From Flavobacteriaceae bacterium (GTDB lineage: Bacteria; Bacteroidota; Bacteroidia; Flavobacteriales; Flavobacteriaceae), in NCBI GenBank assembly GCA_009693635.1, contig SHWW01000006.1, positions 1 through 48,017 of the forward strand: a stretch of 48,017 nucleotides of DNA, read 5' to 3'. The translations under genes were made by a program, and so were the position numbers. Numbering within the stretch: position 1 is the stretch's first letter; every line of letters starts with the position of its first letter. Below are positions 1 to 48,017 of the stretch, in pieces. The notes below the pieces were generated by a model. It worked only from the letters and a program-made list of their open reading frames with translations. It had not been told where the DNA came from and did no database searches.

Positions 1-224
1 CCTAAGTCCAAATCGGTTTCTGCACCGTCATCTGTAACGTAACATTCTCCGTGTTCATAAGGGTTTAGAGTTCCTGGATCCACATTGATATACGGATCAA
101 ATTTTTGAATTGTAGTGCGATATCCTCTTGCTTGCAATAATTTTGCTAAAGAAGCTGCGATAATTCCCTTTCCTAAAGAAGAAGTAACTCCGCCAGTAAC
201 AAAAATATATTTCGTTTGAGCCAT
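1..224 (-). CDS. pyrG: CTP synthase, N-terminal part (runs off left edge)
   Basis: Minus-strand translation from ATG at 224: [74 protein letters not shown], the classic CTP synthase N-terminus. Missing from the ORF track because it is truncated. Confidence 0.97.
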
Positions 225-359
225 TGTATAGTGTGTTGTTGTTATATAAAAAACTTGGCAAAAATACGAAAATAATTAGATAATTTGCCAATTTAGATAA
301 TAGATAATTAAAAAAAATTGACGGCAATTATAGCTTAATAATTCTTTTATTATTATAAT

Positions 360-602
360 TTATGGCTTCGGATATTTCATTCTAATGTTTCGAATTAATT
401 CCTCCAAACCGTTTAATTTCAGCTCATAGACCAACTGAAGTTGTTTACCTAATTGCCCTTTTGGGAAACCTTTATTGCTATACCAAACCACATAATATTC
501 TGGCAAATCAATTAAATGCAAGCCTTCGTATTTGCCGAAAGGCATTTTTGTATGCGCTAAAATGATAAGTTGTTGTTGGTTTTTATCCAAAATTATTTCC
601 AA
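360..602 (-). CDS. DUF3820 family small protein
   Basis: 80 aa ORF with MPFGKYEGLHLIDLPEYYVVWYSNKGFPKGQLGKQL, typical of DUF3820. Confidence 0.85.
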   Translation of the reverse strand: MEIILDKNQQQLIILAHTKMPFGKYEGLHLIDLPEYYVVWYSNKGFPKGQLGKQLQLVYELKLNGLEELIRNIRMKYPKP

Positions 603-994
603 TTAAAAATAATTCTCTTATCAATTTCAGGATGTAAACTTAATAAAACTGGACAATTCATTGCGGCTCTTTCCAAAATAATTTTGGTTTTTTCGTCGGG
701 AGCGATTGTCATATTAAGGACAATTTCGATAGCTCCAATTCTTCTTGGTTCGGCTTGCATAATTTTAGTTACTTCGACAGTAGAATCCAATAAATCTACA
801 TTCAAATCTTTTGACTTTATTGCCATTATAGAAATCATGCAACTTCCTAATGCTGTTGCCAACAAATCAGTTGGCGAAAAAGCTTCTCCTTTTCCGTGGT
901 TGTCGGTTGGTGCATCCGTTAAAATTTCTGATTCCGATTGAATATGAATAGCCGAAGTTCGTAATTCTCCTAAATAAGTGATTTTTGAAGTCAT
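593..994 (-). CDS. OsmC family protein
   Basis: 133 aa; GEAFSPTDLLATALGSCMISIMAIKSKD and C-terminal NCPVLLSLHPEI, OsmC/OhrA-like Cys motifs. Confidence 0.9.
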   Translation of the reverse strand: MTSKITYLGELRTSAIHIQSESEILTDAPTDNHGKGEAFSPTDLLATALGSCMISIMAIKSKDLNVDLLDSTVEVTKIMQAEPRRIGAIEIVLNMTIAPDEKTKIILERAAMNCPVLLSLHPEIDKRIIFNWK

Positions 995-2763
995 TATTCT
1001 GCTTGTTTTATGGTTAAATCGGTATCGTAATACAATATATAAATCCCTTTATTGCTATAACTTTCCACACTATTTTTACTGTAACTGAATTTGTTTTCTA
1101 TTTGTTCAGTAGCAACATTTTCAGAAGTTTCTTGATAGTTTTTATCTTGTGATAATCTTAATAGTGTGTCAAATGTTAAGTCAAAGCCACGAATTGCGAA
1201 TTGGTTTGGAAATACTTTGTTCACTTTTTTAAAATCATTTCTAAAAATGTCAGCTTCTCGAGTTGAGTTTTCACGAACAATTGAAGGATATAACATTTTT
1301 AATTTAGTCAAACGACTCAAATCAATTTCATCAAAATCTAATGTTGAATTGGCTTCTAAAATTACTAATTGCACTTGATATTCTGGCATTAAAACCAACA
1401 TCGCATTGGTTACAGCCAAAATTACATTTGTTTTTTGAGAATCTAAAACAACATAATTCATCTTGTTTTTCAGAAACAATTTCTTCAAACTGTCTTTAGC
1501 AATGCTTCCCTTTTCATTGAAACCAACTATTTTAATTCCTTTTTTACTTTTGATAAAAAAATCTTTCAAAGTAGTTTTTTTAGCATCGATTACGGCAACT
1601 ATATTTCCATTTTTTTTATAAATATAATCTAATATTGCTGCCTTAGAATCGTCATTTGAAGGCATCGATTGGTACAAATTAGGAATAGATTTACCTATTT
1701 CTTTTGATAAAGGTGAAATCACAGGAACGTTATTCGAGCTTACCAATTCTGCTAATTTTTCAACATTTGTTTGATAAAAAGGACCGATAATAGCATCAGC
1801 ATTTTGAAGATTATTCTGTTGCACTAATTTAGTAATTGCTGATGAATTCTTAGTTTCTTCAGAATCTAAAATCCGAACGTTGACATTTAATCCAATAACT
1901 TTTGCAGAATCAATTGCCATCAAAACGCCTGAATAAAAGTCCAAAGTCATATTCAGAAATTTGTCTTTTTTTAATTTTGATGCAACCGAATTCAAACTGT
2001 CATTTTCTATTTTTAAAATATTAAATGGCAATAACAAAACCAATTGTTTGGCATTTTGAGAAGTGCTACTTTTTGTTAGTTTAGAAAATACTTTATTCGA
2101 CTTTACAATGTCTTCAATTTTTATAGATTTGGACGTTATAGCTACTTCTGGCTGTTCTTTTGAAATAAATTTATTAATTATTCCACTCACAATTAGCTTA
2201 TAACCAATTGGCAAGCCCGAAATAATTTCTGGATTTAATTGCTCCAATTGTTCTACTGTTAACGTATATTTATTTGCAATAGCATATTTAGTTTCCTTTG
2301 GTAAAACTTCGTGATAAATAATTTTATCCGAAGCTTTTACATTAGTTTTAACCGCTAATTTCAATGTTGATTTTGATGGAATAACAAGCATTTGACCAAT
2401 TTTCAAACCTTCCTTTAAACCGTCTTTATTAATAATTTGTATATCTTCAACCGAAACAGCATACAAATTTGAAATACTATAAACTGTTTCTTTTGCAAGA
2501 ACTTCGTGAATTTTTTGTTTGCCATTTATGGATGAAACTGCAGGTGCTTTCAATTTTGAAACAGGAATCAACAACACCGAATTTAATTTAACTCCGCTTT
2601 GAGCATCGGGATTCAAATTATAAATATCTAAAGGTGAAACTTTATATTTGAGAGCAATTTGCGTAATCGTTTCCCCTTTGAGAACGATATGTTTAGTGTA
2701 ATTCTGTCCAAAAAGAGAAGACGTAAAAACCAATACAAGAATGAAAATTACTCTTTTAAACAT
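994..2763 (-). CDS. Triple-LysM protein with C-terminal type-1 periplasmic-binding (PBP1/LpoA-like) domain
   Basis: Signal peptide; three LysM-like repeats (HIVLKGETITQIALKYKVSPLDIYNLNP, HEVLAKETVYSISNLYAVSVEDIQIIN, HEVLPKETKYAIANKYTLTVEQLEQLNP); then a ligand-binding fold (LLLPFNILK...DFYSGVLMAIDSAK...ADAIIGPFYQTNVEKLAELVSSNNVPVISPLS). Confidence 0.85.
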   Translation of the reverse strand: MFKRVIFILVLVFTSSLFGQNYTKHIVLKGETITQIALKYKVSPLDIYNLNPDAQSGVKLNSVLLIPVSKLKAPAVSSINGKQKIHEVLAKETVYSISNLYAVSVEDIQIINKDGLKEGLKIGQMLVIPSKSTLKLAVKTNVKASDKIIYHEVLPKETKYAIANKYTLTVEQLEQLNPEIISGLPIGYKLIVSGIINKFISKEQPEVAITSKSIKIEDIVKSNKVFSKLTKSSTSQNAKQLVLLLPFNILKIENDSLNSVASKLKKDKFLNMTLDFYSGVLMAIDSAKVIGLNVNVRILDSEETKNSSAITKLVQQNNLQNADAIIGPFYQTNVEKLAELVSSNNVPVISPLSKEIGKSIPNLYQSMPSNDDSKAAILDYIYKKNGNIVAVIDAKKTTLKDFFIKSKKGIKIVGFNEKGSIAKDSLKKLFLKNKMNYVVLDSQKTNVILAVTNAMLVLMPEYQVQLVILEANSTLDFDEIDLSRLTKLKMLYPSIVRENSTREADIFRNDFKKVNKVFPNQFAIRGFDLTFDTLLRLSQDKNYQETSENVATEQIENKFSYSKNSVESYSNKGIYILYYDTDLTIKQAE

Positions 2764-2796
2764 AGCTTTAACTTTTAAAATTCAATTGGAATAATG

Positions 2797-4326
2797 CTAT
2801 TCCCACTCAATTGTTGCAGGTGGTTTAGAGCTAATATCATAAACAACTCTGTTTACACCTGGTACTTTATTGATAATATCATTTGAAACTTTCATCAAGA
2901 AATCATAAGGTAAATGTACCCAATCTGCGGTCATTCCATCTGTAGATTCCACTGCGCGAAGGGCTACCACTTTTTCATAGGTTCGCTCATCGCCCATTAC
3001 TCCTACACTATTCACAGGAAGTAAAATTGCACCCGCTTGCCAAACTTTGTCATACAATCCCCAAGATTTCAAACCGTCAATAAAAACGGCATCAACTTCT
3101 TGCAAGATACGCACTTTTTCGGGTGTAATATCGCCCAAAATACGAATTGACAATCCTGGCCCTGGAAAAGGATGTCTTCCTAATAATGCCGCATCAATTC
3201 CTAAGGTCGCTCCCACTCTACGCACTTCATCTTTGAATAACATTCGAAGTGGTTCTACGATTTTCAATTTCATATAATCTGGTAAACCTCCCACATTATG
3301 ATGTGATTTGATTGTTGCTGAAGGTCCTTTTACAGAAACCGACTCAATTACATCAGGATAAATGGTTCCTTGAGCCAACCATTTTACGTTTTCAATTCGG
3401 TGTGATTCATCATCAAAAACTTCAATGAAAACTCTACCAATTGCTTTTCTTTTTAATTCTGGGTCTTCAACTCCTGCCAAAGCGTCCAAAAAACGTGCCG
3501 AGGCATCCACACCTTTTACGTTCAAACCCATTCCTTTATATTGATCCAAAACTTGTTCAAATTCATTTTTTCGCAACAAACCGTTATTTACGAAAATACA
3601 ATATAGGTTTTCACCAATGGCTTTATGCAATAAAACTGCGGCCACCGTTGAATCTACTCCACCTGAAAGTCCCAAAACTACTTTGTCATTTTGAACTTTT
3701 CCTTTTAATTCCGAAACCATATCTTCAACGAAAGCATTTGGTGTAAAAGTTTGAGGTACATCGGCAATTTTAACTAAGAAATTCTCCAACATTTGTTTCC
3801 CATCTGAAGAATGAAAAACCTCTGGATGGTACTGAATTGCATACGTAGTTTCGCCTTCAATTTTGTAAGCAGCAAATTCCACATCATTTGTGCTAGCAAG
3901 CTTTAGCCCTTTTTTAGGAAGTACTTTTATACTATCGCTATGGCTCATCCAAACTTGTGAATTTTCAGAAACTCCATCGAAAAAAATTTCATTTTCTTTG
4001 ATAAAAGACAAATTGGCCCTGCCGTATTCTCTGGTGTTGGAAGCCGCTACTTCCCCACCACTAAAATGGGCTAAATATTGCGCTCCGTAACAAACGGCAA
4101 GCAAAGGTAATTTGCCTCTAATTTGGGATAAGTTTGGATGTGGCGCATCTTCTGAACGAACAGAGAATGGGCTTCCACCAAGAATTACAGCTTTATAACT
4201 TGATAAATCACTCGGAATGTGATTGTAGGGAAAGATTTCGCAGAATATATTTAATTCCCGAACTCTTCTTGCAATAAGTTGTGTGTATTGCGATCCGAAA
4301 TCTAAAATGAGTACGTTGTGTTGCAT
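2797..4326 (-). CDS. guaA: GMP synthase (glutamine-hydrolysing)
   Basis: [25 protein letters not shown]; GATase motif [28 protein letters not shown]-terminal PPATIEWE. Start taken at the second Met (4326) rather than the track's 4332. Confidence 0.97.
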
Positions 4327-4532
4327 GTGCAAAATTACTTTTAAAAATCGGAACTGAAAAATGGAATTTTGATATTTTTAAAATTATTTTCATTTGATTT
4401 CAAATACTTTTTTTACAAAAAAATCGTTAAACTTTTAATATCAATGCAAAACCCAAAAAATAAATTATTTTTGTAGATGCATTTAAAAAAAAATATGGAA
4501 ATTTGTAAACTTACTAAATTAAAATAATAGCT

Positions 4533-5240
4533 ATGTTTTTAAACTTTTTGCTTCAAGCCGCGAATCCTATTGCTGACCCTCCTGCGAATACTTTGGCGAA
4601 TTCCGAAATGAATGTTAGTGTTACTGAAAGCGTTTCCTATTTGGATTTTTTGCTAAAAGGTGGAATTATGATTATTCCAATTATTTTGCTGTTATTCTTT
4701 TGTATTTATGTAATTATTGAAAGGTATTTATCCATCAAAAAAGCGACTAAACAAGATGCAAATTTGATTAGCGATGTAAAGATGCAATTGAAATCTGGTA
4801 AATTAGACAATGCAATTATGATGTGTAGTCGCGAGAATACGGCATCTGGAAATATTATGAAAAGTGGAATTTCAATTATAGGAAGACCCATTAGCGAAAT
4901 TGAATCGGTGATGGAACGTACCGCAAATGTAGAAATTGCAGAAATGGAAAAAGGTTTGGGACATTTGGGATTGATTTCTGGAATTGCACCAATTCTTGGT
5001 TTTATCGGAACAATTTCTGGGGTTATAAAAATATTTCATACGATTTCAAATACAGGAAATTTGAATATTCAAACAATTTCTGGGGGTTTATATGAAAAAA
5101 TGATTAGTAGTGGTGCCGGACTTGTTGTGGGAGTAGTTGCTTATTCTGCCTATCATTTATTCAATATGATGATTGATAGTTTTTCACTTAAAGTACAAAA
5201 ACAGACTTTAGAAATCATTAACGTAATTCAACAACCGTAA
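4533..5240 (+). CDS. MotA/TolQ/ExbB proton channel family protein
   Basis: GGIMIIPIILLLFFCIYVIIERYLSI and GLISGIAPILGFIGTISGVIKIFHTI; followed directly by an ExbD-like gene. Confidence 0.93.
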   Translation: MFLNFLLQAANPIADPPANTLANSEMNVSVTESVSYLDFLLKGGIMIIPIILLLFFCIYVIIERYLSIKKATKQDANLISDVKMQLKSGKLDNAIMMCSRENTASGNIMKSGISIIGRPISEIESVMERTANVEIAEMEKGLGHLGLISGIAPILGFIGTISGVIKIFHTISNTGNLNIQTISGGLYEKMISSGAGLVVGVVAYSAYHLFNMMIDSFSLKVQKQTLEIINVIQQP

Positions 5241-5241
5241 T

Positions 5242-5634
5242 ATGGCAATTAAAAGAAACAAGCGATTTCACGCAGAAATTCCGACTTCGTCATTGAGCGA
5301 TATTATGTTCTTTTTGTTTTTGTTTTTTCTAATTATATCTACTCTGGCAAATCCAAATGTGATTAAATTGACCTTGCCAAAAGCAGCATCTAACGAAAGC
5401 ACAAACAAAGATCATATAAGTCTATCGGTTACAGAAGATAAATTGTACTATATTGACAAACAAGAAGTTGCATTTGAAAATTTAGAGCAGATGTTACTCG
5501 AAAAAACTTCAATTTCTGCTGATAAAACTGTGGTTCTTAGAGTTCCAGCCGATAATAAAGTACAAGATTTAGTTGATTTAATGCAGATTGGCGTTAAATT
5601 AAAACTTAATTTTGTTATAGCCACTTCTAAGTAA
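5242..5634 (+). CDS. ExbD/TolR family biopolymer transporter
   Basis: 130 aa; IPTSSLSDIMFFLFLFFLIISTLANPNVIKLTLPKA; 1 nt gap after the ExbB-like gene. Confidence 0.93.
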   Translation: MAIKRNKRFHAEIPTSSLSDIMFFLFLFFLIISTLANPNVIKLTLPKAASNESTNKDHISLSVTEDKLYYIDKQEVAFENLEQMLLEKTSISADKTVVLRVPADNKVQDLVDLMQIGVKLKLNFVIATSK

Positions 5635-5640
5635 TTTTTT

Positions 5641-6012
5641 ATGATTAGAACCTTATTATTAATTGCTATTGGCGGAGGGATTGGAAGTGTTTTTAGATAT
5701 TTGACATCTATTATTGTTCAAAAATATAATGCCTCAGTTTTTCCATTAGCCACATTAATTTCAAATGTTCTAGGCTGTTTTCTAATCGGAATTGCAATTT
5801 CATTATTAGAAAAAAATGATTTAGTTAACTCCAATATCAAATGGTTTTTCATAACTGGATTTTGCGGCGGTTATACAACATTTTCAACTTTTGGACTTGA
5901 AAATATCAATTTACTACAAAATAATAATTCTGGTTTGGCTTTTATTTATATTGGTTTAAGCATAATCACTGGATTATTTGCCGTTTGGTTGGGACTAATT
6001 ATTGCAAAATAA
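5641..6012 (+). CDS. crcB: Fluoride exporter CrcB/FluC
   Basis: IAIGGGIGSVFRYLTS...FPLATLISNVLGCFLIG...FITGFCGGYTTFSTFGLE, canonical Fluc motifs. Confidence 0.96.
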   Translation: MIRTLLLIAIGGGIGSVFRYLTSIIVQKYNASVFPLATLISNVLGCFLIGIAISLLEKNDLVNSNIKWFFITGFCGGYTTFSTFGLENINLLQNNNSGLAFIYIGLSIITGLFAVWLGLIIAK

Positions 6013-6071
6013 AATTGTAAGAACATGTTAAATTGTTTCTATTTTGTGAAAAAAATGTAACTTCGCACTCT

Positions 6072-7091
6072 ATGAAAAATTTTGACATCCATACGATAAA
6101 GTCGCTGTTAGCAACTCCAAAAAAAATTGTAATTATTCCGCATCGCAATCCTGATGGGGACGCAATGGGTTCTTCTTTGGGTTTATACCATTTTTTATTA
6201 AAATTAAAACACCAAGTACTTGTAATTTCACCCAACGAATTTCCTGAATTTTTGGACTGGCTTCCTGGTTCAGAAAACGTTTTGACGTATGAAAAACACA
6301 AGGAGGAAACCACAAAAATTCTTCAAGAAGCAGAATTGCTTTTTACTTTAGATTTCAATGCGTTGCATCGTGTTGGGGAAATGGAAAATGTTTTAAAAGA
6401 CCTTGCCGCTACTTACATAATGATCGACCATCATCAAAAACCAGATGATTATGCGGCATTTATATATTCTGATACGCAATTTGGTTCTACTTGTGAAATG
6501 GTTTACAATTTCATTGAATTATTAGATCAAACTCATCTATTAGATAAAACAATTGCAACTTGCATTTACACAGGAATTTTAACTGATTCTGGTTCGTTTC
6601 GATTTCCAAAAACAACAGGCAAAACACATAGAATTGTGGCAAGTTTAATCGATTTGGGTGTTGAAAATACTTTGATTCCAAATTTATTATTCGATAATAA
6701 TTCCTACAACCGTTTGCAATTATTGGCAAGAGCATTACAAAATATGAAAGTGATGTTTGAATTTAGCACATCATATATCACACTATCACAAGCTGAATTA
6801 GATAGTTTTGAACATATTAAAGGCGACACAGAAGGAATTATAAATTATGGATTAACGATAAAAGGTATTATTTTTACAGCCATTTTTATCGAAAATAAAG
6901 AAGAGAAAATTATAAAAATATCATTCCGTTCCCAAGGCGATTTTGATGTCAACCAATTTGCAAGAGATAACTTTAGAGGAGGTGGACATATCAATGCTGC
7001 TGGGGGAAAATCGGAATTATCATTGGAAGAAACTATCAAAAAATTTGAAGGTTTGGTAACTCAAAATTTAAAACTAAATGAAACTATTTAA
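6072..7091 (+). CDS. DHH/DHHA1 phosphoesterase (NrnA-like)
   Basis: PHRNPDGDAMGSSLGLYHFL, DHHQKPDDYA, GILTDSGSFRF, GGGHINAAGG. Start placed at ATG 6072; the track's TTG at 6033 precedes a promoter-like TAACTTCG at 6058-6065. Confidence 0.93.
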   Translation: MKNFDIHTIKSLLATPKKIVIIPHRNPDGDAMGSSLGLYHFLLKLKHQVLVISPNEFPEFLDWLPGSENVLTYEKHKEETTKILQEAELLFTLDFNALHRVGEMENVLKDLAATYIMIDHHQKPDDYAAFIYSDTQFGSTCEMVYNFIELLDQTHLLDKTIATCIYTGILTDSGSFRFPKTTGKTHRIVASLIDLGVENTLIPNLLFDNNSYNRLQLLARALQNMKVMFEFSTSYITLSQAELDSFEHIKGDTEGIINYGLTIKGIIFTAIFIENKEEKIIKISFRSQGDFDVNQFARDNFRGGGHINAAGGKSELSLEETIKKFEGLVTQNLKLNETI

Positions 7092-7644
7092 GCAATTGCT
7101 ATTCCTAATTTTTGGAGTATTTACTATTTTGAGTTGTAGCCAACAAAAAGCGAGAAGACCAATTTCTCAATCCTCGGGAACTTTTATGAAAGAATCAGCC
7201 GAGCGTAATAAAAAACTCATTGCAACTGAAGAAGCGAAGATTGATTCTATTATAAAAAGTAATCCTGAAATGAATTATATCGCTTCAACAAAAGGATATT
7301 GGTATCATTATGAAAGCAAAAATGAAATGGATACATTACGACCTAAAAAAGGTGATGTTGCCTATTTTGATTATGAAATTAAGGATTTAAAAGGAAATAT
7401 AATCTATTCCGAAGTAGAATTAAAACCTCAAGAATATCACGTTGACAAAGAGCAAAAAATACTGATTGGATTACGACACGGAATAAAATTAATGCACAAA
7501 AAAGAAAAAATCACGTTTCTTTTTCCTTCACACGTAGCCTACGGATATCACGGTGACGAGCGAAGAATTGGAATAAATGAACCAATTATTTGCACCGTAA
7601 CCTTAAATGATTTTAAACCTGAAAGTAAAGTAATAACAGAATAA
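7078..7644 (+). CDS. gldI: Gliding motility-associated FKBP-type PPIase lipoprotein GldI
   Basis: Lipobox TILSCSQQ; FKBP-like C-terminus VAYGYHGDERRIGINEPIICTVTLNDF; matches the GldI pattern as recalled; overlaps the upstream gene. Confidence 0.85.
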   Translation: MKLFKQLLFLIFGVFTILSCSQQKARRPISQSSGTFMKESAERNKKLIATEEAKIDSIIKSNPEMNYIASTKGYWYHYESKNEMDTLRPKKGDVAYFDYEIKDLKGNIIYSEVELKPQEYHVDKEQKILIGLRHGIKLMHKKEKITFLFPSHVAYGYHGDERRIGINEPIICTVTLNDFKPESKVITE

Positions 7645-7655
7645 ATAGTATTTAA

Positions 7656-8777
7656 ATGAAAAAAAGAATAAGTTTATTGTTAATTGTAATTGCAACATTT
7701 ATTTCTTGCAAAGATGCTCATACCAATTTAAAAGATGGATTATATGCTGAAATTGTAACCAATAAAGGAACAATTCTTATTCAATTAGAATTTGAAAAAA
7801 CACCTATAACTGTTGCCAATTTTGTAACATTAGCAGAAGGGAATAATAGCTATGTGAACGAGCAATTCAAAGGAAAACCTTTTTACAATAACCTAAAATT
7901 TCATAGGGTAATACCTGATTTCATGATTCAAGGGGGCGATCCTTTGGGAGATGGAAGTGGCGATACTGGTTACAAATTTAAAGATGAAATTACAGACTTA
8001 AAATTTGATACAGGTGGATTATTGGCAATGGCAAATTCAGGTCCTGGAACTAATAGCAGCCAGTTTTTTATTACACATTTAGAAACACCTTGGCTAAATG
8101 GCCTGCATACTATTTTTGGGCACGTTTTAGAAAATGGAATGGAAACCGTGAATGCGATTGTTCAAAATGACGATATTAAATCCATTACAATTATTAGAAA
8201 AGGAGAAGCAGCTAAGAAATTTGATGCCGTTAAAGTATTTAGTAATTTCTTTGCAAACGAAGCAGATAACTTGAAAAACCAAGCTAAAATTGAAGCTAAA
8301 AATAATAACATTTACAACGAAAAATACAAACCAATTATAGAAGCTAAAGTGGCTTCTTTTGTTACTTTGAAAACTACCACTGTTACAACAAAAAGTGGAT
8401 TGCAATTTAAAATTACCAAAAAAGGAAGTGGCAAAAAACCAGTAAATGGAGCAACAATTTATATTCATTACGCAGGTTTTTTAGAAGATGGAACTTTATT
8501 TGATACAAGTATTGAAACTGTGGCAAATGCGTTCGGGAAATTTGACCAACGAAGAGCTGACGCGAATCAATATGTACCAATTCTTTTTCAAGCGGGTAAA
8601 AAAGATGGTATGATTCCGGGTTTCATTGAAGGTATTGAAAACATATCTTTTGGAGACAAGGCAATTTTATTTATTCCATCTCGATTGGGTTACGGAGAAG
8701 CGGGTGCTGGCGGAGTAATACCTTCAAATGCCAATATCATCTTTGAAATTGAATTATTAGAAACTATGCCAAAATAA
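7656..8777 (+). CDS. Peptidylprolyl isomerase: N-terminal cyclophilin fused to C-terminal FKBP
   Basis: Cyclophilin: [30 protein letters not shown]...[58 protein letters not shown]...[51 protein letters not shown]. Confidence 0.95.
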   Translation: MKKRISLLLIVIATFISCKDAHTNLKDGLYAEIVTNKGTILIQLEFEKTPITVANFVTLAEGNNSYVNEQFKGKPFYNNLKFHRVIPDFMIQGGDPLGDGSGDTGYKFKDEITDLKFDTGGLLAMANSGPGTNSSQFFITHLETPWLNGLHTIFGHVLENGMETVNAIVQNDDIKSITIIRKGEAAKKFDAVKVFSNFFANEADNLKNQAKIEAKNNNIYNEKYKPIIEAKVASFVTLKTTTVTTKSGLQFKITKKGSGKKPVNGATIYIHYAGFLEDGTLFDTSIETVANAFGKFDQRRADANQYVPILFQAGKKDGMIPGFIEGIENISFGDKAILFIPSRLGYGEAGAGGVIPSNANIIFEIELLETMPK

Positions 8778-8851
8778 TAAATACCGAATTGGGAACAAAC
8801 CTGAAATCCCAGCATAACGCAAATAAGTAAGGTGCTTTTAAACTAAATAAA

Positions 8852-10060
8852 ATGAAATTTAAAGTATTGTTTTTATTGTTTTTTGGAATAACTACTTCCA
8901 TTTATTCTCAGAAAACTAAAAAAGTTGTTGCCTCTAAAAGACCATTTGCAACAGTTCAGAAACTAAATCTAACTGCAAACGAAGGAATATTTGCAGAATT
9001 TGAAACTACAAAAGGAAAAATTGTAGTGGTATTAGAATACAAAAAAACACCTATTACGGTTGCCAATTTTGTCTCTTTAATTGAAGGAACAAACACATTC
9101 GTAACGGATGAAAAACTAAAAGGAAAACCATTTTATAATGGATTAAAATTTCACAGAGTTATCAAAGATTTTATGATTCAAGGTGGTGACCCTGCTGGAA
9201 ATGGTTCTGGAGGTTGTGGTTATAGCTTTAAAGATGAATTTGTTCCTGAATTAAAACACGATAAAGGAGGGATATTATCTATGGCAAATTCTGGTCCTGC
9301 AACCAATAGTAGCCAGTTTTTTATTACACATAAAGATACTCCTTGGTTAAATGGAAAACACACTGTTTTTGGTCATGTTGTAAAAGGAATGGAAGTTGTA
9401 AATGCAATTGTTCAAGATGATGTAATATTGAAAGTTACGGTTTCAAGAGTTGGTGCAGAAGCAAAAAAATTCGATGCTCCTAAAGTTTTTTCTGATTACT
9501 ATGCAAATAAAGCGGTTGAGGATGCAAAACAAAATGCAGCACAATCAGAAGCACAAGCAGCAGCAAGAAAAATTTACGATGAAAAATATGCTCCTATAAA
9601 AGCTGCAAAAGTGACTGAATTAGAGGCAATTAGAGCAACTGCAACTAAATCTGAAACAGGATTAGAATATAAAATTATTCAAAAAGGTGCTGGTGTAAAA
9701 CCTACTGACGGAGCAAATGTTTTTATTCATTATGCTGGTTATCTTGAAGATGGTTCTTTATTTGACAGTAGCTATGAAGAAGTAAATAAAATTTGCGGAA
9801 AATTTGATCAAAATAGAGCTTCGCAAAACGGATACCAACCTTTTCCTTTCCAATATGGTAAAAAAGACGGTTTAATTCCTGGATTTATCGAAGGATTGAA
9901 CGCAATGTCTTTTGGAGATAAAGCAGTAGTTTTCATCCCTTCAAAATTAGGATATGGTGAAAGAGGCGCAGGAAATGTAATTCCACCGAATGCTAATATT
10001 ATTTTTGAAATAGAATTATTAGAAGGAATTCCTCCCCCAGTTGCTGCAGAAGCAAAATAA
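8852..10060 (+). CDS. Peptidylprolyl isomerase: cyclophilin-FKBP fusion, tandem paralog of 7656-8777
   Basis: Same architecture: [21 protein letters not shown]...[58 protein letters not shown]. Confidence 0.95.
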
Positions 10061-10080
10061 TATAAGAAATTATTTTATAA

Positions 10081-10117
10081 AAAAAGGTGTTTCAGAATTT
10101 ATGAAACATCTTTTTTA
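10081..10117 (+). terminator. Rho-independent-type terminator after the tandem PPIase gene
   Basis: aaaaaggtgtttca(10081-10094)/gaattta/tgaaacatcttttt(10102-10115): 14 bp stem with one G-U, followed by a T-run. Confidence 0.75.
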
Positions 10118-10133
10118 TTTAATTTAATTAAAC

Positions 10134-10571
10134 CTAACTTTTGAACTTCCATTCAAATTCGTCTTTATCATTAATTATAGCACCAATCTCAAATTTCACA
10201 ACCTCATCAAATTCCGTTTGAAAGATAATCCAATGGTCTTCATTGAAATAGTTTTCAAAAGTATCAAATTCTTCTTGAGTAAATTTTATAATTCCTTTTT
10301 GAGTCAATTCTGATTTAACATCACTGATTTTCCTGCCAATAATTTTGTTTCCAAACAATTCCATTTCTGCACTTGAAGCCACGATATAACACATTTTAAA
10401 GTCCTCATCTTTATAGAAAGTCAAACGCATTTTTTGTGCATTGTAGGAGAGTATTACGTTGTCGTCATCGTCTTTGTAATTTTTATTTGGCTTACCATAA
10501 ATAGCAATTACATCATTTTGTTTCATTCCGAAAATGAGTTTATCAATTCCGTTTTTTGGGTTTATTTTCAT
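10134..10571 (-). CDS. Hypothetical protein (small, acidic, cytoplasmic)
   Basis: 145 aa ORF with coding-like composition; no family recognised. Confidence 0.75.
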   Translation of the reverse strand: MKINPKNGIDKLIFGMKQNDVIAIYGKPNKNYKDDDDNVILSYNAQKMRLTFYKDEDFKMCYIVASSAEMELFGNKIIGRKISDVKSELTQKGIIKFTQEEFDTFENYFNEDHWIIFQTEFDEVVKFEIGAIINDKDEFEWKFKS

Positions 10572-10594
10572 AAAATATTTATTATTAAATACGT

Positions 10595-10948
10595 TTACTC
10601 TACTCCATCATACCGCTCTGGTACTTGTGGGTCGTATAAAGGACATTTAAATTCTTCGAGTTCACTTACTAAAATATCCATCGTTTTTCCTTCAGTTCCG
10701 TAGCAATCAATTTTTATGCTTTGAGAAGTGCTACGAACGTGAAATGCACCTGGACCATTATTGTTTTTCCAACTGTTTTCATCCATTCGTTCCCATTTTG
10801 AGAACAAAGTATTAATTCGGTTTAGAATTACGGATGTTGGTAAATCTTCTAAACCTTCAACTAATTCTTCTTCTACGATGGACTCATACACTAAATGGTG
10901 ATTGAGATAAATTCCGTCTTGGTAAATCCAAAAAACTAATTCGTACAT
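10595..10948 (-). CDS. Hypothetical protein
   Basis: 117 aa acidic ORF, same strand as and 23 bp from 10134-10571; no family recognised. Confidence 0.72.
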   Translation of the reverse strand: MYELVFWIYQDGIYLNHHLVYESIVEEELVEGLEDLPTSVILNRINTLFSKWERMDENSWKNNNGPGAFHVRSTSQSIKIDCYGTEGKTMDILVSELEEFKCPLYDPQVPERYDGVE

Positions 10949-10956
10949 AACTGTGT

Positions 10957-11047
10957 TTTAGCCCCGATAGCAGTGGAAATCCTTTTCTTTTTTTCTTTAA
11001 AAAAGAAAAGATTGTAACGAATAGCGGGAATAGCTCCTAAAAAAAGC
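10957..11047. repeat. Intergenic element copy 1 (hairpin between direct half-repeats)
   Basis: ttttagccCCGATAGCAGTGGAAATCC, 12 bp perfect hairpin cttttctttttt(10982-10993)/aaaaaagaaaag(10999-11010), then attgtaaCGAATAGCGGGAATAGCTCCtaaaaaaa; diverged copy at 23616-23693. Confidence 0.7.
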
Positions 11048-11051
11048 TAAA

Positions 11052-12230
11052 TTAATATTCAAAAACACCATACTCACTGGTGATTGTCAATTTTTTTGTA
11101 TCTGATGCTGCTACTCTACCCACAATTTGAGCATCAACATTAAACGATTTTGAGATGGTAATAATATCATTGGCGATGACTTCAGGAACATACAATTCCA
11201 TACGGTGACCGCAATTGAAAACCTGGTACATTTCCTTCCAATCCGTTTTAGATTGTTCTTGAATCAATTGGAATAATGGTGGTACTGGAAACAAATTGTC
11301 TTTTATTATATGAACGTTATCTACAAAATGTAATATTTTGGTTTGTGCACCACCACTGCAATGCACCATTCCATGAATAGCTTCTGAATTGTATTTTTCT
11401 AAAATTTTCTTGATAATTGGGGCGTAGGTTCTTGTTGGAGATAGCACCAATTTTCCTGCGTCAATTGGAGAATTTTTCACGGCATCTGTCAACTTTACTT
11501 TTCCAGAATAAACTAAATCTTGGGGAACTGCCGCGTCAAAACTTTCAGGATATTTCTGAGCCAAATAGTTGTCAAAAACATCGTGTCGTGCCGACGTTAA
11601 TCCGTTGCTTCCCATTCCGCCATTGTAGCCTTTTTCGTAACTTGATTGACCAAAAGAAGCCAAACCAACAATTACATCTCCCGCTTTTATATTGGCATTA
11701 TCAATCACATCGCTACGTTTCATTCTGGCGGTAACCGTTGAATCTACTATGATGGTACGCACAATATCGCCTACGTCTGCGGTTTCTCCGCCTGAGGAAT
11801 GAATGTTTACGCCGTAGGTTTTCAATTCTGCAATTAATTCTTCCGTTCCGTTGATAATTGCCGAAATCACTTCTGACGTGATTAGGTTTTTATTTCTTCC
11901 AATTGTTGAAGATAATAAAATATTATCGGTAGCTCCAACACACAATAAATCGTCAATATTCATTATTAATGCGTCTTGTGCAATGCCCTTCCAAACAGAA
12001 ACATCGCCTGTTTCTTTCCAATACATATACGCCAACGAAGATTTTGTACCTGCTCCGTCAGCGTGCATTATGAGACAATATTCTTCGTCTTGGGTTAAAT
12101 AATCGGGAATTATTTTACAAAAAGCTTGTGGAAACAAACCCTTGTCAATATTTTTTATAGCGTTGTGAACGTCTTCTTTGGATGCTGAAACACCGCGAAG
12201 TGCATATCGTTTACTTGTATCTGAACTCAT
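11052..12230 (-). CDS. purM: Phosphoribosylformylglycinamidine cyclo-ligase (AIR synthase)
   Basis: YALRGVSASKEDVHNAIK; HADGAGTKSSLAYMYWKETGD; CVGATDNILLSSTIGRNK; GGETADVGDIVRT. Start moved to ATG 12230 (MSSDTSKRYALRGVS). Confidence 0.85.
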   Translation of the reverse strand: MSSDTSKRYALRGVSASKEDVHNAIKNIDKGLFPQAFCKIIPDYLTQDEEYCLIMHADGAGTKSSLAYMYWKETGDVSVWKGIAQDALIMNIDDLLCVGATDNILLSSTIGRNKNLITSEVISAIINGTEELIAELKTYGVNIHSSGGETADVGDIVRTIIVDSTVTARMKRSDVIDNANIKAGDVIVGLASFGQSSYEKGYNGGMGSNGLTSARHDVFDNYLAQKYPESFDAAVPQDLVYSGKVKLTDAVKNSPIDAGKLVLSPTRTYAPIIKKILEKYNSEAIHGMVHCSGGAQTKILHFVDNVHIIKDNLFPVPPLFQLIQEQSKTDWKEMYQVFNCGHRMELYVPEVIANDIITISKSFNVDAQIVGRVAASDTKKLTITSEYGVFEY

Positions 12231-12308
12231 TTTTTTTGTGTAGTTGTTTGCAAAGATAATCGGAATTTTTGGATGTGAAATTTTCAATTGTTGGAAATAT
12301 AGAAATAT

Positions 12309-13103
12309 TTAATTTTCTATAATCATAATTTCCACACGGCGATTGTCTTCTTCCTCTTGTTCAGATTGTTCAGGTATTTGATGAACTGGCCTTGTGGTTC
12401 CGAAACCCTTATAAGTAATTCGCTTTCTATTAATTTTATTTTGAATAAGAAAAACCCAAACTGCTCTAGCCCTAGCTGAAGAAACATCATATTGTTCAAG
12501 AACAGTTTGACAACAAATGTGACCCTGAATTTCTATTTTAAGCTTTGGATTGTCATTCATTACACATAAAAGTTCATATAACACAGGTTTTGATTTTGGT
12601 AATAATTTTGGGGAATTATTATAAAAATAGATGTTTTTAAGTTTAATAATATCACCCACATTAGAAGTTTTCAAAGTTGCATTCAGCTCTTCAAGCATAA
12701 TAGCCTCTTTTGTTTTTGGGACAACTTCCTTGATTATTTCATAGACTACAGTAACTTTTCTGTTTTCGGATTGAATTTTTGACTGTTCAAAATCTTTTCC
12801 AAAACCCTTAATTTCATAATCACTTTTTATTTTCACATTTCTGTCTTTCAAGAAATCATAAACCGAATGAACGCGGTTCCAAGACAAAGTATCATTGTAA
12901 TGATTACTTCCTTTCCAATCACAAAAGCCATGAATTTTTTGAACTTCAATATTTTTTGAAGCAGCAACCCAATCAACTAATTTTTGGTTGGCAGCCATAT
13001 TGATATCATATTTATTATAATCAAAGAAAACCTCCAATTTTTCCTGTGCTGATATTTTTTCAATATTAAAAAGCAACAATAAATAAAATAGTTTCAATTT
13101 CAT
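12309..13103 (-). CDS. OmpA family protein with two OmpA-like domains
   Basis: Signal peptide; FFDYNKYDINMAANQKLVDWVA...GFGKDFEQSKIQSENRKVTVVYE and FYNNSPKLLPKSKPVLYELLCVMNDNPKLKIEIQGHI...RITYKGFGTTRPVHQIPEQSEQEEEDNRRVEIMI. Confidence 0.88.
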   Translation of the reverse strand: MKLKLFYLLLLFNIEKISAQEKLEVFFDYNKYDINMAANQKLVDWVAASKNIEVQKIHGFCDWKGSNHYNDTLSWNRVHSVYDFLKDRNVKIKSDYEIKGFGKDFEQSKIQSENRKVTVVYEIIKEVVPKTKEAIMLEELNATLKTSNVGDIIKLKNIYFYNNSPKLLPKSKPVLYELLCVMNDNPKLKIEIQGHICCQTVLEQYDVSSARARAVWVFLIQNKINRKRITYKGFGTTRPVHQIPEQSEQEEEDNRRVEIMIIEN

Positions 13104-13167
13104 TATTATAATTTGATATTGATATATAAAATATAATCAAAGTTATGATTTTTTTTGGTTATAAAAA

Positions 13168-13195
13168 AACCTGATTCATTTATCGGAACCAGATT
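13168..13195 (-). terminator. Terminator-like hairpin downstream of the GSIII gene
   Basis: Minus strand AATCTGGTTC-cgataaat-GAATCAGGTT followed by TTTTT; 10 bp stem with two G-U pairs. Confidence 0.65.
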
Positions 13196-13219
13196 AACTA
13201 TTTGTAACTCAAATTATCA

Positions 13220-15409
13220 TTATTTGGTAAACAACAACTCTCTGTACTTGGTTAATGTCCAGATTTCATCATCCACCAAAAGCTCTAATTTATCGCAATG
13301 GTCTCTAATGATTTCAAAATAAGGTTTCACTTTATTGCAATAGGCTTCTGCCATTTCTAGAGCATCTGTAATCACATTTGCTTTTCTTCGAGCATCGGTC
13401 ATTTCCTCAACTTTAGAATTAATACCTTCTATATGTTTAGAAATTTCTTTGATTAATCGGATTTGTTCTTTAGCAATTTTCTCAAAATCAGAACCGAAAA
13501 TTTCTTTCAGCCCTTTAACATTTTCAATCAATGTATTTTGATACCTGATAGCCGTTGGAATAACGTGATTTTGAGAAATATCTCCCAAAACTCGTCCTTC
13601 AATTTGGATTTTCTTAGTATATTCTTCTAATTCAATTTCGTATCTCGCTTCCACTTCCACGTGATTCATAATTCCCATTTCCGAGAATAAATCGAATGCT
13701 TGCTTAGATGCTCTAGCCTTCAATGCTTCGGGAGTAGTTTTTGAATTACTCAATCCTCTTTTTGCCGCTTCAATTTCCCAAGCTTCGCTATAGCCATCTC
13801 CTTCAAAAAGAATTTTCTTAGATACTTTGATGTATTCTCTCAAAATATTGAAAATAGCATCGTCTTTCTTCATTCCTTTTAATTCAATCAAACTATCGAC
13901 TTCAATTTTGAAATCTTTCAATTGTTTGGCAACAATAGTATTCAAAGTTGTCATGGCATTGGAACAATTTGCTGAAGAACCAACGGCTCTAAACTCAAAT
14001 TTATTTCCTGTAAAGGCAAATGGTGATGTTCTATTTCTATCAGTATTGTCCAAAAGTACGTCTGGAATTTTACCCACTACATTCAATTTTAAATCAGTTT
14101 TCTCTTCAGGTGATAATTTTCCAGAAGTTACTCCTTCTAATTCAGCTAAAACTTTTGTTAATTGTTCTCCAATAAAAACAGAAATAATTGCCGGAGGTGC
14201 TTCGTTAGCACCTAATCTGTGATCGTTACTAGCAGTTGCAATAGCTCCACGCAATAACGCTTCATAATCATTTACTGCTTTTATAGTATTAATAAAGAAA
14301 GTCAAAAATTGCAAATTACTCATTGGGGTTTTACTCGGACTCAATAAATTTACACCTGTATCCGTTGCCAAAGACCAGTTGTTGTGTTTTCCAGAACCAT
14401 TTACGCCCTTGAATGGTTTTTCGTGGAGCAATACTTTCAAATCGTGGCGCTCCCCCACTTTGTGCATGACATCCATCAACAAACAGTTGTGATCTACAGC
14501 CAAATTCGTTTCTTCAAAAATGGGTGCCAACTCAAATTGATTAGGTGCCACTTCATTGTGACGCGTTTTTACAGGGATTCCGAGCAACATACATTCTTGT
14601 TCCAAATCTCGCATAAAAGTCAAAGCCCTTGTTGGAATAGACCCAAAATAATGATCATCTAATTGTTGTCCTTTGGCAGAAGTATGTCCTATTAATGTTC
14701 GTCCTGTCATCATTAAATCAGGACGAGAATTCGCTAACGATTTGTCAATCAAAAAATATTCTTGCTCCCAACCCAAAGTAGCGGTTACTTTCTTTACATT
14801 TTTATCAAAATATTTACACACATCTGTAGCTGCATCATCCATAGCAGACAAGGCACGTAATAATGGAATTTTATTATCTAATGCTTCTCCTGTATAAGAA
14901 ATGAAAACGGTAGGAATACATAAAGTCGTACCATAAATAAACGCTGGAGATGTTGGATCCCAAGCGGTGTAACCTCTAGCTTCAAATGTATTTCTGATTC
15001 CACCATTTGGAAAACTTGAAGCATCTGGCTCTTGTTGTACCAATTGTGCACCACCAAATTTTTCTACAGGGTCACTTCCATCGTAAGAAGTTTCAAAAAA
15101 AGCATCGTGCTTCTCGGCAGTAGTTCCTGTAAGAGGCTGAAACCAATGTGTATAGTGAGTTACACCTTTTGATAACGCCCATTCTTTCATTCCCATTGCA
15201 ATATAATCGGCTAATTTTCTATCAATTTTTGTTCCAAATTGAACCGCATCTTTAACGGCTTTGTGCGCATCTGAAGTCAAAAACTGCTTCATTGCCTTGT
15301 TATTGAAAACATTAAACCCGAAAATATTAGATTTTATATCAGTCTCATCAAATTTAATTAAACTCCGATTGGAAGCTTCTTTTAATGCTTGAAAACGTAA
15401 ATTTGCCAT
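13220..15409 (-). CDS. glnN: Glutamine synthetase type III
   Basis: 729 aa; GWEQEYFLIDKSLANSRPDL; HNEVAPNQFELAPIFEETNLAVDHN; HEKPFKGVNGSGKHNNWSL; GSIII size and motifs. Confidence 0.96.
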   Translation of the reverse strand: MANLRFQALKEASNRSLIKFDETDIKSNIFGFNVFNNKAMKQFLTSDAHKAVKDAVQFGTKIDRKLADYIAMGMKEWALSKGVTHYTHWFQPLTGTTAEKHDAFFETSYDGSDPVEKFGGAQLVQQEPDASSFPNGGIRNTFEARGYTAWDPTSPAFIYGTTLCIPTVFISYTGEALDNKIPLLRALSAMDDAATDVCKYFDKNVKKVTATLGWEQEYFLIDKSLANSRPDLMMTGRTLIGHTSAKGQQLDDHYFGSIPTRALTFMRDLEQECMLLGIPVKTRHNEVAPNQFELAPIFEETNLAVDHNCLLMDVMHKVGERHDLKVLLHEKPFKGVNGSGKHNNWSLATDTGVNLLSPSKTPMSNLQFLTFFINTIKAVNDYEALLRGAIATASNDHRLGANEAPPAIISVFIGEQLTKVLAELEGVTSGKLSPEEKTDLKLNVVGKIPDVLLDNTDRNRTSPFAFTGNKFEFRAVGSSANCSNAMTTLNTIVAKQLKDFKIEVDSLIELKGMKKDDAIFNILREYIKVSKKILFEGDGYSEAWEIEAAKRGLSNSKTTPEALKARASKQAFDLFSEMGIMNHVEVEARYEIELEEYTKKIQIEGRVLGDISQNHVIPTAIRYQNTLIENVKGLKEIFGSDFEKIAKEQIRLIKEISKHIEGINSKVEEMTDARRKANVITDALEMAEAYCNKVKPYFEIIRDHCDKLELLVDDEIWTLTKYRELLFTK

Positions 15410-15552
15410 ACTAATTGATATTAAATTGATTAAATAATTACTTTATATTGCAAATATATAAAAATGTCTAAAGACGAACTACAAAAAAATTCTCAAATTA
15501 CTCATTTATCAGGTCAATTAATAACTTTTTAAAAATTTACCCCCATAAAAAA

Positions 15553-15591
15553 TATAATTTTACTAAAAATAATATATATAATAAAATTATA
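15553..15591. promoter_or_regulatory. Candidate regulatory inverted repeat between the GSIII and GSII genes, near two C-tract boxes
   Basis: tataatttta (15553-15562) and taaaattata (15582-15591) are exact reverse complements; TACCCCCA at 15538-15545 and TACCCCCCT at 15590-15598. Confidence 0.45.
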
Positions 15592-15604
15592 CCCCCCTAA
15601 ATTT

Positions 15605-15633
15605 TTGGAGTATAAATAAAATTTATATTTTTG
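15605..15633 (+). promoter_or_regulatory. Bacteroidota-type promoter for the GSII gene
   Basis: TTG (15605-15607), 18 nt spacer, TATTTTTG (15626-15633) fits TTG-N~19-TAnnTTTG; ATG at 15658. Confidence 0.65.
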
Positions 15634-15657
15634 TAAAAAATTAATTACTAAATAACC

Positions 15658-16671
15658 ATGGCGAAAATTAAATTAGAGTACATTTGGTTGGACGGATACG
15701 AGCCAACTCAAAATTTAAGAAGTAAAACTAAAGTTGAAGAACATGCAAATTTTCAAGGAACTTTGGCTGAAATCGGAAATTGGTCTTTTGACGGATCTTC
15801 AACAAAACAAGCCGAAGGCGGGTCTTCAGACTGTTTGTTAGTTCCTGTGGCAATCTATCCAGACCCAACTCGCATCAATGGTTTCCTAGTGATGACCGAA
15901 GTTATGAATGCAGATGGTACACCCCACTCATCAAACGGTCGGTCAACTATTGACGATGATGGAGATTTCTGGTTCGGATTCGAGCAAGAATATTTCATCA
16001 TGGACACGAAAACTTTATTGCCATTAGGATTCCCAATTGGCGGCTACCCTGCTCCACAAGGAATGTACTACTGTTCAGTAGGTGGGAAAAATACTCACGG
16101 AAGAGCTTTAGTTGAAGAACATTCTGATTTATGTATCTCTGCTGGAATCAACTTTGAAGGAATTAATCAAGAAGTAGCTTGTGGACAATGGGAATTCCAA
16201 TTGTTTGCTCAGGGTGCTAAAAAAGCAGGTGACGAAATTTGGGTTGCCCGTTATTTATTAGATCGTTTAACCGAAAAATATGGTTACTATATAGAATACC
16301 ACCCTAAACCGTTAGGAGATACCGATTGGAATGGTTCAGGTATGCACGCTAACTTCTCTAACGAAGTTTTGAGGACTTGTGGAGACCAAGCAACCTACGA
16401 AAAAATATGCGAAGCGTTCCGTCCAGTTACTGCAGAACATATTGAGGTTTATGGAGCTTATAACGACTTGCGTTTAACAGGGAAACACGAAACTGCATCC
16501 ATTCACGATTTCTCTTACGGAGTTTCAGACAGAGGATGTTCAATCCGTATTCCGTTAATGACCGTTCAAAAAGGTTGGAAAGGTTGGTTAGAAGACAGAC
16601 GACCCGCATCTAATGGTGATCCTTATAAAATTGCCGCTAGAATTGTAAAAACCGTAAAATCAGTTCTATAA
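15658..16671 (+). CDS. Glutamine synthetase, eukaryotic-like (GSII) with beta-grasp domain
   Basis: LEYIWLDGYEPTQNLRSKTKV; NWSFDGSSTKQAEGGSSDCLLVPVAIYPDPTR; GFEQEYFIMD; GSGMHANFSNE; SYGVSDRGCSIRIPL; ~337 aa. Confidence 0.95.
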   Translation: MAKIKLEYIWLDGYEPTQNLRSKTKVEEHANFQGTLAEIGNWSFDGSSTKQAEGGSSDCLLVPVAIYPDPTRINGFLVMTEVMNADGTPHSSNGRSTIDDDGDFWFGFEQEYFIMDTKTLLPLGFPIGGYPAPQGMYYCSVGGKNTHGRALVEEHSDLCISAGINFEGINQEVACGQWEFQLFAQGAKKAGDEIWVARYLLDRLTEKYGYYIEYHPKPLGDTDWNGSGMHANFSNEVLRTCGDQATYEKICEAFRPVTAEHIEVYGAYNDLRLTGKHETASIHDFSYGVSDRGCSIRIPLMTVQKGWKGWLEDRRPASNGDPYKIAARIVKTVKSVL

Positions 16672-16750
16672 CATCAACTACAATAATCAAAAGTGGTTTC
16701 AATACTGAATTTAAGTAAAATTAAGACACTTTTTTATTTGCTAATACTGA

Positions 16751-18139
16751 CTAAATTCCTACTATTGCTTTTATTTCGGCAATGATTCGTAGAGCCAAAG
16801 CATCGGCTAAATCTTGTGTTTGCGCCTCGGTGTAAATACGAATTATTGGTTCAGTATTGGACTTACGGAGGTGTACCCAATTTTCGGCAAAATCTATTTT
16901 CACGCCGTCAATTGTAGTGATGTCTTCGGATTTGTACTTATCGGTCATAACCATCAAAATGGCATCTACATCAATTTGTGGGGTGAGTTCAATTTTATTT
17001 TTACTCATATAATATTGGGGGTAACTTGCTCGTAATTCAGCTACGGTTTTCTCCTGATTTGCCAAATATGTAATGAATAAAGCTACTCCAACCAAGCTGT
17101 CACGACCATAATGCAACTCCGGATAGATAATCCCACCATTTCCTTCGCCACCAATAATTGCGTTTGTAGCCTTCATTAATTCAACTACATTGACTTCGCC
17201 CACGGCACTTGCCTGATAGTTACCTTTATACTTATTGGTGATGTCTCGTAACGCTCTAGAAGACGACATGTTAGACACTGTATTTCCTGGTGTTTTACTC
17301 AAAACGTAATCAGCGCAAGCCACAAGCGTATATTCTTCTCCAAACATTTCGCCATCATTAGAAATGAAAGCCAAACGATCTACATCGGGATCAACAACAA
17401 TTCCAAAATCTGCTTTTTCTTCGAGAACTAATTTGCAGATGTCACCTAAATGTTCTTTTAAAGGTTCCGGATTGTGTGGAAAATGTCCGTTTGGTTCGCA
17501 ATATAATTTGACTACTTCTACACCCATAAGCTCTAACAATTTAGGAATAATAATTCCACCAGATGAATTTACAGCGTCCACAACCACTTTATATTTTCGT
17601 TTTGAAACAGCCTCTATATCTACTAAAGGTAAGTTTAAAACTTCATCTATATGAATGTCCATATAGGAATCGTTTTCGGTAATTGTACCTATATCATCTA
17701 CTTCAGAAAACGTAAATGTTTCGTCTTCGGCAATTTGCAAAATCAATTCGCCTTCTTTAGCGCTTAGAAATTCCCCTTTTTCATTTAGTAATTTCAAGGC
17801 GTTCCATTCTTTTGGATTGTGAGAGGCGGTTAGGATAATTCCTCCATCGGCATTTTCCAAAGGCACCGCAATTTCTACTGTTGGAGTGGTTGACAAACCC
17901 AAATCGATAATATCAATTCCCAAACCTATTAAAGTGTGTGTGATTAAGTTATGAAACATAGGGCCCGAGATTCTTGCATCACGACCTACCACTATGGTTA
18001 ATTTGGTTTTTTTGCTTTTGCTTTTCAGAAAGGTTCCGTAGGCTGAAGCAAATTTTACTGCGTCAACAGGTGTTAGATTATCACCTACAACTCCTCCAAT
18101 GGTTCCTCGAATTCCTGATATAGATTTTATTAATGTCAT
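16751..18139 (-). CDS. glmM: Phosphoglucosamine mutase family protein
   Basis: MTLIKSISGIRGTIGG; GGIILTASHNPKEWNALKLLNEKGEF; VDPDVDRLAFI; GEGNGGIIYPELHYGRDSLVG. Start moved to ATG 18139. Confidence 0.9.
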   Translation of the reverse strand: MTLIKSISGIRGTIGGVVGDNLTPVDAVKFASAYGTFLKSKSKKTKLTIVVGRDARISGPMFHNLITHTLIGLGIDIIDLGLSTTPTVEIAVPLENADGGIILTASHNPKEWNALKLLNEKGEFLSAKEGELILQIAEDETFTFSEVDDIGTITENDSYMDIHIDEVLNLPLVDIEAVSKRKYKVVVDAVNSSGGIIIPKLLELMGVEVVKLYCEPNGHFPHNPEPLKEHLGDICKLVLEEKADFGIVVDPDVDRLAFISNDGEMFGEEYTLVACADYVLSKTPGNTVSNMSSSRALRDITNKYKGNYQASAVGEVNVVELMKATNAIIGGEGNGGIIYPELHYGRDSLVGVALFITYLANQEKTVAELRASYPQYYMSKNKIELTPQIDVDAILMVMTDKYKSEDITTIDGVKIDFAENWVHLRKSNTEPIIRIYTEAQTQDLADALALRIIAEIKAIVGI

Positions 18140-18269
18140 TTCAATGGATTTAATTTTAGCAAATATAAGAATTTGGGATGTTTTTAAAGTCGCATTTGAA
18201 ATAAAATTCCCAAACTCGGAAAATGAATTTTTTAGCACATAATTTCCTTTCTGTTGTTTCTTTTTTAAT

Positions 18270-18700
18270 TAAAATCCTTAATTTATAATAGATGACGTTC
18301 ATGAAAATAAACAAATGGAGTTGCATTCTGAAATTCAAAAAGTAATTATTTTGCAAATAGTATTGATACTTATTTTATGCGCATACTATTTTAAGAGAAA
18401 GTACCGGGCAATCACATTCCAATTACCATCATTTTTCTGAAGTTATTGTAGATGTTTTAAGATCACTTTTTGGCTAAGAACTGAAGTTTATATTCGGATG
18501 AAAAATTGGAGGTTTTTGTTTCTAATTTCTATGATTAATTAATCATCCCAATTTATTGACTGAGCAAAACTAGCTTTTCAGTTACCAAAAATTATCAACA
18601 GAATTGAGATTGTTTTACAAAGAATTTGAGGATAATTTTACTCTTTTCTTTAATAACTTTCGAGTTTATTTTTCTGAAAAATTAGATCTATCATAGTTAT
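18270..18700 (+). pseudogene. Decayed gene, possibly a TPR-TM-HTH transcriptional regulator remnant
   Basis: Plus-strand fragments: DDVHENKQMELHSEIQKVIILQIVLILILCAYYFKRKYR (TM helix, stop TGA at 18438) and, in another register, LRLFYKEFEDNFTLFFNNFRVYFSEKLDLS*; no intact ORF. Confidence 0.35.
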
Positions 18701-18827
18701 TGATTCGTTCAATAGTTTTAGTGTTATGCATTAGTATATTTATTAAGTTCAATTTTATTGAACTAATTTGAAATAACGAGCGGTATTAAACTCAAAATAA
18801 TATTAAATTAGCATTTTACAAAAATCA

Positions 18828-20612
18828 ATGTTCAAAAGAATTATTTATAAAATTGAAAACTTAATTGTTTGGTCGCAATCAAAACTATCAGAAAAGCAGT
18901 TTATTTTTCTGTCGAGTGTTTTGGTTGGGATTTCGGCCGCCTTTGCTGTAATTGTATTAAAGAGTTTTGCGCATTCCGTATTTTCGCTTGCAACTTACAT
19001 CAATGGTGTATTAAAATTAAGTTTCATTAATAGCATTTTGCCAATTGTTGGGATTTTGTTAACTATATTTATTGTGAAACGGGTTTTGGGGGGCACGATT
19101 GAAAAAGGAACTTCACAAATTTTATATGCCGTCGCAAAAAAATCGAGTGTAATTCCAAGAAAACAAATGTATGCTCAAATAGTCACAAGCTCGTTGACTG
19201 TTGGTTTGGGTGGTTCTGCTGGTTTAGAAAGCCCAATTGTAATTACGGGTGCCGCATTTGGATCTAATTATGCTCAACGTTATAAACTGAGTTATAAAGA
19301 TCGAACATTATTAATAGGTTGTGGTGTTGCGGCAGGAATTGGTGCTGCTTTTAACGCTCCAATAGCAGGAGTTTTATTCGCTATTGAAGTTTTATTAGTT
19401 GATGTAAGTATTTCTGCATTTACACCCATAATGATTGCCGCAGCGACTGGGGCTTTGGTATCGGAAATTGTATTAGACGAGAGTATATTACTGAATTTCA
19501 ACCAACAACAAAAGTTCGATTATCATAATATTCCATACTATATTCTACTTGGTATTTTTGCAGGTTTTATTGCCGTTTATTATTCTCGAAATTTTCAAAA
19601 GGTAGAACATTTTTTTGAAAGAATTAAATTGAGACCTTATAAAAAAGGGCTTTTTGGCGCTTCCATTTTAGCGGCTATTATCTTTGTATTCCCAACATTA
19701 TTTGGTGAAGGTTATGAAAGTATCAAAACTTTATCAGAAAATGACCCTGGACAAATATTAGAAAACACATTATTTAGTGATTTTAGAAATAACAGTTGGG
19801 CGCTATTGATTTTTGTTGGAGCAACAATGTTATTGAAGGTTTTTGCAACAGGAATTACACTTGGAAGTGGAGGAAATGGAGGAAACTTTGCTCCTTCATT
19901 ATTTTTAGGTTCTTATGCTGGATTTATATTTTCTAAACTAGTAAATCTTACTGGATTTACAAAATTGCCAATCAGTAACTTTACAATTGTTGGAATGGCA
20001 GGGATTCTAAGCGGTTTATTTCACGCGCCATTGACCGCAATTTTCCTAATTGCAGAAATTACGGGTGGTTACGAATTGATGATTCCTTTAATGATTGTTT
20101 CCTCTATAAGTTTTGCAATCTCCAAACGTTTTGAAAAACATTCTTTGGATTTAAAGAATTTGGCACGAAAAGGAAATGCATTTACAAATAACAAAGATAC
20201 CAATATTTTATCTGTTTTAGATATCAATAAAATCATTCAAACCGATTACGAAACTCTTAATTCAGAAGGAAATTTAGAAAAATTAGTCGAATTGATTTCG
20301 CGTTCAAATCAGGTGGTATTTGCGGTTGTTGATGAAAATCTTGAATTATTAGGCGTGATTTATTTCAATGATATTCGGAAAATAATATTTAGTGTATTCA
20401 AAGTTAAATACACTTCAATTAAAGAAATAATGCAAACTCCCAAAGAGATTATTTATCTAACCGATAGTATGGAAACAGTAATGAATAAATTTGAAAACTC
20501 AAAAGTTGCTTTTCTTCCCGTAATTAAAGATGGAAAATATTATGGTTTTATATCTAAATCTAATGTACTTGAGGCTTATAGAAGTAAATTAAAATCGATG
20601 ACGATAGAATAA
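18828..20612 (+). CDS. Voltage-gated chloride channel (ClC) family protein with C-terminal CBS domains
   Basis: GLGGSAGLESPIVITGAAFGSNYAQR; GCGVAAGIGAAFNAPIAGVLFAIEVLL; GSGGNGGNFAPSLFLGSYAG; CBS-like C-terminus. Confidence 0.95.
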   Translation: MFKRIIYKIENLIVWSQSKLSEKQFIFLSSVLVGISAAFAVIVLKSFAHSVFSLATYINGVLKLSFINSILPIVGILLTIFIVKRVLGGTIEKGTSQILYAVAKKSSVIPRKQMYAQIVTSSLTVGLGGSAGLESPIVITGAAFGSNYAQRYKLSYKDRTLLIGCGVAAGIGAAFNAPIAGVLFAIEVLLVDVSISAFTPIMIAAATGALVSEIVLDESILLNFNQQQKFDYHNIPYYILLGIFAGFIAVYYSRNFQKVEHFFERIKLRPYKKGLFGASILAAIIFVFPTLFGEGYESIKTLSENDPGQILENTLFSDFRNNSWALLIFVGATMLLKVFATGITLGSGGNGGNFAPSLFLGSYAGFIFSKLVNLTGFTKLPISNFTIVGMAGILSGLFHAPLTAIFLIAEITGGYELMIPLMIVSSISFAISKRFEKHSLDLKNLARKGNAFTNNKDTNILSVLDINKIIQTDYETLNSEGNLEKLVELISRSNQVVFAVVDENLELLGVIYFNDIRKIIFSVFKVKYTSIKEIMQTPKEIIYLTDSMETVMNKFENSKVAFLPVIKDGKYYGFISKSNVLEAYRSKLKSMTIE

Positions 20613-20721
20613 AAATTGCTAAAAAGATTTCCGTGATTATTATTTTGTATTAACTAAATCTTAATAAGCGTTGTATCGAAAGTATAAATCAAAATGGTAA
20701 CTTTGCATTTTAATATAAATT

Positions 20722-23553
20722 ATGTTAGAAACTGATAATAATATTCAAGTATTAGGGGCGAGAGTTCATAATCTTAAAAATATAGATGTTACCATTCCCC
20801 GAGAAAAATTAGTTGTGATTACTGGACTTTCAGGTTCGGGAAAATCGTCTTTAGCTTTTGATACTATTTATGCCGAAGGACAACGTCGGTATGTAGAAAC
20901 TTTTTCCGCTTATGCTCGACAGTTTCTTGGGAGCTTAGAGCGACCTGATGTTGACAAAATTGATGGACTTTCTCCAGTTATTGCAATTGAACAAAAGACA
21001 ACTAGCAAAAGTCCGCGTTCCACTGTGGGAACTATTACAGAAATTTACGATTTTTTACGTTTGCTTTATGCCCGTAGCGGAGATGCTTATAGTTATAATA
21101 CGGGCGAAAAAATGGTTTCCTATAATGATGATCAAATCAAGGAATTGATTGCGAAAGATTTTATTGGAAAGCGAATTAACATACTTTCGCCAGTAATTAG
21201 AGCTCGAAAAGGTCATTATGGTGAATTATTTCAACAAATTGCAAAACAAGGATTTCTTAAAGTTCGCGTTAATGGTGAAATAAAAGACATAGTTGCTGGA
21301 ATGAAATTAGACCGTTATAAAACTCACGATATTGAAATTGTGATTGACCGAATTGCGGTAAATTCTTCTGTTGAAAATGAAAAAAGATTGACTGACAGCA
21401 TTAAAACTGCAATGTATCACGGTGAAAATGTTTTAATTATTTTAGATCAAGACACCAACCAAGTTCGCTTTTTTAGTCGGAATTTGATGTGTCCTACTAC
21501 AGGGATTTCCTATCAAAATCCAGAACCGAATATATTTTCTTTTAACTCTCCAAAAGGTGCTTGTGAACATTGTAATGGTTTAGGAACGGTAAATGAAATT
21601 AACATTAAAAAGATAATTCCAAACCCAAAAATTTCTATTAAAAGTGGTGGTTTTGCGCCTTTAGGAGAATATAAATCAACTTGGATTTTTAAGCAATTAG
21701 AAATTATTGGAGAAAAATTTGATTTCAAATTATCAGATTCTATAGAGCGTATTTCTGAGGAAGCAATGGATATGATTTTGAACGGTGGAAAAGAGAAATT
21801 TTCTGTTGCATCGAAAACATTGGGAATTACGAAGGAATATAAAATTGAATTTGAAGGGATTTCACATTTCATAAAAAACCAACATGACGAAAGTGGTTCT
21901 GCAACAATAAAACGATGGGCTTCTGGATTTATGGACGAAGTGAAATGTCCAGTTTGCGAAGGAACAAGATTAAAAAAAGAAGCGTTGTTTTTTAAAATTA
22001 ACAAAAAAAATATTGCTGAATTATGTGATTTAGACATTTCAGATTTAACAAAATGGTTTCACGATTTACATAATCATTTGTCTGATAGACAAATACTTAT
22101 AGCAACAGAGGTAATTAAAGAAATTAAGGATAGATTGAACTTTTTGATGAATGTTGGTTTAGATTATTTGGCTTTAAGCCGAAGTTCAAAATCACTATCT
22201 GGTGGCGAAGCACAACGAATTCGATTGGCAACACAAATTGGTTCGCAATTGGTTGGTGTATTATATATTTTGGATGAACCTAGTATTGGTTTACACCAAA
22301 GAGATAACGATAAATTAATTCATTCTTTGGAGCAATTACGCGATTTAGGAAATTCTGTGATTGTGGTAGAACATGACAAAGATATGATTGAACGTGCCGA
22401 TTATGTTATTGATATTGGTCCTAAAGCAGGAAAATTTGGTGGAGAAATTATCAGCAAAGGAACACCTGCAGAAATCTTGAAAGACCACACTATTACAGCG
22501 ATGTATCTTAATGGGAAAATGAAAATTGAAATTCCAATAAAGAGACGCGAAGGCAATGGAAAGTTCTTGAAATTGACTGGAGCAAGTGGCAATAACTTGA
22601 AAAATGTTACCATTGAAATGCCGTTAGGGCAGCTAATCTGTGTTACAGGCGTTTCTGGAAGTGGAAAATCGACCTTGATAAATGAGACGCTTTATCCTAT
22701 TTTGAATGCCTTTTATTTTAATGGTGTTAAAAAGCCAAAACCGTACAAGAAAATTGAAGGTTTGGAGCATATTGATAAAGTTATTGATATTGACCAAAGT
22801 CCTATTGGGAGAACGCCACGTTCAAATCCTGCGACCTATACCGAAGTTTTTACGGAAATTAGAAACTTGTTTACGATGACTTCTGAAAGTATGATTCGGG
22901 GTTATAAAGCAGGAAGATTTAGTTTCAATGTGAAAGGCGGAAGATGTGAAACCTGTGAAGGTTCTGGAGTTCGGACAATAGAAATGAACTTTTTACCGGA
23001 TGTTTATGTTGAATGTGAAACCTGTCAAGGAAAGCGATTTAATAGAGAAACTTTGGAAATTCGGTTCAAAGGAAAATCAATTTCAGATGTTTTGAATATG
23101 ACGGTTGATGAAGCGGTTCCGTTTTTTGAAATGATTCCGAAGATTTATAGAAAAGTAAAAACGATTCAGGATGTTGGTTTGGGTTATATTAGTCTTGGTC
23201 AGCAAAGTACAACACTTTCTGGTGGCGAAGCGCAACGAATTAAATTGGCTGGGGAATTGTCTAAAAAAGATACTGGAAATACATTTTATATTCTTGATGA
23301 ACCAACAACAGGGTTGCATTTTGAAGATATTCGGGTTTTGATGGATGTGATAAATAAATTGGTTGACAAAGGCAATACGATATTGATTATCGAGCATAAT
23401 ATGGATGTAATTAAATTGGCTGATTACATTATTGATATTGGTCCTGAAGGCGGAAAAGTTGGTGGAGAAGTTGTTGCGAAGGGAACTCCCGAAGAAATTA
23501 TAAAAAATAAAAAAAGCTATACTGCTCAATTTTTAAAAAAAGAATTACTTTAG
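20722..23553 (+). CDS. uvrA: Excinuclease ABC subunit A
   Basis: [25 protein letters not shown]; zinc-finger Cys pairs; [50 protein letters not shown]. Confidence 0.98.
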
Positions 23554-23615
23554 TAAGCTGAAAATTTATTTAAATGCTTAATTTTAAATAAACAAAAGGA
23601 ATTTAGTCTAGAGTC

Positions 23616-23693
23616 TAAGCCCTGATGAAATTGAAAATCCTTAGCTTTTAGTGAGAATTAAATTGGAAAGCGAAAAATTAGGAGCAAAAAAAA
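23616..23693. repeat. Intergenic element copy 2 (diverged, hairpin lost)
   Basis: taAGCCCtGATgaaattGaAAATCCTTagctttt...ttaaattGgAAAGCGaaAaatTAGGAGCaAAAAAAA; aligns end to end with 10957-11047 by eye. Confidence 0.45.
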
Positions 23694-23702
23694 TAAAAAA
23701 AA

Positions 23703-24437
23703 ATGACTATGAAATTAGAAGATTTTAATAATGATGAGGACAAAGTTATTCAGGATAAACTGAAACAAAAGAACTGGAATGAGATTCGGGCGAACGATTC
23801 TTGGGCGATTTTCAAGATTATGGCAGAGTTTGTGAATGGTTATGAGAGTATGAGTCGGATTGGGCCTTGTGTGACTATTTTTGGATCGGCGAGAACGAAA
23901 ACTGATGATCCATTTTATTTTTTGGCAGAGAAAATTGCCTATAGAATTGGAAAAGCTGGTTATGGTGTAATTACTGGAGGTGGTCCTGGAATAATGGAAG
24001 CAGGCAATAAAGGCGCTAGTTTAGGTGGTGGTGCATCTGTAGGATTGAATATAGATTTGCCATTTGAGCAACATTATAATCCGTATATAGATCAAGATAA
24101 AAACTTAAATTTCGATTATTTCTTTGTTAGAAAAGTGATGTTTGTGAAATATTCTCAAGGATTTGTAATTATGCCAGGAGGATTTGGAACATTGGATGAA
24201 ATGTTTGAGGCGATTACCTTGATTCAGACAAAAAAAATAGAGAAATTTCCAATAATATTGGTTGGAAGAACATTTTGGTCGGGCTTGATGGAGTGGATAA
24301 AAACGGTTTTGATAGAGCAATATAACAATGTGAGTTCCGACGATTTGAAGTTAATTAAAATCGTAGATACTGAAGATGAAGTCATTGAGGTATTGGATAC
24401 CTTCTACAAAAAATATAATTTATCTCCTAATTTTTAA
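23703..24437 (+). CDS. TIGR00730/LOG family Rossmann-fold protein
   Basis: VTIFGSARTKTDDPFY; GYGVITGGGPGIMEAGNKGA; FVIMPGGFGTLDEMFEAITLIQTKK (LOG PGGxGTxxE motif). Confidence 0.93.
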   Translation: MTMKLEDFNNDEDKVIQDKLKQKNWNEIRANDSWAIFKIMAEFVNGYESMSRIGPCVTIFGSARTKTDDPFYFLAEKIAYRIGKAGYGVITGGGPGIMEAGNKGASLGGGASVGLNIDLPFEQHYNPYIDQDKNLNFDYFFVRKVMFVKYSQGFVIMPGGFGTLDEMFEAITLIQTKKIEKFPIILVGRTFWSGLMEWIKTVLIEQYNNVSSDDLKLIKIVDTEDEVIEVLDTFYKKYNLSPNF

Positions 24438-24471
24438 AAATAAAGCTGTCTCAAAAACAGGTTTATTTTTT
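24438..24471 (+). terminator. Rho-independent-type terminator after the LOG-family gene
   Basis: aaataaagctgt(24438-24449)/ctcaaaa/acaggtttattt(24457-24468) then T-run; one mismatch in 12 bp. Confidence 0.7.
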
Positions 24472-24534
24472 AGAAATATCTTTTTAATTAATGCCCCAAA
24501 ATTTGTAAATTAGATTTTTATAAAAAAATTCAAT

Positions 24535-27363
24535 TTGAAATCCTATTTTAAAATATTTGCTTCTATTTTTCTTTTGTTTGTTTCGGTTAAAAACTTAGCG
24601 CAACACCATTCTCAAATTAATGTGGAAGTTAATATGGCAACAAAAACGCTAAATATTCAACAAGAAATCACTTTTTTCAATCAATCTGAAGATACGCTAA
24701 AAGCGATAGTTTTGAACGATTGGATTCACGCATATTCTTCAAGAAATACAGCTTTGGCTCAACGATTTTCCGATGAATTTTATAGAGACTTTCATTTGGC
24801 GAGTGAAAAAGAACATGGAAGTACTAACAATTTATCGATTATTGATAATTCAAATTTATTTTTATCGTGGAAAAGAACTTTATCCAATTGCGATTTTATA
24901 GTTGTTGAATTGAGAACTAAATTGGCTCCGAATCAAAAAATCGTTTTACATCTTAGTTATTCCGTTAAAATTCCAAGTGATAAATTCTCAAAATACGGAT
25001 ATTCTGAAGAGGGTGGAATGAATTTGAAAAACTGGTTTCTTAACCCTGCACGATATGAAAATCACGATTTTATTCAATATGACAATAATAATTTAGATGA
25101 TATCTCAAATGCGGTTTCAGATTTTGATATTGATTTAAAAATTCCGAAAAATGTATTTGCAACAACAGATTTGAATAGCACAAAAATTGATTCCAATTCG
25201 CTTTTTTCAAATTATAAATTAAATGGTAAAAACAGAACCGATTTTAGCCTTTACATAGAACCTAAAATTAGTTTTTATAGCTATAAAAACAGTATTGTAA
25301 ATGTCGCTATTAATTTAAAAGAAACAAAGATTAATTCAATTCAAGAATCTTTGGTTGTTGATAAAGTGGTCACTTTTGTAGATGAATTAATTGGTCGTTA
25401 TCCATTTGAAAAAATTATTGTTTCACAAGTTGATTATGAACGAAATCCGTTTTACGGACTCAATCAATTGCCTTCATTTCTGAGTCCATTTCCTGATGAA
25501 TTTATATTTGAAATTAAGTTTTTAAAGACGTATTTGAATACTTATTTGAAAAACAGTTTGCATTTGAATCAACGAAAAGACAATTGGATTTACGATGGGA
25601 TTCAGGTATATGCGATGATGAAATATATTGATGAAAATCATCCTGATATGAAAATGTTTGGATCCTTATCAACCTATAAATTATTGAAAGGATTCAATTT
25701 GACAAATGTCAATTTTAATGAACAATACAGTTATTTTTATATGCTAATGGCGAGGAAAAATTTGGATCAACCTTTAAGCAATCCTAAGAATACATTAATT
25801 AAATTTAACGAACAAATAGCTAGTAAATACAGAGCAGGATTAAGTTTTCGATACTTGGACGATTATTTAGGAGAAGAGACAATTCCAAAAAGTATTCGTC
25901 AGTTTTATGATACTTACAAAGGCAAACAAGTTCAGAGGTTGGATTTTGAAACTATTATTAAAGTGAATTCAAGGAAAGAAATCGGTTGGTTTTTCAAAAC
26001 AATTATCGACTCCAGAGATATCATAGATTATAAGTTTTCTAAGGTTTTAAAAACAAAAGATAGTATTACTTTTTCAATAAATAATAGAACTGGAATTATT
26101 GTTCCAATCCCAGTTTATGGTGTTAAAAAAAACGAAATTGTATTTAAAAAATGGATTGATTCAAAAAATATTGAAAGCACTTATACTATTGAAAGAAAAG
26201 AGGCAGACAAGATTATTTTGAATTATAAAAATGAAGTTCCAGAATATAATTTGAGAAATAATTGGAAGTCATTGAAAAGCTTTTATCCGAATAATCGACC
26301 AATAAAATTCACATTTATGAAAGATTTGGAAGATCCCTATTACAATCAAATATTATATGTTCCAACATTAACATATAATTTATATGATGGATTATCGCCT
26401 GGTTTAAGAATACATAACAAATCAATATTAGACAAACCCTTTACATTTGACATAAATCCAGCGTATTCAACTACTTCTAAATCAGTTTCAGGAGGTGCAT
26501 CATTTATGATAAATACAAATTATAGAGACGGTAATTTATTTAATATTAAGTATTCTTTATCAAGCGCTTATTATCATTATGCTCCCGATGCTACGTATCA
26601 AAAAATAAATCCAACTATTCAATTTAAAATTAGGGAAAGTAATTTTAGAGACAATAGAAAGCAACTAATTTTATTCCGACAAGTTTTGGTTAATCGTGAA
26701 AAAAGTGATTATATCGTTGACAATACCACCGAAAATTATTCTGTATTTAATTTGAAATATTTAAATACAAAAACAGAAGTAGTGCATCATTTTAATTTAA
26801 TTACCGATTTTCAAATATCCTCAAAATTCGGGAAATTAGCAGCTGAAGTTCAATACAGAAAATTATTTGATGGCAACAGGGAGTTAAGTTTAAGACTGTT
26901 TGCTGGAAGTTTTTTATATAACAAATCTAATTCTAACTTTTTTAGTTTTGCATTAGATAGACCAACGGACTATATGTTTGATTATAATTATTATGGCAGA
27001 TCGGAAAATACGGGTTTTTTTAGCCAACAATTTATTATGGCAGACGGAGGATTTAAGTCAAAGTTGGATACACCATTTGCAAATCAGTGGTTGACAACTG
27101 CAAATGTAAGTTATTCAATTTGGAATTGGGTAGAAATATATGGTGATGTCGGTTTATTAAAAAATAAACTTTCAAATACTAAATTCATTTATGACAGTGG
27201 ATTCCGTTTAAATTTAGTTACCAATTACTTTGAATTGTACTTTCCTGTATATTCAAACAATGGATGGGAGGTTTCGCAAAATAGATACAATGAAAAAATT
27301 CGATTTATAATAACATTTGACCCTAAATTATTGATTAATCTTTTCACAAGAAAATGGTTCTAA
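24535..27363 (+). CDS. M1-peptidase-like periplasmic protein, apparently without zinc motif, with outer-membrane-barrel-like C-terminus
   Basis: TTG start; signal peptide; M1-like N-terminal beta domain; NWIYDGIQVYAMMKYI at the position of the M1 WLNEGxAxY region; no HExxH in the translation; aromatic strand-rich C-terminus ending KLLINLFTRKWF. Confidence 0.65.
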   Translation: MKSYFKIFASIFLLFVSVKNLAQHHSQINVEVNMATKTLNIQQEITFFNQSEDTLKAIVLNDWIHAYSSRNTALAQRFSDEFYRDFHLASEKEHGSTNNLSIIDNSNLFLSWKRTLSNCDFIVVELRTKLAPNQKIVLHLSYSVKIPSDKFSKYGYSEEGGMNLKNWFLNPARYENHDFIQYDNNNLDDISNAVSDFDIDLKIPKNVFATTDLNSTKIDSNSLFSNYKLNGKNRTDFSLYIEPKISFYSYKNSIVNVAINLKETKINSIQESLVVDKVVTFVDELIGRYPFEKIIVSQVDYERNPFYGLNQLPSFLSPFPDEFIFEIKFLKTYLNTYLKNSLHLNQRKDNWIYDGIQVYAMMKYIDENHPDMKMFGSLSTYKLLKGFNLTNVNFNEQYSYFYMLMARKNLDQPLSNPKNTLIKFNEQIASKYRAGLSFRYLDDYLGEETIPKSIRQFYDTYKGKQVQRLDFETIIKVNSRKEIGWFFKTIIDSRDIIDYKFSKVLKTKDSITFSINNRTGIIVPIPVYGVKKNEIVFKKWIDSKNIESTYTIERKEADKIILNYKNEVPEYNLRNNWKSLKSFYPNNRPIKFTFMKDLEDPYYNQILYVPTLTYNLYDGLSPGLRIHNKSILDKPFTFDINPAYSTTSKSVSGGASFMINTNYRDGNLFNIKYSLSSAYYHYAPDATYQKINPTIQFKIRESNFRDNRKQLILFRQVLVNREKSDYIVDNTTENYSVFNLKYLNTKTEVVHHFNLITDFQISSKFGKLAAEVQYRKLFDGNRELSLRLFAGSFLYNKSNSNFFSFALDRPTDYMFDYNYYGRSENTGFFSQQFIMADGGFKSKLDTPFANQWLTTANVSYSIWNWVEIYGDVGLLKNKLSNTKFIYDSGFRLNLVTNYFELYFPVYSNNGWEVSQNRYNEKIRFIITFDPKLLINLFTRKWF

Positions 27364-27550
27364 TTCATTCCTTTATGTTAAATTAATTGCATTATAGTTA
27401 ATAAAATTGTTTTTATTGTAATAATAAAATAAAATATATTGATTTAAACGCTATATTTTTATTGATAATTTAATTACATTTTATTCAAACTATTATGTAA
27501 ATAGATAGATTTTACATATTTTTGTTCAAAATTCCAACTTATAAATAATT

Positions 27551-29953
27551 ATGAAACAATCAGAAACTGTAGCATTGACTTATGAAGATTTTAAAATTGA
27601 GGTTTTAAACGATTTTAAAATTGCGTGTATTAGTCGGGAATGCAGTTTATTAGGAAGGCGTGAAGTTCTTTCTGGAAAAGCCAAGTTTGGAATTTTTGGT
27701 GATGGAAAAGAAGTGCCACAATTGGCAATGGCAAAAGCGTTTAAAAATGGAGATTTTAGGTCTGGATATTATCGAGATCAAACTTTTATGATGGCAATTG
27801 GACAATTGACAATTCAGCAGTTTTTTGCAGGACTTTATGGACATACAGACATTGAACACGATCCGATGAGTGCAGGACGTCAAATGGGAGGTCACTTTGC
27901 CTCACATTCACTTGATGAAAATGGAAATTGGAATGATTTAACACAGCAAAAAAATTCAAGTGCCGATATCTCCCCTACTGCGGGTCAAATGCCAAGATTA
28001 CTAGGATTAGCACAAGCCTCAAAAATATATAGAAACGTTGAAGAATTAGAAGATAAAACTAAATTTTCTAAAAATGGAAATGAAGTGGCTTGGGGAACAA
28101 TTGGTAATGCTTCAACTTCTGAAGGATTATTTTTTGAAACTATAAATGCTGCAGGGGTACTTCAAGTTCCTATGATTATCAGTGTTTGGGATGATGAATA
28201 CGGGATTTCAGTTCATGCAAAACACCAAACAACAAAAGAAAATATATCAGAAATACTGAAAGGTTTTCAGAGAGATTCAAGTGGTGATGGCTATGAAATT
28301 ATGACTGTTAAAGGTTGGGATTACGCGAATTTAATTGATGTTTACCAGAAAGCTGCTACAATTGCAAGAGAGGAACACGTTCCTGTTCTAATTCATGTTA
28401 GAGAATTGACACAACCACAAGGGCATTCAACTTCTGGTTCACACGAAAGATATAAAAACACCAAAAGACTTGCTTGGGAAACTGAATTTGATTGCTTAAA
28501 GCAAATGAAAAAATGGTTAATTGATAATGGATTTTCTACCGAAGAGAATCTTGATTCAATAGTTAATCAATCAAAAAAAGACGTATTAGATGGTAAGAAA
28601 GCGGCATGGAATGCATTTGTTTCTCCAATTAAAACAGAACAAATGGAACTAGTACATTTATTAAAAGAAATAGGGAAATCTTCAAAAAAAAGTGCTTTTA
28701 TAGAGCAATTTGCCAGTGATTTAGCAGCAATAAAAGAACCTCTTAGGAAAGATGTTCTTTCTACAGCAAGAAAAATTTTAAGAAAAATAGTTGGTGAAAA
28801 CGATAGAGGTAAATTAGCAAAATGGATTACAGATGTCACAGCAAAAGTTCAACCTAAATTTAGTTCACATTTATATTCTGAATCGACGGAAAATGTATTT
28901 TCAGTAAAAGAAGTACTTCCTAAATTTGATAAAAACTCAGTTGAAGTTGATGCAAGATTAATATTAAGAGATAACTTTGATGTGCTTTTTAGAAAATTTC
29001 CAGAATTATTAGTTTTTGGAGAAGATTCAGGAAATATTGGAGATGTAAATCAAGGTTTGGAAGGAATGCAAGAGAAATATGGAGCACATCGTGTCGCTGA
29101 TGTAGGCATTAGAGAAGCTTCAATAATTGGGCAAGGAATTGGAATGGCAATGCGAGGATTACGTCCAATAGCAGAGATTCAATACTTAGATTATCTATTA
29201 TATGGTATTCAAATTATGAGTGACGATCTGGCAACACTTCAATACAGAACTGCTGGTCGTCAAAAAGCTCCTTTGATAATTAGAACTCGTGGTCACCGTT
29301 TAGAAGGAATTTGGCATGCTGGTTCTCCAATGGGAATGATCGTGAATGCATTACGAGGAATTCATGTCTTGGTTCCTCGAAATATGACAAAAGCGGCAGG
29401 TTTTTATAATACTTTACTCGATACAGATGAACCCGCATTGGTAATAGAATGTTTAAATGGGTACCGTTTAAAAGAGAAAATACCTTTGAATTTAGGTGAA
29501 TTTAAAACTCCAATTGGTTTAGTAGAAACTATTAAAGAAGGGAAAGATATCACAGTAGTTTCTTATGGCTCTACTTTACGATTAGTAGAACAAGCGGCAA
29601 ACGAACTGTTGGAAATTGGTATTGATGTAGAAATTATTGATGTTCAATCACTTTTACCATTTGACATTAATCATGATATTCTGAAAAGTATCTCTAAAAC
29701 AAATAGATTATTAATTGTTGATGAAGATGTTCCAGGTGGCGGATCGGCGTTTATACTTCAACAAATTTTAGAAATTCAAAAAGGATATTTTCAATTGGAT
29801 AGTCAACCTAAAACGCTAACATCACAAGAACATCGGCCTTCTTATGGAACAGATGGAGATTATTTTTCAAAACCATCTACTGAAGATATTTATGAAAAAA
29901 TATATGAAATGATGGGTGAAGATAACCCTTTTAAATATCCAAGTTTGTATTAA
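27551..29953 (+). CDS. 2-oxoacid (probable branched-chain 2-oxoacid) dehydrogenase E1, fused alpha and beta subunits
   Basis: Alpha part: YYRDQTFMMAIG, DISPTAGQMPRLLGLAQASK, GTIGNASTSEGLFFETINAAGVLQVP; beta part: VFGEDSGNIGDVNQGLEGMQEKYGAHRVADVGIREASIIGQGIGMAMRGLRPIAEIQYLDY. Confidence 0.93.
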   Translation: MKQSETVALTYEDFKIEVLNDFKIACISRECSLLGRREVLSGKAKFGIFGDGKEVPQLAMAKAFKNGDFRSGYYRDQTFMMAIGQLTIQQFFAGLYGHTDIEHDPMSAGRQMGGHFASHSLDENGNWNDLTQQKNSSADISPTAGQMPRLLGLAQASKIYRNVEELEDKTKFSKNGNEVAWGTIGNASTSEGLFFETINAAGVLQVPMIISVWDDEYGISVHAKHQTTKENISEILKGFQRDSSGDGYEIMTVKGWDYANLIDVYQKAATIAREEHVPVLIHVRELTQPQGHSTSGSHERYKNTKRLAWETEFDCLKQMKKWLIDNGFSTEENLDSIVNQSKKDVLDGKKAAWNAFVSPIKTEQMELVHLLKEIGKSSKKSAFIEQFASDLAAIKEPLRKDVLSTARKILRKIVGENDRGKLAKWITDVTAKVQPKFSSHLYSESTENVFSVKEVLPKFDKNSVEVDARLILRDNFDVLFRKFPELLVFGEDSGNIGDVNQGLEGMQEKYGAHRVADVGIREASIIGQGIGMAMRGLRPIAEIQYLDYLLYGIQIMSDDLATLQYRTAGRQKAPLIIRTRGHRLEGIWHAGSPMGMIVNALRGIHVLVPRNMTKAAGFYNTLLDTDEPALVIECLNGYRLKEKIPLNLGEFKTPIGLVETIKEGKDITVVSYGSTLRLVEQAANELLEIGIDVEIIDVQSLLPFDINHDILKSISKTNRLLIVDEDVPGGGSAFILQQILEIQKGYFQLDSQPKTLTSQEHRPSYGTDGDYFSKPSTEDIYEKIYEMMGEDNPFKYPSLY

Positions 29954-29975
29954 AAATAAAATACTAAAGTGGATT

Positions 29976-31511
29976 CTACCCCAACCAACCATCACGATCC
30001 AAACTTCTGTATTGAATGGCTTCGGCAATATGGTAAGAAACTACGGTTTTCGCAGCTTCTAAATCGGCAATGGTACGCGCCACTTTAAGGATTCTGTCGT
30101 ACGCTCTTGCCGAAAGATTTAACCGCTCCATTGCTGTTTTTAATAACTGTTTTGACACTTCATCAAGCGCACAAAATTCTCTAATTTGCTTGGAACTCAT
30201 TTGAGCATTGTAATGCACTTTTTCCATTAATTCAAATCTTGCTGTTTGAATTTCACGAGCAGCAGTAACTCTTTTTCGAATATCAACGCTACATTCTGAT
30301 TTCCTATCGTCCGATAATTTTTCAAAAGGCACGGGTGTAACTTCAATATGAATGTCAATTCTATCTAATAAAGGTCCTGAAATCTTACTCAAATAGCGTT
30401 GCATTTCGTGAGGAGAAGATGTTTGTGGAGAATCTGGATCGTTGAAAAAACCACTCGGACTTGGATTCATACTTGCAACCAACATAAACGAGGAAGGATA
30501 AGTTACTGTGAACTTTGCTCTTGAAATAGTAACTTCTCTGTCTTCCAAAGGCTGACGCATTACTTCCAATACATCTCTTTTGAATTCTGGTAATTCATCT
30601 AAAAATAAAACGCCATTGTGCGCCATCGAAATTTCTCCAGGTTGGGGATAACTGCCGCCACCAACGAGGGCCACATTAGAAATCGTATGATGCGGGCTTC
30701 TAAAAGGTCGTTGGTTCATTAAACCTACTTCTTTCAATTTTCCTGCAACACTATGAATTTTGGTTGTTTCTAGTGCTTCACGCAATGTCATTGGAGGTAA
30801 AATACTTGGTAATCTTTTGGCAAGCATTGTTTTACCAGCTCCCGGAGGACCAATTAATATTATATTATGTCCGCCAGCAGCCGCAATTTCCATACATCTT
30901 TTGATGCTTTCTTGACCACGAACATCTGAAAAATCGAATTCTGGGAAATCTAAAGTTTTGTTAAATTCAGCTCGTGTGTCTATAATTGTAGGTTGTAAAG
31001 TGCCTTTTCCTTCAAAAAAATCGATAACTTCTTGCAAGTTTTCAACACCATAAACATCTAAACCACTAACTATTGCAGCTTCTTTTACGTTTTGAATTGG
31101 AAGAAAAAAACCTTTAAACCCTTCTTCTTTTGCCTTTATGGCAATAGGCAAAGAGCCTCGAATCGGTTGCAAACCACCATCAAGTGATAATTCCCCCATA
31201 ATTATATATTTGTCGGATTCTGTATTTTGAATTTGCGAGGAAGCTACTAAAATCCCAATTGCCAAAGTCAAATCATAGGCAGAGCCTTCTTTTCGCAAAT
31301 CGGCAGGTGCCATATTTATTGTGATTTTTTTGCCAGGCATGGCATAACCATTATTTTTCAAAGCAGCTGCAATACGATAACTGCTTTCTTTGATGGCATT
31401 ATCGGGCAAGCCAACAAGGTGGTAACCAATACCTTTGTCAATGTTGACTTCTACAGTTATTGTTGTGGCTTCAACGCCAAAAACGGCACTTCCGAAAATT
31501 TTTACTAACAT
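29976..31511 (-). CDS. comM: YifB/ComM-family Mg-chelatase-like AAA ATPase
   Basis: GVEATTITVEVNIDKGIGYHLVGLPDNAIKES; GPPGAGKTMLAKRLPSILPPM; FRSPHHTISNVALVGGG; LDRIDIHIEV. Confidence 0.94.
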   Translation of the reverse strand: MLVKIFGSAVFGVEATTITVEVNIDKGIGYHLVGLPDNAIKESSYRIAAALKNNGYAMPGKKITINMAPADLRKEGSAYDLTLAIGILVASSQIQNTESDKYIIMGELSLDGGLQPIRGSLPIAIKAKEEGFKGFFLPIQNVKEAAIVSGLDVYGVENLQEVIDFFEGKGTLQPTIIDTRAEFNKTLDFPEFDFSDVRGQESIKRCMEIAAAGGHNIILIGPPGAGKTMLAKRLPSILPPMTLREALETTKIHSVAGKLKEVGLMNQRPFRSPHHTISNVALVGGGSYPQPGEISMAHNGVLFLDELPEFKRDVLEVMRQPLEDREVTISRAKFTVTYPSSFMLVASMNPSPSGFFNDPDSPQTSSPHEMQRYLSKISGPLLDRIDIHIEVTPVPFEKLSDDRKSECSVDIRKRVTAAREIQTARFELMEKVHYNAQMSSKQIREFCALDEVSKQLLKTAMERLNLSARAYDRILKVARTIADLEAAKTVVSYHIAEAIQYRSLDRDGWLG

Positions 31512-31604
31512 GGCGTATACTTTATATTTTGTCTAAAGTACCACTATTTAATTAGAATATTGATTTAATTGATAATAATAAAATACAAATTAATTTAAAA
31601 TAAA

Positions 31605-31630
31605 AATCCCAACTGTTTAAAGTTGGGATT
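31605..31630 (-). terminator. Terminator downstream of the DsbD-like gene
   Basis: aatcccaact(31605-31614)/gtttaa(loop)/agttgggatt(31621-31630), perfect 10 bp stem; on the minus strand followed by TTTATTTTAAATT. Confidence 0.7.
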
Positions 31631-31634
31631 GCTA

Positions 31635-33647
31635 TTATTTTTTAAAATTTAAAACTCCTGATTTTAGCCACTCTTCATAGACTTTTACATCGGATGTATA
31701 ACTGATTGTTGGGGTTGTTGTATTCAAATTATATCCTTCTAAATCTATAATTACATACAAAGGTTGTGTGTTTGCTTTGTATTTAGAAATCATTAAATCA
31801 GTCCATTTATCGCCAATTGTTTCTAATAATTCTCCTGTTGTTGCCGATTTAAATTGTTGTTCTTTCGGCAATTCTCTTTTATCATCTACATATAATGAAA
31901 TCAAAACTACTTCGTTTTTTAAAATTGGTAAAATTGTAGGTTCTCCCCAAACTGTATTTTCCATTTTACGACAATTTACACACGCAAAACCTGTAAAATC
32001 AAGCATAATTGGTTTATTTACGGTTTTAGCATACGCCAATCCTTTATCATAATCATCAAAAACTACAATTCCGTGAGGCCCTGATTTTGCTCCTTCGGGT
32101 AAAATTACATTAGCATTTGAAGCTAAATTTTGTCCTATTCCAAAAGGACTTTCGCTATATTCTATTGGTGGTGGAAATGCGTTGATTAATTTTAATGGTG
32201 CGCCCCAAAGACCTGGAATTAAATATATTGTAAATGTCAAAACCAATAATCCCAATGATAATCTACCCACGGAAATGTGCGTCAATGGACTGTCGTTTGG
32301 CAAGGTGATTTTTCCAAATAAATAAAGTGCCAATGTTCCGAAAATTGCTATCCAAATGGAAAGGAAAACTTCGCGTTCCAATAAATGCAATTGTAAAACT
32401 AAATCGGCATTTGATAAAAATTTAAAAGCTAAAGCCAATTCTAAAAAGCCCAAAACTACTTTAACGGTATTCAACCACGAACCTGATTTTGGTAAGGAAT
32501 TCAACCAGCCAGGAAACATTGCAAACAACATAAATGGCAAGGCTAAAGCCAATGAAAAACCGAACATCCCAACAATTGGAGCAATTCCGCCTTTAGACGC
32601 TGCATCAACTAATAAGGTTCCTACAATTGGGCCTGTGCAAGAAAATGAAACAATAGCTAATGCTAATGCCATAAATAAAATCCCTACAACTCCTCCTCTA
32701 TCCGCTTGTTGATCAACTTTATTTGCCCAAGAATTAGGTAACATTATTTCAAATGCTCCTAAAAAAGAAGTTGCAAAAAACACTAACAAACCGAAGAAAA
32801 TAAGATTAAACCAGACATTTGTTGACAACGCATTCAGCGCATCTGCACCAAAAATCCAAGTGACTAAAAATCCTAAAACTACATAAATCAGTATAATTGA
32901 AATGCCATATACAATTGCATTCCTAATTCCTTGTGCTTTGGTTTTGCTTTGCTTGGTAAAAAAACTCACCGTCATTGGAATCATCGGAAAAACACAAGGC
33001 GTTAAAAGTGCTGCGAATCCTGAGAAAAAAGCAATTATAAAAATAGTAAAAAACCCTTTTTTAGGTTCTTCAATTGGTTTTTGAGGTACAAATTTTTCTG
33101 TTTTAACCTCTGTTTTTATGATTTCGGATGTAACATTATTGGATGAAGTATCAATCAAAATCGTGTCTTTTTTTAAAGGAAGTACTGCACTTAAAGCTAT
33201 TACGGGAATTTCAAATTTAAAGTTTTTGTTTAAGTTTATACAAACCTCTTTACACGCTTGATAATCAATTTTCAGTTTTATGCTTCTTGTTTTAGAATTT
33301 ACAATTTTAACTTTTTGAGTAAGAACTACTTTCTTTTCAAAGAAAATTTCATCTACTTCAAAAACAGGATTGTATTCTTTTCTGGTTTTACTTTCTTTCG
33401 TTTTTCCAACCAATTCATAATTTCCTGCGCTTTCCGCAAATTTTAATTCTAATGGAATTGGACCGCCGTCAGGAGTAAATTGGGAATATATGTGCCAGCC
33501 ATTGTCAATAGTTCCTTCAAGAACTAGATTAAATTCGGTTTCAGAAATTTTTTCTGTTTTAGATTTCCATTTCACAGGATTCAAAATTTGTCCTATTCCA
33601 TTGGTATAAACCAAAAAAGCAAAGAGTAAAAAAATTAATTTTTTCAT
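31635..33647 (-). CDS. DsbD-like thiol:disulfide interchange protein (cytochrome c biogenesis TM domain plus thioredoxin domain)
   Basis: N-terminal DsbD-alpha-like domain, multi-TM LLTPCVFPMIPMTVSFFTKQ, C-terminal LDFTGFACVNCRKMENTVW. Confidence 0.93.
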   Translation of the reverse strand: MKKLIFLLFAFLVYTNGIGQILNPVKWKSKTEKISETEFNLVLEGTIDNGWHIYSQFTPDGGPIPLELKFAESAGNYELVGKTKESKTRKEYNPVFEVDEIFFEKKVVLTQKVKIVNSKTRSIKLKIDYQACKEVCINLNKNFKFEIPVIALSAVLPLKKDTILIDTSSNNVTSEIIKTEVKTEKFVPQKPIEEPKKGFFTIFIIAFFSGFAALLTPCVFPMIPMTVSFFTKQSKTKAQGIRNAIVYGISIILIYVVLGFLVTWIFGADALNALSTNVWFNLIFFGLLVFFATSFLGAFEIMLPNSWANKVDQQADRGGVVGILFMALALAIVSFSCTGPIVGTLLVDAASKGGIAPIVGMFGFSLALALPFMLFAMFPGWLNSLPKSGSWLNTVKVVLGFLELALAFKFLSNADLVLQLHLLEREVFLSIWIAIFGTLALYLFGKITLPNDSPLTHISVGRLSLGLLVLTFTIYLIPGLWGAPLKLINAFPPPIEYSESPFGIGQNLASNANVILPEGAKSGPHGIVVFDDYDKGLAYAKTVNKPIMLDFTGFACVNCRKMENTVWGEPTILPILKNEVVLISLYVDDKRELPKEQQFKSATTGELLETIGDKWTDLMISKYKANTQPLYVIIDLEGYNLNTTTPTISYTSDVKVYEEWLKSGVLNFKK

Positions 33648-34957
33648 TATAATAGGGCTATTTGTAAACTATTTTTTGTTGTTTTTTCAATTTTAAATCG
33701 CTCGTCTTGTCGGATTCCAACAACCCAAATAATTTTATTATCTGAATATAAAATCCAAGTATTTTCTTTTTGCAAAAGCGATAATTTCTCATCTTTGAAA
33801 AGTTTGCTCACTTTTTTCGATTTTCCATTCATTCCAAAAGACTGAAAAATGGCACCTTTTTCAAATCTTTTCAATACCAAAGGATATTTTAATTTATCAA
33901 TGTCCACAAATATAACGGATTTATCAGTATTTGGATTGTAATCTTTGGTACAAAACGAAAGTTTTATAGGAAGATTAACTTCTTTTTGATTTTCATCAAT
34001 GAAATATTCTTCTGTTGCATCAATTTTATTAATTGGACTTAAAATCAAAAAATGGCGGTCTTTTAAAAGTCTAAATTCACCCGAAAAAATCTGTTTTCCT
34101 GATTGTGAAGTTACCAAATCATAAATATCATCCCAAGCAGAAAACCGAAATTCTTTAAGCCATTGGTACAAATACAATTTATAATTAGGAAATTTCGTGA
34201 GTTTTTCAATGTCAAAATGAATCTCATCTTCAATTTCTGTTGCCACTTGCTTATAAATCATAATTTTAGCATCTTCAACCATTGATTGTGCTTCTTTCAA
34301 ATATTTTTGAGTGTTTTGAAATGAAGTTAAAAAATTTGTATTCAATTCTTTTAAGATTGTAACCAAATCGTGACGTATTTTGTTACGTAAATATTTATCC
34401 GAAGCATTACTGCAGTCTTCGCGCCACAGAACGGCATTTGCGGAAGCATAATTTGAAATTTCATCACGACTAAAAGCCAATAAAGGACGAATTACCGACT
34501 TATTTTTATCGGGAATTCCTGTAAAACCAACCAAACCTGAGCCTCTAACAAGGTGAATTAAAAATGTTTCAATGTTATCATCGGCATGATGACCTGTTAT
34601 GATATAATCGTAATTATGGGTTTTAAGCAATTCATAAAACCAATTGTATCTCAATTCGCGAGCTGCAACTTGAGTGGAAAGTTTATAATAATTAGCAAAA
34701 GATTGGGTGTCAAATTGGGTTATAAAAACGGGAATGGCATTTGCGTCAGCATAATTTTGAACAAATAATTGGTCTTCAAAACTCTCCATTCCACGCAATT
34801 GAAAATTACAATGTGCTAAAGCGATTTGGAAATTTAACAACTTAAATAAATGAGCCATTACCATACTGTCCAGCCCACCACTTGTTGCCAATAGTAGCTT
34901 TTTCCCAGATAAAAAGGAAAAATTATTGGTAAGATGGGATTGGAATTTTTCAATCAT
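33647..34957 (-). CDS. tilS: tRNA(Ile)-lysidine synthase
   Basis: LLLATSGGLDSMVMAHLF; TGHHADDNIETFLIHLVRGSGLVGFTGIP; REDCSNASDKYLRNKIRHDLV; TAATG overlap with the DsbD-like start. Confidence 0.95.
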   Translation of the reverse strand: MIEKFQSHLTNNFSFLSGKKLLLATSGGLDSMVMAHLFKLLNFQIALAHCNFQLRGMESFEDQLFVQNYADANAIPVFITQFDTQSFANYYKLSTQVAARELRYNWFYELLKTHNYDYIITGHHADDNIETFLIHLVRGSGLVGFTGIPDKNKSVIRPLLAFSRDEISNYASANAVLWREDCSNASDKYLRNKIRHDLVTILKELNTNFLTSFQNTQKYLKEAQSMVEDAKIMIYKQVATEIEDEIHFDIEKLTKFPNYKLYLYQWLKEFRFSAWDDIYDLVTSQSGKQIFSGEFRLLKDRHFLILSPINKIDATEEYFIDENQKEVNLPIKLSFCTKDYNPNTDKSVIFVDIDKLKYPLVLKRFEKGAIFQSFGMNGKSKKVSKLFKDEKLSLLQKENTWILYSDNKIIWVVGIRQDERFKIEKTTKNSLQIALL

Positions 34958-35003
34958 AGTCAAAAATAGTTATTTTAAACAGAGTAATAAGGTAAATTTA
35001 AAA

Positions 35004-36293
35004 CTAATTACAATTCAATACATTTAACATCGCACTGGCTTTCAATAGACATTCTTCATATTCCGATTCAGGATTTGATTGAGCTGTTATAGCACTTCCA
35101 ACAGAAAATGAAACGTAATTATTTTTACTATTATATAAAATACTACGAATAACTACATTAAAATCGAAATCGCCATTAGGAGTAAAATACCCAACACTTC
35201 CACTATACAAACCGCGTTTTGTTTCCTCTAATTCCTCAATGATATTCATTGCTGAAATTTTAGGTGCTCCAGTCATACTTCCCATTGGAAATGAATTCTT
35301 AATAACATCTATTTCAGAATATTGAGAATCAATAATTGAAGTAATAGTTGATATCATTTGATGTACTTGCAAGAAGGAATAAATACCGCATAATTCTTCT
35401 ACTTCAACCGATCCTTTTTTAGCAGTTCGTGACAAATCATTTCTTACTAAATCGGTGATCATGATATTCTCAGAGCGTTCTTTAGGATCAGAGGCTAAAT
35501 TATTCCTAGATATTGTATCTTGATCATTACTTAAATAACGCTTTGAAGTGCCTTTAATTGGTTGAGAAATGATCTTATTACTTTCTTTTTTCAAATACCG
35601 TTCTGGAGTTGCAGAAATCAAAAAAATAGTATTGTTTTTAAAAAAAGCTGCAAATGGGGGCTTCGAAATGTCATTCAATAAAAAGAACTTATCGATTGGA
35701 TTTATTGTGGTTTCTGCATAAAATTCCATACAAAAATTGGCTTCATATATATCGCCTTTGTTAATATATTCGATTATTTTAGAAACTTTTTCTAGGTACA
35801 AATCTTTAGGAATACGTTGTTGAATTTCAATTGTATTTAAATTTTCTAAAGGAGAAACTGAGTTGATAATAATAAAATCAAAATCCTCCTCAACTTCATC
35901 ATCACAAAGATGTAGATATTTAATTTCAAGTTGATTATTTTTCAATAAAAACAATTTCTTAGGTTGAAAAAAAAACAAATCTGGGAATTGCAATCCGTCA
36001 AAATTCGCAGAATTTAATTCTTCGGTATCGTTTTTTAAATCGTAGGATAAATAGCCAAAAATCCAATCTTTCGATTTTTGTTGATATTGCTTTAAATCTT
36101 CAAAAGCATTGTGATAATCTGTTGTTATTGAGGTAAACGCATTAACAGCAAGAATACAATCGTAATTTGAATATTTCTGAGGATAGTCATTACTATCTAA
36201 AAAAACTACTTCACGGAACTGTTGAGCCCAAGATAAAAGTTGCGATTTAAACAATGTAGAATTAGAAATTTCCTTGTAAATTGAGGTTCTCAA
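35004..36293 (-). CDS. pabB: Chorismate-binding anthranilate synthase component I family, probable aminodeoxychorismate synthase component I
   Basis: GDIYEANFCMEFYAET; SATPERYLKK; QPIKGTSKRY; ENIMITDLVRNDLSRTAKKGSVEVEELCGIYSFLQVHQMIST; FPMGSMTGAPKISAM. Confidence 0.85.
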   Translation of the reverse strand: MRTSIYKEISNSTLFKSQLLSWAQQFREVVFLDSNDYPQKYSNYDCILAVNAFTSITTDYHNAFEDLKQYQQKSKDWIFGYLSYDLKNDTEELNSANFDGLQFPDLFFFQPKKLFLLKNNQLEIKYLHLCDDEVEEDFDFIIINSVSPLENLNTIEIQQRIPKDLYLEKVSKIIEYINKGDIYEANFCMEFYAETTINPIDKFFLLNDISKPPFAAFFKNNTIFLISATPERYLKKESNKIISQPIKGTSKRYLSNDQDTISRNNLASDPKERSENIMITDLVRNDLSRTAKKGSVEVEELCGIYSFLQVHQMISTITSIIDSQYSEIDVIKNSFPMGSMTGAPKISAMNIIEELEETKRGLYSGSVGYFTPNGDFDFNVVIRSILYNSKNNYVSFSVGSAITAQSNPESEYEECLLKASAMLNVLNCN

Positions 36294-36365
36294 ATTATAA
36301 TTTTATAATTACAAAAATAGGTAAATTATATCATTCAAAATTAGAATATTTGTTTAATATTGGAC

Positions 36366-36397
36366 AAAAAAAAGCTCCGAATCACTTCGAAGCTTTT
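36366..36397 (-). terminator. Terminator downstream of tRNA-His
   Basis: Minus strand AAAAGCTTCGAA-GTGA-TTCGGAGCTTTT followed by TTTT; 12 bp stem, one G-U. Confidence 0.8.
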
Positions 36398-36406
36398 GCG
36401 TTTTTG

Positions 36407-36481
36407 GGTGGCTGACCGGGTTCGAACCGGCGACCCTCGGCACCACAAACCAATACTCTAACCAGCTGAGCTACAACCACC
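36407..36481 (-). tRNA. tRNA-His (anticodon GTG)
   Basis: Minus strand GGTGGTTGTAGCTCAGCTGGTTAGAGTATTGGTTTGTGGTGCCGAGGGTCGCCGGTTCGAACCCGGTCAGCCACC; anticodon loop TTGTGGT; G-1 opposite discriminator C73; 3' CCA not encoded. Confidence 0.95.
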
Positions 36482-36543
36482 ATTTTTAACGAGTGCAAAT
36501 ATATGTCAAAAGTTTTTGTTTTGCAAAGGGAAAAAATAAATAA

Positions 36544-37260
36544 TTATATCAAATCTCCTAAGCTATTGACTGCCAAATACCTTTCTACGGTAAATCCTTC
36601 GGCATTTTCAGTTCCTATTAATCGTCCTAATTCTCGGGAACGATTATGAATACTTTCCAAGAAGTTCTTTGTTGCAATTGGAGTTTCTGGTTCTTCTGAA
36701 TTTGGATTGAAAAACTGAGAACTATATGCCAAAATTGAAGCTTCTTTTTTATCTATAAAGCCTGTGATATCTATAACAAAATCAGGTTCAATATTTTTCC
36801 ATTGAATATAATGATATACTAATTTTGGTCGCCAAGACACTTGTTTAATACCATCTAATGAAGTTTCAATTTTTACTAATCCTGATAAAAAACAAGCATC
36901 AGAAACTAATTTACTTCCTCTTTCGTGATCAATATGACGGTCATCAATTGCATTACATAAAACTATTTCTGGCTTATATTTTCTAATGATTTGAATAATT
37001 TGCAACCGATGACTTTCATCGTTTATAAAAAAACCATCACGCATATCCAGGTTTTCTCTAATGGATATGTCTAGAATTTTTGCAGCAGCCTCAGATTCTC
37101 TATTCCTAATTTCAACAGAACCACGAGTTCCTAATTCCCCTCGTGTCAAATCGATAATTCCAACTTTCCTCCCCAAGGAAATTTCTTTAGCAATAGTTCC
37201 TGAACATCCTAATTCTACATCGTCGGGATGTGCACCAAATGCAAGTATATCTAATTTCAT
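36544..37260 (-). CDS. bshB1: Bacillithiol biosynthesis deacetylase BshB1
   Basis: MKLDILAFGAHPDDVELGCSGTIAKEISLGRKVGIIDLTRGELGTRG; CNAIDDRHIDHERGSKLVSDACFLSGL. Confidence 0.94.
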   Translation of the reverse strand: MKLDILAFGAHPDDVELGCSGTIAKEISLGRKVGIIDLTRGELGTRGSVEIRNRESEAAAKILDISIRENLDMRDGFFINDESHRLQIIQIIRKYKPEIVLCNAIDDRHIDHERGSKLVSDACFLSGLVKIETSLDGIKQVSWRPKLVYHYIQWKNIEPDFVIDITGFIDKKEASILAYSSQFFNPNSEEPETPIATKNFLESIHNRSRELGRLIGTENAEGFTVERYLAVNSLGDLI

Positions 37261-38321
37261 AGTATTATATTTTTCATTGTCATTGCTTTATTCTCTGTTT
37301 CTTGCCATTCATTTTCAGGATTGCTATCTTTTGTAATTCCACACCCTATATATGAATGAGCCTGTATTTTATCAAATTCTAATCGAATTTGCATACATCT
37401 TAAATTCACAAATAAATCCGTTTCTAAATTTTCATTTTTGTTTATTTCCCCTAAGAACCCGGCATAAAAACTTCTATTATATCCTTCATTTTCAATAATA
37501 AAATCTATAGCACTTTTTTTTGGAAAACCACAAACTGCCGGAGTTGGATGCAACAGTAAAACTAATTGTTTTAAAGTGGCTTCTTCATTAATCCTTCCTT
37601 TAATATCCGTTTTCAAATGTAGTAAATTTCCAGCTTTCAAAGTATAAGGCGATGTGATTTCAACAGCAGATGTCAGATTTTTTATTGTTTCCAATATATA
37701 ATCAGTAACAAATTGTTGTTCAACCTGCTCTTTATTTCCCCAAACCACATCCTTATTATATTGAAATAACTGAGTTCCTGCGAGGGCTACGGTATGAAAT
37801 TCTTTACCAATTACTTTAAGGAACCTTTCTGGAGTTGCTCCCATCCACAAACCAATTTTAGGATGAAACCAGCAATACGTATAGACTGTAGGATAGAAAT
37901 TTACTAATTCTTCAAATAGTGAAACTAAGTCGAAATTTGGCAAATTAATTATTTCCTCTCGAGATAAAACAACTTTATTAAAACTTCCATTCTCAATTGC
38001 ACAAATAGCTTTTTTAACCAAATTTTCAAAATTATTTTTAGCTAATTCATCTGTAAAAGTATCGTATTTTGGATTTTTAATTATGGGATTTGAAGTAAAT
38101 TCAATTTCAATTAATTCCGATTCACGCTCTGAAATCAGAACAACCTGTTTGGCATCAAATGGAGCAAAAACAAAACCTTTTTCGTTGAAATTATTTGTTA
38201 AATACAACTGATTATTTTTTTGAAAAAGTCCCGATAATTTATCAATATTGGGTTTGCTATAAATCACAAACGGTAAGTTTTGTTGAAATTGTTGTTTTAC
38301 TTTTATAAAAAAATCAATCAT
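37257..38321 (-). CDS. Isochorismate synthase
   Basis: FNKVVLSREEIINL; GLWMGATPERFLKV; TVALAGTQ; LVLLLHPTPAVCGFPKKSAIDFI; YNRSFYAGFLGEIN; SYIGCGITKDSNPENEWQETENKAMTM. Confidence 0.93.
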   Translation of the reverse strand: MIDFFIKVKQQFQQNLPFVIYSKPNIDKLSGLFQKNNQLYLTNNFNEKGFVFAPFDAKQVVLISERESELIEIEFTSNPIIKNPKYDTFTDELAKNNFENLVKKAICAIENGSFNKVVLSREEIINLPNFDLVSLFEELVNFYPTVYTYCWFHPKIGLWMGATPERFLKVIGKEFHTVALAGTQLFQYNKDVVWGNKEQVEQQFVTDYILETIKNLTSAVEITSPYTLKAGNLLHLKTDIKGRINEEATLKQLVLLLHPTPAVCGFPKKSAIDFIIENEGYNRSFYAGFLGEINKNENLETDLFVNLRCMQIRLEFDKIQAHSYIGCGITKDSNPENEWQETENKAMTMKNIIL

Positions 38322-38357
38322 AATTTCATTTTATGAGTTTAAAAGACATTTAAATTA

Positions 38358-38786
38358 CTACTTCTTTTTTATTTGCAAAACCATATTGGTCAATTTACAA
38401 AGCGAAATTAACTCACCTTCTTCATCAGTAATTTTAATTTCCCATAAATGCAAACTACGTCCTTTATGAATGATTTTTGCAGTTCCAAAGACAATTCCTT
38501 CTTTTTTACTTCTCAAATGATTGGCTGAAATTTCAATGCCACGAATTTCACTTTCTTCAGGATTTACTAATAACATTGAAGCAGCACTTCCCACACTTTC
38601 TGCCAAAGCAACTGATGCGCCTCCATGCAACAAACCCGTGGGTTGATGAATTCTAGGATTTACAAGCATTTTGGCAACTAAAAAGTCTGCACCAGCATCT
38701 ATAAATTCAATTTCTAATGTTTCCATCAAAGTATTTTTTGAAAATGCGTTACACATTGAAATTATATTCTCTTTATCGAAAGCCAT
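38358..38786 (-). CDS. PaaI-family hotdog thioesterase (possible DHNA-CoA thioesterase)
   Basis: NPRIHQPTGLLHGGASVALAESVGSAASMLL; next to isochorismate synthase on the same strand. Confidence 0.9.
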   Translation of the reverse strand: MAFDKENIISMCNAFSKNTLMETLEIEFIDAGADFLVAKMLVNPRIHQPTGLLHGGASVALAESVGSAASMLLVNPEESEIRGIEISANHLRSKKEGIVFGTAKIIHKGRSLHLWEIKITDEEGELISLCKLTNMVLQIKKK

Positions 38787-38965
38787 TTTTTTTTGATGTA
38801 AAAATAAGACATTATAAGGATAGTTTAAAATTTATTAAGATTTTAGTAAACTAATGCAAATTGGCAAACTAAATTCAATACTTTTTCGTTATCCATTAAC
38901 AATATAATAGTTCAGGTATTTATAATTATCAAATTAATACCTATTTTTACAAAAAATCAGTAGCA

Positions 38966-40519
38966 ATGCGTAATACAATTTATATTCTTTTTATCGGAAT
39001 TTTAATTTCAATGTCATCGTGTAGAAAAGATTTCGTATTTGAACCAAGCTCTGGAAATTTAGGCTTTTCAAAAGATACTGTTTTCTTAGATACTGTTTTT
39101 ACCAACATAGGATCAAGCACTTACACATTAAAAGTATACAATAAAAGTAATACCGATATATTAATTCCTAAAATCCAATTAGGAAAAGGAGCCGCATCAA
39201 AATACAGAATGACTATTGATGGAATGCGAGGCGAAAACGGAAAAATATTTAAAAACGTAGAGCTTTTAGCTAAGGACAGTATGTATGTTTTTATCGAAAC
39301 TACAGCAGAAATTACCGATGCAAATCCTACTGACTTTTTATATATCGATCAAATTCAATTTGATTCTGGTAGTAAACAACAAAATGTTGAATTGGTAACT
39401 TTAATTCAAGATGCGGTATTTTTATACCCACAAAAATACGTTGATGCCACAACTGGGGGAGTAACTTATGAATCATTGCCTTTCGGTGAAGATCAAATTT
39501 ATGGTTTCGTTTTAAACCATAATGACCACAATGATGAATACCATTGGACAAATGCAAAGCCTTACGTAATCTATGGTTATGCAGGAATTTCGAGTGGCGA
39601 AACACTTAATATTGATCCAGGAGCGCGAATACATTTTCATGCGAATTCAGGGATTATTGTTGGAAATGGTGGCTCATTAAAAGTAAATGGACAAGTTTCT
39701 ACAACTGCTGCTTTAGAAAAAGAAGTGATTTTTGAAGGCGATCGATTAGAACCTGGTTTTTCAGATGTTCCAGGACAATGGGGGTTAATTTGGCTGAGCC
39801 AAGGAAGTGTGAATAATCAAATTAATCATCTAACTTTAAAAAATGCAACTGTAGGAATTTTTGTGGGAGATGTTCAAAATGCTGCAAACACAACATTGAA
39901 AATTGATAATTCTCAAATATATAACTGTTCAAATGTTGGGATATTTGCAAGAACTGCAAAAATTGAAGGATACAATCTAGTTATTAATTCTGCAGGTCAG
40001 GCAAGTATTGCTTGCACTGAAGGTGGTTCCTATCTTTTCAAACATTGTACATTCAATAACAACTGGCAAAGTTCAAAACAAGTAGCAGTATTAATTAGCA
40101 ATTATAAGAAAGTGGGAGAAATTATTACTCCAATTGCACTGATTCAAGCAGAATTTGATAATTGTATTATTTATGGTTCCAATCAGGTTGAAATGATTTT
40201 GGATAAAAAGGAGGGTGCTCTTTTTAATTATAAATTTAATAGTTGCTTGTTGAAATTTAATAATGTGTCCAATCAGTTTACAAATAATCCTTTGTATTTT
40301 TTTGATACTGACGTAGCGCATTATTCGAATATTGTCAGAAATCAAGATCCAAAATTTTTGAACACTAATAAAAATAAACTAAATATTGATCTTACTTCTG
40401 CTGCTTTCGCAAAAGGAAATTCAACTTATTTAATAGCGAATGATATTTTAGGGATTCCAAGAACTTTACCACCTGATTTGGGAGCTTATAAAAATGCACC
40501 ATTTCCAGTAATTCCTTAA
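38966..40519 (+). CDS. Lipoprotein with parallel beta-helix-like (right-handed) repeat domain
   Basis: Lipobox SMSSCRKD; HFHANSGIIVGNGGSLKVNGQVSTTAALEKEVIFEGD...NATVGIFVGDVQNAANTTLKIDNSQIYNCSNVGIFARTAKIEGYNLVI. Confidence 0.8.
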   Translation: MRNTIYILFIGILISMSSCRKDFVFEPSSGNLGFSKDTVFLDTVFTNIGSSTYTLKVYNKSNTDILIPKIQLGKGAASKYRMTIDGMRGENGKIFKNVELLAKDSMYVFIETTAEITDANPTDFLYIDQIQFDSGSKQQNVELVTLIQDAVFLYPQKYVDATTGGVTYESLPFGEDQIYGFVLNHNDHNDEYHWTNAKPYVIYGYAGISSGETLNIDPGARIHFHANSGIIVGNGGSLKVNGQVSTTAALEKEVIFEGDRLEPGFSDVPGQWGLIWLSQGSVNNQINHLTLKNATVGIFVGDVQNAANTTLKIDNSQIYNCSNVGIFARTAKIEGYNLVINSAGQASIACTEGGSYLFKHCTFNNNWQSSKQVAVLISNYKKVGEIITPIALIQAEFDNCIIYGSNQVEMILDKKEGALFNYKFNSCLLKFNNVSNQFTNNPLYFFDTDVAHYSNIVRNQDPKFLNTNKNKLNIDLTSAAFAKGNSTYLIANDILGIPRTLPPDLGAYKNAPFPVIP

Positions 40520-40574
40520 TTTTATTTTTATTAAAAACAAAAAAACAATTCTTTATTTTTTCTAGAAGCAACAG

Positions 40575-40735
40575 AATTATAGGCTGTTTCGATAATAATA
40601 TTCAAATTCATAGCCAGCGCCAGCGCCAGGAATTAAAATCTTGATTTTTTCATTTGTGATTTGGTCAATATATTCTTTTATCGGTGATGAAATTTATACC
40701 AAATTATGTTTATCTTATCCTTTTCGATAAAGTTC
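40575..40735 (-). pseudogene. Remnant of a TPMT-like SAM-dependent methyltransferase
   Basis: Minus-strand reading: YRKG*DKHNLV*ISSPIKEYIDQITNEKIKILIPGAGAGYEFEYYYRNSL*, the N-terminal TPMT-family PIKEYID...ILIPGAGxxYE motif I region with several stops. Confidence 0.65.
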
Positions 40736-40745
40736 TTTTCAATAT

Positions 40746-41135
40746 TTACTGGTCAGTTTCATCATCATTTGTTTCATTTCCAAAATCTTCTAAATCTCTA
40801 CGATCTTTTTTCGTTGGTCGTCCATCTCCCGTTTTCCGATAATGTTCTTTAGATAATTTCAATAGTTCTAAATGTTGGAAAACTTCGGGTGGCGTTTCAT
40901 TTTTTCTGTAAATATCTACCAATTTCGCAGCTACTCTATTGGGAGGTATATCTAAAACTAAAATTATTTGAGTAATTTGATCTTTTCTAAAAGTGATTTT
41001 ATCAGTTGGAAATATCTCTTTTGATGCTTTTACAACCAATCCATTGACAGAAATATGATTTTTTTTACAAGCTTCTGTAACCATATTTCTGGTTTTATAA
41101 TACCGAACGCACCATAAAAATTTATCTACTCTCAT
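40746..41135 (-). CDS. S4-domain RNA-binding protein (Hsp15-like)
   Basis: MRVDKFLWCVRYYKTRNMVTEACKKNHISVNGLVVKASKEI...HYRKTGDGRPTKKDRRDLEDF; start moved to ATG 41135. Confidence 0.92.
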   Translation of the reverse strand: MRVDKFLWCVRYYKTRNMVTEACKKNHISVNGLVVKASKEIFPTDKITFRKDQITQIILVLDIPPNRVAAKLVDIYRKNETPPEVFQHLELLKLSKEHYRKTGDGRPTKKDRRDLEDFGNETNDDETDQ

Positions 41136-41213
41136 ATTTTTTCTAAAATCAAAGTTAAATTGGTTACAAAAATAAATCAATATTGTATCTTGCGGACTTA
41201 AAATTTATAAAAA

Positions 41214-42257
41214 ATGAATAAATATTTTAAAATAATTTTATTTCTTGTTATTGGAATAACAATTGCTTCATGTTCAAAAACCGATCCTACTCCTGAAGTA
41301 GCTTTGAGGGATTACAAAGTTCAATATGCAACTGACATGGATTCTATTAACAAATATATAGATACTCATTACATAACAGTTGATTCCGATTACAATGTTA
41401 CTATGACTAAAATTCCTATTGGTGGGTCACAACAATCTATTCGGTTGCAACAAACGTTTCCATTACAATTCAAAATGGTCCAAAATGACGATCATGATGT
41501 AAACTATAAGATTTATTATTTAAATTTGCGTGAAGGTACTTCTCAAAGTACAAGTGCAGTAGACTCTGTATATGTATCGTATAGAGGTATTTTAGTTTCG
41601 GATCAACAATTTGATTACTCTGAAACTCCAATTTGGTTTCAATTGCAATCGGTTGTTGAGGGTTGGGGAGAAATTATCCCTTTGTTTAAAACTGGGACAT
41701 ACGACACTGCAGAAGGGCCAAATCCTACAACATTCACAAATTTTGGAGCAGGCGTCATGTTCCTCCCATCGGGATTAGGATATTACAACCAAATTCCGTC
41801 AGCAAATATTCCCTATTATTCTCCATTGATTTTCAGTTTTAAATTAAAAAGTCAACGAAGTAGAGATCATGATAGAGACGGTGTTTTATCTAAATATGAA
41901 GTAAGTCAAACCGTGGTAGGACAAAAACCTAAAGATTACGATAGTGATGGTGATAAAATACCTAATTATTATGATATTGATGACGATGGAGACTATTTTA
42001 TGACTAAAGTAGAAATTAAACGACCTAACGTACTAAATTCAAATAACATTTCTGTTCCTAATGGCTATTTTTCTTTTAATGGCGCAGCTATTGATAATCC
42101 TTTAACTCCTAATATTGACGAAAGACAAGGTATACCTAGAAAATATACAGGACCGGTAAATACTAATAATTTACCGACTCCTTTACCAGCAGATTTTACA
42201 GATCCTACAAGGATAAGAAGATATCTAGATCCTACTAGTTACCCACCATTTGAATAA
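41214..42257 (+). CDS. FKBP-type PPIase-like lipoprotein with thrombospondin-3-like acidic repeat
   Basis: Lipobox IASCSKTD; FKBP-like VDSVYVSYRGILVSDQQFDYS...GVMFLPSGLGYYNQIPSANIPYYSPLIFSFKLKSQR; then RDHDRDGVLSKYE...KDYDSDGDKIPNYYDIDDDGD. Confidence 0.82.
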   Translation: MNKYFKIILFLVIGITIASCSKTDPTPEVALRDYKVQYATDMDSINKYIDTHYITVDSDYNVTMTKIPIGGSQQSIRLQQTFPLQFKMVQNDDHDVNYKIYYLNLREGTSQSTSAVDSVYVSYRGILVSDQQFDYSETPIWFQLQSVVEGWGEIIPLFKTGTYDTAEGPNPTTFTNFGAGVMFLPSGLGYYNQIPSANIPYYSPLIFSFKLKSQRSRDHDRDGVLSKYEVSQTVVGQKPKDYDSDGDKIPNYYDIDDDGDYFMTKVEIKRPNVLNSNNISVPNGYFSFNGAAIDNPLTPNIDERQGIPRKYTGPVNTNNLPTPLPADFTDPTRIRRYLDPTSYPPFE

Positions 42258-44736
42258 GATTTATAAAAATATTAAAAATACCAATTTCTATTTATCACTA
42301 TTACTTATTTCATTTACTTCAATTATAGCTCAAAAAAGTACGGTAAAAGGTTTTGTAATAGACAATCAAACATTGGAACCTATTGAATATGCAAGTGTAG
42401 CATTATTAAATCAGATTGATAATTCTTTAGTTACTGGAGTTGTAACAAACAGAAATGGTGCTTTTACTATTCAAAATGTCCAAATGGGAAATTACATAAT
42501 CAAAATCTACTTTGTAGGATATGAAATTCAATATTTGGAAAATAATTTGGTTGAAAACAATCAAAATTTAAATCTACAAACTATAAAATTACAACTAAGT
42601 AATCAAGTATTGGAAGAAGTAATTGTTAAGGGAACAAAAGCAACATCGTATAATAAAATCGATAAACAACAATATAACTCCAATCAATTTGCAACCGCAA
42701 ATGGAGGAAATGCAATTGATATTATAAAAAATTTACCCTCAGTAACAGTGAATGGTCAGGGTGAAATTAGTTTTCGGGGTTCTAATGGATTTATGGTTTT
42801 GGTAAATGGGAAACCAGTTTTAACCGATGCGCAAACTGTTTTGAGTCAATTACCAGCAAACATGATTGAAAATATTGAATTAATAACCGCACCGTCTGCA
42901 AAATATGACCCCGATGGAAAAGGAGGAATCATAAATATCATTACCAAAAAAAATACTACAACCGGAACGGCATTGACATCAAATGTATCTGGTGGACTTC
43001 CAAGTACAGGCGATTATAATAATTTAGAAAAACCAAAACGATTTGGCGGCGATATAACGTTCAATTATAAATCCAAAAAATTCGATATTACCATTAGTGG
43101 AAATTATCTACGAAATGATGTAAATGGTTTCCGTGAAGGAAATGTATTTACCAAAAACTTTACTAATAATACCATCACTCGATTTCCATCGAAAGGAGAA
43201 CGAAGTTTTGACAAGTATAATTATGGAACAAAAACGGCGGTTTCTTATACTGCAAATAAAAATGATGTCTTTAACTTTGGTTTCTTTATAGGTAGAAAAT
43301 TCCAAGCCCGACGTGCAGATATTGTGTATTCTAATTCGACTTCTGATTTAAATACCAATACCTTACTTAGTGAGAACGCCTATTTTAATTCTAATGTTCA
43401 AACCAAAGAAGGTACATTTACGTTGACTAATCTTGATTACACGCATACATTTGCAAATAAATCAAATTTGACGACTTCAATTTTATATGAAAATGCTGAT
43501 TTATATGGTAATACAATCAATAAAAATTTAGATTTAGCCACAAAATCAATTGTTTTACAAGAAGTAAATAATCCTTATAAAAATCCAATTGACGGCTTCC
43601 GATTTAAATTAGATTATACAATTGCAATTGGTTTGGGGAAGTTAGAAAGTGGCTATCAGTTCCGATTCGACCAACAAAACGGAAATTTTGATTATATCGT
43701 TACACCCATTTCAGCTCAACCAGACGTAGCAAATTTCAGAGGGACTGCAAAATCTGTAAACCATATCAATGGATGCTATTCACAATATAGTGGCAAAACT
43801 AACAAATTGGATTACACCGCTGGATTGCGCTATGAATACTCGGCAAGAGAAGTTATTTTATCCACAGATTCCAATCCTCATCTATTGAACTTGAGTAATT
43901 TATTTCCATCTGCCAATTTATTATATACATTTAATACGTCTTGGAATACCAAATTAGGTTACAGTAAACGAATACAACGGAACAATAATTTTGAGTTAAA
44001 CCCTATACCAGAAAGAGAACATTCAGAAACATTGGAACAAGGCGACCCCGATTTAAAGCCCCAATTTGTAGATTTATTTGAAATTGGTATGAACCACAGT
44101 TTCAAAAAAGGGACTTTATTTGCAACATTATATTATCAGAATATCAAAAACCCAATTCAACGCGTAAATAGTGTTTATGCAGACACAATTTTGAATAGAG
44201 TTTTTACAAATGCCGAAAAAGCAAGATTATTTGGATTAGAATTTGGAACCAGTTTAAAGCCTTTGAAATGGGTTTCAATTTATGTAGGTGGGAATGTTTA
44301 TAATTATAAAATTACAGGTAAATTGAACATTTTGGGAATTACATCAAAAGTGGATAATTCTAATTGGGCCTATTCGTTAAATACGAACACTACTTTCAAT
44401 CTAGGAAAAACATTGAGTCTTACAGCCAATGTAAATTATACTTCAGCAAAACCAACAGCTCAAGGTGAAGATTCCCGATTTTTATCACCTAATTTGTCTG
44501 TCAAAAAAACTATTTTGAATGGAAATGGAACTATAGGGTTGCAATGGCAAAATATTAATTTTGGAAATATGGGTTCGAACCAACAACGGATTACAACTTT
44601 TGGAACTGATTTTTATACAACAACAAACTACAGCTATGAAACCAATGTTTTATTATTGAATTTTAGTTATAATTTTAATAAAATCAATAGCAAAAACAAA
44701 CTTCCATCAAGTGAGATTGGAGAAAAAGAATTTTAG
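42250..44736 (+). CDS. Outer-membrane beta-barrel / TonB-receptor-like protein with carboxypeptidase-regulatory-like N-terminal domain
   Basis: TVKGFVIDNQTLEPIEYASVALLNQIDNSLVTGVVTNRNGAFTIQNVQMGNYIIKIYFVGYE; plug-like GNAIDIIKNLPSVTVNGQGEISFRGSNGFMVLVNGKPV...YDPDGKGGIINIITKK; TTG start overlapping the upstream stop. Confidence 0.9.
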   Translation: MNKIYKNIKNTNFYLSLLLISFTSIIAQKSTVKGFVIDNQTLEPIEYASVALLNQIDNSLVTGVVTNRNGAFTIQNVQMGNYIIKIYFVGYEIQYLENNLVENNQNLNLQTIKLQLSNQVLEEVIVKGTKATSYNKIDKQQYNSNQFATANGGNAIDIIKNLPSVTVNGQGEISFRGSNGFMVLVNGKPVLTDAQTVLSQLPANMIENIELITAPSAKYDPDGKGGIINIITKKNTTTGTALTSNVSGGLPSTGDYNNLEKPKRFGGDITFNYKSKKFDITISGNYLRNDVNGFREGNVFTKNFTNNTITRFPSKGERSFDKYNYGTKTAVSYTANKNDVFNFGFFIGRKFQARRADIVYSNSTSDLNTNTLLSENAYFNSNVQTKEGTFTLTNLDYTHTFANKSNLTTSILYENADLYGNTINKNLDLATKSIVLQEVNNPYKNPIDGFRFKLDYTIAIGLGKLESGYQFRFDQQNGNFDYIVTPISAQPDVANFRGTAKSVNHINGCYSQYSGKTNKLDYTAGLRYEYSAREVILSTDSNPHLLNLSNLFPSANLLYTFNTSWNTKLGYSKRIQRNNNFELNPIPEREHSETLEQGDPDLKPQFVDLFEIGMNHSFKKGTLFATLYYQNIKNPIQRVNSVYADTILNRVFTNAEKARLFGLEFGTSLKPLKWVSIYVGGNVYNYKITGKLNILGITSKVDNSNWAYSLNTNTTFNLGKTLSLTANVNYTSAKPTAQGEDSRFLSPNLSVKKTILNGNGTIGLQWQNINFGNMGSNQQRITTFGTDFYTTTNYSYETNVLLLNFSYNFNKINSKNKLPSSEIGEKEF

Positions 44737-44752
44737 TTTTAATCTATAATTT

Positions 44753-45102
44753 ATGAATTCAAAACCACTTAATTATTCAACGAGATTCCATTTGAAAATT
44801 GGAATGATTTCAGCAATTATAATTATAAAAACATCGGTTGTATTTTCACAAGTAATTTTAAATGCAAACGGACCAGGAAATACCTACGAAAGAATTACAA
44901 GTATTTTTGCTCCAGGAAATGGCGTAAGTGCATTAGAAGCTCCAGACTTATATCATCCTTGGAAATGGGAAAGTGCATAGCCAGAAACTGTAAAAGATTT
45001 AATGCTTTTGCTTATTTTTATGGAAAACAATTACAAGAAATTTTAGACGTTCCTATAGGTTTAATAATGACTTCATGGGGGGGAACTCGGATTCAACCCT
45101 AG
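44753..45102 (+). pseudogene. Chimeric remnant: secreted protein N-terminus joined to a sialate O-acetylesterase-like segment
   Basis: 44753-44980 encodes a secreted-type N-terminus (VILNANGPGNTYERITSIFAPGNGVSALEAPDLYHPWKWESA*), then PETVKD; after a frame change at ~45000, 45001-45102 reads NAFAYFYGKQLQEILDVPIGLIMTSWGGTRIQP*. Confidence 0.75.
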
Positions 45103-45205
45103 AACGAATGATTGGGAATAAATATCAAAAATTCCACAAGTTTTCACAATATTAAGAGTAAAAATTTGTGGAATCTAAATTGGACTAATTGTGTAAAGGG
45201 TCTGC

Positions 45206-46381
45206 TTATTTAATCTTTACAATAAGTGGACTATTAATTTTAGTAGCATATTGTTCTAAATACTTTTCCCAAGCTTCTTTAGTTGTGAATTCACCTTGTT
45301 TTTTCCAACCAAATCCAGTGTAATAGGTCACTTTATTATTTACCACTTTCAGGGCTGCATACAAATTACAAAGTTCTTTATTTGGATTCATGTATTTTTC
45401 TGCACTAATCATAGTATTTTTTGGAAAAACAATACCCGTACCTAATTCAGAATCATCAATAGGTTGCCAATAATCAATCCAACCTGCATTAAAATTAGAT
45501 TCCGTTTTACCATCGTTATTGTGCAAAGTAATTCCTGTAGAAAGTGTATTTATGCCAGAAACTTGAATTTCAAATTTAGAAAGAAAACTTCCGTAATCTA
45601 AACTGATGTGTTTTACCTCTTTAATTTTATTTCCTTTGGCATCCCAATCAGCATAAGTTAGTGTAAAACTTGTTCTAAGAGGTCCAGTGGTAATTGTTTT
45701 CCAAGAAATGAAGTTTTTAGAATAGTAATATGTTGAATCTATTTTAACCGCTATTCCTCCAATTCCGCGACTATCACCAACGTGAAAGTTATCTAAACCC
45801 TCACCAGTATCTTTGTGATAAGTTCCTGTTCCTGTAGTATATTTTTCATACCATTTATTTATCACGGGATATTCAACTCTCTTTAACCAAGCGTCAATTC
45901 CACTAGTTAAAGTTCCGCCTTTTACTTTGTCTTCGGCCATTTTTTGAGCCACAGGTCCGTAAGTTCTAAATGCCACTTTGTTGTTTTCCCAGGCGTAATC
46001 ATCAGTTCTTTCGGGAACAAATCTGGAATAACAAAAAATTATTGGGTCTTTAGTTTTAGTATCTGTATTGAATACGATTTCGTATTTATTTGTAGCTAAC
46101 GCTTTGATTTTAGGTTGGAATAACAACACGTCGTTAATTTCATCACCATTTTCATCCACACATTGAGAAATTAAGAAAGTAGAAGTTCCCAATTCTTTAA
46201 CCCGGTATTTTTCTAATTTATCAGAAGATTTTAGTCCTAATGAAGTTTTGGATAATTCTACAGTTTCAAACTCTCTATCGGTATTTAAAGAATTGGAAAT
46301 GGTAATTATTTTATTTTTTTGTGAAAACGATAATAACGTTGTGGATAGCAGTATTGCTGCAAAAACATTGCTTAGTTTCAT
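45206..46381 (-). CDS. DUF4861 family secreted protein
   Basis: Signal peptide MKLSNVFAAILLSTTLLSFSQ; RFVPERTDDYAWENNKVAFRTYGP...GIDAWLKRVEYPVINKWY...YHKDTGEGLDNFHVGDSRGIGG. Start moved to ATG 46381. Confidence 0.85.
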   Translation of the reverse strand: MKLSNVFAAILLSTTLLSFSQKNKIITISNSLNTDREFETVELSKTSLGLKSSDKLEKYRVKELGTSTFLISQCVDENGDEINDVLLFQPKIKALATNKYEIVFNTDTKTKDPIIFCYSRFVPERTDDYAWENNKVAFRTYGPVAQKMAEDKVKGGTLTSGIDAWLKRVEYPVINKWYEKYTTGTGTYHKDTGEGLDNFHVGDSRGIGGIAVKIDSTYYYSKNFISWKTITTGPLRTSFTLTYADWDAKGNKIKEVKHISLDYGSFLSKFEIQVSGINTLSTGITLHNNDGKTESNFNAGWIDYWQPIDDSELGTGIVFPKNTMISAEKYMNPNKELCNLYAALKVVNNKVTYYTGFGWKKQGEFTTKEAWEKYLEQYATKINSPLIVKIK

Positions 46382-46385
46382 GCTC

Positions 46386-47177
46386 TTATTCGTTTGAAGG
46401 TTTTCCAATTGTAGCTAATATTCCGCCATCTACATATAAAATATGACCGTTAACGAAATCACTCGCTTTTGAAGAAAGAAATATAGCTGCGCCTGATAAA
46501 TCATCCGGATTTCCCCATTTTGCTGCTGGAGTTCTGTTTATAATAAATTCGTTAAACGGATGTCCATCTACCCGAATTAGTTCTGTTTGTGCTGTAGCAA
46601 AATATCCTGGCCCAATTCCGTTGACTTGAACATTGTGTTTTGCCCATTCTGTTGCCATGTTTTTGGTAAGCATTTTTAGTCCTCCTTTTGCAGCAGCATA
46701 AGCCCCTACTCCATTTCTACCCAATTCACTCATCATAGAACAGATATTAATTATTTTTCCTTGTTGTCTATCAATCATTCCTTTTGCAACATGTTTTGAA
46801 ACGATAAAAGGACTTACCAAATCAATATCAACAACTTCTTTAAAATCAGTAACTTCCATTTCAATTAATGGGATACGTTTGATAATTCCAGCGTTATTAA
46901 TTAAAATATCGATTGTACCCACTTCACTTTCAATTTTGCTAATAGCAGCAATAACTTCACTTTCAACAGCTACATTAAATTTGTAACCAAAAGCAGTGAT
47001 ACCTTCTTTTTTAAATTCCAATACCGCTTCATCAATTTTAGGTTGAGAAGAATTTCCATTTATAATAATAGTGGCGCCAGCATGTCCTAAACCTTTGGCC
47101 ATAGCCATACCTAAACCGTGCGTACTACCTGTTACTAAAGCTATTTTTCCTTTTATGTCAAATAATGAGTTTCCCAT
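46386..47177 (-). CDS. kduD: SDR-family oxidoreductase, KduD / gluconate 5-dehydrogenase-like
   Basis: FDIKGKIALVTGSTHGLGMAMAKGLGHAGA; NNAGIIKRIPLIEM; YAAAKGGLKMLTKNMATEWAKHNVQVNGIGPGYFAT; next to kduI. Confidence 0.87.
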   Translation of the reverse strand: MGNSLFDIKGKIALVTGSTHGLGMAMAKGLGHAGATIIINGNSSQPKIDEAVLEFKKEGITAFGYKFNVAVESEVIAAISKIESEVGTIDILINNAGIIKRIPLIEMEVTDFKEVVDIDLVSPFIVSKHVAKGMIDRQQGKIINICSMMSELGRNGVGAYAAAKGGLKMLTKNMATEWAKHNVQVNGIGPGYFATAQTELIRVDGHPFNEFIINRTPAAKWGNPDDLSGAAIFLSSKASDFVNGHILYVDGGILATIGKPSNE

Positions 47178-47178
47178 A

Positions 47179-48017
47179 TTATCTTAAATCTGTTATTTTG
47201 CAAACATCCATATCTCCATAATCCAGATTTTCTCCTGCCATTCCCCAAATAAAAGTATAATTAGAAGTTCCTGCACCCGAATGAATTGACCATGGTGGAG
47301 AAATTACCGCTTGGTGGTTGTTCATCCAAATGTGACGAGTTTCATCAGTTTGTCCCATAAAATGACATACCGCTTGGTTTTCTGGAATATCTAAATAGAA
47401 ATACACTTCCATTCTTCTGTCGTGCACATGAGCTGGCATTGTGTTCCAAACACTTCCCGTTTTTAATTCCGTCATTCCCATTTGCAATTGGCATGTAGTT
47501 ACAATTCCACCAATTATCATTTGGTTTACCGTGCGATGATTTGCAGTTTCCATTGAACCCAGTTGCAATTTATTTGCTTCAGCAAGACTAACTTTTTTAT
47601 TTGGATAATTGGTGTGTGCAGGAGCAGAATTTAGGTAAAATTTTGCTGGATTATTAGAATCCTGACTTTTAAAAAGTACTTCTTTAATTCCACTTCCAAT
47701 ATATAGTGCATCTTTAAATCCCAATTCGTAAACCACACCATCGGCAGTAACCGTTCCGTTTCCACCTACGTTTATAATTCCTAATTCTCTTCTTTCAAGA
47801 AAATAACTAGATTTTAAAGGGTCTATGGTTTCTAGAGTTAATGGTTCTAATGGAACTGCTGAACCCGCAATATATCTGTCGTAATGAGAATACGTAAGAT
47901 TAACTTTACCTACTTCCATTAAATTGTCAATTAAAAATTCGGCTCTTAATTGTGCAGTATTATATTCTTTTCCGGCTTGCGGACTTGAAGCGTATCTTGT
48001 TTCGTAAGAGGTAGACA
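47179..48017 (-). CDS. kduI: 5-dehydro-4-deoxy-D-glucuronate isomerase (start just beyond right edge)
   Basis: Frame stays open to the window edge: STSYETRYASSPQAGKEYNTAQLRAEFLIDNLMEVGKVNLTYSHYDRYIAGSAVPLEPL...; the track starts at an internal Met (47919). Confidence 0.95.
   Translation of the reverse strand, partial: STSYETRYASSPQAGKEYNTAQLRAEFLIDNLMEVGKVNLTYSHYDRYIAGSAVPLEPLTLETIDPLKSSYFLERRELGIINVGGNGTVTADGVVYELGFKDALYIGSGIKEVLFKSQDSNNPAKFYLNSAPAHTNYPNKKVSLAEANKLQLGSMETANHRTVNQMIIGGIVTTCQLQMGMTELKTGSVWNTMPAHVHDRRMEVYFYLDIPENQAVCHFMGQTDETRHIWMNNHQAVISPPWSIHSGAGTSNYTFIWGMAGENLDYGDMDVCKITDLR

What the first reader, a model, noticed from the sequence alone, without database searches (positions are those of the whole stretch)
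10957..11047. Intergenic hairpin element with direct half-repeats; candidate recurring Flavobacterium element
The 103 bp gap between purM and the 10595-10948 gene holds AGCCCCGATAGCAGTGGAAATCC, a perfect 12 bp hairpin (cttttctttttt-tcttt-aaaaaagaaaag), then GATTGTAACGAATAGCGGGAATAGCTCC. The flanks resemble each other as direct half-repeats (CGA-TAGCAGTGGAAAT--CC versus CGAATAGC-GGGAATAGCTCC), so this is not just a terminator. It contains no meaningful ORF. From memory only, similar AGCCCCGATAGCAG...GCGGGAATAGCTCC strings recur between genes in other Flavobacterium genomes, with the flanks conserved and the hairpin sequence varying. That pattern would suggest a structured RNA, a MITE-like or REP-like element, or a protein-binding site.
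Basis: partly seen in the sequence, partly recalled or inferred. Interest (0 to 1): 0.62.

Follow-up and report, generated by a model that had tools for sequence, protein, structure and literature searches.

The report
Known Flavobacterium hairpin repeat (Flavo-1)
The hairpin between purM and its neighbour is a copy of Flavo-1, a DNA/RNA stem-loop of unknown role described in 2010 and repeated tens of times in many Flavobacterium genomes; new here is evidence that a good part of the copies stay at the same core-gene boundaries, in the same orientation, across the genus while their hairpin tips are exchanged.

Summary
The "direct half-repeats" are the two sides of one interrupted stem and covary as complements. 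The copy at 23616 is an eroded Flavo-1; its orthologue in G010 is intact.

Function is unsolved. Evidence here: 35 copies in this draft genome, 0 to at least 88 in congeners; no true hit in phage or plasmid records. Of 109 copies examined, 32 fall in 11 groups that share both flanking genes between species, every group in one orientation. Copies sit between transcription units with promoters reading away; in 20 of 46 cases with an antisense 3' neighbour the 3' end lies under 10 nt from its stop codon. Arms show strong compensatory change, whereas apical hairpins are exchanged among copies within a genome. Copies in this lineage are decaying. A REP-transposase link, target-site duplications, replication-strand bias and canonical terminator anatomy were tested and not found.

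Best reading: an ancient REP-like structured repeat, kept as a folded stem-loop at transcription-unit boundaries and recognised by an unidentified factor.

The parts
10956..11039 (+). Flavo-1 element (Rfam RF01705), intact copy, antisense to the purM transcript
   Evidence: cmscan 84.1 bits, E 2.6e-17; model built here 90.9 bits, 10958-11039
10958..10981 (+). 5' arm TTAGCCCCGATAGCAGTGGAAATC: basal pairs 10963-10966 and 10968-10969, middle pairs 10973-10974, upper pairs 10978-10981
   Evidence: alignment A1 and pair counts
10970..10977 (+). 5' sides of the two 3x3 internal loops: GCA (10970-10972) and GGA (10975-10977), opposite GAA (11019-11021) and GTA (11014-11016); GNA/GNA type
   Evidence: sequence; G and A nearly invariant across copies for loop 1, loop 2 differs in a minority subtype
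10982..11010 (+). apical hairpin, 12-bp perfect stem with TCTTT loop; the part that varies between copies and is exchanged
   Evidence: sequence; apical comparisons
11010..11029 (+). 3' arm GATTGTAACGAATAGCGGGA
   Evidence: alignment A1 and pair counts
11030..11046 (+). 3' tail ATAGCTCCTAAAAAAAG (family consensus GCTCC[TA]AAAAAA)
   Evidence: flank consensus over 84 copies
11052..12287 (-). purM (AIR synthase-related domains); its stop codon lies about 12 nt from the element's 3' end
   Evidence: Pfam AIRS and AIRS_C; distance
10595..10948 (-). 117-aa conserved protein of unknown function, downstream of purM; its start codon lies about 9 nt from the element's 5' end
   Evidence: ORF list; no Pfam family; found next to purM in all 30 relatives read
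23614..23687 (+). eroded Flavo-1 copy between a 943-aa ORF and a LOG-type (lysine decarboxylase-like) gene; orthologue of the intact copy in G010 (L210)
   Evidence: 22.2 bits, Rfam 20.9 bits; 3.5-kb syntenic alignment at 76.8%

Best explanation
Shown: the element is a member of Rfam Flavo-1, an interspersed chromosomal repeat of Flavobacteriales whose plus strand can fold into a long stem with conserved basal and middle helices, two internal loops of GNA/GNA type and a variable apical hairpin. Shown: many copies are old residents of core-gene boundaries, kept in place and orientation across species, with compensatory change in the helices and sharing of apical hairpins between copies of one genome. 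Inferred: the folded plus strand, as RNA or single-stranded DNA, is recognised by an unidentified protein, and this keeps the arms near consensus; where that factor or need is lost (this lineage, and congeners with few or no copies) the copies erode. Inferred: copies lying antisense just after a stop codon, as at purM, are carried in that mRNA and help form or protect a 3' end. In short, it works like a REP element at transcription-unit boundaries without belonging to a known REP/RAYT system.
For: Identity. Copy number 35 in this genome, 0 to 88 (high counts are lower bounds) in 24 congeners, and present in three genomes of other families. Compensatory change: 104 cells with both sides changed against 26.6 in shuffles, 95.4% paired against 37-51% when slid; one pair shows all four Watson-Crick types. 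Plus-strand fold: G.T 46 against A.C 13 after leaving out one misaligned pair; plus strand more stable in 91 of 109 copies. Fixed sites: 53 of 109 loci share at least one orthologous neighbour with a locus of another genome; 32 of them form 11 groups sharing both neighbours, each in one orientation; at purM 12 of 30 genomes carry it in the same orientation, on both sides of the tree's midpoint root. Tip exchange: apical hairpins at orthologous sites are no more alike than random ones (0.610 against 0.590), while GC-rich tips are shared within a genome 14 times against 2.7 expected. Position: element 3' end within 10 nt of an antisense stop in 20 of 46 against 1 of 41 for the 5' end and a sense stop; promoter motifs read away from the element, 28 against 9 and 25 against 10 expected, not into it from its 5' side, 12 against 16; no terminator-like site in the 70 nt beyond the element in 24 tight antisense cases, against 53 of 256 ordinary gene ends. 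Decay in this lineage: of 11 arm pairs that change pairing state against a close orthologue, 9 are broken or G.T here and Watson-Crick in the relative, 2 the reverse. The commonest neighbour families are core metabolic.
Against: No binding protein is identified. Transcription was not measured; a published F. psychrophilum transcriptome found Flavo-1 hits indistinctly sense or antisense to transcribed regions and many outside them (PMC9723704), which argues against one RNA role. The 3'-end role rests on position and small numbers, there is no U-run after the stem in either direction, and at purM itself the next start codon is only about 9 nt away, so that copy is probably inside an operon. The plus-strand excess shares ancestry across copies, so the counts are not independent. 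The low G.T share (about 2% of cells) seems low for an RNA helix. Concerted replacement could keep the arms near consensus without a cellular function. Gene calls near the copies are heuristic, and loci outside this genome were chosen by score.
Confidence: 0.45

Rival explanations
1. Selfish or formerly mobile non-autonomous repeat (REP- or MITE-like) moved in trans by a transposase that recognises the folded strand; no host function, and arms look conserved because of spread and conversion.
For: High and very variable copy number among congeners; genome-specific apical subfamilies; imperfect palindrome between genes; two of 17 sites examined look absent in a close relative.
Against: No Y1 transposase in copy-rich G004 and G011, and no Flavo-1 within 1.5 kb of 30 Y1 loci; no target-site duplication; many loci are old shared sites in one orientation; no true hit in phage or plasmid records.
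Confidence: 0.3
2. A trans-acting small RNA or a cis-regulatory leader RNA, as Rfam's type 'Gene; sRNA' implies.
For: Covariation and a conserved fold; plus-strand excess of G.T over A.C.
Against: Many copies in both orientations to genes; no promoter motif enriched on its 5' side driving into it; published transcriptome gives no consistent transcription.
Confidence: 0.1
3. An intrinsic transcription terminator, possibly acting in both directions.
For: It often sits where a terminator is expected, right after antisense stop codons, and no other terminator-like site follows there.
Against: A run of T precedes and a run of A follows the stem on both strands at purM, the reverse of the canonical order; only 2 of 24 tight copies contain a terminator-like site; many copies lie between divergent genes (27 of 109); when the antisense gene end is further away a separate terminator is often present (5 of 12).
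Confidence: 0.1

Closest known systems
Flavo-1 RNA, Rfam RF01705 (Weinberg et al. 2010, PMC2864571)
   Same: Sequence and structure; the window copy matches the whole model at twice the gathering score.
   Different: Nothing for this copy. Not found in the passages read: fixed orthologous sites, tip exchange, and variants with an extra side arm or a GGGCGTGA/TCACGCCC basal stem.
REP elements (GTAG and CGTC families; PMC3733652) and their RAYT transposases
   Same: Short interspersed palindromic repeats between genes with variable copy number; that paper reports that CGTC REPs lack a dedicated transposase too.
   Different: Longer (about 80 nt), with conserved internal loops; no GTAG or CGTC tag noticed at the ends; not found beside Y1 transposase genes.
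Atypical structures flanking subclass 2.6 TnpA_REP genes of Bacteroidetes (PMC6006769)
   Same: Same phylum; repeated secondary structures.
   Different: Flavo-1 was not found within 1.5 kb of 30 Y1-domain genes, which include YxHNNP-type ones.
Integron attC sites (from general knowledge, not tested)
   Same: Folded single strand with a conserved base and a variable terminal structure.
   Different: Flavo-1 copies are dispersed single sites, not arrays of cassettes.

Membership tests
Flavo-1 (Rfam RF01705) | Covariance-model score above the curated gathering score of 42 bits | tested here: met
   84.1 bits over model positions 1-76 of 76
Flavo-1 (Rfam RF01705) | Conserved helices with compensatory change | tested here: met
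   on a MAFFT alignment of 37 copies, structure taken from Rfam
Flavo-1 (Rfam RF01705) | Found in Bacteroidetes | tested here: met
   Found in congeners and three other genomes of the order; none of 14 control genomes
REP/RAYT system | A cognate Y1 (RAYT) transposase gene in genomes with many copies | tested here: not met
   G004 (at least 88 copies) and G011 (44) have no PF01797 match; G022 has eight matches and 15 copies
REP/RAYT system | Copies flanking the transposase gene | tested here: not met
   No convincing match within 1.5 kb of 30 Y1 genes (best 17 bits)
MITE or other transposon-derived repeat | Target-site duplication at the ends | tested here: not met
   No k-mer of 2-10 shared by both flanks clearly beyond shuffled expectation, 84 copies
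MITE or other transposon-derived repeat | Clean empty site in a close relative | tested here: inconclusive
   Two candidate absences between close relatives, neither clean
Intrinsic terminator | GC-rich stem followed directly by a run of T | tested here: not met
   T-run precedes and A-run follows on both strands; 2 of 24 tight copies score as terminator-like
Small RNA gene | Own promoter and discrete transcript | tested here: inconclusive
   No enrichment of the Bacteroidetes promoter motif upstream; transcripts could not be measured

The most novel reading that the evidence does not exclude
Flavo-1 is a host-maintained element whose apical hairpin is an exchangeable cassette: an unidentified, lineage-specific factor recognises the folded plus strand (through the GNA/GNA loops) at fixed transcription-unit boundaries, and hairpin tips, including pieces of other palindromic repeats, are copied between sites while the arms and the site stay put. 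Loss of the factor lets the whole family erode, as in this genome.
Probability: 0.2. Interest if true: 0.7.

Novelty: already known. Interest (0 to 1): 0.38.

Why it matters
Flavo-1 has been in Rfam as an RNA of unknown function since 2010. The comparisons here turn it into something testable: many copies are old, fixed in place and orientation at core-gene boundaries, and differ in a tip that is shared among copies of a genome. Lineages with full, decayed and no copies (G004, this genome, G018 and G020) give a natural contrast for finding the factor that maintains it.

Tried and rejected
Replication-strand bias: G010 suggested it (p 0.027 for high-scoring copies), three other complete genomes did not (p 0.36 or more), so it was dropped. 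RAYT/REP partner: no support. Target-site duplication: none. Horizontal spread on phages or plasmids: one 24-base simple-sequence match in phages, none in plasmids, no exact match to a degenerate arm pattern in IMG/VR; these collections may hold few Flavobacterium records, so this is weak. Link to rRNA operons, suggested by three copies near contig ends of G006: no rRNA match in those loci. Mobile genes next to copies: Pfam of 120 neighbours shows no transposase among the 25 commonest families. One pair (columns 27/85 of A1) was misaligned for the shorter subtype and left out of the G.T/A.C count.

Full report
What is there. A scan against Rfam gives one strong match in the gap: RF01705, Flavo-1, 10956-11035 on the plus strand, 84.1 bits, E 2.6e-17, the whole model. 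The only other gathering-level match in the window is a tRNA. The element is therefore a copy of a family described by Weinberg and colleagues in 2010 (PMC2864571).

Structure. In 37 copies aligned by MAFFT, the Rfam-derived helices are 95.4% paired, against 37-51% when partners are slid by one to three columns; 104 cells change on both sides against 26.6 in shuffles. One basal pair occurs as C-G, T-A, A-T and G-C. The helices are separated by two 3x3 internal loops, GNA opposite GNA, with the first G and last A nearly invariant in loop 1; a shorter subtype has GGC opposite ATA in loop 2. Among non-Watson-Crick cells G.T outnumbers A.C 46 to 13 once a misaligned pair is set aside, and the plus strand is the more stable in 91 of 109 copies with RNA parameters and 100 of 107 with DNA parameters. 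Both point to the plus strand as the folded one, with the caution that copies share ancestry. The alignments made by the covariance model (A2, A3) lean towards its structure; A1 does not.

Numbers and spread. This draft genome (1.81 Mb, 87 contigs, 79% complete) has 35 matches, 21 above the gathering score. Of 24 congeners two have none, one has one and others up to at least 88 (89 candidates scored per genome, so high counts are lower bounds). Three genomes of other families in the order carry it. Plasmid records gave no match, phage records one 24-base simple-sequence match, and IMG/VR no exact match to a degenerate arm pattern.

Fixed sites. Flanking genes of 109 copies from about 25 genomes were compared: 53 loci share at least one orthologous neighbour with a locus in another genome; 32 of these form 11 groups (up to five genomes) that share both neighbours, and in every such group the element has one orientation. 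Some loci that share only one neighbour differ in arrangement. At purM, 12 of 30 genomes have it between the same two genes in the same orientation; on a purM tree it lies on both sides of the midpoint root and the pattern needs about seven changes, at least three forced by well-supported branches. One genome (L139) keeps only a decayed 3' half. The simplest reading is old presence with repeated loss. The window's second site, 23614-23687, is a decayed copy: the syntenic region of G010 (3.5 kb at 76.8%) has an intact 88-bit element at the same place.

Tips. Orthologous copies often have unrelated apical hairpins. Between this genome and close relatives at about 90-95% identity, three of about a dozen comparable copies have a different tip on conserved arms, and one gained a 46-bp side hairpin in one relative. 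Over the set of 109 copies, apical similarity at orthologous sites (0.610) is like that of random copies (0.590), whereas GC-rich near-identical tips occur 14 times within genomes against 2.7 expected (p below 0.001). Tips thus seem to spread between copies of one genome. Three own-genome tips (L035, L036, L050) contain GAGGCACGA, the tip of a separate palindromic repeat seen elsewhere in these loci; that the latter is a CGTC-type REP is my recollection, not tested.

Position. In the element's frame the neighbours are (-,-) 38, (+,+) 36, divergent 27 and convergent 6 (including four copies that overlap a called ORF). The 3' end lies within 10 nt of an antisense stop codon in 20 of 46 cases; the 5' end lies that close to a sense stop in 1 of 41. 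The TAnnTTTG promoter motif is enriched in both flanks reading away from the element and not in the 5' flank reading into it. In 24 copies tight against an antisense stop no terminator-like site follows within 70 nt, against 53 of 256 ordinary gene ends; the element itself scores as terminator-like in 2 of 24. At purM the element is about 12 nt from the stop and about 9 nt from the next start codon, so here it probably lies inside a transcript.

Decay in this lineage. Own-genome copies score low apart from the purM one and one other. Against close orthologues, differences occur at 5.9% of paired arm sites, 12.8% of arm loop sites and 8.5% of flank sites; of the arm pairs that change state, 9 are broken or G.T here and Watson-Crick in the relative, 2 the reverse. 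The counts are small.

What it is not. Y1 (RAYT) transposases are absent from some copy-rich genomes and no Flavo-1 lies within 1.5 kb of 30 Y1 genes. There is no target-site duplication, no consistent replication-strand bias in four complete genomes, no transposase among the commonest neighbour families, and no canonical terminator order. A transcriptome study reports Flavo-1 hits indistinctly sense or antisense to transcribed regions (PMC9723704).

Conclusion. Membership in Flavo-1 is settled. The mechanism is inferred: an old REP-like structured repeat kept at transcription-unit boundaries, folded from the plus strand and recognised by an unidentified factor, with exchange of its tip; a formerly mobile selfish repeat is the main rival and is not excluded.

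Noticed in passing
L033, L041, L049, L052, L056, L081, L084 (own genome and relatives): Extended Flavo-1 variants in which the arm sits in a larger structure with a GGGCGTGA/TCACGCCC-type basal stem and a side hairpin (TTTGGGCGTG..GGTCGGGC..CCCTCACGC); they score only about 29-61 bits with Rfam or the model built here.
   Followed up: partly
L046, L053, L057 and L160 (orthologue of L036 in G014): Variant with a nested side hairpin AGCCCTGATTAC[TTCACT..AGTGAA]CTTCGTTTGTAG; at the L036 site it is present in one relative and absent in this genome and another relative.
   Followed up: partly
L122, L135, L136, L138, L140-L144, L147, L148 (purM gap without the element): Genomes lacking the element have A/T-rich degenerate repeats of the type ATTGAAAGATTAAA in the same gap.
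   Followed up: no
L204, L215, L225, L233, L237: A separate palindromic repeat, TCATTGCGAGGAACGAAGCAATC, near several Flavo-1 copies; its GAGGMACGA tip also appears inside three own-genome Flavo-1 apical hairpins (L035, L036, L050).
   Followed up: partly
G010 and G291 matches of about 143 bp (e.g. G010:C1:449419-449562): A set of Flavo-1 matches with unusually long apical hairpins of nearly equal length at several places.
   Followed up: no
window 36407-36480, minus strand: A tRNA gene, the only other Rfam match in the window.
   Followed up: no
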